A program made the translations under genes and the position numbers. Of a stretch of DNA of 64,000 bases, positions 1 through 64,000 are shown in pieces; position 1 is the first letter of the stretch, and every line of letters begins with the position of its first letter. Below the pieces are notes generated by a model. That model made no database searches. It saw only the letters and a program-made list of their open reading frames with translations, and was not told where the DNA came from. The DNA comes from Diplonema papillatum (taxonomy: Eukaryota > Euglenozoa > Diplonemea > Diplonemida > Diplonemidae). The stretch covers positions 124,001 to 188,000 of the forward strand of contig JAPJBO010000061.1 in assembly GCA_030068145.1 (NCBI GenBank), written 5' to 3'.

Positions 1-794
1 AGAGCACGATTTCTGCCTTGGAAAAAGTGCAACGATTCCTCGGAATCAACGAGCCGCTCCGAAACCCCCTCGTGAAGGATGTCCTCCAAGGGGTGAGGAG
101 GAAACAGAAAGGAAAAAGGAAGATGGATGCCATCACGTCGAAGCTTCTCGACAAGATCGTAGACGATACCTCCCCTATCACGGGCCCCAGCAGCTCCCTA
201 CGGGAGTTTCGACACCTGGCTGTCTTGTCGTACGTGTTTCTGCTGCGCATGCAAGACGAGGCGATTCCGCTTCGCAGAGGGCTCGAAAGCGACTCACCGG
301 CGAAGGCGCTACAAGACGTCAGGGCTTCGAATCGACACAGCGCAGTCTTCAAATATAAACAAGAATTGCATATCGTGTTTAAAAAGCGAAAGAACATCCG
401 TCAAGGGGAAATGTTGATACGGGGCTGCATGTGCAGAACTAGAGAAGTTGTCGTTGGATGGCGGGCAATTTGCCCAGTACATCAAATATGGCCGTACATC
501 CGGGACAATGTTGCTCACGGTGCAGCAATATTCGGCATGAAGTACCCCGACATGCTGGAAGCGGTAAAAAGAAAAGCCGCGATATTTCAGCAGCCTGTGA
601 TCGGATGGGGAACACACAGTTTCCGCAGGGGTGCTGCTCAGGATGTGAACGAGGATAACCCCGAGTTGGCTGTCCTTCTGAAGGCAGGAAGTTGGAACTC
701 GAAAACCTTCGGGGAGTACCTAGACTGGTGTAAGATCCAGAAAAAAGGCATGGAAATGGTAGCCCAGCGCGATCAAGATACGGAGAGCGAGTGA
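1..794 (+). CDS. Tyrosine recombinase, partial at the window's left edge
   Basis: The frame is open from base 3 with no start codon before the edge, so the 5' end is outside the window; the stop is at 792-794. The last 258 residues carry the tyrosine-recombinase signature: a box-I Arg in LLRMQDEAIPL, HSFRRG (the HxxR box) and a Trp/Tyr box, GSWNSKTFGEYLDW, with the candidate nucleophile Tyr. Such enzymes move YR retrotransposons or Cryptons by site-specific recombination. It is not close to the YR of the 2730-8388 element, so it belongs to a different element whose other genes lie to the left. The DNA downstream of the stop (795-1200) shows no recognisable gene. The call as recombinase is firm; the element type is unknown. 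Confidence 0.8.
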   Translation, partial: STISALEKVQRFLGINEPLRNPLVKDVLQGVRRKQKGKRKMDAITSKLLDKIVDDTSPITGPSSSLREFRHLAVLSYVFLLRMQDEAIPLRRGLESDSPAKALQDVRASNRHSAVFKYKQELHIVFKKRKNIRQGEMLIRGCMCRTREVVVGWRAICPVHQIWPYIRDNVAHGAAIFGMKYPDMLEAVKRKAAIFQQPVIGWGTHSFRRGAAQDVNEDNPELAVLLKAGSWNSKTFGEYLDWCKIQKKGMEMVAQRDQDTESE

Positions 795-1995
<1,201 letters not shown>

Positions 1996-2426
1996 TTAGA
2001 ATGGCACTTTCTTTGGCTTGTGCGCACTAGCATGCGACCGGAGAATTGACTGGAGTTTGCGAATCCACTTGAATAAGATAACCCGTATCGTTACGACCAG
2101 GAGCCAACTTGAAGCCAAGTAGCTGTTTGCACGTTGTCGACTGGTTAACTGGTACCCAGCTGAGTTTTCAGAAGTCGTGCGACAACAGTGCGGTCGACTG
2201 TCAAAGTGGGCCTTAAACTTTGGCCAAGGCATTCCCATTGGAAGTCCAAAGTATCAACCCAAGGTTCAATGCCTGGCTTTGAATTTCGGGGACTTTAGAC
2301 ACTAAAGCTTGGCTCAGACGCCAAACTATCAAAGTCTCCTGGTGGAACTGCGGGAAACAGAGAGACGAGAGTGCCCTGGCGGTTGGAGAGGCTAGTACTT
2401 CCCCCGGACCAGCACATAGTTATTTT

Positions 2427-2506
2427 TAGAGTTATAGTTCGCTTGAAAATCCGGGATTTTAGAGTCTCCGGGTGACCTTCGTCGAATGGGTATTCTAAAG
2501 CTAATA
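2427..2506 (+). repeat. GTC-core dispersed repeat
   Basis: An 80-bp copy of the family that starts near AGAGTTATAGTTCGCTTG and carries the core GAGTCTCCGGGTGACC. It is nearly identical to the copy at 40127-40206. Its right end abuts the TIR element that starts at 2507. Confidence 0.7.
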
Positions 2507-2729
2507 TGGTGTGATCCGCCCTCCAGTTTTCCGTAGTTCTTCCGTACTTCTTCCGTAGTCTTGCCGTACTAAGGGGTGTCCAAAAATTATTTTTACAGTG
2601 AAAGTTCGCTTTTTACCCAACTACGTGCGCAGGGCTGTCAGTTTGGTCTCTGCATGCCTGGAGCATCAAAAATCTGCCTCTTCTGCAACCAAAAAAGAGT
2701 GTGCTTACTTCGAAGGAGGCTAGAGGGGG

Positions 2730-2993
2730 ATTTTATTTCCCTTCTCTGGGGAAGAGCTGCCGCGCCAAACCTCGCTTCTTTGTACCACATGCGGAGAAAA
2801 GAGAAAGAGAGACATAAATAGAGACAGAGAGGGTTTGGAGGAGGACGCTGGCGTGCGTCGGGGCCAGTGAGAAGCACCGGCCACCTTGCTAGATACATCC
2901 TGCCGCGGAAAAGGAGCCCTTTCATTCGCTGGGGTCAGCACCCCTGCGGAGGCCCTCTTCCGTGTGCCTTCACGCGGAAGGAAACAGTAGGCA
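2730..2993 (-). repeat. Split direct repeat B2 (element 3' end)
   Basis: 264 bp, matching B1 at 4136-4399 with no difference I can see. It forms the outer 3' end of the YR retrotransposon. Its inner edge borders the satellite region. Confidence 0.9.
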
Positions 2994-3909
2994 GGATTGT
3001 ATCGGTCTGTGTTGAGCAAGGATTTCTTCTTCCTTGTCGCACAAGGGGAAAGGAGGAGGAAAACAGAAGATCCAGGGCAGTGCGGAGGGGATGCAGTAAT
3101 CACGCTTCCAGCCTCATGCACGCACGTGCCCGATGCCCTCTGTGGAGCGGAAGGAAGTCAGCCCTCTGCTGAGGGGAAAAGCTGCATAGCCCTCTGCGGA
3201 GGGAAAAGCAACGTCATTTCCCGCACGGGGAAGCCCGCCCTCTGCTGAGGGGAAAACGCTGCACGATGCCACCCCTGCTGGGGAGCCCTCTGCGGAGGGA
3301 GCGCGACGTCATTTCCCGCACGGGGAAGCCAGCCCTCTGCTGAGGGGAAAACGCTGCACGATGCCACCCCTGCTGGGGAGCCCTCTGCGGAGGGAGCGCG
3401 ACGTCATTTCCCGCACGGGGAAGCCAGCCCTCTGCTGAGGGGAAAACGCTGCACGATGCCACCCCTGCTGGGGAGCCCTCTGCGGAGGGAGCGCGACGTC
3501 ATTTCCCGCACGGGGAAGCCAGCCCTCTGCTGAGGGGAAAACGCTGCACGATGCCACCCCTGCTGGGGAGCCCTCTGCGGAGGGAGCGCGACGTCATTTC
3601 CCGCACGGGGAAGCCAGCCCTCTGCTGAGGGGAAAACGCTGCACGATGCCACCCCTGCTGGGGAGCCCTCTGCGGAGGGAGCGCGACGTCATTTCCCGCA
3701 CGGGGAAGCCAGCCCTCTGCTGAGGGGAAAACGCTGCACGATGCCACCCCTGCTGGGGAGCCCTCTGCGGAGGGAGTGCGACGTCATTTCCCGCACGGGG
3801 AAGCCAGCCCTCTGCCGAGGGGAAACGCTGCACGATGCCATCGGGGGACCCTCGCGGAGGGAAGAAGTTCATGGCGCGATACCCTCATCGCATTGGGAGG
3901 GAGGGAGGG
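2994..3909 (-). repeat. 95-bp hairpin satellite inside the YR element
   Basis: Regular 95-bp units begin at 3238, 3333, 3428, 3523, 3618, 3713 and 3808, with irregular partial units from 3137. Each unit contains four short GC hairpins: CCCTC-TGCT-GAGGG, CCCC-TGCT-GGGG, CCCTC-TGCG-GAGGG and TTCCC-GCACG-GGGAA. In the edge units the loops vary (TGCC, GCG) while the CCCTC/GAGGG stem is kept. The array lies between A2 and B2, so it is part of the element's 3' end. Reading frames of about 82 codons inside the array arise from the repeat and are not genes. Confidence 0.9.
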
Positions 3910-4136
3910 AACTTTTTTAAGCCCGGCGGAGGTCAACTGACCGGAGCTACCGGGGAGAGTGTGCTTACGTTGTGTGGTAACCTGATACGTTCGTGTGGTA
4001 TGCGTCGATTGTCTAATGAGCTTGAAGCCCCGCATGGGCGCTTTGTTCCGTGCTGTGGGCGCCGCCCGATGCACGCGGTGATTCGTTTGCGACAATAAAA
4101 CCTGAGGGAAAAAGACTGCGTGTTTATCCCTCTCAA
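3910..4136 (-). repeat. Split direct repeat A2
   Basis: 227 bp, matching A1 at 8162-8388. It shares one A at 4136 with the start of B1, so the B1/A2 junction reads CTCAATTTT. The same single A is shared at both outer junctions and in the empty site, which points to the recombination core. Confidence 0.9.
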
Positions 4137-4399
4137 TTTTATTTCCCTTCTCTGGGGAAGAGCTGCCGCGCCAAACCTCGCTTCTTTGTACCACATGCGG
4201 AGAAAAGAGAAAGAGAGACATAAATAGAGACAGAGAGGGTTTGGAGGAGGACGCTGGCGTGCGTCGGGGCCAGTGAGAAGCACCGGCCACCTTGCTAGAT
4301 ACATCCTGCCGCGGAAAAGGAGCCCTTTCATTCGCTGGGGTCAGCACCCCTGCGGAGGCCCTCTTCCGTGTGCCTTCACGCGGAAGGAAACAGTAGGCA
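4136..4399 (-). repeat. Split direct repeat B1
   Basis: 264 bp copy of B2, lying 41 bp beyond the RT-RNase H stop codon. With A2 it forms the internal junction from which a circular DNA copy could be made in the known YR-retroelement cycle. Confidence 0.9.
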
Positions 4400-4440
4400 T
4401 TATTTAAAGACGCCGCGCCCCCCTCCCCCCCCTCAATCTC

Positions 4441-7181
4441 TCAGTCTCTGGTGTCCAGGTCGGCGACCATGTTCTCGCCCGGAACCAGATGGGTGAGCAC
4501 GTCCGCATCGCGCAGGCGCTCCTGCATCTCAACGATGAGGCGGTTTTCCGCTGGGTGCGGGGACGCAAGCTTTCGGTGGCGGCTCTCGGCCGTGCTGTTG
4601 TCGTGGAAGACATCCAGCGTCACCCACCCAGTCGTGACGTGTCGAGCCAGCAGGACGCCAAGAATCGCCGTCACCAGCTCGCGCCGCCGAATCGGCGTCG
4701 GCGGAGCCAGCCTCGCCAGCCGATCCTTCCATCTCCAGCTCTCGCGAGCGAGGACGGTCCGTCGCGTCGGATCCAGGACGACCACCCCACCTCCCTGGTC
4801 GGATGCGTCCGTCCAGACGTGCACTCGCCGCGCTGGGCGCCTGACTCTGCGGGGGGAAGCGTCCCCCAGCCAGCGATCACCAGCTTCCAGCTCCGCGAGC
4901 AGCTCCTGCGGGAGCTCCACGAGCGTGTCCCAGTCGCGGTAGGTGAGGCACCTGCCACTCACCAGTCGGCTCGCACGCAGCAGCCCGGGATACGCCGCCG
5001 CCGGGGACCTCATGACGTACAGTGCCCAGCGCAGGCACCCGATACGCTGTGCCAGGGCCCGGAAGGACGTCACGCGTTGCGGCTTGTTCGCGCGGCAGAC
5101 TGCTGCCCATTCCCGCGGGATCGCGATCGTCTTTGTAGCTAGGTCCAGATCCAGACCGTTGAAGGTACCGACTTGCGAGGGGCCTTGCGCCTTGTCCTCC
5201 CGGATCTGGATCCTGGTGTCGGCAAGCACGGCCCTCAGGCTCCGCTCGTCCCGGACGACGTCGGACCTTGTCCAGCCCCCGTAGGCTATGTCGTCGTAGA
5301 TCGCCAGACTGCGGCTTCCGATGCCGGCCAGTCGGCGGACCCCCAGGGTCGTCAGCTGGGCGATCGCCGGCGCGCGCGCAATGCCCGGGACGGCTATCCG
5401 GAAGACGTAGTACGCGTTGGCCGCCCTAAACCCCAGGTAGTCCGCCAGCGCGTCGGACACCGGAAGCTGGTAGAAGTAGCCCAGCAGGTCTAGGGTCGCG
5501 AACCAAGCGTGGTCCAGGACGAAGCCCTCCACATCCCTGAGCGACGGGGTGATGGGGGACAGCGGTTGGGAGGTGCGGCTGTCAAAGGGCCTGCCATCGA
5601 TCAGCAGACGGGTCTCTTCCTTCCCCTTTTTCGGGATTTTGAACACCTTCAGAGTGATCCGCGGCCTCTTTTCGACTCTCCTAACGACGCCACTCTGCAG
5701 CATCACCGCCAGGTCGGCCTCAGTGATGTCCGAGCTCGGTGGAGCGTGGTGCCTCTCGTGCGAGAGGAGCATGGGCTCTCGCGTCAGCTGGCGCAGGACG
5801 CGAATCTCGTCCTCCCACAGGCCTCGCTCGACCTTCCCGTAGTCGGCCTTTGTGACCGGCATGGTGTCGATGGGCCCGCGGGACGTTCTGTACACCGGGC
5901 TCGGTGCCTTCGTGTACGTCCTCGATGCCAGTTCCGATAGCGCCTCTTCCTGAGCCCGAACCCCTTCGACGTGCGTGCTCACGTCCCCGCGCAGCAGCCA
6001 GTCTTCCAAGGTCACCGCCCTGTCGAAGTCGGCCTCGCTCTGCTCGCCCATGTCGCCCCGTAACCGGCTTTCCCCCCATGCGAGCAGGCGGTCCAGATAC
6101 CCGGCTGCCCCGGGATGGCGGCTGTTTGCCCAGTCCCGCAGGGGATGCGAGCTCTTCAGGTCCTGTGCGTACTCGGGGCAGAACGTGCTCGTCCTGGCCG
6201 CACCCTTCACCTTGAGCACGCCATCAGGTCGCCGCTCACCGGCGTGTGGAGCAGCAGCGACGCGCGAGCCGTCCTCACGCTGTCCGGGGTCAGGCAGCCC
6301 CAGAGATAACGCTTCAACGTGTCCTTGGACTGGTGACGGGCCATGAGCAGGAGGTCCTCCCAGCCCGCCCCGCTTCTGGCCAGGTGCTGGAGCGCCCCTC
6401 TCTTCCAGCTGTGCTCTGCACAAACCGGGAACAGCTTCCTCGCTTCCCGCAACAGCTTCCTCGTCGTGGCCTCGGTGAAGCGAGCCCCCCGCTGCACCCA
6501 CCTGCTTACTCGCAGCGCCACGCCCAGGGGGACCCGGTAAGTCACCTCTGACTCCCTCATACGAAGGCTCGCCTCCTTCGTGGTCCACCACGAAACTCGG
6601 AGCAGACCCGGCCCCACGATGACCACGTCTGTCGGGGCCAGGGCCCGCAGGTCCGCCATCCGCAGCGCTCCCGCCCACGCCAGGCAGGCAGCCACCGTCA
6701 CCTGCTCGTCGCCGCCCCTGACCAGCCCCTCGACGAGGGTCCGTTGCTGCTCCAGCGTGATCGGGGGGGCATGCGCCGGCACTTCCCTGCGCTCGAGCCT
6801 GGCTTTGAGGATGGCCTTCTTCATGGCCGCCAGATCCCCCGACGGCACCCCGAGCTTCGCCCCCAGCACCTCGACGTACTTGCCGACGGAGGCCGTGCGC
6901 ATCTCGCCGGTCCTCGGCCTGCCTCTCTGCCCCGGCACCCTCGCGACGTACGCTTCCAACTGCTCCTGTGTCATGCCCTTGCCGAGCATGGCGGTCGCGA
7001 ACGCCTTGATTCTCAGCGCGGGGGGAGCCGCCTGCAACCCCGCCACGGCTGTGAACCGCGTCAGCGACGCCACGATCGACGCCCGCTGCGCCGTCGTCTT
7101 CTTCGAGGTCGCGCCGCCCTCGAAAACCGCGACCCGCCTCTCCCACGCGGCAAACCCCCCTCTCTGGGAGGGGAGTCACCC
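4441..7181 (-). CDS. Reverse transcriptase-RNase H of the YR element (-1 frame)
   Basis: The frame is open from upstream of 7181 to the TGA at 4441. The conserved part begins near 6190. RT motifs are LDLLGYFYQLPVS (motif A region) and IYDDIAY (the catalytic YxDD box, near 5290-5310). RNase H follows with WTDASDQGGG, RRRELVTAIL, VFHDNSTAES and a C-terminal GENMVADLDTRD, so the catalytic acids are all present. No methylase domain follows. The first 330 or so codons overlap the recombinase gene in another frame and read as low-complexity Gly/Arg/Ala, so they may not be a folded domain. There is no plausible ATG near the RT domain start. A -1 shift at the A AAA AAC heptamer at the gag end (7188-7182) enters exactly this frame; reinitiation after the YR stop at 6207 is the alternative. 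Confidence 0.85.
6207..7175 (-). CDS. Tyrosine recombinase of the YR element
   Basis: This frame is the gag frame continued: it opens directly after the gag TGA (7178-7176) and runs to 6207. No ATG occurs before 6989, although recombinase-like sequence starts earlier, so UGA readthrough giving a Gag-YR fusion is possible. Signature segments are GALRMADLRAL (box-I Arg), EHSWKRGAL and ARHQSKDTLKRYLWG with the Tyr nucleophile. The second box has Lys where the family has Arg (HxxK instead of HxxR), with an Arg one residue later. The role is integration of the circular DNA copy by strand exchange. Gene order gag-YR-RT has the recombinase before the RT. Confidence 0.85.
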   Translation of the reverse strand, partial: LPSQRGGFAAWERRVAVFEGGATSKKTTAQRASIVASLTRFTAVAGLQAAPPALRIKAFATAMLGKGMTQEQLEAYVARVPGQRGRPRTGEMRTASVGKYVEVLGAKLGVPSGDLAAMKKAILKARLERREVPAHAPPITLEQQRTLVEGLVRGGDEQVTVAACLAWAGALRMADLRALAPTDVVIVGPGLLRVSWWTTKEASLRMRESEVTYRVPLGVALRVSRWVQRGARFTEATTRKLLREARKLFPVCAEHSWKRGALQHLARSGAGWEDLLLMARHQSKDTLKRYLWGCLTPDSVRTARASLLLHTPVSGDLMACSR

Positions 7182-7188
7182 GTTTTTT
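7155..7188 (-). promoter_or_regulatory. Candidate recoding signal: -1 frameshift heptamer, UGA-C stop, stem-loop
   Basis: On the minus strand, in gag frame, the codons are ACA AAA AAC GGG TGA. A AAA AAC (7188-7182) is a canonical X XXY YYZ slippery heptamer. After a 6-nt spacer a stem-loop follows (7175-7155): CTCCCCTC, loop CCAGA, GAGGGGGG, giving 8 pairs with one T-G. A -1 slip enters the RT-RNase H frame. The stop context UGA C is a known leaky context, and readthrough would enter the YR frame. One signal could therefore give Gag, Gag-YR and Gag-RT. Confidence 0.7.
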
Positions 7189-8138
7189 GTCCTGCGGGAG
7201 ACGGGCCCGTGCGAGAAACGGCAGTCCACCCTTGTGCATCTGCCTGCTTTGAAATTGCGGCAGGCCGGCGCCTGACGCGGAGGGACCCCCCGAGCGCGGG
7301 GCGGAACCGACTTGGGCGCCGCCTTAAACTGCGCCGTGAACCGGCGCCGGGCCTGCCGCACTCTCTCGGGCAGAAGTTCCACCCTCAGCACGTCGCGCAT
7401 CACTAGCGCTGCGCTGGGGTCGCGGGTCTCGTACTCCGCGTTCTGCTCCTCGTAGGAGTGGAAGAGCCCCCCCAGGCGGAGGATCCACATTCGTTTCGGG
7501 GGACCGGATTCCCCGCGGCGCAGGCGGACGAGGTCACGGACCCGTTCCGTGACATCGTCCCGCCTGTCCTGCAGCTGTTGGTTCCCTTTGAACCTGTACA
7601 GCCTTCGGACTGCGTCCTCAAACCCCCGCATGTTTGCCGCCGTCGGCTGCATTGTTCTCCACCGCTCCGGGTCGAGGAACGCGAAGTCGTCATCGTCGTC
7701 ATCGTCGCCGACGTCCTGCCCCGCGACTGCCGCGCCATCCAGCAGCGCGAGCACCTCGCGCTCGTCTTCGAGGCTGCCCAGCTCCCGCTGCAGCGTCGGG
7801 CCCAGGCCCGCCCAGAACCCTGGGTCCTGCTCGTCAAAGGCGAGAAAGATTTCTTCCGCCCTCGCCCTCGGCAGGCCGGGCATGAGCTCGGCCGGCATCA
7901 GTGGTACCCCCCCCTCTCCCGGTAGCTCCTCTCCGCCTCTTGGCCTCTTGGCCTCCTTCTCCGCCTCGTCCTGCTCACGTGCCCTCTTCTGGGCAGCGCC
8001 GATCTCCCTCTCGGCGGCTTCAACTTCGGCCTCACGCCGGGCCAGGCCTGCCTCGAGATCGAGAAGGCGCTTCTCCAGGAGAGCCAGCCCCTCCGCGTCC
8101 CTCTGCAGGGCGTTCTGCTGTTGCTGCTTGGGGGGCAT
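7176..8138 (-). CDS. Gag-like protein of the YR element
   Basis: ATG at 8138, stop TGA at 7176; 320 residues. The N-terminus (about 1-75) is a charged, heptad-like coiled coil rich in Glu, Arg and Lys. A run of seven Asp lies near the middle. The C-terminus has a CCCH zinc finger, CRNFKAGRCTRVDCRFSH, likely for binding element RNA. It sits between A1 and the recombinase, which is the expected gag position. It stops five codons after the zinc finger region's Ser-Arg-Arg, at the recoding signal. I know no closer family assignment. Confidence 0.8.
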   Translation of the reverse strand: MPPKQQQQNALQRDAEGLALLEKRLLDLEAGLARREAEVEAAEREIGAAQKRAREQDEAEKEAKRPRGGEELPGEGGVPLMPAELMPGLPRARAEEIFLAFDEQDPGFWAGLGPTLQRELGSLEDEREVLALLDGAAVAGQDVGDDDDDDDFAFLDPERWRTMQPTAANMRGFEDAVRRLYRFKGNQQLQDRRDDVTERVRDLVRLRRGESGPPKRMWILRLGGLFHSYEEQNAEYETRDPSAALVMRDVLRVELLPERVRQARRRFTAQFKAAPKSVPPRARGVPPRQAPACRNFKAGRCTRVDCRFSHGPVSRRTKNG

Positions 8139-8161
8139 CGCAACTTGGGGAAACTTGGGGT

Positions 8162-8388
8162 AACTTTTTTAAGCCCGGCGGAGGTCAACTGACCGGAGCT
8201 ACCGGGGAGAGTGTGCTTACGTTGTGTGGTAACCTGATACGTTCGTGTGGTATGCGTCGATTGTCTAATGAGCTTGAAGCCCCGCATGGGCGCTTTGTTC
8301 CGTGCTGTGGGCGCCGCCCGATGCACGCGGTGATTCGTTTGCGACAATAAAACCTGAGGGAAAAAGACTGCGTGTTTATCCCTCTCAA
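8162..8388 (-). repeat. Split direct repeat A1 (element 5' end)
   Basis: 227 bp, matching A2. It lies 23 bp upstream of the gag ATG, so it probably carries the promoter and leader of the element transcript. Its outer edge joins host repeat sequence at 8389. Confidence 0.9.
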
Positions 8389-8553
8389 GAAACAATACAA
8401 CTACAAAATGGGTCTTTTTTGTTGAACGCTTACGCCCGCCACTAAACCCAGATTCACCTGTGTTTCGTGTGGGCTACAGCACATTTACCTCCTTTGATCT
8501 TTTGCAGCTGGCAGTCTCCTCAAGTATTTCCGACAAAGCAGGTGCTTATACAA
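8389..8553 (+). repeat. A-tailed dispersed repeat (right part of the YR target)
   Basis: This segment, ending in CAGGTGCTTATAC followed by A's, recurs at 23391-23551, 50101-50232 and, more diverged, at 1527-1722, 41466-41620 and 40790-40905. The A-rich end suggests a SINE-like retroposon. The YR element interrupts this copy at its left edge. Confidence 0.75.
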
Positions 8554-8625
8554 AAAAAAACGAGGCAGAAAATCGACCGCTAGATTCTACTGGTTGTGTC
8601 ACAGAATATCTGTATTTGCATCATG

Positions 8626-10600
8626 TCATGTTTGACGTCTTCGTTTAGGGTAGTCGCTGTTGTCGCTGTCTCCACCGCTCTCAAAGTGTCCGTCTTCAAT
8701 ATCATCCTCCGACACAGACTCGTTGCCATCATCGACAGTTAACATGGAGTCTTTCACCGATGATGGCAGCGGCAACTTGTCGTCATACTCTTGCAGTTTT
8801 TTGAGCAGGGTGGGTGTTGTGCTCGAAGGACCAACTCTACTGATGCCGCGCTTCTTTGCCAAAGCAAGAAGCGCCGCGTTCGTACTTCCTGCATCGCACC
8901 CTTGAATGCGGGAGACCAAGTCCTTCTTGTTCAACTTCTGTGACGCGGTGAAGCGACGAGCGTCAGCTTGCTCCATGGGGAGCTCCTTCGGCCAGTTGGT
9001 GTCATAATCGAACCGCAATTCCACGTTCTGGCGGTACGCCTCCCGCCGTTGCTTTCTCCTGCGAGCTTTACCGGCTATCTTCTCTTTCTTGGCGAGGTAG
9101 TCCAACTTCAAGCGCCCCAGGCGTACTTTGCGATCGATGCTTTCGATGATTGCTGACGCCACCGTATTTTCAAGGCATCTTTGCACCCGAAGTGGCGGCG
9201 TACCGTAGACGGGGAGGTGCCGCGGTGCACAACTTGGCGCGACAGCAAATGTCGAATCCGCCGGTTTCCTGATCCGCTATTTCTCGCTTGAGCTTTCCGA
9301 CCGTGCCGGGTCTTCCTGAGTGCAAAACCTTTGTACTTCCAAGATGAACCCGCAGGCTGCGTGGTGCAGCAGGCCTTTCACTTGTGTTGCAGTCGGAAAG
9401 TGGGGTGATCGCCCGAGACGAAGTGCCTTTGCTCCATAGTACTTTCAAATTCCGTGACGTACAACACCGTCGGGAAGGTTGGCGTTCACTTGTGTCACTG
9501 CTTCGGGATCGGGATACGGTTGTCTTCCACGACAGCGTCTCAGGTGTGACCCGACATTCCTGAGGAACACCCAGCACAGTTTCCCTACGTCGCACCATTC
9601 TCGCAATGTCTGCTTTCATTGCAACGATGGACAAACTTGAGGACAGCGATTTCACGATGCCAACCGTGAATGTGAAGTTTGTGTGATTACCATCAGCAAA
9701 CCCCCACAGAGCTCTGAAGAAAGGGTACACAACAAGAGCGAAGCCTAGACCCAACCTGCGATCTGTAGTCTGAGCATCTTGCTTCCCCTAAGCGGTGCAG
9801 GACGTTCGTCTTTGCAGATGACTGCGATACCATCTTAGGGAACTTACCGAAGAACACGAGTAGCAACTCAAGTACCGACTTTCCCGAGTTTCCAACATGG
9901 GCACTCATGCAGAACGCAGCAGCCCATGCAGGGCCAAACCTGCCGAGTGTGGCGCACTGCCACAAGAACCCCTTGACCTCTTGAATGCTGTATTCGGCGG
10001 CAAGCCATTCCTGAAACTCTGGACCGACTGACGTAATTTGCGGCCTAGCATACAGCCTTTGTCTCCTTCTCAAAGTGAAGCGACGAGATCGCTGCTGTGG
10101 CAACCCGGTGCATGCGGTGGACAACTTCAAAGCCCCGCGTGCACGCGAATCCACCCATCGACATACACGACACAAAAACGGTCTTGCCCAAATGGGGCTT
10201 CCTCGTCCAGTACATTCAACGCAATCAGTTTGTCTGTCAACTTCGCGAAGTACTGAATCATCTTCTAGATGATACCATTGACGGCATGTGATGTGAACGT
10301 CGAGGTGGTGCCACAGGATTCTCCCTTCATCGTTTTTCCATGTCGCTGTAAAGGGCCACCGACCCGTTGCGAAGCCGGGTCTGGTGGCCCAGCTGTAGGG
10401 CGACAATGCAGGTTTGGGGTTCCTTCAGGAACTCCATATCTCGCGAGACTAGGTTCAAGGCCCAGATCTCTTCGACGCGCCGACGAGACACCTTTGCTTA
10501 CCCACTCGTGCATGAGAATACCTACGACGGTGCGCAACCGTGTCGTCTGCTTCCTGGCTGCCAGCGACATAACGTCCCTCGCACTCAACCAGAACAGTTA
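8626..10600 (-). pseudogene. Decayed coding region, probable transposase of the TIR element
   Basis: A 186-codon open frame (9186-8626) encodes a Lys/Arg-rich segment followed by an acidic Ser/Asp tail ending DYPKRRRQT. Upstream, coding-like pieces continue in different frames (for example a segment with VVYVDGWIRVHAGL near 10150-10250), interrupted by stops and frameshifts. It lies inside the TIR element, so it is probably its transposase, but I cannot name the family and no catalytic residues can be assigned. Confidence 0.4.
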
Positions 10601-11203
10601 CGTCTAGGATGCGTGGGATGCCAAAGGAAAACGAAAGTGACAATGCACTCGAGTCTGGTCGAACAACATCGTCAGCCTCCATCACTTCTCCTTTCCTCTT
10701 TGCAAATCCCCGTTTTCACGTTTCTTTCGCTCCCAGTGCTCAAATGTCATCAAAAGGCTGCATGAAAAGGTGCGGAAACCCCGTCTGAAATGCATTACCC
10801 CCTAGCCGAAACCCGGGTTCCTGGAAAAATCCCGAGCGCCGGAAAAATATTTTTTGGACACCCCTTTCGAGTTTTCCGTAGTTCTTCCGTAGTTCCATCA
10901 TGGTTTCACCGTACTATATGGATCACACCATAATACGTACTGGGTGGGTTTGGGGAGACATGCATGGCTTCTTTCCTGTACAATTTACTTGTTTGCTTTG
11001 GCAAGTCAGTTTTTATACAAAAATAGTGTTTATTGAAACGAAAAAAAAACTTATTTGAAATGCCAAGCGGGGGGGGAACTGCTGGAATTTGAAGGCAAAG
11101 ACGTTGCTGCGCTTCTCGTCCATGTATGGTCCCTCTGCAGAGAAAGGAGCGATGGCGGGGCCGCGATTGATGAAACCCGCCAGTTGACATACAGGTAGGC
11201 CGC

Positions 11204-11955
11204 GTGACCCACGCCGGCTGTTATTTTAATGCGGCGTCAAACTTGGAACTCGCGCCGGACGTGGACAGGAAGACAGTCGTCAAGGCAGCAGCAGCGCGGG
11301 GCTTCTCACTCCACCCGGCGCCATGGGTGTTTGAGGGACCTCGAGGGGTCGAGCTCGAGGCGTTCCAGCGGAAGGAAGCACGGTCAGACAAGACGGCGAA
11401 CCCCCCGAACGACATCCTAGAAGCGGCGGAGAAGGCAGGCGTCCAGGTGGAGATGGCCAGGGCTTCGCCTCCGGTTACCGGCTGTTCGCGGGCAATGCGA
11501 CGGAGGCCGGTATACTGAAGCTGGCAGAATACCTCGACAGTGCTTCGATCGCATTGAAGAAGGATGGCGTATACGTGCGGTCGAGGGAGCAGACGCGGAG
11601 GGAGAAGGACAGATACTGGGATCGGATCCAGGCTAAGTGTGGCGTGGTAGGTGTGGACCGCTTCCTGGGGGAATACGAGGTCAGGATGATCACGAGACAG
11701 ATGGGGATCTTCGACGGATGGGAGGAGGAGCCTGTGTACGGGATGCGAGGACTGAGCGAGGGCCAGGAGGCGGCACTTCAGAGAGCCGACAAGGGAGGGC
11801 AAGGCTGGGACGGGAAGAATGGCAGGGTTGTCGCAGACGCGACCCCGGCAACGCCTGCACCCAAACGAATGCTTGAGTCGGGGGAAGGGTCGGGGGCGAC
11901 GCCGCCGGCGGTGAGGACCAGAACAGAGAGTGACCCCGGTGGGGGAAGCTATTAA
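11204..11955 (+). pseudogene. LINE copy 1, ORF1 with one frameshift
   Basis: Two frames join: 11204 to about 11455 in one, then about 11461-11955 in the next, giving roughly 250 residues across a single frameshift. The first part has a helical segment (PDVDRKTVVKAAAARGFSL). The second is charged (SREQTRREKDRYWDRIQAK) and ends in a Pro/Thr/Ser-rich tail. No known domain is recognised. It lies just 5' of a LINE endonuclease relic in the same orientation, so it is read as ORF1 of that element. Confidence 0.55.
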
Positions 11956-12229
11956 CTGGGGTTGGCTCCCCCGAACCAAGCAACCGAACCGACCTGACAT
12001 CAGTAGCAAATATCATATCAGTCAATTCCTCCCCGGTCACATCAGACGCTTTCCTCTCCGAACCGGAAGACGAACGACCGAACAATTTCATCACCGAGCC
12101 CCCCCCCCATACTACCCCAAGCTCAAGCAATAATCGCACCCGACACCCCTTCACCATCGCAATCAAACAATCTCGCGCGTCCTAGAGTACCTTGCCTTTC
12201 CAACCCCGCTCTTTGACCAACCCGCCCGG

Positions 12230-13669
12230 AGGAGCGAACTGTGCGCCACCGGGGCCCCTCGACAAGTGCCACCCTTGATCATACCAGCCGTGAGGGCCCA
12301 CGGCTTCCTACCGCCCGAGGGACGAATACAGCTGCTGTCGTGCAACGCCTCTGCAAAGATGCGTCTGGAGAGATACTTCGCCCGCCTGCCTGCTGCCGAT
12401 CTGTTGGCGGTGAACGAAATCGGCCGAGAACCCACCGTTTTTCGGGTGAATACGCTGCACGGGCTGGGTGGACGGTGGTTGTGATAGGGGTCTGCCCCTA
12501 TTCCGGCGACCGCCCCATAGCACGAACGGACATTCTTGTGAAAAGACAACACAGTGACGATATCGCAATGTTTTTCGGGGTATGGTGCGTGCAGTGTCAA
12601 GCTTCGAAATAGCAGGAGAGACGTAGAGGGTGGTGAGTGTGTACGGACCGTGCCACAAGCGCGACGTGCTCGTAGAGCGACTCGGGGAATGGATGGCGCA
12701 CCGTGCAAGAGAATGCTCGACCGACCTGGCAGTAGTCGGCGATTTCAACCCGAGGACGACCCCACAGATAGAGAGGCGGATGCGACAAGAGCAAGTGCAA
12801 GAACTGGTGCGGTCACGAACGACTTTCTCGAGATCGAATGCAAACTCTTCGCTGGACAGAGCTTTTGTCCCACGCAGATCAAGGTGGAGCCTGGACTTCG
12901 TCCGTTTCACCGGCGGAAGTGACCACGAGGTACTGGCCCTTAGTTTTGATAAGCACATGAGGAGGCCCAGCAATGTTGTACCCAGCGGCGCGCCAAAGCC
13001 TGCACCAGGCGACCTTTCCTGGGCTTCTTGGCGCCTTAGACGACAATGCGGCAGCACCCCCACCCCGGCCCCGCAGCACGAAGACCGCCCGCCTGCAGAA
13101 AGCTCTCCAAAAATTTTGGTAGCCCGGGGCGGGGCCGATGTAGCCTGGTCTGGTACTGTGACAGCCAGGCGGCCATACAACGAGTGCAGCGGAGACATCT
13201 TGGCGACCCCGTGTCAGAGTGCCTTGACGAGTACGCGGAGCGGTGGAGCAAGGGGCACGCGGAAAACCAGCATATCAACCGCGCGGATGAGGCGGCGTCG
13301 AAGGCCCTACGCGAGGGAACGCCGGCGCTGGATGTGGAACACCTCCACTGGAGAAACGGGGAGAAGGCAGTCTGCGTTTACGCAGTCGGGAACTTCCCGC
13401 AGCTGGAGGGACAAGCCGAGTACGTGCGGCGTGTCAGGCGGTACGAACGGACGAAGACCGCGACGAGAGCGATACGGGACATGGCGACGGGAAAGACGAC
13501 GAGAGGGAGCACTCTCAGGGCGCTAGAGACGGTCCCAGGGGCGGTGGACCTCCTGCTCGCGATCGTGAGAAGGTCGATACTGCCGAAAAGAACCCGCGTG
13601 CAATGTAGACGGTGCTGCGAGATGGCAAATAGCCGATATGAGGAATGTGGACGATATCGAGAGTTTTAG
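12230..13669 (+). pseudogene. LINE copy 1, endonuclease and RNase H remnants, RT deleted
   Basis: Frames in sequence match the intact LINE at 14428-17871: LLSCNASAKMRLERYFARLP (12320-12380), VVGDFNPRTTPQ (near 12730), SSLDRAFVPRRSR and FTGGSDHEVL (near 12850-12930), which are APE-endonuclease motifs. Near 13020-13130 the sequence jumps to RNase H (WYCDSQAAIQRV, then WSKGHAENQHINRADEA), so most of the RT is missing. Frameshifts separate the pieces. It ends near 13660, where a GTC-core repeat begins. Confidence 0.8.
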
Positions 13670-13835
13670 AGTTAAAGTTCGCTTGAAATTCCGGGGATTT
13701 AGGGTCTCCGTGTGACCGTTCATGAATGGGTTCTCTTAGAGCAAGAGAGGGCTGGGTTGCATATTTAGTGCACGCTTTCGTTCTGGGTTACGGCTAGCCA
13801 TGTCCGGGACTGGTGTCAGTTTTATCTTTGTGAGC
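13662..13835 (+). repeat. GTC-core dispersed repeat, long form
   Basis: Starts AGAGTTAAAGTTCGCTTG, has core GGGTCTCCGTGTGACC, and later the conserved GGCTAGCCATGTCCGGGACT. The same long form is at 46948-47130 and, inverted, at 42350-42600. Confidence 0.7.
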
Positions 13836-14427
13836 GGGACAGCTAGAGGGTGAACGAGGCGGCAGGCCACGGAATTCTGCTTATACTTTAGAGACGTCGC
13901 GAGTAGTAGTAGTAGTAGTTTGAACTTGTTATGCAACACTCTGTGTCGACAGACTGCACTAGTAGTAGTATGTGGCGTCTGCCGAAGCAGCCGGAGACAG
14001 CAGGCGCAGGGGGCAGGTCTTGCTTTACTTTTGTCTTCGTCATGGAGACCCTCCCCCGGCATCCCGACTGTCCAATCACTGTCGAGAAAGTTTGCGCCTA
14101 TTGTGATGAGGTGGTTGATCAGGCCCCACGAAGCCTTGTACACGACACGGCTGCAACACGAGGATGCAGCCCTGCTTAGGTGGGCACTCAGCCATCAGGT
14201 CATTGGCTGCTAAGCAGGTCGATTTGCCACTTTTGTGGCCCTCTATGCGGGCGGTGCTGTCAGCACTTGTTCCGCGTCGCTTCAAGTACATGATTCAAAC
14301 ATGTACTTGAAGCGACGCGGAACTTCATTCAAGTACATGATGCTGGCGGTCGGGGGATCGGCGACCGCGACTCAATTAAGGTGCGATCAACAGTGTCGCC
14401 ACGTGAAGGCCCCTCCATGACACCTAA
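13836..14427. other. Non-coding stretch between the two LINE copies
   Basis: Contains a short AGT microsatellite at 13903-13920 and a 20-bp segment near 14275-14330 (CGCGTCGCTTCAAGTACATG and its inverse), which makes a small inverted repeat. No gene is seen. Confidence 0.5.
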
Positions 14428-17400
14428 GAGAGAGAGAGACGTCGCGAGTCAAAAAAAAAAAAAGTCAATCCCTCCCTGTCACAACAACCAACCGAAGCAA
14501 CCGGTCCCTTACGTCCACGGCCTCCTCTGATCATACCGTCCACAAACGTCCGCCTTTTTCTCCCTTCCGAAAGAAGCCTAGTCCTACTGTCGTGCAATGC
14601 CTCCTCGAAGATGTGTCTTGAGAGATTTTTCGCTCGCCTACCCGCCGGCGATATCCTGGCGGTGAACGAGATTGGTCGTGAGCCCACAAATTTCCGCGAA
14701 TACGCGAAGCGTGCTGGATGGAGTGTCGTCGTAGTGGGTACGTGCCCCTACGCGAACGGGCGCCCCCTGGCCCGAACGGCGATACTGATAAAGAAGCAAT
14801 CCCTGATTACACTATCTCAGTGCTATTCGGGGTACGGGGCGTGCAGCGCGGATCTGCAGGTGGCTGGCGAGACATTGCGAGTGGTAAGTGTATACGTTCC
14901 GTGCCACAAACGTGATGCCCTGACGGATCGACTTGGAGACTGGATAGCGTCGCGAGCTCGGGACTGTGTGACTGATGTTGCAGTTGTCGGGGATTTTAAT
15001 CCGCGGACAACCCCCCAAGTAGAGATTCGAGTACGGAGGGAAAATCTGCAGGAGCTGGTTCGGTCGCAAACCACGTTCGCGAGGTCCAACGCCGCGTCAT
15101 CCCTGGATAGGGCGTTTGTACCGAGAAGATCGCGCTGGAGCTTGGACAGAATACGGTTCACCGGTGGAAGCGATCACGCCGTACTAATCCTCCGATTCGA
15201 CAAATTCCTGAAGAAGCCTCCGGCCATGATCTACCCATCGAAGCGACAAGTCCTCGACCAGACGGCCTTTTCCGATTTGCTGAACACACTGGATGAAACG
15301 GGTGCAAGCCCCCCACCGCGACCCAGAAGCACGAAGGTGGCGAGGCTGCAGGACGCTCTCTACCGACGGATCCTTCTCCGAAGCGCGGCCGGCCCGGAGC
15401 AAAAGAAGTTGTTGAACGCCGAGATACGATCTGTACGGAAGAAGTTGGACGTGGTCGCGATGAAGCAGAGGCCGCCCAACCTGACGACTCCGTACCAGCC
15501 TCCGTTGCTGGAAAATCCCGACGCCTTTACAGCTTTCCTCCGAAACAAGTATAAATCCGACACGCCCAGTCCCCCAATAATCATACCCCCGGACACCGAA
15601 GCAGTCGCATTGACAACCGAAGACCTCAGGACGGCAATCGAAGCCATCCGGCCCACCGCGAGAACGGCAGATTTTTCACCGAAGTTTCTAAGAGTTATGT
15701 CTGAAGAAGCCGTGCAATCAACAACGGATGAGCTGAATAGATGGGTTCGTGAAGGCGTCCCGGCGCGTCAGCGGTTGTCGTGGATTTTCTTGTTTTGGAA
15801 GGGAAAGGCGCTGCGAATGTCGGAGCCGAGGGGGTATCGCCCGATCGCCATAATGCCCCTATTCGCAAAGCTTTTGCACTCGACGCTGTACCAGAAGATG
15901 AAGCCGCTCGTGCAATCGGTGGTCCTCAGGTACAAATTCCAGTTCGGGTGCGGCAGCCGGAGCGGGGCAGCACAGGTAGTGCTTTATGCGAAGGAATGGC
16001 TGGAATCGGGTTCAGGCACGGAGCCCGACGATGAACACCTGCTGCTGCTAGTCGACGTTCTCGCGGCATTTGACACGATACCGCATGAAAAGCTGGTTCG
16101 GACGGTCGAGAGGTTGCTTGGTCCCGAGTGGGCGAGGACGATAGCGAGGGTCATCGAGGATCAGGAAGTGTCGATTGTGCACTATGACGGTTTCACCCCG
16201 CCGGTTGGCATGAAACGCGGCGTTCTCCAGGGATCACCCCTCAGCGTGCTGCTGTACATCTTGTATACCTGCGAGCCTCCCCCCGAGGATGAAACACGGG
16301 CATACGTCGATGACCTGGTTGCACGTACGACGAGATCAAGACTCCAAGGAACGTACAGGGCCCTAAAGAAGTGGGCGACATCGAAAGACCTGGAGTTGGC
16401 TGAGGAAAAGACGGTTGTACTGGCGAGGTCTTCCTTCGCATGGAGCTCGGATCCCATTCGTGAAACCACCAACCGGGCAAGACTGCTGGGCGTGTGTATC
16501 CATGCGGGCGGACGACTGAGTGGGTGCGACAATGACGCCAAGTGCATGGAAAGGCTGGCGCGCCTCGTCGACTTCACAAACTCCCACGTGTACCGCTCCA
16601 CAAGGCGAAAATGCGCCTTTTTCAGCAGCCACGTGCTCCCCATCGTATCGATGCACTGTCTTTCGTCTTGCTTCGACCCGCGGGCGCCGAAGCTCGTTGC
16701 AGCCCACGCGAGTCTCTTTCCCAAGCATCGCCACAGCAGGGGGATAAAGGATTTCGCGTGGTGCAAAGACGGCTTTGCCTGCCAAAATGTCGAGACATAT
16801 GCGGCGCTACAACGAACGCGGGCGGTACTGGCTCATCGACCTGACGAGGCGAAAAGCGCACTGCCGGTCGAAGGATTCCGGCGAAGGCCGCCACACCCGA
16901 CGGTCGAGGGAGAGGACGTTTTGGAACGGTTAGACGCGCTACTGGGGACGGATGAATTCTCGGAGCCGCGGGAAATGGTGGTGGCGACCGACGGGGGGTT
17001 CCTGGAAGACGAATCACGCGGGTCCGCCGGGGTGTCAATTGGCACGACGTCGTTCGGCTGCATGGTGAGGGGCACGGTGACATCGAGTACGGAGACCGAG
17101 TTGGCCGCCATCTACCTGTTAGCGACGACATTACGGCGGCGTGAAGTCGCACCCGACCGTGTCACGTGGTACAGCGACAGCGAGGCCGCAATCTTGCGTG
17201 TCCGCCGCGGAGAGCCCGGCGACCCCGTCGCCAACGCAGTAGGCGAGTACGCGCAGTGCCTTCGATGGAGTAAGGGGCACGCCGACAACGCCTTCATCAA
17301 CCGGGCGGACGAGGCGGCGACCCAGGCACTCCGGGACAGAGGACCGGGTCTAAGCATGGAGTTGCTCCACCTTTTAAACGGGGTGAAGTCTGTGTGCTGT

Positions 17401-17871
17401 CTCGTGGCTGAGGAGTTCCCGATGCTGGAGAGCCCCATCCGTTTCGTGCGGCGCGTCTGGCGTCACCGCCGCACGAAGACGGCCATGAGGAGTATCCGAG
17501 AGCTGGCATCGGCAAAGACGACAAAGGGAAGCACCCTCGGCTCCCTCGAGACCATACCCGGGGCGGCAGACCTCCTGCAGTCCATCGTGCGGCGTGCGGT
17601 AATGCCTCGAGGCACAAAGGTCAACTGTATACGGTGCGCGGAGATGGCAACCGCCCAGCATGTACTGCTGGCAGACGACGCGACGCACAATGATGTGTCT
17701 GATATCATGGAAGCATACCCACAAGACCGACCACATCTGAGGCGACTCCTCGAAGACTTTGCGACAAGACGAAGGCCCACAATCCGCCACGTGGCCAGGC
17801 GCGTGAAAGCGCTATGTGACGACCCGCTCGCGGCTCGTTGGTCATCCCTCGTTTTGAGATATCTCGATTAG
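14428..17871 (+). CDS. LINE ORF2: APE endonuclease, reverse transcriptase, RNase H
   Basis: Open from 14428 to the TAG at 17869. The first ATG is 14611, but conserved endonuclease sequence (LLSCNASSKM, with the N of the first APE strand) starts upstream of it and is also present in copy 1. The real N-terminus is therefore upstream and lacks an in-frame ATG. Domains in order: APE endonuclease (VNEIGREP, VVGDFNPRT, SSLDRAFV, GGSDHAVL); RT (LVDVLAAFDTIP, RGVLQGSPLS, AYVDDLVA, the catalytic YVDD); RNase H (VVATDGGF, TETELAAIY, YSDSEAAI, WSKGHADNAFINRADEA), all four acidic residues present. A C-terminal CIRCAEMATAQHVL box is shared with the fragment at 32718-33194. It probably retrotransposes by target-primed reverse transcription. 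It lies in MAPKK intron 4 in antisense orientation. Confidence 0.92.
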   Translation, partial: ERERRRESKKKKVNPSLSQQPTEATGPLRPRPPLIIPSTNVRLFLPSERSLVLLSCNASSKMCLERFFARLPAGDILAVNEIGREPTNFREYAKRAGWSVVVVGTCPYANGRPLARTAILIKKQSLITLSQCYSGYGACSADLQVAGETLRVVSVYVPCHKRDALTDRLGDWIASRARDCVTDVAVVGDFNPRTTPQVEIRVRRENLQELVRSQTTFARSNAASSLDRAFVPRRSRWSLDRIRFTGGSDHAVLILRFDKFLKKPPAMIYPSKRQVLDQTAFSDLLNTLDETGASPPPRPRSTKVARLQDALYRRILLRSAAGPEQKKLLNAEIRSVRKKLDVVAMKQRPPNLTTPYQPPLLENPDAFTAFLRNKYKSDTPSPPIIIPPDTEAVALTTEDLRTAIEAIRPTARTADFSPKFLRVMSEEAVQSTTDELNRWVREGVPARQRLSWIFLFWKGKALRMSEPRGYRPIAIMPLFAKLLHSTLYQKMKPLVQSVVLRYKFQFGCGSRSGAAQVVLYAKEWLESGSGTEPDDEHLLLLVDVLAAFDTIPHEKLVRTVERLLGPEWARTIARVIEDQEVSIVHYDGFTPPVGMKRGVLQGSPLSVLLYILYTCEPPPEDETRAYVDDLVARTTRSRLQGTYRALKKWATSKDLELAEEKTVVLARSSFAWSSDPIRETTNRARLLGVCIHAGGRLSGCDNDAKCMERLARLVDFTNSHVYRSTRRKCAFFSSHVLPIVSMHCLSSCFDPRAPKLVAAHASLFPKHRHSRGIKDFAWCKDGFACQNVETYAALQRTRAVLAHRPDEAKSALPVEGFRRRPPHPTVEGEDVLERLDALLGTDEFSEPREMVVATDGGFLEDESRGSAGVSIGTTSFGCMVRGTVTSSTETELAAIYLLATTLRRREVAPDRVTWYSDSEAAILRVRRGEPGDPVANAVGEYAQCLRWSKGHADNAFINRADEAATQALRDRGPGLSMELLHLLNGVKSVCCLVAEEFPMLESPIRFVRRVWRHRRTKTAMRSIRELASAKTTKGSTLGSLETIPGAADLLQSIVRRAVMPRGTKVNCIRCAEMATAQHVLLADDATHNDVSDIMEAYPQDRPHLRRLLEDFATRRRPTIRHVARRVKALCDDPLAARWSSLVLRYLD

Positions 17872-17952
17872 TGCATGCTTGATTTGACAGTGAAAAAGGC
17901 GACTAGCGGAAAGGAGAAAGACAGTAAGGAGAGTGGACATTGGGCGGCCGAC

Positions 17953-18200
17953 AAAAAAAAAAAAAAAAAAAAAAAAAAACGCTAACCCAAACAACTTCCG
18001 CCGGCAGAGAAACCTTGCCTAAAGAAATCAACTGCCTTCGGGTAGGCTAGTCTGACACGAGTTGTCGTCGGGAAAAAAAAAAAAAAAAAAAAAAAGGACG
18101 CTAACCCAAACAACTTCCGCCGGTAGAGTAAACCTGCCTAAAGAAAAGCAACTGCCTTCGGGTAGGCTAGTCTGACACGAGTTGTCGTCGGGGAAAAAAA
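17953..18200 (+). repeat. LINE poly(A) tail followed by two poly(A)-tailed 95-bp units
   Basis: A run of 28 A's (17953-17980) ends the LINE. Then a unit beginning CGCTAACCCAAACAACTTCC and ending GTTGTCGTCGGG occurs twice (17981-18072 and 18098-18193), each followed by A's. The same unit occurs inverted at 63079-63187 with poly(T). A short A-tailed retroposon (SINE-like) that inserted into the LINE tail is the simplest reading. Confidence 0.75.
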
Positions 18201-18610
18201 GAAGTTCGTTCCCGGTGGTATGCAAGCGTGTCGGCTCGTCCTCGACTGTCGGCGATGCCGAGCGTCTCCGTTGGTCAGGGGGAAGGCGTAGTGCAGGCTA
18301 GTAAGCCGATCCTCGCAAGGTGCGGACCGACCAGAGTCGGAATGAAGTCCGGCGCCGACGCCACGGCGTGCCGCGCGATGAGGTGCGTGGGCGAGCGCCA
18401 CCGGCACAGCGGCCAGGGGCGGGGAATGAATTGAAGGTGGACCTGCACAACGCACTTAACCAGGTGAGCAGAGAGGCCGTCCTGAAGGCGGTGGCCGAGA
18501 GCACACGAAGGAGAAGCTCTGCCCTCGACACTCGACAGAGAAGAGGTCACGAAGCGCCAGCAGGTTCGCGAAGAAGGCGATGCGGAAGCCAACGAAGCCC
18601 GCCCCGCAAG

Positions 18611-18985
18611 CGCCGTCACCCAAAAACGAGCACCCCAGCGCACGCAGCTACGCTATGCTCGCTAGCAGGCAACGTCATCACCCGAAACGAGCACCCCAGC
18701 GCACAGCCACGCTATGCTCGCTAGCAGGCAAACGTCATCACCCGAAACGAGCACCCCAGCGCACAGCCACGCTATGCTCGCTAGCAGGCAAACGTCATCA
18801 CCCGAAACGAGCACCCCAGCGCACAGCCACGCTATGCTCGCTAGCAGGCAAACGTCATCACCCGAAACGAGCACCCCAGCGCACAGCCACGCTATGCTCG
18901 CTAGCAGGCAAGCGCCATACCCAAAACGAGCGCACAGCCACGCTATGCTTACTCCCCAGCGCACAGCCACGCTATGCTTACTAGC
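18611..18985 (+). repeat. 60-bp tandem repeat
   Basis: Five near-identical units (each containing CACCCGAAACGAGCACCCCA and GCTATGCTCGCTAGCAGGC) followed by degenerate ones. The Thr/Ala/Ser-rich reading frames across it are repeat artefacts, although it lies directly 5' of a Cys-rich-family relic and may be an expanded piece of it. Confidence 0.8.
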
Positions 18986-18989
18986 AGGC

Positions 18990-19690
18990 ACCGAGCCGCT
19001 CAAAACTAAGGGGCGCATGACCCCACGACCGGCCACCCGTTGTTGGCCGACGGGGCTGAAGCGCCCGGACAAGAAAGCGGCGACGCGGAAACGGACGCAA
19101 GCGACGCTCGATCTCGCCAGCTCCAGCTCGACAACAACTCCAAAGTCGAAATCAACCTTCCCGCGCATGTCGTCTTCATCATCATCATCATCATCCAAGA
19201 CGTCATCGACGGGAATATCATCCTGCCTCAAGCAACCTACTTCGCACGCAGCCTGTGAGCTCAGAATTGGCGACTCCAAGGAGGGGACTGAAGCGACCCC
19301 AGAAGAAGTCACCGAGCCCGCATACTGGTCCGCTAGCTGGGGCAGCCTGCAAGCCGTCTCGCAACAGAAGCTTGGACGATCCAAGTAGGTTCAGACGTCT
19401 CGACAGGGAAGACGCGAAGAGCGCAGCGAGGAAGTCCGCACTGCCGAAGCAAGCAAACTCGACTCTGGATCGAGTGACTTCTTCCCCATCGAATCAGAAA
19501 CAGCCGAAACAGCCCAAAAAGCCCGCACCGCGAAAACGAGCGGAAACAAGATTTGACCCGGAACGACCAGCTCGACCACATCCGCATCATCATCGTTGAC
19601 TCTCCCAACGGACAACGTCATAAAGTAACACTAGCCCGCAAACAGTGCTTACCTGTCTTCATGGCACTTGCACTTTACTGATCGCAGGTT
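18990..19690 (+). pseudogene. 3' part of a Cys/His-rich LINE-family gene, frameshifted
   Basis: Segments KRPDKKAATRKRTQATLD, SSKTSSTGISSCLKQP and PKKPAPRKRAETRFD match the Lys/Arg/Pro/Ser tail of the gene at 39140-40120 in order. The same 3' untranslated segment follows (CACTAGCCCGCAAACAGTGC, then ATGGCACTTGCACTTTA). The Cys/His part is absent. An ATC microsatellite (19168-19195) lies in the Ser-rich part. Confidence 0.65.
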
Positions 19691-20412
19691 TAGCATGTAT
19701 GAATCGTTGGGTGCCTTATTTGGGCAAAAGCACAGAGATGCCTCCACATATGGTTTCAACGCGGAGAATGTAGCGGTGTTCAGTTCTTTATCCGGGGCGG
19801 GATGTGTGACACTCGTTCTGGATGTGGTGTCAAGCATGTTGCCTGGCCTGAGTTTCGCCTTCTCAAGCGCATTTCGGACCTAGTTGATTCCCGGGGAACA
19901 CCGTTTTTGCGGACTGAGCATCAGGGTTCCCAACTGAGCAATAGGTTCCTCTAGACTCGCAAAGGGTGGTCAAGCCATGGGGTGGCCACGATCCTTTGGC
20001 CTCTTCATGTTCAAGGGGTGCGAACACCACCCATCGTCTTAGCAAGCCCCGCAGGGGACCCTTCGTCCCCTTGCAGTACTTTGAGTGCCGGGATAGGTCG
20101 TTGCTTGGCTTTTCTACGTTTACTGTGCACCACACGACTGCAAGAACGCCATGCTTTGACACCGACCAGTATGTGTGGGCGGGGCACAGGGTCCTTTCAG
20201 GGTCCCTGCGGTTTGGCGACACATTTTGCGGGCGTTTTATCAACCCACACCGGTGTGGATCAAACTTTCCTGGGGCTTCCGAATGGTTTTGGGTTCCCTG
20301 TAGTCGGGCTGTTTTTTTGTGGCTGCGGTATGGGGGTTTGGTGGTTTTCCTTAAGCCCGGAAGGTCGGCCGTGTCTTCTTCACAACAAGGGATAATGATC
20401 GCAAAGATTTAC
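19691..20412. other. Intronic stretch before MAPKK exon 4, nothing recognised
   Basis: No repeat or coding signal that I can support; it is the exon-4-proximal end of MAPKK intron 4. Confidence 0.4.
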
Positions 20413-20531
20413 CTGTTTCGAGATGGCGCACAGGATGTCTTCGGGTATCGTCTGGCCAGCTATTTGCGCCTTCTTTGCCACGCTTTGAAGCGTGCCGTAG
20501 GCCATGAACTCCATGAGAACCATCAAGAAGC
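20413..20531 (-). CDS. MAP kinase kinase, exon 4 (subdomain V)
   Basis: 119 bp: two bases completing a Gly codon, then 39 codons including FLMVLMEFMAYGTLQSVAKK, the hinge and start of the C-lobe. Acceptor ACAG at 20532, donor GTAAAT at 20412. The Gly codon is split G|GC with exon 3, and the 3' end is phase 0 and joins exon 5. Confidence 0.88.
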
Positions 20532-21113
20532 CTGTGGTCAGGAAGAGTGTAAAGACATGCTCGGAATGGTAGAAAAGAAGCCCAACACCGTGTCGCGTGT
20601 GCTACCGTTGTGGTAGACAGCGATGGGCAGCGAGTCCCAGGCCATAGTATGGTCGAAGTGGAATTGTTCTTGAAGCCTTTCAAGGACGTCTGCCGACGGT
20701 ATTGCATGCCCAGGTCGTTGCGCATCGCTTGTTGCGGGGTACCAGCGGTGGCCCGGAAGAGCTCGAAGCGTTGAGACTGCTAAAAAGCTTGGGCCCTCGT
20801 GCGTAGTCGCGTCGCGCTGTGTTGAGCCCATTCCTGAGTGAGGACGCAAAAAGCCGTTAGCGGTCCAAAGAATTCAAAAAAGGTTCAGAAAACGGGCTGG
20901 AGACCACCAAGCTATGCCCTGACTCCAACAGTTTCCTTTCGAGATGACCACCACCAGCACCGTCGGCATTGCACACCCCACCCAGCCCTGAAAGTTTGCA
21001 ATGCTTCTGTTGTAAGTCGATTCAAGACCCTTCTTCGAATCAGGAATCGGAGGGGACAGCCGCTTCACGATGCACACGTCGTGTGCCTTGTGCGGAAAAG
21101 TATAGCGGCACAC

Positions 21114-21175
21114 CTTCTTTGAAGTAAGCTTCGAGGCTCGATACAAGATTCGGATGCTTGTCCACGCCGGTGCAC
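21114..21175 (-). CDS. MAP kinase kinase, exon 3 (subdomain IV)
   Basis: 62 bp: one base completing an Arg codon, 20 codons including HPNLVSSLEAYFKE, then one base of the following Gly codon. Acceptor TTGCCAG, donor GTGTGC. The phases match exon 2 (ends AG) and exon 4 (starts GC). HPNLV...AYF is the standard segment before the hinge in MAPKKs. Confidence 0.88.
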
Positions 21176-21289
21176 CTGGCAAGAGAAGGGTTGGAAAGAT
21201 GGTTGTTGTGGTTGAGACTGGTTGTCAGGTAGATTCCTGCAGTTGAAACTGATACCTGAGTGCAGATCGCATGGGGTATTGTACAATGA

Positions 21290-23190
21290 AGGTGTGCAAG
21301 AAGCAGTGTGCGGACGATCGCATCCTTTAATTCGCTGTGAACATGCAGCAGTGTGCGGACAATCGCATCCTTTGATCCGCTCTCGTACTGAGAGAGGACT
21401 GCGCAGAGCAACGGGATGCCTTGAAGGCTGGCTGACGGTGTACTGGATAAGTAAGACTCGCTCTTGTACTGAGAGAGTGGCGAAGGTTATGTACCAAAAA
21501 AGTGCGGGAGGCTGAGGGCGGACGTAGGCAAGAAGCAGTGTGCGGACTGTCGCATCCTTTCTATTTGCGCACTCGAGCTGAGAGAAGAGTGCGCAACGGG
21601 GGAGAGGATTATCGTGAGCAAAATCTGTGGTTGTCAAGGTGATAGACTTCTTGTAAAGAAGCCGTCGCTGGACACACTGTCGGTCATGTGCTAGAGCAGC
21701 CGACTGGCTGACGGTGTATGAATAAGTAGGATCCCCTCTCGTACTGAGAGAGAGGCGAATATTGTATCAGGAGGCGGAGGGCGGACGGAGGCAAGAAGCA
21801 GTGTGCGGACTATCGCATCCTTTCTATTTGCGCACTCGAGCTGAGAGAAGAGTGCGCAACGGGGGGAGAGGATTATCGTGAGCAAAAGCTGTGGTTGTCA
21901 AGGTGATAGACTTCTTGTAAAGAAGCCGTCGCTGGACACACTGTCGGTCATGTGCTAGAGCACCCGACTGGCTGACGGTGTATGAATAAGTAGGACCTAC
22001 TCTCGTACTGAGAGAGAGGCGAAGATTGTACCAAGAAGGTGCAGGAGGCTGAGGGCGGACGGAGGCAAGAAGCACTGTGCGGACGAACGCATCCTTTCTA
22101 TTCGCGCACTCGAGCTGAGAGAAGAGTGCGCAACGGGGGGAGAGGATTATCGTGAGCAAAAGCTGTGGTTGTCAAGGTGATAGACTTCTTGTAAAGAAGC
22201 CGTCGCTGGACACACTGTCGGTCAAGTGCTAGAGCAGCCGACCTTGGAGCCTGGCTGACGGTGTATGAATAAGTAGGACCCCCTCTCGTACTGAGAGAGA
22301 GGCGAATATTGTATCAGGAGGCTGAGGGCGGACGGAGACAAGAAGCACTGTGCGGACGAACGCATCCTTTCTATTCGCGCACTCGAGCTGAGAGAAGAGT
22401 GCGCAACGGGGGAGAGGATTATCGTGAGCAAAAGCTGTGGTTGTCAAGGTGATAGACTTCTTGTAAAGAAGCCGTCGCTGGACACACTGTCGGTCAAGTG
22501 CTAGAGCAGCCGACCTTGGAGCCTGACTGACGGTGTATGAATAAGTAGGACCCCCTCTCGTACTGAGAGAGAGGCGAATATTGTATCAGGAGGCGGAGGG
22601 CGGACGGAGGCAAGAAGCAGTGTGCGGACGATCGCATCCTTTCTATTTGCGCACTCGAGCTGAGAGAAGAGTGCGCAACGGGGGGAGAGGATTATCGTGA
22701 GCAAAAGCTGTGGTTGTCAAGGTGATAGACTTCTTGTAAAGAAGCCGTCGCTGGACACACTGTCGGTCATGTGCTAGAGCACCCGACCTTGGAGCATGGC
22801 TGACGGTGTATGAATAAGTAGGACCCCTCTCGTACTGAGAGAGGCGAAGATTGTATCAAGAAGGTGCAGGAGGCGGAGGGCGGACGGAGGCAAGAAGCAG
22901 TGTGCGGGCAATCGCATCCTTTCTATTTGCGCTCTCGAACTGAGAGAGATGGCAGTAGGGGGAGGGGATGCCGTGATAAAGGCTGTGGTCGACAAGGTGA
23001 TAGACTACTTGTAAAGAAACCCTCGCTGGGCACACTGTGCCATGTGTTTAGTGCAGCCACAGTCTGACTCACGGTGTATGCATGAATAAGTATGACCCAC
23101 CCTCGAGAGAGTGGCAAACTTTGTATATAAAGTGAGTAGGCAAAAGGCATTGTGCGGGCAATCGCATCCTTTCTATTTGCGCTCGAACGG
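21290..23190 (-). repeat. About 270-bp tandem array with hairpins, in MAPKK intron 2
   Basis: The segment GTGCGCAACGGGG recurs at 21589, 21851, 22129, 22399 and 22671, with a variant near 22948, giving periods of 262-278 bp. Each unit has a 10-bp stem, TTGCGCACTC...GAGTGCGCAA, and a shorter stem, CTCTC-GTACT-GAGAG. Partial units reappear at 23150-23190, 23735-23790 and 24105-24150. Short minus-strand frames in every unit are repeat artefacts. Confidence 0.85.
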
Positions 23191-23361
23191 GAGGGGATTG
23201 CCTTTTTTCTATTCTCAACTGAAGAAAAAAACACACATTGCAGAAGCCGCGTTTCTGGACGGCTTCGTCGATTTCATGTCGTAAGCAGTCGGTGCGTTGG
23301 ATCCTCTCATATGTACACGAGAGATGGCGAAGGAAAATACTCGAGGGGCTGCCTTGTGCTT

Positions 23362-23551
23362 ACTTCGAAGGAGGCTAGAGGGGGAGAAACAATACAACTA
23401 CAAAATGGGTCTTTTTCGTTGAACGCTTACGCCCGCCACTAAACCCAGATTCACCTGTGTTTCGTGTGGGCTACAGCGCATTTACCTCCTTTGATCTTTT
23501 GCAGCTGGCAGCCTCCTCAAGTATTTCCTACAAAGCAGGTGCTTATACAAA
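23362..23551 (+). repeat. A-tailed dispersed repeat: the empty YR target site
   Basis: This copy contains GTGCTTACTTCGAAGGAGGC...GGGGG, one A, then GAAACAATACAACTACAAAA without interruption. The left half equals 2701-2729 and the right half equals 8389 onward, so it shows the state before YR insertion. A diverged copy is at 40760-40810. Confidence 0.85.
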
Positions 23552-24183
23552 AAATGTACAAAGCAAGTGCAGGAAGCTGGGCGCAATGTAGACGAGAAAG
23601 CGGTGTGCGGCAATCGCATCCTTTCGAGTTGCTCTCGTACTGAGAGGGCACGAGGGATGTACGTTCTCGCTTTGAGAGAAGCGCCGGGCAAACGGGAATT
23701 GTACGAAGGGTGGAGTTAATTATAGACAAAAAAAAGTGTGCGGACGATCGCATCCTTTCTATTTGCGCTCGAACGGGAGGGGATTGCCTTTTTTCTATTC
23801 TCAACTGAAGAAAAAAAACACACATTGCAGAAGCCGCGTTTCTGGACGGCTTCGTCGATTTCATGTCGTAAGCAGTCGGTGCGTTGGATCCTCTCATATG
23901 TACACGAGAGATGGCGAAGGAAAAATGTATAAAGCAAGTGCAGGAAGCTGGGCGGAATGTAGACGAGAAAGCGGTGTGCGGCAATCGCATCCTTTTGAGT
24001 TGCTCTCGTACTGAGAGGGCACGAGGGATGTACGTTCTCACTTTGAGAGAAGCGCCGGGCAAACGGGAATTGTACGAAGGGTGGAGTTAATTATAGACAA
24101 AAAGTGTGCGGACGATCGCATCCTTTGATCCACTCGTATTGAGAGAAGATAGCGCATGACAGTCCTGTACCACGGGTAGTTAA
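23552..24183. repeat. Duplicated repeat block in MAPKK intron 2
   Basis: Two copies of a block (about 23553-23735 and 23928-24105) containing GTGCAGGAAGCTGGGCG and a 270-unit fragment. Between them a second copy of 23150-23330 appears (23740-23925). It is a patchwork of direct duplications with no gene. Confidence 0.6.
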
Positions 24184-24399
24184 TTAGGCGTCGTATGGTG
24201 AATCATCTGGTGACTCCTCGAGCTCGTCAGACTCCACAGCGGACGTGAAGCGCGCACCAATGACGAACAGTGCGCGGGGCAAGAAGCGACCGCAGCATGA
24301 CACGACGCGTGCAAAGAGGGGTAGTCTGCAGCGGCTTGTGCAGTCTATCGTCACAGACTGTTGCTGCATATCAAGTTGAGACCTACGAGCCAAATACTA

Positions 24400-24605
24400 A
24401 ATGTGTCGCGAAGCTTCTTGAACCAAGCCAAACAACAATGTGCCTAGGAAGCTTCTTGAACCAAGCAAGCACTAAATTCTCTAGGATGCTTCTTGAACCG
24501 AGCCAAACACTAATGTGCTTAGGAAGCTTCTTGAACCAAGCCAAACGCTAATTTGTCAAGGATGCTTCTTGCACCGAGCCAAACACTGGTGTGCCTAGGA
24601 CGCTT
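24400..24605 (+). repeat. Short-period tandem repeat
   Basis: About six degenerate units of about 33-38 bp, each with GCTTCTTGAACCRAGCCAAA and a CTAGGA spacer. It lies in MAPKK intron 2. Confidence 0.7.
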
Positions 24606-24852
24606 GCTTCTCTGAAGTGTCTGTTGAGCAGTTTGCCCGTAACGCCCGCGGCCCTGATGCTTTGAGTCGGGAAACTGGCTGAGGTTCCAAGACAGGCGTT
24701 GGCTCGGCTGGAAGTCCCTTTTGAAATCTGAGGCAAGTTTGCTCTTTTCTTTCCACACCCTCCTTCGATGCTTCTAAGATCAGGCTCTGCCGCATTCATT
24801 CGTCCGATGTTTATCGTGCGGCTATGAATGCGCAGACTGGTCCGAGGCATAG

Positions 24853-25024
24853 TGGTCAAATATCGCGTATTAACACATTCGGGATTTTGGTGCCAATTAT
24901 CGCACGATTAAACCCTGGGCAAATACAGTAATATAGACTATCGCATAATAACGCACGCTGATTATATGCGAAAGTTTTGTGCGATAATGCGATATTTAGT
25001 TATCGCATGCGATTCGTTTGACCA
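24853..25024. mobile_element. AT-rich MITE-like inverted repeat element
   Basis: The ends TGGTCAAA and TTTGACCA are inverted, and the similarity continues inward (ATCGCGTATTAAC against GTTATCGCATGCGAT). The interior is rich in ATCGCATAAT-type palindromes. There is no coding capacity and no clear target duplication. It ends 60 bp from the donor of MAPKK exon 2. Confidence 0.5.
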
Positions 25025-25083
25025 CGATGACTAGGACGAGTTCGACGGTCGTATAAATCATGTCTTTTTTCGATGCTGCATAC

Positions 25084-25186
25084 CTAGAAAGCTCAGTCTG
25101 AAGGACCTTCCTGGTCATGCCCGGTCCGAAGGAGATGATCTTGAGAGCAAGAAGCTTCTTCGTAGGCACGTGCTTGACTTTGCGCA
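25084..25186 (-). CDS. MAP kinase kinase, exon 2 (ATP-site lysine)
   Basis: 103 bp: TG completing the Val codon begun in exon 1, then 33 codons starting RKVKHVPTKKLLALKIISF and ending LQTELS, then AG. LALKII holds the invariant ATP-binding Lys and TEL the candidate alpha-C Glu. Acceptor CAACAG at 25187, donor GTATGC at 25083. The split Val completes the Gly-rich loop GEGSQAKV from exon 1. Confidence 0.9.
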
Positions 25187-26061
25187 CTGTTGGTGGGTTT
25201 GAATAAGGTACATGCTCAGAATTTACGACAGGAGTCATGGGTCGAGTGGTAGACCGCAACAATCGACGGGTATCATCCGCTACACGATACGAAACACGTT
25301 CCCCCTCCAACACACACACTCAGGGAGCCCCTCAAGGTTTCATACCCCACTTTGGGAGGAGTACACTCCCCTTCTTACCTTTTGCTATTTTTGCATCTCT
25401 TTTCCAGACAACATACTCCTCGAAGAAGACTTGATGCTAGCATCAACCATGCATGAGAGGCAGTGCTCTGCCTTAACATTAAATTAAGATTTACCGACCG
25501 GCGTGTGCGCGTGGTTTTCCTCCACCAGGATCGCTGCCGAAGCCGCATCACGTCCTTCCCCCTAACTGGCTTGGAGGCGGCGTCCCAACCTGTCATTTAG
25601 TAGTCTTTGTTCCTTGTGGCCACCCCTCCGGCGGGGACTGACGGGAGCACCTGAGTTTCACCGTGTCACGATACTCTACAATACCGCTACCCAGCATCTT
25701 CAGTCGTGCCACGGGTGCCCATCGTTGGTCAAACGGCCTTCCGCCGAACTGGCTTGGGGAGGCGGCGTCGCTCAACCTGTCATTTAACTAAGTTCCTTGT
25801 GACTGCTGCCCTCCGGCGGTGACTTGACGGAGCACCTGAGGGTCACCGTGTCACGATACTCTACAATACCGCTACCCAGCATCTTCAGTCGTGCTACGGG
25901 TTCCCATCGTTGGCCAAACGGTGGGGGTGGTGTCTCGTCTTGCTCGCGTATGGGGTGTGACGTCACGATGCTGCCCCAGCTCTCGTTGCGTTAATGGGGA
26001 GTCGTTTGCATGCAAATGAGTACACTCACACCACAAATCAAAAGCCACCCACGTCAGAGTT
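25187..26061. other. Intronic stretch in MAPKK intron 1
   Basis: Two copies of a 190-bp direct repeat (about 25600-25770 and 25790-25960), both containing CACCGTGTCACGATACTCTA and ATACCGCTACCCAGCATCTT. No gene is seen. Confidence 0.6.
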
Positions 26062-26822
26062 TGTTGAGCATTGAGTTCTTTTAAGTACATGAACCACACA
26101 GATCAACATGCACTGTCTTGAAAGTCAGGTTATCGGATGACGTCGTCACCTGCCATCGCGTCGTCAAGGTCGAGCATTTGTGGAGCTAGCGGGGTTTGGC
26201 TTTCTTGCGATTCCAGAGACTGAGTCGGCGAGTACGAGGGCGGGCACGTGTGCCCGTTTTTCACTTTCGAGGGCATTGGCGTGCCCGTGGTCCCCGGTCG
26301 TTTCTGAGAGCTGCTTGCCCTCGGAACCTTCTTCTTCCTTCGATGCACCCCTGACTCGGGGGTGGTCGCCTTCGTCTTCTTCCGCTTGCGGCCGGCGATC
26401 GGGCCTTCCTTCGGGGTGCCGAGCACCCTCTTCTTCAGCGCTGGTCGTTCGCTGGTTCCTGGCGTTGGTGGCGGCCTCTTGGTCGCCCGTCCGGTTGCCG
26501 CCGTCTCCTTTTTCGTTGCCGCGAGCGGCGCTCGCGCCGCTCGCTTTCCTAATGGCGTCTCCCGCTGTACACCCACCTGGGTGGGTGAGGTGGGCCTCTT
26601 CTTCTTGTTGCGTCCGGGGGTTGACTCGACGTTCGGCTTGTTGGACTGGTGGTGGCCGCGGCTGCAACATGCCGCCGGTCGCCTCTGCGTCAGCGTAGGG
26701 AGCCTTTTGCACTCTTGGCAGGTTCCTCTGCCATTGTTGAGCATTGAGTTCTTATAAGTACATGAACCACATGGATTAGCATGCACTTTCTCGTTGGTCA
26801 GCTTACTTTGTGACGTTGTCAC
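26062..26822 (-). pseudogene. Cys/His-rich LINE-family relic between two 3'-end repeats
   Basis: On the minus strand the 3' end segment (ending AAGAACTCAATGCTCAACA, about 26740-26822) is followed directly by a truncated Cys/His domain (GTCQECKRLPTLTQRRPAACC, then SRGHH). A long Lys/Arg/Pro/Ser tail follows, ending DDAMAGDDVIR, and then a second copy of the same 3' end segment (26062-26120). The first 30 codons of the 230-codon frame are therefore untranslated sequence of an upstream copy. Tandem or nested 3' copies of one family fit best. Confidence 0.65.
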
Positions 26823-27722
26823 CTGCCATTGCGTCGAGATTGAGGATACGATCCAAGAATTTCACCTCTGACGTAGGAGTACGTACGAACAGTCCCTATT
26901 GATCCCGCGCAACGAGGCCTTAGACGAAACTCAAAAGAGAACCGCTAAGAACTTCGTTTTGATTATTCCTTCTCGGGTTAAGAGACCAACAAAAAGAGTC
27001 GAGAAAATCGATCCCTTGTTATTCCAGTACATGCGGAGTTAGCGGGGCTAGGTCTGTGAAGTGCAAATGCCATGAAGGCGGGCGAGCACTCGGTAACGTT
27101 GTTAAGTTGATTAGCATGCACTTGTTAAGCAGCGTGCCAAAACTTGCGACACCTATGAGCAAGGGAAGTGGGAAAAGAGAAACGCTTGATATGCGATGAA
27201 CGGCAGACATTTTCACTTACGTCCCCTTTTGTTTGTGCGCACGTCCAACCCTGGTTTGTTCATCTAACGGGGTGAGGATAGTACGCTGCCACCGATCGGT
27301 TTTTGTTATTTTAACAAATTGCAACAGCAACAGGCTTACGCTCCGTTTTCGGTCTCAGAGAAAGCTCGCGTGGTCCACATGCGGGCGCTTAAGGTTCGAG
27401 GGGGAAAAACCCTTTCCCCTTCTGTGCGACCGTCACTGCGACGACGGGCAAAAAAAATAGCGTCACTACTGGGACTTGGCGACTTGGCTGCGCGGCCTTG
27501 GCCACTAGTGGGCCGAGACTCCCCTGCATGTGGACCAACCTGTGGCAAACACATGTGGGGGAGAAGATAAATCAAAATCCACATGTGGTACCAGTGGATC
27601 CACACGTCGAAGCACACAAAAAAATCCGAAATTTTGTAACGTGCGGAAATCCACACGTTCCACACGTGGAGCGTAAGCCCTGTCACTCAAAAAAGCCGAA
27701 CCCGCACGAGTTAAACGCGTAC
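26823..27722. other. Intronic stretch next to MAPKK exon 1
   Basis: Another fragment of the LINE-family 3' segment (GTGCAAATGCCATGAAGGCGG) is at 27060-27110. The piece at 27262-27335 resembles 34966-35035 (GTGAGGATAGTACGCTGCCA). Several CACACGTGG-type palindromes lie at 27525-27680. No gene is seen. Confidence 0.5.
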
Positions 27723-28011
27723 CTTTGGCTTGGCTGCCTTCACCGATAATCTCGCCCATTTTGATGTCTTCGAAGCGGTAGGTCTCTTTGCCTTGGTCGA
27801 GGAGGGGTTCGTAGCTGCTGCTCTTGTCCTCGCTGCTGGAGGCCGGGGGCCGCTTGTCGGCGGCGATCTTCAGCCCGCCGCGGCCGACCTGGGCCTGGCC
27901 CCCGTTCGGCATCTGGACTTCGAGCGTCAAGCTGTCGGTGATGTTGTAGTCCTTCTCGCGCTCGCCGACGCTCATGAGGGAGAGCCCCTTTTTCTTCTTC
28001 TCCCGGTTCAT
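27723..28011 (-). CDS. MAP kinase kinase (STE7-like), exon 1 and gene overview
   Basis: ATG at 28011; 96 codons plus one base. After a Lys-rich start come a hydrophilic N-terminal extension, a Ser-rich stretch, and YRFEDIKMGEIIGEGSQAK, the start of the kinase domain with its Gly-rich loop. The donor is GTACGC at 27722. Five exons on the minus strand (this one, 25186-25084, 21175-21114, 20531-20413, 1938-1744) sum to 768 bp, 256 codons, with every junction in phase and the kinase subdomains I to VIII in order. The product should phosphorylate a MAP kinase in a cytoplasmic cascade. The introns are 2536, 3908, 582 and 18474 bp and are filled with mobile DNA. The C-lobe exons lie beyond the left edge. 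The kinase call is firm; MAPKK rather than another STE kinase is likely from the catalytic and activation-loop wording. Confidence 0.88.
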
Positions 28012-28284
28012 CTTCGCCGGTGATCCTGACGACGCGATGGTGGCGGCGGGCGGCGGCGGCGGCGGGCGGCCTTCCTCTTCCTTTCCGTTTCCCTTCCGGG
28101 GACCGGGCGGGGTCGGTGGTGGTTGCTGCCCCTTTGTTTTTTCGCTCTCGCCTCCCCTCTCGGGTTTGGTGCTGTTGGTGTTACTTGTTTGTTGTTCTTG
28201 TTGTTGGCGGGTGTCGGTGTCGGTGTTGGTGTTGCGGTTGCGGTTTTCTTTTTCTGCTTTTTTTTTTTTATGTTGTTGTTGTTG

Positions 28285-28715
<431 letters not shown>

Positions 28716-29386
28716 CTGGATTCCTGGCAGGGGGGGTTCATTTTTGGGGAGTATTCAGGGTTTGTTCTAGGATTCTCGACTTCAGTTTTGAGGCTCTATT
28801 ATTTGAGACTCTATTCACTGAGCCGGAAATATTTTTTCCATGCTGTGTTGGTCAAACTCACTTTCATACATTCCTGCAGTTTAAGGCGAAGTCCAGCTCT
28901 TCCTCTTTCAAGGGAACTACATGACAGTGTCAGGGGGAGTTCCTGCACAGAGCAGACAAATGGGATGGACCTTTCTTCGCAGGGGCTCACGCACTCAAAG
29001 TTCGACTTATACGCACAGAGCAGACACATGATCATTGCAGCAGTGGGACACAGGCTTTCTGAGAGCTACAATCTGGAAAGTTGTCGGATCCACTAGTTGC
29101 CTCTCAAATATTTTCTTGGGGGGTCCACTGGACCCGTTGGACCCCCTAGAATAAACCCTGTAAGTATTGACGGGACCCATGGGAGCCCTGAACTGTTTAG
29201 CGTTTATTGTGGTTTAGAGGTTCGCTGTTTTGGGGTCTCCGGTTGACCATTGAGGCGTTTTGCTCCGCCATCGATCCGGCGCCGCAAGTTCTCGGAGCCC
29301 ATGTCCGGAGTCCTTGAAGCCATGTACTCACCACCAGGACTATCATCAGCTAGAAACCTGAGTCTCTGCGGAGCAGGATGTAAACA
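28716..29386. other. Non-coding stretch with a partial GTC-core repeat
   Basis: Bases 29200-29260 carry the family start GCGTTTATTGTGGTTTAGAG and core GGGGTCTCCGGTTGACC, then diverge. Nothing else is recognised. Confidence 0.5.
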
Positions 29387-29652
29387 CTGTAACCACTTGT
29401 AACCAGCATGTAACCACTGTAACCGAGTGTAACCATGGATGTAACCACTGAAACGTGGGTGGAAGTTTCAAAGCCGGAACCTCTTGTGACAGACCCTGAC
29501 CAATGCTGCGACTAGGCTGGTAGGGAGTGATCGGCACGATTGGACATCACAAAACAACACCTCCCTTCGTGACGAGCTACGAACAGCCGCGCGCCTGGCA
29601 ATCTGACTTACATCGGTTACAGTGGTTACATGCTGGTTACAAGTGGTTACAG
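29387..29652. mobile_element. Fold-back element with 40-bp inverted ends
   Basis: 29387-29426 and 29613-29652 are perfect inverted copies over 40 bp, each built of GTAACCA-type words (CTGTAACCACTTGTAACCAG at the outer left). The 186-bp interior is unrelated. A non-autonomous fold-back or MITE element is the likely identity. No target duplication was found. Confidence 0.65.
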
Positions 29653-31521
29653 GTGCTTCGTTTTGTTTGTGCGTGCCGGTTGATCGTTTTCCCAACTTGT
29701 ATTTACCCTGTGTCATTTCACAGGAAATCTGATCAACCCCCCAAAACACGCTGTCTAGCTGTCTACGTCTTTTCAGCCTGCACATTACATTGAAGGGCAA
29801 CCCGCAGGATTGTTAGCACTAAGAAAAAAAGAAGAAGAAAAAAGGGGGGGTTGCGGGAATCATGAATCGCACGTTTTCCCGGGGTTCGGTGTCTTTTTCG
29901 CCCGGCGACAAACTGCGGCGAGCCCGCCGTTTCCGGCCGCCGCGTGCCGCGTCTGCACTGCAAGAGGGGGATAGAAGGCAGTGTGCGAATGAGAGTTTTG
30001 CTCCACGAGGCGACCCGTGTGAGTGATAAAACACGTTACGGCCGGTGAGCAGTCCAGCATGCGAAATCGAAGCTCGGACGATCTGGACAGGTCAAGACGG
30101 CCCTGGCGTACACCAGCCATGATCGGGATGATGTGCACGGGCGGACTTGAACAGAGCAGGAAACAGGCGGAACGGTATTGTTTCTTGCAACGCACCACGG
30201 AAACAAGACGAGGTGACGCCACTCACCTGTCGTGACCCAGCAGGGGGCGACGCCAAATCACGATGCTGCCCCGGCACTTCGTTCGAAGGTGTGGTGTGCA
30301 TGGCACCTCCTGGAGGCATCGAAGTTTACTGTGGGGATCTAGTCAAGTTAAGTCACTTGATTAACACAACCGAACAAACGCGTTCACGGTTTTCGCCGGT
30401 AGCATTCCGCAGCGAAAAACGCCGTTTCCAGCTGTGTGCCAGCGCACAGGAGGGATAGAAGGCGACAGGCATGAGGAGCAGCATGCGAGTAAGAAAATTC
30501 CGGTCGCGGGTCGAGCTGGATGCTAAACCGCAGGGGGAAGCCTTCCCACATGTCTGAAGACCCCGAGGGCCTGTGCCAGATCTGAGTGTGTGCTTCACCT
30601 GACAACACACGGGAGTTGGATGTGCTCATGAACCAGCTACTAGATGGTTCGATAGGTCTTTCGCCCCTGCAACCAGCTTTGACGAGCGATTTGCTCGTCA
30701 ACACCAACGGACCTCCGCCAGGGTTTCCCCCGGCTTCGTCCTATCCGGGCATAGTTCACCATCTTTCGGGTCCCAACAAGTACTTGACCTCAAACCCTTC
30801 GGGCTGTGTTGCGTCCGTGGTATGTCATTCATACTCATTCTAATCGGCATCCCTCTTCTTGAATCGCGAACGATCCTTCCCGTGGAATGTTAACACCGCC
30901 ATTTGAGATTATCGAGGCAAGTCATGCCAGAGTAGTTAGCTATGTCACTAGAGCCGAGTGCGGCTCCGATTCAGAATGTGATTGACTCGCTGTAGTGATT
31001 AGCGTTCTTGCCACCCTTTGAATACCGCACGATCGACGCGTCGTCAAAGTGGACAGACTCTGGGAAATAGCCATAACTCGCCGGAGACTGTGTGACATCG
31101 CGCGCTGAAACTTCGCTTCCGGGCCTACTCAGTCGCATTTGCCACCGACTTGGCCGAAGGCGACATGCCTTCCGCAAAGGCCATGATTTTATCGATCGAT
31201 TCTTGGCTCTGTGCGGGTGTGGGTGCAACATGTGCTGGAGCTCATGGCAAAAATGTCAAAGTGCATTGTGCTTGCATGGGGAAGCGGAGTATAGCCCATT
31301 TGTAGCGTTTGCCAGTCGGCTTTGTGCTTCCGACAGCTCCTGGGTCGAAGGTGTGCCCGAGTCACACCCGAAAAGCGGGTGCGATACAACCAGAAACGCA
31401 GGCAAATCCACACCCGAAAAGCGGGTGTGACGCCCGCTTTTGTGTTACCGTCGATCCCGAAGGACGATCAGTTTGGTGTCTTGCGACCTTTGTTTGTTTG
31501 GCAAGGAGTTTTGGTGACGCG
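29653..31521. other. Repeat-poor stretch with no assigned gene
   Basis: No reading frame shows a recognisable domain. The plus frame at 30586-30843 (85 codons, Pro-rich) has no support beyond being open. Two pairs of AAAGCGGGTG-type direct repeats lie at 31365-31425 (CACCCGAAAAGCGGGTG, itself an imperfect palindrome). Confidence 0.4.
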
Positions 31522-31529
31522 CTTTAGTT

Positions 31530-32660
31530 CAGGGGGCTTTAGAAACCCGGTTTCCCGGTTTTCGAAACCGGGTTTTTCCGGTTTCGGTTTTTCAAAAAAA
31601 TAAAAAATAATTTATATATTTCGATTTCAAAAATTTCGGGTTTTTTCTTACCAGCAAATCTCGCCGGAAACAAAGAAAAGTGGCTCCTGCAGTACTGTAC
31701 TGTACTGTACTGTACTTTACTGCTGTCACGTGGCACATCACGGTGTGGCACGTGATGCGCACGTGATGTCACGTGATGTGTCCGTGTCACCATGCGTAGT
31801 GTACCGTGCGGCAATGCGCTGTTGGTCAGTGGAACACAGTTCGTGGGCACCCAGCTGAACTAAAATATCAAAAAGGCGGCGAGGGAAGGTATGCAAAGCC
31901 CCAAGATGGGCGAAACATTATGGCCGCATTCAGAATGCCACCATCCCAGCTTTTGTGTGTATAAAATCCACGCTGGGAGTTTTATGGCGACGTCGAAAAA
32001 GTCCAGAGAACAGGTTGCTCCTCTTGTGAATCACCTGAACACACACGCACAAGCACACCCCATGGATGACATTACATACACTGCCACCTGTGCACTCGCA
32101 CACGACCTCGCTAGAGGAACTGATCCAGGCACGGGGGTGGAGTTCAGTCAAGTGCTGGCAAGCCTCTTGGGTGACACCCAGCTTCGAATGCTGTACCCAG
32201 TTTCGCCACAGAAGCTGCTGGTTGCAGCAAGGAACTGCCGGATATTTTCGCCCCTGAAACTTGTCAAGAGCCGTCTCCGAGCCACTCTGCACAATGATAC
32301 GTTGAAGGACATCATGTGCGGACTGGAGCTTCCGTCGAGGACCTCGAAAACAACGGAAGAACACGAGCAAATTGTTTCTGCTCATTCAAAAACTACAAGG
32401 AAGCCTTGGTGTGCACAGGCGCAGTGCCCCCCTGAAGACTGTTACGAAGCTTTTTTTCACTTACCACCTCCGTAGTTTGATGACGTGCACACCGCCACCG
32501 CAGGCCTATATCTCACCACTCCTCCCCGTTCCCTAGTTTGCGTGTGTGGGGCGACAGTTCCAGGCACTCAGACACCCACCGGCACCACAGAGCCCCAAAA
32601 CCGGGTTTTTCGCTGAAACCGGCTTTTTTGCTCGGTCAGACAACGAGCTAAAGTCCCCTG
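31530..32660 (+). mobile_element. hAT transposon with TIRs and 8-bp target duplication
   Basis: The left end CAGGGGGCTTTAG (31530-31542) and right end CTAAAGTCCCCTG (32648-32660) are 13-bp inverted repeats with one mismatch. CTTTAGTT flanks the element on both sides (31522-31529 and 32661-32668), a perfect 8-bp duplication as hAT transposases make. AAACCGGGTTT palindromes occur near both ends. At 1131 bp it is too short for a full transposase, so it is an internally deleted copy. Confidence 0.88.
31891..32475 (+). pseudogene. C-terminal remnant of a hAT transposase
   Basis: An open frame of 194 codons. The segment CRIFSPLKLVKSRLRATLHN followed by DTLKDIMCGLEL resembles the hAT C-terminal dimerisation region (a FS..K..K.RLR..L...L pattern). 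The catalytic RNase-H-like domain is absent. It lies entirely inside the TIR-bounded element, which supports the reading. It probably produces no active enzyme. Confidence 0.55.
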
Positions 32661-32717
32661 CTTTAGTTAGAGAAAGAAAATAAGAAATAAGATGCCAAAA
32701 TCAGTTTGCTCGCCCTC

Positions 32718-33194
32718 TTACCGGGTGCTCAATTCGCTTCTCAGCCAGTTTGCCCACTCTGCGGCCTTGTCTTCCGACTCTTGTACTCGTATCCGCTCGC
32801 AGACGCTCTTCCTTGCAGCTTTGTTGCACCGCGAGAATTCGATCAGCACATCATTTAGCTTCGGCTCTCTACCGTAGATGGATTCAAGCCCAGCGGGTTC
32901 TGAAAAGCTCTGGAGGTGAGCCGCGTCGTTGGCTGTGAGGACGTGGTCTGCGTTTCCCAGCTGCTGACATCCTGGTACCGTGCACTGTCGCCTCGTGTGT
33001 CGTGGCATGATCGCCCGCCGCACTACTAGGGCCTGTAGTATATCAGTGGCGCCGTGACATTTTCGTAGACCGGCAAGGATGCGCGGGTTTAGCAGTGCGG
33101 CGGGGGTTCCATCCTGCAGCAGCCGCCGTCGACGTGTCCCGTATGTGTTCTCGCGTCTTCCTTCCAAAACGCCCCGGTTCGTCCATCTGCACAT
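32718..33194 (-). pseudogene. LINE 3' fragment (C-terminus of ORF2)
   Basis: The frame matches the C-terminus of the LINE at 14428-17871: ILQALVVRRAIMPRHTRRQC against LLQSIVRRAVMPRGTKVNC, then a Cys/His box (CTVPGCQQLGNADHVL against CIRCAEMATAQHVL). It is 5'-truncated, as LINE insertions usually are, and diverged from the intact copy. Confidence 0.75.
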
Positions 33195-33371
33195 AGTCTT
33201 CTTGTTCGTGCGCGCACACGTGCGTGATCCCGGCTGCGTGGTAGCTCCACTCCACTTTTTCTTATACTCCAGATTCTAAGGCTGGACTCCATCGTTGAAA
33301 ACCCTTGTAATTAAACGACGCATAAACGCGTCGTTCGTTCTTGAGTGGTCAACTATGTCGCGGGAGTCACA

Positions 33372-34000
33372 CAATGTCAGAAAAGACCAAAATGTGTGAT
33401 CATGAAAGTCATTCATCGAGATTCCTAATGTCTTTGAATCATCATGCTAAGGCTGTCTCAGTTAAAGAGCTGTTGGAGGCCAAACAGGGTGACTATGACC
33501 CCACAAGAGCCAAGAGGCGGTATGCGAGGCCAGCAACAGTAACACCTTATGTCAGAAAAGACCAAAATGTGTGATCATGAAAGTCTTTCATCGAGATTCC
33601 TAATGTCTTTGAATCATCATGCTAAGGCTGTCTCAGTTAAAGAGCTGTTGGAGGCCAAACAGGATGAAGAATGACCAAGAGTCGAGAGGCGGCATGCGAG
33701 GCCAGCAACAGTAGCACCATGTCAGAAAAGACCAAAACGTGTGATCATGAAAGTCTTTCATCGAGATTCCTAATGTCTTTGAATCATCATGCAAAGGATG
33801 GTCCGGATCGAAAGATATTGGAAGCTGGACAGGATCAAGGATGATCCGTCGAGAGGCGGTATGCGAAGCCAGCAACAGTAGCACCATGTCAGAAAAGACC
33901 GAAATGCGTGATCATGAAAATCTTTCATCGAGATTCCTAATGTCTTTGAATCATCATGCAGGAGATGCTCTGGATCGAAAGATATTGAAAGCTGGACAGG
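33372..34000 (+). repeat. About 170-bp tandem repeat, four units
   Basis: ATGTCAGAAAAGACCRAAAT begins units at 33372, 33550, 33718 and 33885 (periods 178, 168, 167), each also holding TCATCGAGATTCCTAATGTC. The array ends where a dispersed segment begins (34001-34180) that recurs at 60708-60770 and 61085-61225. Confidence 0.85.
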
Positions 34001-34562
34001 CGGCTATTCGTAGCTCGTCACAGCCAGGACCACCCGTGGTACTAGAGCACAGGCGAATCCGTCACGGGGAGAAAGCCCCTACAACCGTGTCTGAGCAATC
34101 AGTTAAAAAATTCAGGGCACTCGCCCTGATTGTGACTGCGACTCGCTAGGCAGCACTGACTTGTCTTCTTTTCACGGACGGAGGAGGGGAGGGGGTAATT
34201 TGGCAGGGGGGGGGCTCCATGGTAAACCTCAGGCTCAGGTATCCGTTGAGAACTCGGAGCAGGACTCTTGCCCGATGAACAACGCGTTTCAAAGATTTGT
34301 GTCAGATCTTTCGAATGACGCATAAAGCGACCACTTTCGACCACTCTTTGTTCTCTCACCCGCGAACTTGACACCCGCAAATTTTCTTGAATTAACCTAC
34401 CACTTCAGTGGTAGTTCGTCCGATAGTGGTTTATTAATTATTTAGTACCAACGACACATTGTCAACACAAAAGAAAGAGAGACGGGACGAGGATTAGCCT
34501 GCTGGTGATTGATAGTGAGTGAATATGATCGTTAGGCTAATCTTCTCCCAAACACGCAACTA

Positions 34563-34735
34563 GCGTTCATTGGGGTTTAGAGGTTCGGTGTTTTAGGGTC
34601 TCCGGTTGACCTTTGAGGCTGTGAGGTGGGTAGTAGTGAGGGATGTAGGTATGATACACAATTTAACTACGGCTAGCCAAGTTTGTCAGTGTTGCGACCG
34701 ATACCATATAACTCTAAAAAATTAGTATGGCGCTT
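34563..34735 (+). repeat. GTC-core dispersed repeat
   Basis: Starts GCGTTCATTGGGGTTTAGAG, core GGGTCTCCGGTTGACC, then ACTACGGCTAGCCAAGTTTG and TGCGACCGATACC. It is the same form as 36584-36770 and 60016-60182. Confidence 0.75.
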
Positions 34736-35049
34736 TCTTTTGTTGGTGCACACTAACGGAACTCACCTGCTTTGGTGTTAACACAAAAAAGTGTCGTGGC
34801 TCTATTTGTGCGCTCAGCCGGTTTCTTTGTGCGTACGTGTGTAAAGCCTGTTTTGAGAGATTTAGCACAGCGCGCTGCCATCCGACACTTTTTGGTACAT
34901 ACAAGCAAGCGTCGAGTTTGTTTGTGCTCCCTCGTTCGAGATGTTCAAACCTGTTTTGATCATCTATCGGGAGTGAGGATAGTACGCTGCCATCGATCTG
35001 TTTTTTTGTTCTTGACGAATTGCATTTGTTGTGTGGGTCTTGCCCCAGT

Positions 35050-35142
35050 CGACGCAGCAGTCCACGTCCTCGTCGGCGGCCTCTCAACTGCAAGGACGAC
35101 CTCGATGGGAGACCAGTCGACAGCCTTCAGGTCAATCGCCAT
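35050..35142 (-). CDS. Possible second exon of the membrane-protein gene
   Basis: After an acceptor-like GTGCAG at 35143 an open GC-rich segment reads AIDLKAVDWSPIEVVLAVER and continues to about 35050, where sequence shared with 27262-27335 begins. The phase (0) fits the end of the exon at 35296. The donor is not clear (GTCGTC at 35100 or a GC-type donor near 35044). This is inference from composition and splice sites only. Confidence 0.3.
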
Positions 35143-35295
35143 CTGCACGAGCAATATATGTTTTGTTTGTGCGATTTAACCTACATGTGTTCTGGTTGAA
35201 CCGCTGCCAACGTTCTTTTTAGCTGACAACAAAAAATCTGTCTCCAGGGAAGCAGAAACTGGTTGTCGCAAAAAAAAGAGACGGGACGGGCATAC

Positions 35296-36054
35296 CGAGC
35301 GGTCCTTCTCGCGGAGGTCAGCCGCGTGCTTCACGCGCGCCGCGGACGGGGACACCTGCGGGAAGTTCGCAGGCGACAGCTCGCCGGCGAGCCGCGGCCC
35401 ATCGGCGGTGTCGATGACGATGGCGGACGCGTCGGCGGACGCGGCACGGGTTCCCTTCGCCCGCTCGTACGCCTCCCGCTCCTCGAGCTCCCGCCGCCGG
35501 AGGCTCTGCATGCGCTCGTCCCACGCCTCGTGCGCGGTGATCATCTCCGGCTGCAGCTGCCGCTGCACCTTGGCCCGGAGGGCCTTCAGGCCGTCGACCG
35601 ACGGTGCTGTCGACGCCTCGCCGAACTGCTTGACCGCCAGCGCTGCCGCCTGCCGGCTTTCGGAGCTGGCGCGTTCGTCCACTCCACGCTTCCGCGCGAG
35701 AGCGTCGCGGAATTCGGACGATTTGCTGAGGATCTGGTTGACCTTGTGCAGTTCGTAGCACTGGTACGCGAGGGCGAGCAGTAGGGACCACGTCGCCCAG
35801 GCCCAGTACCTATACATGTGCTCGCTTCGGGCCCAGCGGTAGAAGTGGGCGACGCGCTCCTGCATCTCGACGGGGGTCAGGTGGTAGGCCTTGCCGAACT
35901 TGCGGTGCTTCGCGAGGAGGAAGGCCGGGTCGTGCTCCGTCAGCTCGTACTCGGACTTCAGCAGCGCCCCCGGGCGGTCGGCCGCCTTGTTCCGCACCAC
36001 GTGCCACCCGGGCCCGGACTTCGGCGCCAGCAGCACGCGGCACCGGGCCGCCAT
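35296..36054 (-). CDS. Unrecognised protein with one membrane segment, exon 1
   Basis: ATG at 36054; 253 codons, ending in phase 0 at donor GTATGC (35295). The third codon position is strongly G/C. The N-terminus is basic (MAARCRVLLAPKSGPGW), possibly a targeting sequence. About residues 81-99 (YWAWATWSLLLALAYQCY) form a membrane helix. Residues about 100-210 are helical and highly charged, with a likely coiled coil (RRRELEEREAYERAKG). I do not recognise the family. A mitochondrial inner-membrane protein is one possibility, from the basic N-terminus and single helix, but this is inference. GTC-core repeats flank it on its 5' side (36165 onward). Confidence 0.65.
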
Positions 36055-36164
36055 CCCTGCCGCCGGACCCGGCAGATTGTCAAAACTCCGCCCGCCCCCT
36101 CCCCACCAATGTTGGCACCTTAATGTGGAGATCTTCTTCTTTTTTTAGAGCGATGGCTTTAGAG

Positions 36165-36255
36165 TGTGAGTTTTTAGAGTGAAAGTGAGTTTTTTAGTGC
36201 AAGTTCACTAAGAGATCCGGGGTTTTATAGTCTCCGGGTGGCCGGTTTCGGGTTA
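36165..36255 (+). repeat. GTC-core dispersed repeat, short form
   Basis: AGTGCAAGTTCACTAAGAGA followed by the core TATAGTCTCCGGGTGGCC. It is the short form, also seen at 40930-41015. Confidence 0.55.
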
Positions 36256-36583
36256 GAGTCTTTGTAGAAAAACTGTTTCGAGTTTGAAGAGACCGGGATT
36301 TTTTGTGTTCGCCAGCCCGCAGCATAATACTATGACCGCATTCGTTTTCTTTGCGGGGGTTATACTAGGTCCGGCTCTAATCACCTGACCAAAAGGTTGG
36401 TCCAAACTTTCGCTTTTTTCCCCCCATGCTACGTGGGTCGACCCCACTTCCTTACGCATTCCGCTGCAGCTCTAGCGCTCCCTCTTTCGAGTGCTGTGGT
36501 CACGGTCACACTCGCCTTTCTCGGCCTGCATGGGCATGTAGCCCGCAGCCTGTGTTTACACTGGCACCTGTCGCATCCCCCTT

Positions 36584-36770
36584 TTAGCGTTTATTGTGGT
36601 TTAGAGGTTCGGTGTTTTAGGGTCTCCGGTTGACCATTGAGGCTGTGAGGCGGGTAGTATGAGGGTAGTAGGTATGATTATACACTTTAACTACGGCTAG
36701 CCATGTTTGTAAGTGTTGCGACCGACACCAAGAAGAAATTCGCTTTGAAATTAGTCTTGGGCCCCCCACG
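36584..36770 (+). repeat. GTC-core dispersed repeat, long form
   Basis: GCGTTTATTGTGGTTTAGAG, core GGGTCTCCGGTTGACC, ACTACGGCTAGCCATGTTTG, TGCGACCGACACC. Nearly identical in its conserved parts to 60016-60182. Confidence 0.8.
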
Positions 36771-36851
36771 CGCATGCATGTTGAGCAGTGTGAACTTGGA
36801 ATGCAGGTACCACAGGGGTAAGCTTGCATTTGTCATAGGCTAGGGTTATTT

Positions 36852-38900
36852 GAATACGTCGTCCGAGGACGATCTCAAAGCGGACGAGGACGGTGATAAT
36901 AGGCTGGTGGTATCCCCTCCATTCTTCGTTTGTTGCGCTTTCGCGCCGGCTGTCCTGCCGAAGCAGTCGCTCGAGGGGGCGATCCTGACATGGATGAGGA
37001 TGAAGTCGAGGTGGCAGGGCTGGTGATATCCAGCTCCATTCTCGAAATGTTGCGCTTTCGCGCCGCGTGCTTTTTTCCGGGTTTTCCCGCCGGGTCATTC
37101 GGTGGTGTCGGGAGTCGGGCTCTTTTCTGCCCCTTCCTTGGTGGTGTCGCTCGGGCCGGCTCGGTCGGAGCGTGCTTTTTCGCCATCTTGGCCGCCTTTG
37201 GGGACGCTTGACGCGTCCTCTTCATGCGCGGTGGTGTCGTCGGCTTCTGTCGGCCCTTCTTCCGCGGCGTTGTTGGCTTCGGCTTAGCGGGGGCTGGCTT
37301 CGGGGGCGCTGGCACGTGGTGGCCCTTTTTGCAGCAGGCTGACGGCCGCCGTTCCGCTAGCGTCGGTAAGCCGCGGCAGTCGTCACACGGACCGCGGGCG
37401 TGTTCGCGGCAGTCATGGTGGCCGGCCTTGCAGCACGCTGTTGGCGTGTTGCACTCCACGCATCTCGTCATGCGGTGCCGGTCGCAGACGGCCGGAGGTA
37501 AGCCGTCGTTGTCGGCGTGGTGGTGTCGGCAACATGCCTCCACCGTAGGGCCGTGGTGGTGTCCGAGTGCGCGACAGACTGCGCACTTCCCTTTGTGATG
37601 GGTAGCGCACTTGGGGGCATTCTTCGTCGCCTCCGGCACTGCGTGTGGGAGGTGCAGGGGATCCGGGTTGGCCAGTGGCGCTCTGGGGATTACCCATCGC
37701 CGCGCTCTGTCCGTCCGCTCGGGCGGGTACGCCGGCGCTGTGCCGTAGCCGGTTTTCACCTGCTGCATGATGGTCGGCCCGGTTTCGGGCATGCGGTGGC
37801 GGGGCCGGGGCTGGAAGCCGGGTACGCTGCTCAGGCCTATGAACGACAAGGCTGTCGTTTTCGACTTGAAGTCGCCAGGGAGGCACTTGCCGAGTTGTTG
37901 TTGCACGGCCAGCTTGTTGATTGCGCTCAACATGCAGCGCATCCCGTTGGCCTTCTCCCGATGCGTCTTGGCCGCCTTGCTAGGTGCCTTGATGTCGAGG
38001 CCCGAGAACAGCTCGAAGTCGATAGCTGCCTCTACCGCTGCCATGTCGCCATCCGATGACCATTCGAGGCCCGAGAGCCAGTCGATCGCTGCCAGGAATG
38101 TCCCTTCGTCCCAGTAGCGTAGCCACGCCCAGGCCGGGGCGATGCGCCGGAACGGGAACTCGCGTTTCGCCGTTGGCATCTGCGCGCAGCGCTCCCAGGG
38201 GGTCGCCGCCTTACGTTCTAGCCATCTAACGCTGATCCGGCGCGCCCGCTCCGCCAGGATCTCTGCCATCAGCGCTTGTACCGGCCCGGCAAATTCCCGT
38301 GTCGCCGGCGTCACGATTCCGTGCTCCCGCAGGCAGCTCGGCCAGAGCCTCCTGTCGGACTGTGCGATCCCCGCGTACTCGGGCTTCGTGCGTATGTTCT
38401 CGAAGGCCGTGCAATCCCAGTAGACGTGGTGCTCGTCTTCCAATGCTCCCGAGTCACACAACGTACAGGCGGGGCTTCCGCCTTGGCGAAATCTCGACGT
38501 GTATTCGGCGGTGTTCACGCCACCTGCGAGGGCAACCCTGATCAGCAGCGCGTTCTGGGGCGGACAGTGGCGCGTTGTCCATAGAGCGTTGGTGGACTCG
38601 ATCGCGATGTTGGTGATGCCGGAGAAGCTTGGCCGTCGTGTTTCCAACCGCTTCCACAGTCGGTTCCGCAGGCTGTCGCGGATGATGTGATTTCGCGAGG
38701 AGGCGGACATTGCCAGGGGTCGGAGTGCAGCTCCGTCCAGGTTGACGGACGACGGCGGGCCGCCGTTCCACGTGTGGCCGCAGGGTTGCAGGGCGAGCCT
38801 TACCGCGGTTCCCACCGGGCCAAGGGCTGCGGTCACTCGTTCGCCGTATAGGCGCCGGACTTCCGTCATCAGCGGCATCAGGTGCGGCAGTCTCCCACAG
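36852..38900 (-). pseudogene. LINE polymerase C-terminus fused to a Cys/His-rich domain
   Basis: A 667-codon frame (38878-36875). The N-terminal third is the C-terminal part of a non-LTR polymerase, with the zinc box CTLCDSGALEDEHHVYWDC; the RT itself is missing, so the copy is 5'-truncated near 38900. About residues 430-530 form a Cys/His-rich domain: KCATHHKGKCAVCRALG, EACCRHHHADNDGLP, CDRHRMTRCVECNT, CCKAGHHDCREH, CRGLPTLAERRPSACCKKG. A Lys/Arg/Pro-rich tail with Ser runs follows. One late frameshift moves the natural end to about 36852 (DDVFK then stop), matching DDVIQ and DDVIR in the relatives. The 3' segment ends near TGCTCAACATG at 36780. Confidence 0.75.
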
Positions 38901-39059
38901 GCGCTGTAGAAATCCGCGGTTATTCGGTACGCCGTCGCCGCTGCCTCGGAATTGGGACGTGCCGTAGGTTCCGAGCTGTGGTTGCTGCTGCTTCAAACCG
39001 GGAAGAGTCAAAGTGGTCGCGGCCGCTGCGTGAGGTGCTCACCTTAGCCCCCAGGCACT

Positions 39060-40120
39060 TCACTGTGCGAATGTTGAGCATTGAGTTCTTTAAGGTGCAA
39101 GTGCCATCAAGGCAGGCGAGCACTGTTCACGGGCTAGTGTTACTGTATGACGTCGTCCGTCGGGAGAGTCAACGATGATGAGGATGTGGTCAAACTAGTC
39201 ATTTCCAAGTCAAGTTCAATTCCCGCTCGCTTTCGCGGTGCGGACTTTCCGGGCCGGTTTGGCTGTTTCCGGGTCGACGATGGGGAAGAAGTCAGGCATT
39301 CCATTTCGTGATCGAGCGTAGAGTTGTTCACGGCCTGCCGCGATCGCTTCGATCTTCGTGGCTTCCCTGTCGGGGATGCGAGCTTCGAGGACTCCTGCAG
39401 GGGTCGCTTCCGCCTCCTTCTGGGAGGCGCGTCTTTGGGCTCGCCGGTTGGCGTGCGCGGAAGGGTTGTTTGTATGGGGATGATGTTCCCCGTTGATGAC
39501 GTCTTGGGCGACGGTGATGATGACGGTGATGAAGGCGGGGAGGTTGGTGAGCTGGTGAGGTACCGCGCCGTTCGCGTGCGTTGCCGCGTCGCTGCTTTCT
39601 TGGCCGGGCGCTTCGGCCCCCGGTGGGTGGTCGGTCGCGGGGTCTCCTGCAGGATACGCTTCCGCCCCTTCCTGGGCGACTCGGACAGTTGCTCAGCCGC
39701 AGGCGAGCGCGGCGTGGCCGCGGGCGCCGGCGTGTTCGTGTTGGGTGGTGCGGCGGGCTTCGTAGCCTTCGGTTCGTCGGCACTGTGGTGCCCTTTGCCG
39801 CAGCACGCGGCGGGTCGTCGCTCTGCGAGCGTCGGCAGCTGGCGGCACCCTTCGCACGGGCCGCGGTTGTGTTCGCGGCACCCGTGGTGCCCTGCGGCAC
39901 AGCATGTCTTCGGCGTGTTGCAGACCGCGCACCTGGACATTCGGTGTCGGTCGCAGATCGCGATGGGTAGCCCGTCGTCGGCGGCGTGGTGGTGCCGACA
40001 GCACGCCTGCACGGTGGGCCCCTGTTTGTCTCCGAGGCGGCGGCAGATCTCACACTTCCCCTTGTAGTGCGCGACGCACTTCGTCGCGTTCCTCTTGTCA
40101 TGTTGAGCAGTGGTTGCCAT
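39060..40120 (-). CDS. Cys/His-rich protein, same LINE family, without the polymerase part
   Basis: ATG at 40120, stop TAA at 39140; 326 codons. It starts directly at the Cys/His-rich domain (CVAHYKGKCEICRRLG, ACCRHHHAADDGLP, CDRHRMSRCAVCNT, CCAAGHHGCREH, CRQLPTLAERRPAACC). A basic, Ser-rich tail follows with repeated RKRAG and SSPSS motifs, ending DDVIQ. The frame is intact. The 3' untranslated segment (39060-39139) carries ATGGCACTTGCACCTTAAAG and ends AACTCAATGCTCAACA. The start region (GGCAACCACTGCTCAACATG) contains the same TGCTCAACA word that ends family copies. Whether it is a free-standing gene or a 5'-truncated insertion whose frame happens to start with ATG is open. The paired Cys and His suggest zinc binding. 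Confidence 0.6.
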
Positions 40121-40126
40121 GCATTT

Positions 40127-40206
40127 TTTAGAGTTATAGTTCGCTTGAGAATCCGGGATTGTAGAGTCTCCGGGTGACCTTCGTCGAATGGGTTCTTTTA
40201 AAGCTA
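40127..40206 (+). repeat. GTC-core dispersed repeat
   Basis: Near-identical to 2427-2506 across AGAGTTATAGTTCGCTTGA, the core GAGTCTCCGGGTGACC and TTCGTCGAATGGGT. Confidence 0.75.
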
Positions 40207-41168
40207 ATACGTTTGTTGTTCTTCGCTTACACCACCGTGCGTTGCTTTCTCACTCAGGACTTTGACCTGTTGTGTTTGTGTGATTTGATCGGGTAGGGGT
40301 TGACCCGCATGACATCACGTCGGTTCAACACGTGGTTCAGTAGTTACAGGAATCCCTTCGGTTCTTCGTCTGGCAGCATCGTCGAGCATTTCCTTCCAAC
40401 GATGGCCAAAGATGGCGCTCAAGTAAAAAAAAAAAAACGGAGAGCCGAATTGTTCTTTTTCCAGTACCGTGCGTCAAAGAAAGGGATTAAAAACAAAACA
40501 AACAAAAATTTAAAATTCAAAGAAAAAAGAAGAAAAATGGTGTGGCAGGAGCAATTTCCACAGGAAAAAAGAGAGAGAGAACCCTCGGAATGCACCTCAT
40601 CTCTCAGAGCATTGTCGTTAGTAGCCGACAACGAAAGCCATTTGTGGGGGGGGGGGGGTCGTCTGCCACACGAAGAACAACAACAACAACAACAACAACT
40701 ACAAAAAAGAAGGTGGAAAGCAAAAGGGGGGAGAGGGAATGCTCGGAGGGGCCGCCTGGTGCTTGTTTCGGCAAAGGCTAGAGAGGGGAGGAAACATCAC
40801 AACTACACATGGTTCTCTGCTGCTGAACGCTTACGCCCGCGGCGCCCAAACCCACATTTACCTGTGGCCGTTTTCTTCTGTTGCCGCAGGATCGCCCTAT
40901 AGTTCAAGTCTGGAAGAAGGGAGGAGCTGTCTTTAGAGTGCCAGTTCACTTGGCGGTGGGGATCCGGGGTTTTATAGTTCTCCGGGTGACCATTGTCGTA
41001 AAGGTTCCTTTAAGGTATCGTATGTTAGTGTGCGTATCGTATCTGCTGTAGTGGCAGTACGTGTACTTTTGCGGGTGTTAGTTGCCTATTGCCGACGATT
41101 CGACTTATTTTAGCGCGCACTCTCATTTCCTATGTGTCTTGCCATGTCCATGGTTCTTCACTAAAGAA
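40207..41168. repeat. Patchwork of dispersed repeats
   Basis: 40208-40400 matches 57110-57300 (GTTCTTCGCTTACACCACCG, then GGTTCAACACGTGGTTC, then GCAGCATCGTCGAGCATTTCC). A (CAA)n stretch lies at 40678-40698. 40760-40905 is a diverged copy of the A-tailed repeat, including an uninterrupted version of the YR target. 40930-41015 is a short GTC-core repeat. No gene is seen. Confidence 0.6.
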
Positions 41169-41258
41169 ACGGGCGGTGTGGGACGTAATCAGTGCAAGCT
41201 GATGACGTACGCCTACTAGGCATTCCTCATTCAAGGAGAATAATTGCAACCATCGATC
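41169..41258 (-). rRNA. 18S rRNA 3'-domain fragment (not functional)
   Basis: The minus strand reads GCAATTATTCTCCTTGAATG, then GGAATGCCTAGTAGGCG, then GATTACGTCCCACACCGCCC. This is the conserved 18S segment before the 3' minor domain, with about eleven bases missing between GTCC and ACACCGCC. It is only 90 bp and isolated. Confidence 0.8.
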
Positions 41259-41465
41259 CTCATGACGACGCAAGTTCAAAAGATTATTTCCCATCCTCTT
41301 CGAGATAGGTAGCCGGAAAGCTCTCAAACTCGTTTAATGCGTCAGTAGTCTAGGAGGCAAGCCTGGACGTGTACGGCAACGCTGCGTATTCTTGCGCCAT
41401 GAAGCTGGTGAAGCCGCTGCCCGTCCCAAATACGTTCAGGCGCTAGACCCAGCGTCAACATTGTT

Positions 41466-41555
41466 GTGTTGTTCGTGTGGGCTACGGCACGTTTCCTCCT
41501 TTGAGACCGCAGCTGGAGGCCTCTGTCGAGTATTTCCTGCAAGGCTGGTGCTTAT

Positions 41556-41620
<65 letters not shown>
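41466..41620 (+). repeat. A-tailed dispersed repeat with a long poly(A)
   Basis: GTTCGTGTGGGCTACGGCAC ... GTGCTTATGC then about 60 A's broken by CC. It shows that this family ends in poly(A), as a retroposon would. Confidence 0.75.
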
Positions 41621-41623
<3 letters not shown>

Positions 41624-41875
41624 AGAGAGAGAAGCCCGGCAGGCAAGGGGTATGGGCCCGCTGCAGAGTCGCGCTCCATCGCTTTTTTTTTCGGCCTGGA
41701 TCCAGTGCAAACCGGAGCAGCAAGCGGGCAGCCCAAGAAGCGACTTGCAGCCCTTCCGGCCGCAGCTGTGTATGTTTTTAGAGTTAAAGTGGGTGAGTAT
41801 GGGCACCCTGGCGAGAATAGTTGAGTCGCAGCTCTCTGACGAGACGGGCAGAAAAAAAGAGGCTGTCCCTTTTAG

Positions 41876-42050
41876 CGTATGTTGCGGTTCAAAGGTTCGG
41901 TGTTTTAGGGTCTCCGGTTGACCACTGAGGCTGGGAGTCGGGTAGTGGAAGGGATGTAGACATATTGGCACACCACTTTAACTATGGCTAGCCAAGTTTG
42001 TGAATAATGCGGTCGACAAAAAAAAACACTGTGAATTTAGTCTCGGGTCC
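41876..42050 (+). repeat. GTC-core dispersed repeat
   Basis: GCGTATGTTGCGGTTCAAAG, core GGGTCTCCGGTTGACC, ACTATGGCTAGCCAAGTTTG. A diverged long form, followed by a C run at 42050-42061. Confidence 0.7.
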
Positions 42051-42269
42051 CCCCCCCCCCCCAACTTGTTTAGACTGTTTCTTGTGCTAACCTTTTTTAG
42101 CGTTTATTGTGGTTTTAGAGGTTCACTTTTTAGACCGTTTCTTGCGATGAGCGGTTTAGTAAGCTTCTTAGGGTGAACCCCGCGAAAGGGGGGGCAGCGG
42201 TCATACATTTGTTTGTGCGCACTAGCGGAACGCACCTGCTTTGGTTGCTTTGGTACAACAATGCACCGT

Positions 42270-42600
42270 TAACACAAAACCCTGCTCAACTTAGTGCTCG
42301 CCTGCCTTGATGGCACTTGCACCTTAAAGAAAGAACTCAATGCTCAACTTGTAGAACGTGGGGGGCCCAAGACTACACTCCACGAAGGAATGTACTTGGT
42401 GTCGGTCACAAACAGTCCTGGACATGGCTAGCCATAACCCATAACGAAAGCGTGCACTAAATATACAAACCCGTAACCACATAGCCCTTTCTTGCTCTAA
42501 AAAAAAAAGGGGGACCCATTCATGAACGGTCACACGGAGACCCTAAAACCCCGGAATTTCAGGCGAACTTTACTAGACTGTTTTTTAACTCTAAAAAAAC
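42270..42600 (-). repeat. LINE-family 3' segment and inverted GTC-core repeat
   Basis: 42273-42350 on the plus strand has GCTCGCCTGCCTTGATGGC and AACTCAATGCTCAAC, the 3' segment of the Cys-rich family. 42350-42600 is a long GTC-core copy on the minus strand, the only one in that orientation. Confidence 0.65.
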
Positions 42601-43829
42601 GTCAGGTTCTCCTGACCGTGAGCAGCACACAAGCTCAAGACATCTCTCTGCAGTGTTTTCATACTTTTTCGATAAAGCTGTTCCTCAAAGAAAAGGAAGC
42701 GGGTATGGCCGGCGGCGGGCGGAGAAAATAGATAGGCGGGAAATCGCGCCCTGGGCATGACAGCTAGGGGGAGGGGAAGTGCGGAGGTCAACCAGAGAAG
42801 GAAGCGAATGAGATGAGCCGTGCCCTATCCCTCTTGAGAGAACGTGATGGAAGACGGAGGGCATGATGGGAGGCTTTCTTTCTTCTTTCTTTTTTTACAT
42901 TCTTGCATTCTTTCAGGGCATTAGCTTGGTCTCCCGCACATTCTTTCCATATTTCTTGCAGTTTACTGAGGGAACTGGAGCAAGACGCATGGCTAGACGA
43001 GCACGACCACCTCGAATCGACACCAGAAGAATTCGGGGTGGGGCTGGCTTCGACGACTAGTAATATCCCGGTAAATGGTAGCACTCCTGAACAAGCCCGA
43101 ACCAACAGGATCAAAGAATGTCAGTCACACCTTCCCTATTTTTTTTGCGTCCTCACTCAGGTATGGGCTCAACAGCGCGACGCGACGTATGCACGACAAT
43201 GCTGGGTCTGAGTGCCTCGGATTGCACGTTGGCCACCTCTGCCGGGGGCCTGGGTGCCATTTATTTTCTTCTTTTTCCCCGCACCAGGTACCAGGGAAAG
43301 CCTGCTACACGGGAGCCAAGCTTCACGTGTTCGGCGGTACTGCAGAGCCACGGGCCTACGGGTCAAGTGGCTACCGATTTCCCAAACTAAAGCATCAAGG
43401 CTTGGCGCACCTTGGGGCTTGGCGCTCGCGCTGAACACAAGCTCGTCGAGACGGTCAGCCGCAGGGCAGAGCTGACGGGGTTGTGACACTGTGCTGCCTC
43501 CGACTCAAGCTTTGCAAGCTGTGGTTGAGCGTCACGTTCCTGGACCAGGAGCGGCCTTTTCTTTTTTCTTCTTCTTTTTCTTTCTTTTTCCCCGCCGGCT
43601 TTTCCATATTTGGACTGACAGTCCCAATGTGGGAAAAGAAGCTAATCCCCTGATTCCTACGGAAAACACCCCTCCCCCCCGTTCCTCCCTGCGGAAATCG
43701 AAAGTTCCGAGCAAAAAAAAGACAGACGCTTCGTTTTGTTTGTGCGTGCCGGTTGATCGGGTTGCCTACTTGTATTTACCCTGTGTCATTTTCAGGTGAG
43801 GAACTCTGATCAACCTCCAACTCCATGAA
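42601..43829. other. Non-coding stretch, nothing assigned
   Basis: Bases 43120-43180 (CACTCAGGTATGGGCTCAAC) resemble 20815-20850 inverted. Bases 43735-43820 resemble 29655-29730 (CGTTTTGTTTGTGCGTGCCG). No gene is recognised. Confidence 0.4.
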
Positions 43830-44056
43830 GTGGTCGAACGTATTAGCCGGCTCGTTCGCCAGTGCCCGTGGAAAGTCTACTCTGACTCTCGATTCGACGA
43901 TGATTGTTCGTCGCCTGTTCGAGACGCAGGTGAGCCAGTTCACCGACTGGAAGCACAGGCTATCGTAGGCTACCACAGGCGACTGGGCGGAGATGGGCGG
44001 CCTACGACGACGCGACGGGCAGACGGAAAGAAAGCTGTTGAGGGGACCCATGGTAC

Positions 44057-44668
44057 GTGCCAGAGGGGATCCCGAGGCACGAGACGAAAGGCGGGAGGGT
44101 GTGTCCTCAGCACCAGAAAGCGAAGTGCGACGGGTGCAAGCGCCGGGCCAAGACGGTTGCGTGGTGTTGTGAGACCCACCACAAGGAGGGCGACGGCCTC
44201 GCGGCGAAGATGTGCGCGGAGCACAGAATGACACGATGCGCCACGTGCGGGACGACGACCGAATGCTGCTACAACCACCACTACTACCAATGCCTCGACC
44301 ACAAAATGCCACGTGCTAGCCGTGCAGGAGGCACGCGGACTTGCGGAGCCGGAGGACAGTGCTGTCGGAAAGGGCACCATCGAGCGGCGGTAGCGAGAGG
44401 GGTCAGAAGCGGAAGGCGGAGTTGATAAGCCCCGCGGCAGCAGCGCCTCCACGGAAGCAAACGAAGCGCACGACTGGTGCTTCCGAAAGCAGCTGAGGAC
44501 GAAGAGCGACCTCCAATCTCGAGAGCGAAGACGAAGAAGCGACGATCAACATCGGCAACACCACAGAAGACGACACGGCCATCGCCCAAGCGCCGCCGTG
44601 AGGAAGCAACTATCGACGCGCAACCGATGCACCTGGATGAGCAATCGAAGGAGAAGCGATGCGCCTGA
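44057..44668 (+). pseudogene. Cys/His-rich LINE-family relic
   Basis: The plus frame 44057-44425 has the domain in order: CPQHQKAKCDGCKRR, WCCETHHKEGDGL, CAEHRMTRCATCGT, ECCYNHHYYQCLDH, QCCRKGHH. The basic tail continues in other frames to 44668 (SRAKTKKRRSTSATPQK). It is diverged from the 36-40 kb copies. Frameshifts suggest a relic. Confidence 0.6.
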
Positions 44669-44990
44669 GCGCGATGATCAAGACGAGCTTAAGAGGCGAG
44701 AGCATGACACATCACGTGCGAAGAGATAACCGCGACGCCGGCGATGCACGCTAACACAAGCTATCGTAGGCTATCACAGGCGAGTATAGTAGATCACGGT
44801 AGCGCGCCGAAGTGAGGTGTCACTTAGATGCGGATCTAAAGCCGGCGCACGTCAAATCTTGTTTAAAAAAGACGGTTTAAAAATGCAAGAAAGGTTGAAG
44901 AGAAAAAAAAACGCTGAAAAAGAAATGCGCAGCTTTGTTGTTGTTGTGAAAAAGAAAAGGTCGGTTTTTTTTTTTTTTTTTTTTGGTTAA

Positions 44991-45222
44991 TGGATCGATG
45001 GCTGCAATTATTCTCCTGGAGGAGGAATGCCTAGTAGGCGCAAGTCATCAGCTTGCTTTGATTACGTCCTTAGCCATCTGTACACACCGCCCTGTCGTTG
45101 CTGGGAGAGGGGAGCTCGTTCTTGGCACAAGCACAACCGAATCCAAGGAACATTTCTCAGCTGGAGGAGGAAAAAGTTGCAACAACAAGGTTGCCGGAGA
45201 TAAACCTGCAGCAGGATGGTCG
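44991..45222 (+). rRNA. 18S rRNA 3' end fragment (not functional)
   Basis: GCAATTATTCTCC, GAATGCCTAGTAGGCG, TGTACACACCGCCCTGTCG and near the end AACAAGGTTGCCGGAGATAA, then ACCTGCAGCAGGATGG. This is the last 230 bp of 18S with many small changes. It is preceded by a T run (44966-44984). Confidence 0.85.
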
Positions 45223-45661
45223 TCTGGCAAAAGGGGTTACCCTTGTTAGAACACTGTTTTTCCGTCTCAACACGCTTCGTCAAGATGCGGCTTGTAGATG
45301 AACCCGCGTCAAGATCTCACAAACGCGGCAAGAGAAAGGTGTGATGGGGTATCGATTCACTCACACGCGCCCGGCGAGGCCCGTCGTCAACACCACCCAA
45401 CGGGTTCTTCATTGCGACATTGCACAAAGCCGAGTGCCAGCACCAGGCAACAGCGCAAGCATGGCAGTACTGTACCATGCGAGTATACGGTGTGTGGGAG
45501 CATGACAGCAAGGGGGATGACCTACCCTTCCCCCCGACTGAGTTCCCTATACACGTGAGACTTCGTAAAATGAGAAAAACGCGGGAGTTTATTCATGTGC
45601 CACACCCACAGATGGACGGGGGGTGTGCAATGTGGTTCAGTTTCGTTTCCGCCTCGCGCGC

Positions 45662-45739
45662 TTACTTGGCTCTCTTCACGGCGCTGGCAAGCCATTCAAG
45701 GCCTTCGTACAAGCCTTCTCCAGTGGTGGCGCAGGATCC
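45662..45739 (-). CDS. ARF1: ARF1 GTPase copy 1, exon 2
   Basis: 26 codons including stop: [20 protein letters not shown] then VKRAK. It carries the SCAT guanine-binding box and the ARF C-terminal helix. Acceptor CACACAG; phase 0 with exon 1. Three bases differ from copy 2. Confidence 0.93.
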
Positions 45740-45934
45740 CTGTGTGTGAGTGTGTGTTCAGGGCCTGTGGTCCAGCAAAGTGCCGTAGTCAATTGCTGCC
45801 CCCGTGTGCACGCACGCGTGGTACGTTCGTGGCTCAGCCGTGTTCTGGTGCTGTGTGTGGGTGCCAGTCACCTTCTGCCCCAGCGGTGGGCTTATGGCGT
45901 TCCCCATCCGACACGAGCAACGCCCTCCTCCTAT

Positions 45935-46190
45935 TACCGTAATTGGATTGGGGCTTTGCTGGAACGGGTTAATGACAGACCGGGTAAAACCTGGGGCACC
46001 TGGGCAAGTAGGACAGCCAACAGCACACCCTGCAGCCCGTGCCGCCGTCATAGGATGCAGGACCACCACTCGTAGATACGATGGCACATCTTACGTTGGG
46101 TGCATCTAGACGTCGAGCTGAGTATTGAGCAGGCGAACGTCCCCCAAGGCGCGGACAAGCGCCGAGGTCAATATTCTGCAAAGTACGCAA
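45935..46190 (+). repeat. Dispersed repeat in ARF1 copy 1 intron
   Basis: Shares TTACCGTAATTGGA, CGGGTAAAACCTGGG and GTCGAGCTGAGTATTGAGCA with 49865-50100. An inverted fragment is at 50575-50660 in the intergenic region beside copy 2. Confidence 0.65.
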
Positions 46191-46368
46191 ACCCCGGAGA
46201 AATTAGCCGAACCGGGTGAAACCTGGACACCCAGGCCTGAGGTGGATCAAAAATTTGGGCGAAATAGCGTAATTGGAGTAGTGTTGAACCGGGTAAAACC
46301 TAGGACACCTCCAAACAAAAAGCCAGCCGGATTGCCGGTCCTACGAACTTCACAGAAGAACACAACAC

Positions 46369-46836
46369 CTGGATGTACCACTCACGCTGGCGGAGGGAGT
46401 GGAGGCCGAGCTTGTCTGTAACCTCAGCGGTGCTCATCGCGTTGGGAAGATCCTGCTTGTTGGCGAAGACGAGGAGGCACGCGTCACGAAGCTCGTCCTC
46501 GGACAACATCTTCTGCAGTTCGTCTCTCGCCTGGGCGACACGGTCTCTGTCGTTCGAGTCGACGACGAAGATGACTCCGTTCGTGTTCTGGAAGTAGTGC
46601 CTCCACAGCGGCCTGAGCTTGTCCTGGCCACCGACGTCCCACATCGTGAACTTGATGTTCTTGTACTCAACCGTCTCCACGTTGAACCCGATGGTCGGGA
46701 TCGTCGTCACGATCTCTCCGAGCTTCATCTTGTACAGAATCGTCGTCTTTCCTGCGGCATCCAGACCAACCATCAGCATCCGCGCATCCTGCTTGCTGAA
46801 CAACTTCCCGAACAAAGAGCTGATACTGCCTCCCAT
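46369..46836 (-). CDS. ARF1: ARF1 GTPase copy 1, exon 1 and gene overview
   Basis: ATG at 46836, 156 codons, donor GTGTTG at 46368. With exon 2 (45739-45662) it gives 181 residues, the normal ARF1 length. Seen: MGGSIS (Gly-2 for N-myristoylation), P-loop GLDAAGKT, switch [23 protein letters not shown], and SCAT in exon 2. ARF1 regulates vesicle coat assembly on Golgi membranes. The intron is 629 bp. The exon is base-for-base the same as exon 1 of copy 2 by eye, while the intron and upstream DNA do not align. Confidence 0.95.
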
Positions 46837-46947
46837 GATGACACTCCGGTTTCTTATTCGCCGCTTATCACCGGCCTCGCGTTCTTTTGATTTGTTGTTG
46901 GGTGTGTGTGTGTGTATGTGTTTTCCCTGTTTTGATTGGCTGTGTTG

Positions 46948-47330
46948 CTAGAGCGAAAGTTCGCTCGAGACACCGGGAGGGGGTTTAGGGTCTCCGTGTG
47001 ACCGTTCATGAAGGGGTTCTCTTAGAGCAAGAAAGGGCTATGTGGTTACGGGTTGTATATTTAGTGCACACTTTCGTTCTGGGTTATGGCTAGCCATGTC
47101 CGGGACTGTTTGTGACCGACACCAAGTACATTCCTTCGTGGAATGGGTTGTTTAATGTTAAAGTTCGCTTGAGTTGTCGGACTTTAGAGTGAAACACCGG
47201 GGTCTGACCTTCGTCAAAATGAGTTCTCTTAGAGACAGGTTGGTTCTTTGGGTGTACAATTTCATTGTGAGCGATGGCTAGCAATGTCCGGGACTGGTTG
47301 TGACCGACACCAAGTAGCCAGCTGGATCCA
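46948..47330 (+). repeat. Two GTC-core dispersed repeats in tandem
   Basis: A long copy (46948-47130, core GGGTCTCCGTGTGACC, GGCTAGCCATGTCCGGGACT) is followed by a more diverged one (47155-47330, GGCTAGCAATGTCCGGGACT). They lie 5' of ARF1 copy 1. Confidence 0.7.
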
Positions 47331-48368
47331 CCGTTGGGCAGACCAAGCATGTGACGCCACCTGCCACAGTAACTGCACGGCCACCGTGAACAGGCCCAAA
47401 GCGAGGGGAAGGAGCGCGGAGAAGAAAGACGGGAAGAAAAAAGCTCCAAAAGAAGGCGGAGAAAGAAGAAGTGGTGAAGAAGAAAAAAAGTATAAAAAAA
47501 AAGGGGGAAAAAATGGCATAGGAGTGGGAGAGCAAAAAAAAGAAAAGCAAAGGGACGAGGAAGAAAGTGAGGCTCGGGGGGGGGGGAATCGTGAGCTCGT
47601 GTCGTATCGACGGCACTGTTCACTCGAAGCTGCGTTGCGGTTTCGTTGTGCGCCTGGTCGTTCGTCTGGGACTTCGTTTGCACTCCGTAGTGCAGTACCA
47701 ATACAAAGGTATACAGCCCTTCGGAGACTTGCAATTTCGTTTGTGTGTACCTGGTAACCTCTGGACCATGGGCTAAAAAAACGGCGGAGAAATCTTTTGT
47801 TCACTGCGGAGTGAGAATTTTGGACTCATTTTGAGTTCTTCGCAAACCGGGCGAAATAAGCTCCCAGCGGGCAGAAATACCGTCCTGGGACACTGGAAAC
47901 GAGTAAATGACGATCTCGCACTTTCCGATAAGAATTCCAACTGAGCAGGCGCTAAAAGCGAATTTTGGCGCAGCATGTCAGGAGACAGGGTGGTCATTTT
48001 CCTGAGCCAGTACAAATTCGGAGCACGTCGGAGTTCTCTTCAGACGGTCAGTCCAAGCCGGACATCCTAAATGGGCGCCCACACGAAGACAGGCCTTGGA
48101 TGTTGCACCCGCGCATGATCAATCCACTTGCACATGATCAATCCATCTGCATTCCGAACGAGGCCATTGTGTCTGGGCTGTTTGACTGTTGCATGTCCAC
48201 TGCCACACACGCTCCCTCCATGTCTTTCATACCATCCGAGATCGATTCAATAGGCTCCAACACCGCCATTTGAGACGATCAGGACGATGGCATGTCCAAT
48301 TAGATAGAGACGAGCACAGTGTTCGGGCAGAATAAAAAGGGGGGGCGGGGGAAATCTTAGTTTCGTGT
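47331..48368. other. Non-coding stretch, purine-rich part
   Basis: 47400-47590 is extremely purine-rich (A/G) on the plus strand. The rest shows no gene. The Lys/Glu reading frames there follow from composition. Confidence 0.4.
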
Positions 48369-48815
48369 TCAGGCAATGTTCTCAGAGCGTGCAGTCAACT
48401 TGCAAAACTCCGGAGGGGGGGGTGACGGGTCGCGCAATGCCGCGCGCAAGGCCGGGAAAGCCGCGTCCGTGGCAGTAGGAACACCCGCAGCGGCGGCTGC
48501 CGCGAAGATGCCCCGAGCGGAGCGCCGCGCGAGGACGCCGACGGCGCCGGCTTCGGAGAACGGCGCCGCCAGCGTGGACAGGACGCAGAGCAGAGCCGTC
48601 CCGAAAGACCCAACGGCGGGGCGGGCGAGCCAGCAGGCCACCCGCGCGGCGAAGCGCGCCCCCAGGGTCAGCAGGAAGCACGCAGGCAGGTCCACCGGCC
48701 CGCAGGGGCCGCAGGCCACAGGCACCACCAAGTAGCCGGCCGAGTGCCGGGCGAACTTAGCGCGCGCCGCCGGCGCCGAGAGTCGGCGCGCCTGCGCCTC
48801 GAAAACCGGCGGCAT
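48369..48815 (-). CDS. Candidate exon: GC-rich, hydrophobic protein
   Basis: ATG at 48815; 148 codons in a GC island between AT-richer DNA. Third positions are about 90% G/C in this frame. Two to three hydrophobic stretches (DLPACFLLTLGARFAARVAC, SFGTALLCVLSTLAAPF) suggest a membrane protein. An overlapping plus-strand frame is also open but Ala/Arg-rich and less convincing. No family is recognised, and the 3' end lacks a clear donor. Confidence 0.35.
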   Translation of the reverse strand: MPPVFEAQARRLSAPAARAKFARHSAGYLVVPVACGPCGPVDLPACFLLTLGARFAARVACWLARPAVGSFGTALLCVLSTLAAPFSEAGAVGVLARRSARGIFAAAAAAGVPTATDAAFPALRAALRDPSPPPPEFCKLTARSENIA

Positions 48816-49063
48816 TGGGGTAAGGTGTGTTTGCCGGGTTTGACTTTCGCCCCAACAGGCTTCCGCGGCGCTTTGGGGGTGGTAGAGAAAATGGGAGACG
48901 CGAGGGCTCCTCTTCGGCTAGGGGCGCAATGACCCGCGGAATCTGGCTCTTTCTTTTTCTGCTTGGCCCACCGCCGGTGTCGTGCGCACTTGGGTTGTGC
49001 CTGGTGGGAGGGGGTGCTCCCCGGGAGTCTTCCCGCGATCCCCAAAGTCGCGGTTAACCCCTT

Positions 49064-49066
<3 letters not shown>

Positions 49067-49100
<34 letters not shown>

Positions 49101-49205
49101 TTGCAAGAACGTGCTTGGAATGGGTATGTGCTCAACACCGCACTGGTCCCGTCTGCGCCGTGTTTCGGTCCTTTAAGCCACGGACACATAAGGCGGACCA
49201 TCATC
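49067..49205 (+). repeat. G run and dispersed repeat
   Basis: About 33 G's (49067-49099), then GATTGCAAGAACGTGCTTGG...GGCGGACCATCAT, which recurs at 60548-60660 and 60940-61050. Confidence 0.7.
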
Positions 49206-49582
49206 CCGCGATCCCCAAAATCGCGGTTAGGACGGGGGGAAAACTTAGTTTAATGTTTAGGCAGGACACTGCCTCTCATGCATGTTTGATGCAGGGGGGG
49301 GGGTTGGTGCTTCCGTTCGTTCATATACCGGCGTCGTCTGGCTGTTTTCAGACTGAACGCCCTATTCTTTTTTTCCTTCTTTGTCTTCTGTTGATCTGCC
49401 CTTCGGTCGGAAGAACACGAAAAAAATGGGGAATGGCGGCCGACCTTCCGAAAGCTCGGTTTGTTCGAGAATCCGGGATGCCAAAAGTCTCCGGGTGGGC
49501 TTCTCTCGCATGGGTTACTTCGTGTTAAAGCAAAAAGGAAGAGTGCGTGTTCAATAGCGTACGGGACGGCCGTGCGTGGAGG

Positions 49583-49795
49583 CTGGTTGATCCTGCCAGT
49601 AGTCATATGCTTGTTTCAAGGATTTAAGCCGTGCAAGTCTCAGAGTAAATGGATCAACAGTGGGTCTGCAGACGGCTCATTAAATCGGTAGCGATCTACG
49701 CGGGGAAGGTGCCTTTTGGGCCCAGTTGGATAACAATGGTAACTCCATTGCTAATACATGTCCGAAGAATCCAACTTGATTCAACCCCGTGGCCT
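49583..49795 (+). rRNA. 18S rRNA 5' end fragment (not functional)
   Basis: CTGGTTGATCCTGCCAGTAG, TCATATGCTTG, CAGACGGCTCATTAAATC, GGATAACAATGGTAACTCCA and GCTAATACATG are the conserved first 200 bp of 18S. Substitutions and small deletions throughout show it is a relic. Confidence 0.88.
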
Positions 49796-49864
49796 TAAAA
49801 CCGGAGTTGTTGTTGGTCGGTGACCTGCCTGTTTGACGCCTATTGTGGTGTGCGCTTGCACTAC

Positions 49865-50100
49865 TTACCGTAATTGGAATATTGTTGAACTGGACTAAAG
49901 CTGGAACGGGTAAATGACGGACCGGGTAAAACCTGGGACACCCGGGGGGGGTCTCCCAGGTAGTCTCCTGCGTGACTGCACCAGTGGTCCTGCAGCCTCC
50001 TATGACAGCGGCATCTAGGGGTCGAGCTGAGTATTGAGCACCCCGCGGAGCCGGCAAGCACCAGGGTCGCGATGTTCCGCAAACTACGCAAAGTCGCAAA
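49865..50100 (+). repeat. Dispersed repeat related to 45935-46190
   Basis: Same order of shared words as in the ARF1 copy 1 intron. It is followed directly by an A-tailed repeat copy (50101-50232). Confidence 0.65.
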
Positions 50101-50232
50101 CAGACGCTTACGCCCGCCACTAAACCCAGCTACCTGTGTTTCGTGTGGGCTACAGCACGTTTACCTCCTTTTGATCTATCGCAACTGGCAGTCTCCTCAA
50201 GCATTTCCTACAAAGCAGGTGCGTATACAAAA
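50101..50232 (+). repeat. A-tailed dispersed repeat
   Basis: ACGCTTACGCCCGCCACTAA ... CAAAGCAGGTGCGTATACAAAA. It lacks the left part that carries the YR target. Confidence 0.75.
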
Positions 50233-50416
50233 GAATAGTTGAGTTGCAGCTCTTGACAAAGATAGATGGAAAAAAGAAGGTGCTTTTATTCTTCGCTTTT
50301 TCTCACGAACGGGGGGGACGGTCCTGCTTTTGGCTTTGTAGGTTCTCCCGACTCCCCAATTCGTGGTCAGCACAAACCCAAGAAGTTCCTCATTCCATTC
50401 AGAATTGAAATCTTTG

Positions 50417-50535
50417 GTAATGATCCTGCTGCAGGTTCACCTACAGCAACCTTGTTACGACTTTTGCTTCCTCTAGCTGAGAAACATTGCTTGGATTCGG
50501 GCGCTGAACTTGTTGCCAAGAACGAGCTTCCCTCC
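50417..50535 (-). rRNA. 18S rRNA 3' end fragment (not functional)
   Basis: On the plus strand TAATGATCCTGCTGCAGGTT, CACCTACAGCAACCTTGTTA and CGACTTTTGCTTCCTCTAG are the complement of the 18S 3' terminus. It lies just 3' of ARF1 copy 2. Confidence 0.85.
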
Positions 50536-50826
50536 CTGCAGTATTGGCATACTTTCAAAAAAAAAAAAGCCGAACTTTTACCTGGGACACCCAGCCCCAT
50601 TTTGGGGGGTCGTCCAGGTTTTACCCGGTGCAACATCAATCCAATTACGGTACTTCATTTTCTTTTCCGGCTGGCCTGGTTCAAGACCTTTCGCAGGGGG
50701 GGGGGAATCGCGGCCTTTTCCAGCAAAAGAAGCTCGGGTGCCTAGCCCGGGTTCGCTGCGCCGTTTAACAATCCGAACCAACGCCGGCTGCGACCGGCGG
50801 TGTTCCCTTCCATTGCCGCCTCACGC

Positions 50827-50904
50827 TTACTTGGTTCTCTTCACGGCGCCAGCAAGCCATTCAAGGCCTTCGTACAAGCCTTCTCCAGTGGTGGCGCAGG
50901 ATCC
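50827..50904 (-). CDS. ARF1: ARF1 GTPase copy 2, exon 2
   Basis: 26 codons including stop: [20 protein letters not shown] then VKRTK. Acceptor GTCCACAG; phase 0. It differs from copy 1 at two residues (Ser to Gly, Ala to Thr). Confidence 0.93.
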   Translation of the reverse strand, partial: GSCATTGEGLYEGLEWLAGAVKRTK

Positions 50905-51469
50905 CTGTGGACGAGTGTGTGTTGTGTTTAAGTCCAGGCCAAAGCCTCGAATACCCCAGGCACCGCGTAAAAACATGGTTCTGATCTCGATAAACTCATC
51001 AGAAACACTCTAAAATGCTGGATGTAAGCTCTGAAGGAGCGTTGGAGTGCAAGGTGGGGGTTTTTCCTACCGGGAACACTGTTACGGCATCATAGTCGCC
51101 CATCAGGTGGGAAGTGTCCGTCCGGGCACAAGCTGTTTTTGTGAGCCCTCCACGCACATTGCCCCGTGACACGGGTACTTTTCTTGCCCCCCACGCGCAA
51201 GTGCAATACTAATTTTGGGCGGTTTCGACTCAGCCTTGCGCCGAACGGTATATGCAGCATCAGCGTATTGGACGCTCTGCCTAAACAGGCCATACAGCGG
51301 CAAGCCAAAAAGACCCGCCTTGCTGGCGGGCGTGGTCAACAGTAGACCGGAGAGCAGAATTGACTACCGTTTGCCTGTCCATGGTTGGCCCCTTTTGTTC
51401 ATGAAAGAGTATGGGCGCGTTTCTGCTCCTGGCGATGAAGCGTTTGCAAGAACCCCCCGAAACCGATAC

Positions 51470-51937
51470 CTGGATGTACCACTCACGCTGGCGGAGGGAG
51501 TGGAGGCCGAGCTTGTCTGTAACCTCAGCGGTGCTCATCGCGTTGGGAAGATCCTGCTTGTTGGCGAAGACGAGGAGGCACGCGTCACGAAGCTCGTCCT
51601 CGGACAACATCTTCTGCAGTTCGTCTCTCGCCTGGGCGACACGGTCTCTGTCGTTCGAGTCGACGACGAAGATGACTCCGTTCGTGTTCTGGAAGTAGTG
51701 CCTCCACAGCGGCCTGAGCTTGTCCTGGCCACCGACGTCCCACATCGTGAACTTGATGTTCTTGTACTCAACCGTCTCCACGTTGAACCCGATGGTCGGG
51801 ATCGTCGTCACGATCTCTCCGAGCTTCATCTTGTACAGAATCGTCGTCTTTCCTGCGGCATCCAGACCAACCATCAGCATCCGCGCATCCTGCTTGCTGA
51901 ACAACTTCCCGAACAAAGAGCTGATACTGCCTCCCAT
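51470..51937 (-). CDS. ARF1: ARF1 GTPase copy 2, exon 1
   Basis: ATG at 51937 (an in-frame ATG at 51979 would add 14 residues before the myristoylation Met-Gly, so it is not the start). 156 codons, donor GTATCG at 51469. With exon 2 it gives a complete 181-residue ARF1; the intron is 565 bp. All nucleotide-binding motifs are as in copy 1. The two genes are in tandem in the same orientation, about 4 kb apart. Confidence 0.95.
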
Positions 51938-52437
51938 TGTGTTGCTTTCGTATTCCTTGATCGATTTCAGCCAGCTCACTCGGGAGGGGGGTGGTACTTA
52001 AGGTGGGGATTCGAGGAATAGGAGAGGTGGGAACAGACCTGTTCCACGTTGTTCGAGACTGGTCGTTTGCCGCTTCCCACTTTTCTTTACAAACTTCTGA
52101 TCAGCCCAAAAAACACGCTGCCTACGTCTTTTTAGCCTGCACGATACAGGTGGCAGTGCTTTGCCTGGGGTAGTCGAAAGCCTGACAACAACACACGAAT
52201 ACAGCAGAAATACAGCTCTATAGGCGCACCACTTGCGACTGCCTCGCCGGGCATTGACACTGACGAGATCAACCTAGGGCTGTCCACCTCGTATTATAGA
52301 CGCCGTCTACCGGCGCACCGCACGCAGTTATGGGGGAAGGAAGGAAAAGAGAAACGAGAGTGAGTTGCCGCGATGATGGGCTCGGGCTAGAATCAAGACC
52401 GTCGGGCGTTGTCGCGCGCGGGTAAGCGGCGGGAACG

Positions 52438-53060
52438 GGTGCTCGCGGTTCCACTAGCGGTCCAGCCCCCCAACGCTTGAGGAGCATGGCGTCCACCAGC
52501 TGGATCCAGGGCCGCTTCGAGCGGCGACAACCTAGCAGGGATGTGATACCACGAGCTCGTGGTGCTTGGATTCCACGCCGGTGCATCCATATCACCTAGT
52601 AGCTGAGGACGGCAGTAGGTGCTCGTGGTTCCATTGGCGGTCCAGCCCCCCAACGCTTGAGGAGCATAGCGTCCACCAGCTGGATCCAGGGCCGTTTCTA
52701 GCAGCGACAACCTGGTAGGGATGTGAAACTACAAGCTCGTGGTGCTTGGATTCCATACCGGTGCATCCATATCACCTAGTAGCTGAGGACGGCAGTAGGT
52801 GCTCGTGGTTCCATTGGCGGTCCAGCCCCCCAACGCTTGAGGAGCATAGCGTCCACCAGCTGGATCCAGGGCCGTTTCTAGCAGCGACAACCTGGTAGGG
52901 ATGTGAAACTACAAGCTCGTGGTGCTTGGATTCCATACCGGTGCATCCATATCACCTAGTAGCTAAGGACGATAGTAGGTGCTCGTGGTTCCAGTAGCGG
53001 TCCAGCCCCCCAACGCTTGAGGAGCGCAGCGGCGCTACCAACTGATTCCGCTTCGAGCAG
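52438..53060. repeat. 180-bp tandem repeat
   Basis: GGTGCTCGTGGTTCCA begins units at about 52438, 52618, 52798 and 52978. The two middle units are almost identical; the outer ones are diverged. Each unit contains CCCCCCAACGCTTGAGGAGC. No gene is seen. Confidence 0.9.
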
Positions 53061-54300
53061 ACAACCTAGCAGGGATCTGATTTCACGAGCTCGTAGCACC
53101 CACCACGTAGCCCGACCACCCCTTTTCGCGAGAACGTGTGCCAGAGGAATCCAGCCACACGAGCCACGGGAGCAAAAAATGGACAAAGCGTGCTTGGAGG
53201 CCACCAACTTCGAGAGCTAGATTTAGTATAGCTGGCATGTGGGCCTTTGAAGCGTGGACGATGCCTCTCGCGCTGCTCCCCTTGAGGATCCTGGTTCATG
53301 CCAAAGCGCCGCCTTGCAACTTGCATCAGGCCAGGGTGTTGAACATCGAGTAAAATGGGTTGATACGCCCAGTCGTAGTCGCTAGACCTGACTCATAAGA
53401 AACTGACGAAACCGCAAGGAGTCGGAAAGTGTAATGCCGACGATTGTCAAGGCGGATGGGCTGTGCGTCAGTCGAAGATGCGGGGGGGTTCAGACCCTTC
53501 TGGAACCGACCCTTGGAGACCGATCCTTGATGCCGGCAGTTGCCAGGTACACTGAGCGTTACGCCAGACACACGGCATAGTTGCCAGTCGAAGACACGGG
53601 GGGTCAAGACCGCAGCCGAGCAGAAACCGTCCAAAACGCGGAAGGACGAATTGCGTCAGGGCAGTGACTGCGATCTCGACACGGCAGTCAACCTCAGTCG
53701 AAGTTCCACCATTCCACGGGGCCCAAGCCGTAGTCGTTGAACGAGCCAACGACGTGCATCGGAAGCGCGGCTTTCTTCGTTTTCTGGCCGGGCAGCACTC
53801 TGAAAGTTGATTGGGATAGAGTGAACGAGCTTGAAACTCCGGTGGTTCGAAGCGAAGTACGATGCTAAAGGATGCGGTGAGCTTAACCATTCTGCACACA
53901 TTTTCCGCCCACCACAGGTGCTAGTCTTAAAAACCCGTTTCGTGTATTCAAGAAGCGGTGTTTTTAAAAGTGGAAGTTCGCTTGAAGTCGCCGACCCCCC
54001 CAGTTCGGGAAAAGGGGTCATGCCCAATATAGGAAAGGGGGTCCTCCCCTCCTGGAAGCTGTTGAGCTCCAGGAGGACGGAAGGATCACTACCTCTCCTG
54101 TTGGTAATATGATGGTCAACCACGCATGAAATGAAAATCAAAGACTGGCAAATGAAAGAGACTGGTATTCATAAGGCAAGAACGCTAATCACTAGAGTGA
54201 GTCAATCACATTCTGAATAAGATCTAACGTCTTCAGGTGACCATCGTCGAAAGAGTTCCTTCAAGGTATCGTATACACATAGTATGCAAGCAAAGCCAAC
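53061..54300. other. Non-coding stretch, nothing assigned
   Basis: Inexact repeats of CGAAGAYRCGGGGGG near 53470 and 53590. 54215-54280 has a weak GTC-core relative (GTCTTCAGGTGACCATCGTC). No gene can be supported. Confidence 0.4.
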
Positions 54301-54339
54301 ACTGAGCAAATCAACTTTTTTCAGAAAAAAGCAAATTAT

Positions 54340-54396
54340 ATTTGCTTTTATTTGCCTTTATTTGCTTATTATTCGCTCGAGCAAATAAAAGCAAAT
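54340..54396. repeat. AT-rich palindrome
   Basis: ATTTGCTTTTATTTGC (54340-54355) and its perfect complement (54381-54396) flank a 25-bp centre. It is related to 56115-56350. Confidence 0.8.
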
Positions 54397-56114
54397 CAAA
54401 GCAAATCGTGGTGTTTGATGCGGCACGGGGCAGTGAACGATGCAATTACTTGGCGAACCGCAGAAAAGACGGTACAGACAGCCATTCCGGGATACTTTCG
54501 TGGGGCTGGTCACCTGCTGGGTTTGTGGTTGGGTGGACGAGCCGACGGATGGTTGATATCATGCAGGGTCAGAACCTTGTCTTTTTAAAACGCTCCCGCG
54601 GAGCCGATGGCCCCCAAAAAAAAAGTTTGGAAAAAAAAAAATTGCTCAACGTCTTCAAAAATTACTGCAGAGTTTGTTCCAAAATTTTAAAATTCAAAAG
54701 ACCCAATTTTTCTCTGGAATTTTTATTTTTGCCATTTTCAAAAAGACACAAGGTTTTGACCCTGCATGATATGCTGCTGACACCCAGTGAAATCCGCTGG
54801 TCACGATTCCGCGGTGGACTTTACACCGCGGGACGACAGCGAAGGCAGAGATTGCCGCGTGTCATTCGACACCATATGGTTGGGTGACAACAAGAAGGGG
54901 CTTTGCTGCGTATCTGGGAGGTACGGGACGACAGCGAAGGCAGAGATTGCCGCGTGTCATTCGGAGGAGCCGTCCACCTCCACCCCGAGGGAAAAGGTCA
55001 CCGTACATCAGTCCTTGTTTGTCCGGCAAGGTTCTGCTTTTTAGGCACGGAGTCGCGCAGGAAGAAGGTCACGCATCAGGGCTGTTTGATTTTATGCAAA
55101 CCTGCTACCGCCGGCGTCTGGACAAGGCCAGGAGCCGAGAAATGCCTGGGGGAAGTACTTCTGGGGTGACGGTACGCAGCACCCGGCCATGAACAGAAGG
55201 ATGGTGTCGACCAGGCTGGATGCCCTAAACCCTACCGAATAGCCTGGGCAGACGCAGCGGGAAAGGTCTCCCACGGTACACGAGCCCAGCGGAGCTGAAG
55301 CCTTGGTCCACCAGCACCACTGACAGTGGAGGCGGCGGAGTCTGCGTGCAGAACCCTTTTTAGCTATCAAGGCCCGGACTGGAGGCGACCGGTGCACGAA
55401 ATGCCATCGCTTGGATCTGCTTTGTCGGAGCTCACGCAAACAGCTACTACGCACGAAGCAGGTCTCTTTCCTCGATGCGGCCGAAATCTTGGACGTGGAG
55501 ACCTCGGGAAGAAGCTATGCACGTAGCTTCGAGAGAACCGAAGGTTGGGTACTCAGCGCATTCACAATCGCCAGTAAAAGAGCTCAAACTGGGCCCCACC
55601 GACAGAAGCGGCTCATGAACCAGCTGATCTGGTTGAAATGAGGCGAGGTAATCACAGAAATAAAGCGCCAAGAAGAATCGAAACCCGGGGATTACAGCGG
55701 ACAGGCGGTTTAGAACGAACACGCAGGAGTGCATTGACAACTCCATCAAAGTTGTCCGAGTGGGCAATATCCAAGTTGCAAAGCGTGGTCATGGACAGGT
55801 GGGCTGCGGCCCCGCAAAAACATTTCGTTTTAGTAGCGTGTGAAGTCGAGGCCGTTCAGATCCGCGCGAACGGTGTGACAACTCACGTTGCCTGCAAAAC
55901 GCACAAGAAGCGTTTGAGATGTACAAAAAAACAGCTGAAAACAATTTCTGAGAAGGCTGGCGCCGCTGACTGTCCATGACCACGCTTTGCGCTGTTCCTC
56001 CTCTCCTTCATCGCACTCCTCCTTCTTGCGCTTGGCCGGCTTTGACGCTGGTTTTGCGACTCCCTCATTCCCGGACAAAATCACTTTTACCCCTAGAAAC
56101 CTGGCTGATTTGCG
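54397..56114. other. Stretch with a short direct duplication, no assigned gene
   Basis: GGGACGACAGCGAAGGCAGA occurs at 54830 and 54922, a direct repeat of about 40 bp. No reading frame has a recognisable domain. The last exon of RPC8 could lie here but I could not identify it. Confidence 0.4.
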
Positions 56115-56350
56115 TTGATTCGCTTTTATTTGCTTTTATTCGCCTTTATTTGCTTACAAAAAAGGCGAATAATGAGCAAATCGAAAAGCAAAATAAAAGC
56201 AAATCATTGATTTGCATACTATGGTACTACTATACTGGGTTTATTTGCTTACAAAAAAGGCGAATAATGAGCAAATCGAAAAGCAAAATTTTTTTTGAAA
56301 AGCAAAATAAAAGCAAATCATTGATTTGCATACTATGGTACTACTATACT
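56115..56350. repeat. AT-rich inverted and direct repeat
   Basis: Two direct copies of a unit (TTTATTTGCTTACAAAAAAG to GTACTACTATACTGG, about 56145-56238 and 56239-56351), each containing TTTGC/GCAAA inverted words. Confidence 0.8.
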
Positions 56351-56849
56351 GGTATGCATGTCGTACATCTGTAGTATCAGTGCGTGTGCGGCTGTTGCTT
56401 ACTGCCGGCCATTCGACTTATGTAAAGCGCGCTCTCATTTCCTGTTGGTGCTACCATCGGCTCCCGCTTTCTTCCGGGCCTTCTTGCAAGGTGTGCCCCC
56501 CATGAATGAAGAGGGGAGCTGTTACGAAGAAGAGGAATCCAACTGGCTAAATAACCCGTTGCATTTCGCTTCATCGCAGCGTTGGCGAGTGGAATACGAT
56601 TTGGGATGCCTGCGACTGACACCAAGTTCACGTAAAAAAAGTGGCAACTTTTGGCAGCATCCAATTCGAGCAGGTCAGACCCAGATGAGACCAGGTTATA
56701 TAAATATGCGGGTTAAGGATCTGTCCGTACGTCCGTGTGTGCTAAATTTCGCCTTTGCTGAAAAAGAAAATCTAAAATACTCGACGTAGCTGCTTCGACT
56801 CCGAATGGAAGGGGGGAAATATAGAGGTAAGGGGCAAATACAATACAAA

Positions 56850-57135
56850 CACAATCTGATTTGTTCTTCGCTTACACCACCGTCCGCGGAAGCGCCGGCA
56901 TCCCCCGCCAAACGGATAATCGGCCGCAGCCGACCATTGTCCGGACGAAAATGGAAAGCGGACGGAACTTGGAGCCCCGTCGCCTGCTTCACCCACTCCA
57001 CCGCGGCCTCCCTGCTCCACTTCATCCCCTTTGTTCTTCGCATACACCAGGAGCCCCGTCGCCTGCTTCACCCACTCCACCGCGGCCTCCCTGCTCCACT
57101 TCATCCCCTTTTGTTCTTCGCTTACACCACCGTGT
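56850..57135 (-). other. Possible exon with a 79-bp tandem duplication
   Basis: The minus strand reads KWSREAAVEWVKQATGLQVP then RPDNGRLRPIIRLAGDAGA, followed by a good donor GTGTAAGC near 56880. A 79-bp segment holding the start (GGAGCCCCGTCGCCTGCTTC on the plus strand) is duplicated at 56971 and 57050. 79 is not a multiple of three, so at most one copy can be in frame. The flanking GTTCTTCGCTTACACCACCG belongs to a dispersed repeat (also 40208). The gene reading is weak. Confidence 0.25.
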
Positions 57136-57682
57136 GTTGTTTTCTCACTCAGGACTTTTGACCTGTTGTGTTTGTGTGATTTGTCGTGTAGGGGTAGACC
57201 CGCATGACCTCACGTCCGTTCAACACGTGGTTCGGTAGTTACAGCACTTTGGAATCCCTTCTGTTCTTTGTCGGGCAGCATCGTCGAGCATTTCCTTTCA
57301 AGCTGGCGCTTATGTAAAAAGAATCCTGGAAAAAAAAGTTCAAAAATCCATTTTCCTAGGCTCGTTTGGAATGCGTTCTTAGCCAAACCCTCGGAACAAC
57401 AAGGCTCCTCAGTGCGCCACGCCTGCCAGTCCGTACGGACTCGTATTGACCCGGGTGGAGACGCGGGATCTGGATGTGCATTTGGAAGTTGCCGTTCGCC
57501 GAAGCTAGTCGTGGCTGCCCTGAGTAACTCACTCAAACCCCCGAAAACAAATGCCTGCAGTCCCGCGAAGGAGATTCGATGTCGGCCCTCAGTGCTATGA
57601 TTGCTAGCACCGAACACGAGAAGGCAAAATTCTGCCCAAACCCTAAACTAAGATTATCTTCTCTGAACAGCAAAGGACATAC
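57136..57682. repeat. Dispersed repeat and unassigned sequence
   Basis: 57110-57300 matches 40208-40400. 57500-57560 shares CGAACGGCAACTTC (inverted relative to others) with 61890. No RPC8 exon was recognised. Confidence 0.45.
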
Positions 57683-57844
57683 ATCTCATTTTCATGGAAC
57701 GGCGACTTCGTCGCGGTGTCGAACTCGGTCGAGACAACCTGCACACGCGCCATCTGGTCTAGTTCCAAGTAATTGCGCTCGCAGCCGTCACCCTCTCCGT
57801 CTTCATGCTCCAGCTCATTGGTCCATAGCTTCTCCTCGGTGTCA
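57683..57844 (-). CDS. RPC8: RNA polymerase III subunit RPC8, exon 3
   Basis: 162 bp: one base, 53 codons (DTEEKLWTNELEHEDGEGDG ... NYLELDQMARVQVVSTEFDT), two bases. Acceptor ATGTAG at 57845, donor GTATGT at 57682. The split Phe codon joins exon 2 so that KAVFDTEEKLW aligns with the AKFDEAEQVWVW region of human POLR3H. The C-terminal exon expected next (usually ending with Trp residues) was not found. Confidence 0.82.
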
Positions 57845-57978
57845 CTACATTGGGGGTGTGATTGGTTGCCGGGGAACGCTGTGCTGGCAGGGTCTAGTTC
57901 CAAGATTCGGCCGGTTTGCTTCTTTTCGTTTTTGGAGTTCGCTTGAGGATCCGGGGCTTTAAAGTCTGGTATTCGTAA

Positions 57979-58275
57979 AGAATGTCTGACCAACCCAAAA
58001 CTTGGGAAGAGGGTCCTCAGGTGTGTTCTGTTGCCGCACCAACACTTGTACAAAGACTGCTTCTGGTTTACAAAGTCTCGACCGTAGTTGCGTGCGTAGA
58101 GGTGGAGAGTCTTTCGTTTCGTGAGCTGTGTGGTCTCTTTCTGACCAACCCAAAACTTGGGAAGAGGGTCCTCAGATGTGTTCTGTTGCCGCACCAACAT
58201 TTGTACAAGGACTGTTTCTGGTTTACAAAGTCTCGACCGTAGTTGCGTGCGTAGGTGGAGAGTCTTACGCTTCGT
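57979..58275. repeat. 155-bp direct duplication in RPC8 intron 2
   Basis: TCTGACCAACCCAAAACTTG occurs at 57985 and 58140, and the whole segment through GTCTCGACCGTAGTTGCGTG is repeated with few changes. Open frames here are intronic. Confidence 0.85.
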
Positions 58276-58565
58276 GAGTTGTTATGACCATCGGGCCATA
58301 CTAGCGGTTGTGTTTGCGGTGTGCGGTGAAGGTCCGCGGCTTGAAGTAGAAACCGTCTGAAGCGATCGTCGGGAAGAGACGCGTAGTTTTGGTTCACTGT
58401 TTTCTTGTTGAAAACAAAGGCTTCGGTCCTGCCGACCCGGCCGCATATAACTGCCACTCAGGAGAAACCGCGGCATATTTCCATCCACGATGGAAAGATG
58501 TCACGGAACTTCCGCTCGAAACGTGTCGTGTAAGACTAAGCTAAACTACAAATAACGCTGCATAC

Positions 58566-58759
58566 AAAACAGCCTTCTGCCTCAGGTTGCAGGGGGGCAC
58601 CCACACGTCCGAGAAGAAACCGACGTCCACGCGAATGCCCTTCTCGAGGGAAGACTCGACGATGCGACCCTTCAAGACTTCGCCGTGAAATGGCCGGAAC
58701 ACCACCATCCGAAACGTGACCGTCGAGAACGACGCGCCGTCACCAGGGTGCAGCAGCGC
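58566..58759 (-). CDS. RPC8: RNA polymerase III subunit RPC8, exon 2
   Basis: 194 bp: 64 codons plus TT. It encodes ALLHPGDGASFSTVTFRMVV, FRPFHGEVLKGRI and VDVGFFSDVWVPP, the core that in this family joins the tip domain to the S1-like OB fold. Acceptor CAACACAG at 58760, donor GTATGC at 58565. Confidence 0.92.
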
Positions 58760-59389
58760 CTGTGTTGTGTCGAGGAAAGGAAGTTGAAGCGCGGTTAACA
58801 GTGAATCGGTGGTGTCACCTGATTGAGGGGGGTAATCTCAGGGCCACCCACGTGATAAAGCCGTTAAGCATTGGGAACTTTTCAGTACATGGACCACATG
58901 GATCAGCGTGCACCGTTAGCCGTTAAGCAGCGGCTGCCGGCTTATCCCGTGACACCTTTTCGAGAATCGGTGGTTCGTCTGATCGGATTCCAGCTTTGCC
59001 GAGTTTGTTCCGGGTTTGTGCCTGGGCGTTTGCCAGGTTTGCCGGGTTTTGCGCCGGATCTGTGCCTGGTTTGTGCCGAGGTCTCGGATTCGACGAGAGG
59101 GTGTGGTAAGATCACCAGTGGTATCATTAATTGGCGTTGTGTCGGTCACTCAGAGCAATGAGTGACAGGTATGTTCGCGGACGTTGGTGCATGTGTTGGC
59201 GGTGGCCATTCGTCCCAGCGGATGACACGTATGCAAATCGGATTACAGGTAGGCTGGTGTGTGTATGTTGGCGCATTGATTTGGCCATTCGTAGCGTGTG
59301 GGGGAGCAACCGTTGACATTCGTATACTCGCAGTCCACGCCGTTCCATTCTTGCTCGCTGCCGACAAACAGTTTGATAAAGGAGCATAC

Positions 59390-59557
59390 ATCCGAATACG
59401 AGATTACGTCGTACACGCAGATGCAAAGACCGACTTTCGGCACGACGCGACCGGCGTATTTTTCATTGATCGAGCTCGTGAGCGCCGACGTGCAGTCCTT
59501 GTCAAACAACTCGGGCACAAGCTTGACCGCATCTTTAAGCACGCTTAGGATGAACAT
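59390..59557 (-). CDS. RPC8: RNA polymerase III subunit RPC8, exon 1 and gene overview
   Basis: ATG at 59557, 56 codons, donor GTATGC at 59389. It encodes MFILSVLKDAVKLVPELFDK and ends GLCICVYDVISYSD, the SHS2 tip domain of the Rpb7/RPC8 family. YSD joins in phase 0 to ALLHPGDG of exon 2. The wording of all three exons fits RPC8/POLR3H (the stalk subunit of RNA polymerase III) better than Rpb7 of Pol II. Exons 1-3 give 174 codons and two bases; human POLR3H has 204 residues, so a short last exon is missing. Introns are 630 and 721 bp. Confidence 0.93.
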
Positions 59558-59989
59558 GGTGCTCTATACGCTGAGAGAAAGAGAGACAGGGTGTGCGAGT
59601 GCCTGTGCGTGCGCGAGAACCACCCCAGCCCTACCACACGGGAGACGGTTCGCTCGCCACTCGTTCCTTCTACGGGTTCCCACTCTTCCCCCGCCCTCCT
59701 CCCGCAGTTCTCCTGTACAAACGCCTACTACATATCACACGGACGAAAAACACAGCAAGAGTTCCTTTGTAGCCAGGCAGGTAGCAAAACAGACGGGTTG
59801 CCGTGTGCAGATGCCTGTGCCCTTCAAGGCCGAAGCACTCACTCTTATCAGCCAAGGCACTGCTCCCGTATTTGGTCCCGTATTTGCGGGGGTAAAAACA
59901 CTTTTCCGTTTGAGCCAGATTCACGAACCTGGATCTCTGGGATGACTTCCAAAGGAGAAAGAGCTGTGCCCGTTGACTAGAAGGGATCT

Positions 59990-60350
59990 CATTAGTTCAT
60001 GCATGCGCGTCTTTAGCGTTTATTGTGGTTTAGAGGTTCGGTGTTGGGTCTCCGGTTGACCATTGAGGCTGCGAGGCGGGTAGTATGAGGGATGTAGGTA
60101 TGATTATACACTTTAACAACGGCTAGCCAAGTGTGTAAGTGTTGCGACCGACACCGCAAAGATGAAATACGCTTTGAACTTAGTCTTTAAACAGAAGACG
60201 GGGCATTTTTTTGGCTACCTTAAGAAAGTCATAGTGATTCCCGCCGTTTACCCGCGCTTGACCTGATCTCTCCGCAGTGACATTCAGGGCACTGGTAGAA
60301 GTCACATTCACAACTCCACTCGCTGTAGATGAAGCGAAATGCTGCGGTTT
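59990..60350 (-). rRNA. 28S rRNA fragment interrupted by a GTC-core element
   Basis: On the plus strand TTCATGCATGCGCGTCTTTA, then (after the insertion) AGACGGGGCATTTTTTTGGC, TACCTTAAGAAAGTCATAGT and CCGCCGTTTACCCGCGCTTG are the complement of a conserved 28S region. The uninterrupted order is seen in the second copy at 61610-61760. Confidence 0.85.
60016..60182 (+). mobile_element. GTC-core element with 7-bp target duplication
   Basis: 167 bp inserted into a 28S fragment and flanked by GTCTTTA on both sides (60009-60015 and 60183-60189). The same place is uninterrupted in the 28S fragment at 61630. This defines the ends of the family: GCGTTTATTGTGGTTTAGAG at the left and ATACGCTTTGAACTTA at the right. 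There is no poly(A) and no coding capacity. It is a non-autonomous element of unknown class. Confidence 0.85.
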
Positions 60351-61599
60351 AATTGACCAGTTGGATTCCTCTGGTCGTAACATGGCACTTCATTGCAGAC
60401 TTAGCCTCGTTGCTCAGGTGTTCTAGCGATTGCATGGGTTGACCCTTCTTGGTAGCAGAGCGGCAACAAAAGTGGTGAAACACAAAGAAACTCAGCTGAG
60501 GCAAATGGTTCATTCTCGAACCGACTACATCGGGCGAAGCACGTTGGGGGGGATTGCAAGAACGTGCTTGGAATGGGTATGTGCTCAACACCGCACTGGT
60601 CCCGTCTGCGCCGTGTTTCGGTCCTTTAAGCCACGGACACATAAGGCGGACCATCATCAGCGTGGAACCTGAGTGTCCGCAGACAGGACTGCGGTGTGAG
60701 TCTGGTTTGTCAGGCGGCTGATCGTAGCTCGTCACAGCCAGGACCACCCGTGCTACTAGAGCACACGTTGGGGGGGGGGGATACATTTCAGTGAACACCA
60801 ACCATAGAGGATCGAGTGAAAGAGGTTGTCGAACGCCACTAACCCCAGATTTCCTTACGTTCGCGCTCGAAGGCATCGACTGCACTCGTCAATGGATGCG
60901 TGGCTGTGTAAACCCGGGTGAGCAAGAGCCTTGGAGGGGGGTTTGCAAAGAACGTGCTTGGAGTGGATGTGCTCAGCACCGCACTGGTCCCGTCTGCGCC
61001 GTGGTTCGGTCCTTTACGCCACAGACACATGAGGCGGACCATCATCAGCGCGCCTGAGTGCCAGCAGACAGGACAGTGTTTGCCAGGCAGCTGTTCGTGT
61101 CACAGCCAGCGAGTCACAGGGAAAAGCCCCCTACGACCTTGTTGAGCATTTAGTCAAGAAAAACACGGCCCCGCCCTGATTGTGACTGCGACTCGCTAGA
61201 ACGCACTGACTTGTCTTCTTCTTACGGCGGAGTTAAAAGTGCTCAGCGCAGCTGATCCCCTCGATCGAACCGCGAATAATCGAAGGTGGCATCAATTTGC
61301 CCCCAGCAACGTCAGGCAAGAGCGGTGGAGTATGGTTAAAGGTAAAACAGTTTTGTCCCCTGAGGGGGGTAATCTCAGGGCCGCCCACGTGGGTAAAGCC
61401 GTTGGGAAACCCCACGTTCTTTTTGGTTGAGCGCTGTTCGCCTACCACTGGATCTTGGCTGAGCGTTTCCAAGCCAGAGGGAGAGCCCATCGGGCCAGCG
61501 CATGCCGGCAGCAATACGGGAATTCCCGTTTCTAGCCTGGTATCTATGGTTGTTCGATCTTACAGTGTCGTGACTGCTGTGTAGCCAACTTGTAGGTTA
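60351..61599. repeat. Block of dispersed repeats
   Basis: 60548-60660 and 60940-61050 are copies of the segment at 49085-49205 (GAACGTGCTTGGAATGGG to GGCGGACCATCATC). 60708-60770 and 61085-61225 are copies of 34001-34180 (CGTCACAGCCAGGACCACCC; GATTGTGACTGCGACTCGCT). No gene is seen. Confidence 0.7.
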
Positions 61600-61775
61600 G
61601 GACAAAGGGAATCGCATTGATCCATTCATGCGCGTCTTTAATGAGAAGACGAGGCATCTGGCTCCCTTAAATGAGTCATAGTTACCCCCGCCGTTTACCC
61701 GCGCTTGACCTGATCTCTCAGCGTTGTCATTCAGTACACTGGGCAGAAGCCGCATTCCACCGCTGTGACGAAGCG
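61600..61775 (-). rRNA. 28S rRNA fragment (not functional)
   Basis: Plus strand: TTGATCCATTCATGCGCGTC, GACGAGGCATCTGGC, GAGTCATAGTTACCCCCGCC, GTTTACCCGCGCTTGACCTG and CACTGGGCAGAAGC, complement of the 3' part of 28S. It is the same region as 59990-60350 but without the insertion. Confidence 0.88.
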
Positions 61776-61970
61776 AAATGCTGTGGTTTGATCGGATTTT
61801 GGCTGAGCGTCTGCAAGCTGGAACCCAGCCTAGAGGAGTGCGTGAGTTACTCAGGCACATCGGAGATACTGGCGGGCCACGACGAGCTTCGGCGAACGGC
61901 AACTTCTAAGTTCACGTCCAGATCCGGCTTTTTTACACCAGTCCACGCGGCCAGCTGTGGGAGATCACTT

Positions 61971-62720
61971 GGGCATCCGTCCTTGCATCTGCGTGAAGGG
62001 ACTCTCTACTTCTACGATTCTGGCAACGCGGCGGGTGTGCGGCGCGTTGAGGGAGAACTGCGTGCCTTCGGTGTCCTGCAGCAGCGCCCAGGCACATCGG
62101 ATATACTGGCGGGCCACGACTAGCTTAATTCACAGATCCGGCTTCGGTTTTTACACCAGTACACGCGGTCAACCGTCGCTTGGGCATCCGTCCTTGCATC
62201 TGCGTGGCGGGACTCCCTACTTCACGATTCTGGCAACGCGGCGGGTGTGCGGCGCGTTGAGGGAGAACTGCGTGCCTTCGGTGTCCTGCAGCAGCGCCCA
62301 GGCAGCGGGCCACGACTAGCTTAATTCACGTCCAGATCCGGCTTTGGTTTTTACACCAGTACACGCGGTCAACCGTAGCTTGGGCATCCGTCCTTGCATC
62401 TGCGTGGCGGGACTCCCTACTTCACGATTCTGGCAACGCGGCGGGTGTGCGGCGCGTTGAGGGAGAACTGCGTGCCTTCGGTGTCCTGCAGCAGCGCCCA
62501 GGCAGCGGGCCACGACTAGCTTAATTCACGTCCAGATCCGGCTTTGGTTTTTACACCAGTACACGCGGTCAACCGTAGCTTGGGCATCCGTCCTTGCATC
62601 TGCGTGGTGGGACTCCCTACTTCACGATTCTGGCAACGCGGCGGGTGTGCGGCGCGTTGAGGGAGAACTGCGCGCCTTCGATGTCCTGCAGCAGCGCCTC
62701 CGCCGCTTCATGGGAGAGGG
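61971..62720 (-). repeat. About 200-bp tandem repeat built from the COMM gene 3' end
   Basis: GGGCATCCGTCCTTGCATCT occurs at 61971, 62182, 62382 and 62582 (periods 211, 200, 200). Each unit contains the complement of the COMM gene's last 70 coding bases (CTGCAGGACA ... CCGCGTTGCCAGAATCGTGA) plus 130 bp of 3' flank. The rightmost unit is the gene's own end. The others are downstream copies of it. Confidence 0.9.
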
Positions 62721-62892
62721 TCAGCCACCGGCTGCCGATGCCGCCGTCCTGCGTGGTGTAGCTGATCTTCAGCGAGTACTGCGGCTCGCCGCGTGTTTTC
62801 ACATGCATCTGCGAGGTCGGCACCTCGATCCGCCACTCCAAGTCTCGGAACGCCTGGTAGTCAACCACGCGATTCGGGCCCTTTTGCTCCAT
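62617..62892 (-). CDS. Small COMM-domain protein (COMMD6-like)
   Basis: ATG at 62892, stop TAG at 62617; 91 residues. RVVDYQAFRDLEWRIEVPTS and the later WLTLSHEAAEALLQDIEGAQ match the COMM domain (a D-x-x-W-R-[VI] start, then a leucine-rich helix). COMM proteins assemble into the Commander complex for endosomal recycling. The length fits COMMD6, which is little more than the COMM domain. The ATG is preceded by 15 A's; the frame is open further upstream (to about 63015) but without another ATG and Lys-rich, so the start at 62892 is preferred. An upstream exon cannot be excluded. Confidence 0.8.
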   Translation of the reverse strand: MEQKGPNRVVDYQAFRDLEWRIEVPTSQMHVKTRGEPQYSLKISYTTQDGGIGSRWLTLSHEAAEALLQDIEGAQFSLNAPHTRRVARIVK

Positions 62893-63078
62893 TTTTTTTT
62901 TTTTTTTCGCTTTATCGCCTTCGCTCGTTTCTTTCTGTTTCGGTCTGTGCTCCACGCCCTCACCGACCCCCGCCCTCTGCCAGGTTGCCTTGTTTTCGCG
63001 TGATTTCGCGGGCAAGCGTAGACCGAATGAACCGAAGGGCTTTCACTCGGAAGGGGGTCACCCTCTCCCCTGTCGCTT

Positions 63079-63187
63079 CCTTTTTTTTTTTTTCCCCCGA
63101 CGACAACTAGTGTCAGACTAGCCTACCCGAAGGCAGTTGATTCCTTTAGGCAAGATTTCTCTACCGGCGGAAGTTGTTTGGGTTAGG
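63079..63187 (-). repeat. Poly(A)-tailed short retroposon, inverted copy
   Basis: T run then CCCCCGACGACAACTAGTGT ... GGCGGAAGTTGTTTGGGTTA, the complement of the units at 17981-18193. It shows that the unit is dispersed on its own. Confidence 0.75.
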
Positions 63188-63317
63188 GAGGTCACATTTT
63201 TACCTTACCGGGGAAAATCCCCGGTGGTGTCAGCCAAAAGGTCGAAGGTCCCCCCCCCCCCCCCCGGTGGGTTTTTTGTTTGAAAACCCACAAAATGTGC
63301 ATCCAACTTTTTTTTTG

Positions 63318-63400
63318 CCTCATTGGACAGTAGCCCAGTCGCAAGATCACCGCCTTCGAGGCCGACGGTGCACGGTTCGAATCCCGCAGCTGGCATTTTT
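63318..63400 (+). other. tRNA-like sequence (Pol III box A and box B)
   Basis: TAGCCCAGTCGCAAG resembles box A and GGTTCGAATCC is a perfect box B, about 40 bp apart, followed by GCATTTTT, a possible Pol III terminator. The acceptor, anticodon and T stems do not pair properly, so it is not a good tRNA. It may be the head of a tRNA-derived SINE or a tRNA relic. Confidence 0.4.
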
Positions 63401-64000
63401 CTCGAGATCCAATCTTCAATCAATTCCGTCAACCTTGAACTTTTTCCCGGGCGACTGTACAACCTACTGCTGTCGTAGTACTGCTACTCCGTGACGTCAG
63501 TACTGTAGTCCTACAACACCCCAAATCCAGCCTGTCGTTGCATCGAGTCGTCGCTGTCAGTCGGCGCCACCACATTGATGACAATCCCACCTTGACTTTT
63601 TGCACCGCACTTTCTAGCGTTATTTCGTGAGTTTCCCCACCCGGACTCCGCCGACCAAGGAATCCTGGTGTTCATTTTGTCGATAGAAGGCACTCTCGAC
63701 GAGTCTCGTCAAGTCTCGAACCAGCTGAATCGAGGAATCCAGTTGAGCCTTGAGCCTCGAACTTGAGCTTAAATGCCTCCCGTTTCCGTTCCGAATCGAG
63801 GCTCTCGGATTCGGGACGGAAGTTTCATTTGGCAGTAGCTGAGTTAGTAACCGTCATCAAGACATGGGCGTATTCAGTCTGACAGGCATCACACCGTCAT
63901 TCAGTTGCGACCCGGCCTACCGTCGTATCAAGCATTCAAGTCTCATCAACAATCAAGTTTGGATGAACTTCTTCTTCGCAATATTCACGTCATTGGAAGC
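63401..64000. other. Right-edge stretch, nothing assigned
   Basis: Contains GTAGTACTGCTACTCCGTGAC and GTCAGTACTGTAGTCC (inverted words) and a series of TCGAG-rich words at 63690-63800. No gene is supported. Confidence 0.4.

Follow-up and report, generated by a model that had tools for sequence, protein, structure and literature searches.

Possible recoding signals at the gag end of a VIPER-like tyrosine recombinase retrotransposon in Diplonema papillatum

The element and its proteins

We analyzed a 64-kb stretch of DNA (the window), which comes from the nuclear genome of the marine protist Diplonema papillatum (Euglenozoa) or from a near-identical source. On its minus strand, from 8388 to 2730, lies an element with three intact ORFs in the order gag-YR-RT (YR, tyrosine recombinase) (Table 1). 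The ORFs are accompanied by split direct repeats in the arrangement A1...B1-A2...B2 (A, 230 bp; B, 269 bp), and the copies within each pair (A1/A2 and B1/B2) are 99 to 100% identical. This identity and the intact ORFs make the copy look young. No second copy was found within the 64-kb window. Palindromes of the form CCCTC-N-GCAGAGGG occur 15 times on the window's minus strand, all at 3175 to 3821.

Table 1. Features of the element, with positions in the window
Feature	Positions	Strand	Details
A1, left split direct repeat	8159..8388	-	230 bp
gag ORF	7176..8138	-	320 aa, ATG to TGA; C-terminal CCCH-like finger
Slippery heptamer	7182..7188	-	A AAA AAC, gag phase
Spacer	7176..7181	-	GGG UGA, 6 nt, contains the gag stop (UGA-C)
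Stem	7155..7175	-	8 bp plus 5-nt loop; predicted fold of 10 bp (7153-7177)
YR ORF	6207..7175	-	322 codons, in the gag frame; earliest ATG at 6989
RT-RNase H ORF	4441..7323	-	-1 frame; ATGs at 7239 and 6051
B1, split direct repeat	4136..4404	-	
A2, split direct repeat	3907..4136	-	Adjoins B1
95-bp tandem array	3188..3840	-	6.9 copies, with CCCTCNGCAGAGGG palindromes, between A2 and B2
B2, split direct repeat	2730..2998	-	

An earlier note on this DNA had called the element a YR retrotransposon. That assignment holds, as the repeats and the gene order are joined by a YR fold model that matches Cre and Xer, and by its architecture the element appears to belong with VIPER-like elements. The best PDB matches of the YR model (mean pLDDT, 76.5) were Cre recombinases (E = 2e-7; TM of about 0.44; rmsd of about 10), a predicted likeness at the level of the fold only, with XerA and Tn1549 integrase ranked lower. 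Pfam family PF00589 was matched by all six YR family members (best E = 4e-5; E = 0.23 for the copy in the window), and a PDB search with the YR sequence profile reached Cre only at an E of 0.16. The RT domain (PF00078, RVT_1) was found in five of five family members (best E = 1.3e-5), the window RT itself scoring 15.8 bits (E = 0.012), below the curated cutoff of 29.6. The RT profile had no match when searched against PDB sequences, and the fold model of RT/RNase H (mean pLDDT, 33) was left unused. In the RNase H region, whose motif we recognized by eye only, the sole Pfam match was to Peptidase_A17 in one of five members (E = 0.052). The Peptidase_A17 model has been described as an RNase H (PMC6681497). 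Gag carries a C-terminal CCCH-type finger with Pfam matches below the cutoff.

We searched for relatives of all three proteins, scoring in each search only the roughly 8,000 candidates with the most shared words. Every Gag and RT hit (four each) was a named D. papillatum protein, as were four of the six YR hits; the YR relative P0014 is an ENA protein. By BLAST, P0005 matched 91% of the window RT at 100% identity, with one I/L difference visible in the alignment; its cluster comprises 14 member sequences and one contig. The near-identical YR relative P0009 represents a cluster of six member sequences and one contig, which is no proof of six copies. Searches of viral contigs (with RT and YR) and of bacterial and archaeal genome contigs (with RT) gave no confirmed relative, although records of the organism's own genome were possibly left out.

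Sequence, phase, and conservation of the gag end

The 3' end of gag reads AGG(7193) ACA AAA AAC GGG TGA(7178), followed by CTC CCC. The heptamer keeps the gag phase (X XXY YYZ) and is separated from the stop by 3 nt. Both this canonical -1 heptamer and the 6-nt spacer with its UGA-C are present as the earlier note had described them. The stem also has the claimed size and loop (arms at 7175-7168 and 7162-7155; loop at 7167-7163), although calling it a GC stem was slightly generous, as six of its eight pairs are G-C, one is A-U, and one is G-U. In the minimum-energy fold, the stem would extend to 10 pairs (7177-7168 with 7162-7153; -16.8 kcal/mol). The frames, read from the sequence, fit as proposed: the RT ORF lies in the -1 frame, open from 7323 to a TGA at 4443-4441, and the YR ORF shares the gag frame behind the UGA. 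YR indeed has no ATG for about 60 codons, the first being codon 63. The gag end has the features of a -1 frameshift site, with an in-phase heptamer, a structure 6 nt downstream, and a -1 ORF that encodes an RT domain.

Next, we considered how often such an arrangement would arise by chance. There is one in-phase canonical heptamer in gag and none in YR or RT. The probability of an in-phase heptamer in the last eight gag codons was 0.001 with random element codons and 0.024 with the protein tail held fixed. Counting both strands, the window has 729 canonical heptamers, of which 2 (this site and one at 29158) are followed by a stem of equal or greater strength; shuffled windows gave 5 of 5,549 (n = 20; fewer heptamers per window). 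The -1 frame over YR has no stop in 325 codons, which was matched by 3.6% of 20,000 synonymous shuffles, whereas the +1 frame over the same overlap has 13 stops versus 12.7 expected. Of 40 lysine codons in the element, 33 are AAG, which makes the AAA in the heptamer an unusual choice. A frameshift from YR into RT at the YR end was rejected, as there is no canonical heptamer there; the sole other canonical heptamer in the coding span, at 5433, is out of RT phase.

In folding predictions, the 81 nt around the site surpassed all 200 shuffles (z = -2.80). The hairpin by itself is unexceptional for its composition: 25 of 200 shuffles were as good for a 30-nt piece (z = -1.05), and 19 of 200 were as good for a 39-nt piece (z = -1.45). 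When a 56-nt piece was folded, the 5' arm of the hairpin instead paired at longer range with GGGAGAGGCGGG downstream (-27.8 kcal/mol). Among folds that began at 7181 (40, 50, 60, and 80 nt), three gave the short hairpin, reaching into the spacer in two of them, and one gave the long-range helix. In these predictions, a strong structure at the gag end is robust, whereas its exact pairing partner is not. A by-eye look for a pseudoknot at the gag end gave nothing better than the plain stem.

Two Gag relatives have a visible tail, P0003 (66% identical) and P0004 (57%); the tail count omits the other two, P0001 and P0002, shorter models whose sequences diverge ahead of the finger. The Gag in the window ends in ...RRTKNG, and the relatives end in ...RRVPSKND and ...RRSAKNG. 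The stretch from RR to KN varies in length, and the ending K-N-(G/D)-stop, with one residue between N and the stop, is constant in both relatives at the protein level. The residue before K is T in the window and S or A in the relatives, all of which have NCN codons (S also has AGY). The tails look as they would if CA-AAA-AAC-G were kept 3 nt before the stop, a reading that we draw from these two proteins.

How the RT and YR frames could be reached

We assessed the YR and RT frames by a codon score whose training used other regions of the element; 5% of true in-frame windows score below 0.23, and 5% of out-of-frame windows score above -0.21. YR codons 1 to 62 (7175-6990), which directly follow the UGA, scored 0.37, within the coding range. 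Since these codons score as coding before the first ATG, upstream entry or a non-AUG start is needed, and YR is very likely read from above its first downstream ATG. From the YR stop to the ATG at 6051 (6204-6052), the RT frame scored 0.13 bits per codon, compared with -0.48 and -0.62 for the other frames; this value is below the true in-frame 5% point and lies between both ranges. RT, too, is probably read from above its first downstream ATG. From about 6200 on, the RT frame gives a steady signal; the stretch above that overlaps YR, and most of it (6839-6210) showed no coding signature in the RT frame.

Around the heptamer, at 7253-7050, the RT-frame signal is raised. Synonymous resampling gave P values of 0.010 for 7175-7050, 0.005 for 7238-7050, and 0.011 for 7295-7050 (uncorrected, with 15 overlapping or control stretches tested). 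Scores near the heptamer were 0.20 to 0.32; elsewhere in the element, 438 windows in the -1 frame reached -0.06 at best. Some of the raised signal (7238-7179; z = 1.3; P = 0.076) precedes the heptamer, where the RT frame has its ATG at 7239; this would fit a start of RT's own, and the signal therefore cannot alone separate a frameshift from such a start. The gag frame over 7295-7176 scored -0.47 though the zinc finger is conserved, so the codon score is not fully reliable at the gag tail.

We consider a -1 frameshift producing Gag-RT/RNase H the best explanation of the site and hold it with moderate confidence. We infer that the element is expressed from one long mRNA, on which ribosomes ending gag would reach the A AAA AAC, the spacer holding the UGA, and the strong stem. 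The majority would terminate at the UGA and yield Gag, whereas a fraction would slip by -1 and traverse YR out of frame for about 325 codons. As with retroviral gag-pol, the result would be a fusion of Gag to RT/RNase H. The slip proposed by the earlier note is well supported by the anatomy of the site and by the protein tail kept in both visible relatives. It is favored by the placing of RT in the -1 rather than the +1 frame and by the openness of the whole overlap. Against it stand the RT-frame ATG at 7239, which precedes the heptamer and would allow RT its own start, the length of the out-of-frame linker, and the competing partner of the 5' arm of the stem.

YR would be reached by occasional readthrough of the UGA, a step far less certain than the slip. 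Readthrough is possible and is the leading candidate for YR, although weaker than the frameshift. It is supported by the coding signal ahead of the first YR ATG; the hairpin abutting the UGA and the Met start of P0010 (see below) speak against it. The structure begins 6 nt after the heptamer and 0 to 1 nt after the UGA, a placing that suits the heptamer rather than the stop. Known stimulators of readthrough lie further downstream of the stop. The UGA-C that had been called leaky is present, but UC follows it (UGA-CUC) in place of the strong CUAG-type context. Dual use of the site, with the slip giving Gag-RT/RNase H and readthrough giving Gag-recombinase, is accordingly a tentative proposal that we regard as rather doubtful. 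If it were true, one RNA and one stop would set the Gag:Gag-YR:Gag-RT ratio, an unusual way of setting three product levels. UGA as a reassigned sense codon was ruled out, as TGA terminates each of the three ORFs.

Recoding is not the sole possible route to the enzymes, because D. papillatum trans-splices its transcripts. Its genes are resolved by spliced-leader trans-splicing, which is common to all Euglenozoa, and they carry introns (PMC10161547). YR and RT could have their own trans-spliced or alternatively spliced mRNAs, with RT starting at the ATG at 7239 or 6051 and YR spliced at the Y-tract CTCCCCTCCCAG/AGA (7164), in which case the stem would partly be a splice acceptor. By pyrimidine counts, which are not trained splice scores, the site at 7164 is a good one (11/15 pyrimidines; only 3 of 308 AGs in the element are richer). 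P0009 begins exactly at the AGA (7163) and is perhaps a gene model using this acceptor, and the Met at 6051 is the annotated start of the RT relatives P0005, P0006, and P0007. However, a transcript spliced at 7164 would leave YR without an AUG before codon 63, which falls inside the predicted N-terminal helical domain. The AGs considered just ahead of the RT ATGs have mediocre or low counts (9, 8, and 6/15 at 7247, 7244, and 7240 before the ATG at 7239; 9 and 5/15 at 6105 and 6068 before that at 6051), and the RT coding signal starts above 6051. The most pyrimidine-rich of the 308 sites, at 8354 in A1 (13/15), lies upstream of gag, where it is a candidate spliced-leader acceptor that fits one mRNA. 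Separate mRNAs would also leave the heptamer and the kept K-N-x-stop unexplained. Overall, we judge this route rather unlikely.

A different account concerns YR only and is compatible with the frameshift for RT: the YR start may have been lost here (Phe instead of Met at 7154), such that YR is dead, or the family may make YR by coupled reinitiation, the UGA being an ordinary stop. Related elements seem to have a YR that starts at an AUG, since P0010 (57% identical; 304 aa) is annotated to begin MASWE at window residue 8 (FAAWE here) and P0014 (37%) begins at residue 15. Nevertheless, the near-identical P0009 has no Met at the Phe position, the annotations of P0011 (80%) and P0012 (53%) start only at about residue 132 and at residue 34, respectively, the element is otherwise intact and young, and TTT to ATG takes two substitutions; we find a lost start unlikely. 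Finally, a GC-rich element with purine/pyrimidine skew might by accident contain a run of A's together with a hairpin akin to the CCCTCNGCAGAGGG palindromes of the 3' array. The 15 palindromes noted above, the modest z scores of the hairpin, and the P of 0.036 for the openness of the -1 frame are in line with accident. It accounts poorly for the joint placement of these elements at the gag stop, in phase and in the correct direction, and for a Gag tail kept in two relatives, and we think it quite improbable.

Comparison with known systems

The A AAA AAC heptamer is that of retroviral gag-pro/pol -1 sites of the HTLV, MMTV, and EIAV type. Such sites share with the gag end described here a short spacer that holds or lies near the gag stop, a downstream stem, and pol in the -1 frame. 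The element of this protist differs in that the stop is followed in frame by a second enzyme gene, YR, with pol reached about 325 codons further on. The gag UAG readthrough of the murine leukemia virus type likewise places an in-frame enzyme ORF behind a leaky stop; the stop here is UGA-C, and the stem follows it directly, whereas about 8 nt intervene in the viral case. If the frameshift is real, gag-pol recoding of the retroviral kind extends to a discoban protist, in a retroelement that uses a recombinase.

Among open-license PMC papers, none was found that pairs DIRS with ribosomal frameshift and tyrosine recombinase, that treats DIRS with readthrough, gag, and overlapping, or that reports readthrough and ribosomal frameshifting at the same stop codon in gag-pol. 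A search for frameshift or slippery with tyrosine recombinase retrotransposon gave, in the excerpts of such papers, nothing on these elements' expression. The terms "DIRS" and "tyrosine recombinase" are absent from the first 300,000 of the 475,107 characters of a 2016 recoding review (PMC5009743). In PMC6681497, "readthrough" is absent and the three uses of "frameshift" concern a mutated copy. Within the excerpted literature that we covered, we found no explanation of how enzymes are produced in YR retrotransposons, many of which have widely overlapping YR and RT ORFs. The defined 34-nt signal would allow a direct test in a diplonemid that is open to genetic manipulation (PMC12621601).

Compared with PAT and Ngaro, the element differs in that YR precedes RT, unlike the usual order in those groups, and in that its RT ORF has no methyltransferase family match at an E of up to 1. 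It shares split direct repeats with both (PMC6681497; for PAT, also PMC3266345). The kinetoplastid VIPER/TATE elements, of the DIRS order, resemble it in the Gag-YR-RT/RH order, the overlapping YR and RT/RH ORFs, the A1...B1-A2...B2 repeats, and a euglenozoan host (PMC6681497; PMC12278014). Differences lie in the long tandem array between A2 and B2, in the candidate recoding signal at the gag end, and in Gag, where a CCCH-type finger takes the place of their CX2CX4HX4C. This CH-box is not group defining, as it is also missing from several kinetoplastid copies. ORFs resembling TATE proteins are mentioned in the D. papillatum genome paper (PMC10161547).

The recombinase motif

In tyrosine recombinases (YRs), the fourth position of the HxxR motif is an Arg. 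This residue is replaced by Lys in the element's YR, which reads HSWKRG at residues 255 to 260. The same sequence was common to all four named D. papillatum YR relatives, and P0014, an unnamed ENA protein related to the YR, carried HSWRRG, with Arg, at the homologous motif (alignment A2).

Noncoding features of the element

The tandem array contains CCCTCNGCAGAGGG palindromes. These are similar to the gag-end hairpin and are possibly a Gag-binding or packaging motif. Within the A repeat, one of the element's split direct repeats, lies a polypyrimidine-AG site with the highest pyrimidine content among the 308 AG sites of the element. It is a candidate for the spliced-leader acceptor of the element's mRNA.

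Features of the element and the surrounding window
Feature	Position	Strand	Details
HSWKRG	6396-6413	-	element's YR
Tandem array	3188-3840		95-bp unit, 6.9 copies; between repeats A2 and B2
Polypyrimidine-AG site	8353-8370	-	A repeat
YR-like ORF	126-794	+	HSFRRGAAQD
PF14529 match	12627-13523	+	E 0.011
30-bp repeat	2701-2730		flank adjoining repeat B2
30-bp repeat	23356-23385		far site

Possible traces of other retroelements, and a 30-bp repeat

Another tyrosine recombinase-like ORF is apparently the end of a further YR element; a Pfam search of this ORF gave no match at E values up to 0.1. A weak match to PF14529 (endonuclease-reverse transcriptase) probably marks a fragment of a non-LTR element. 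The two copies of the 30-bp repeat are identical.
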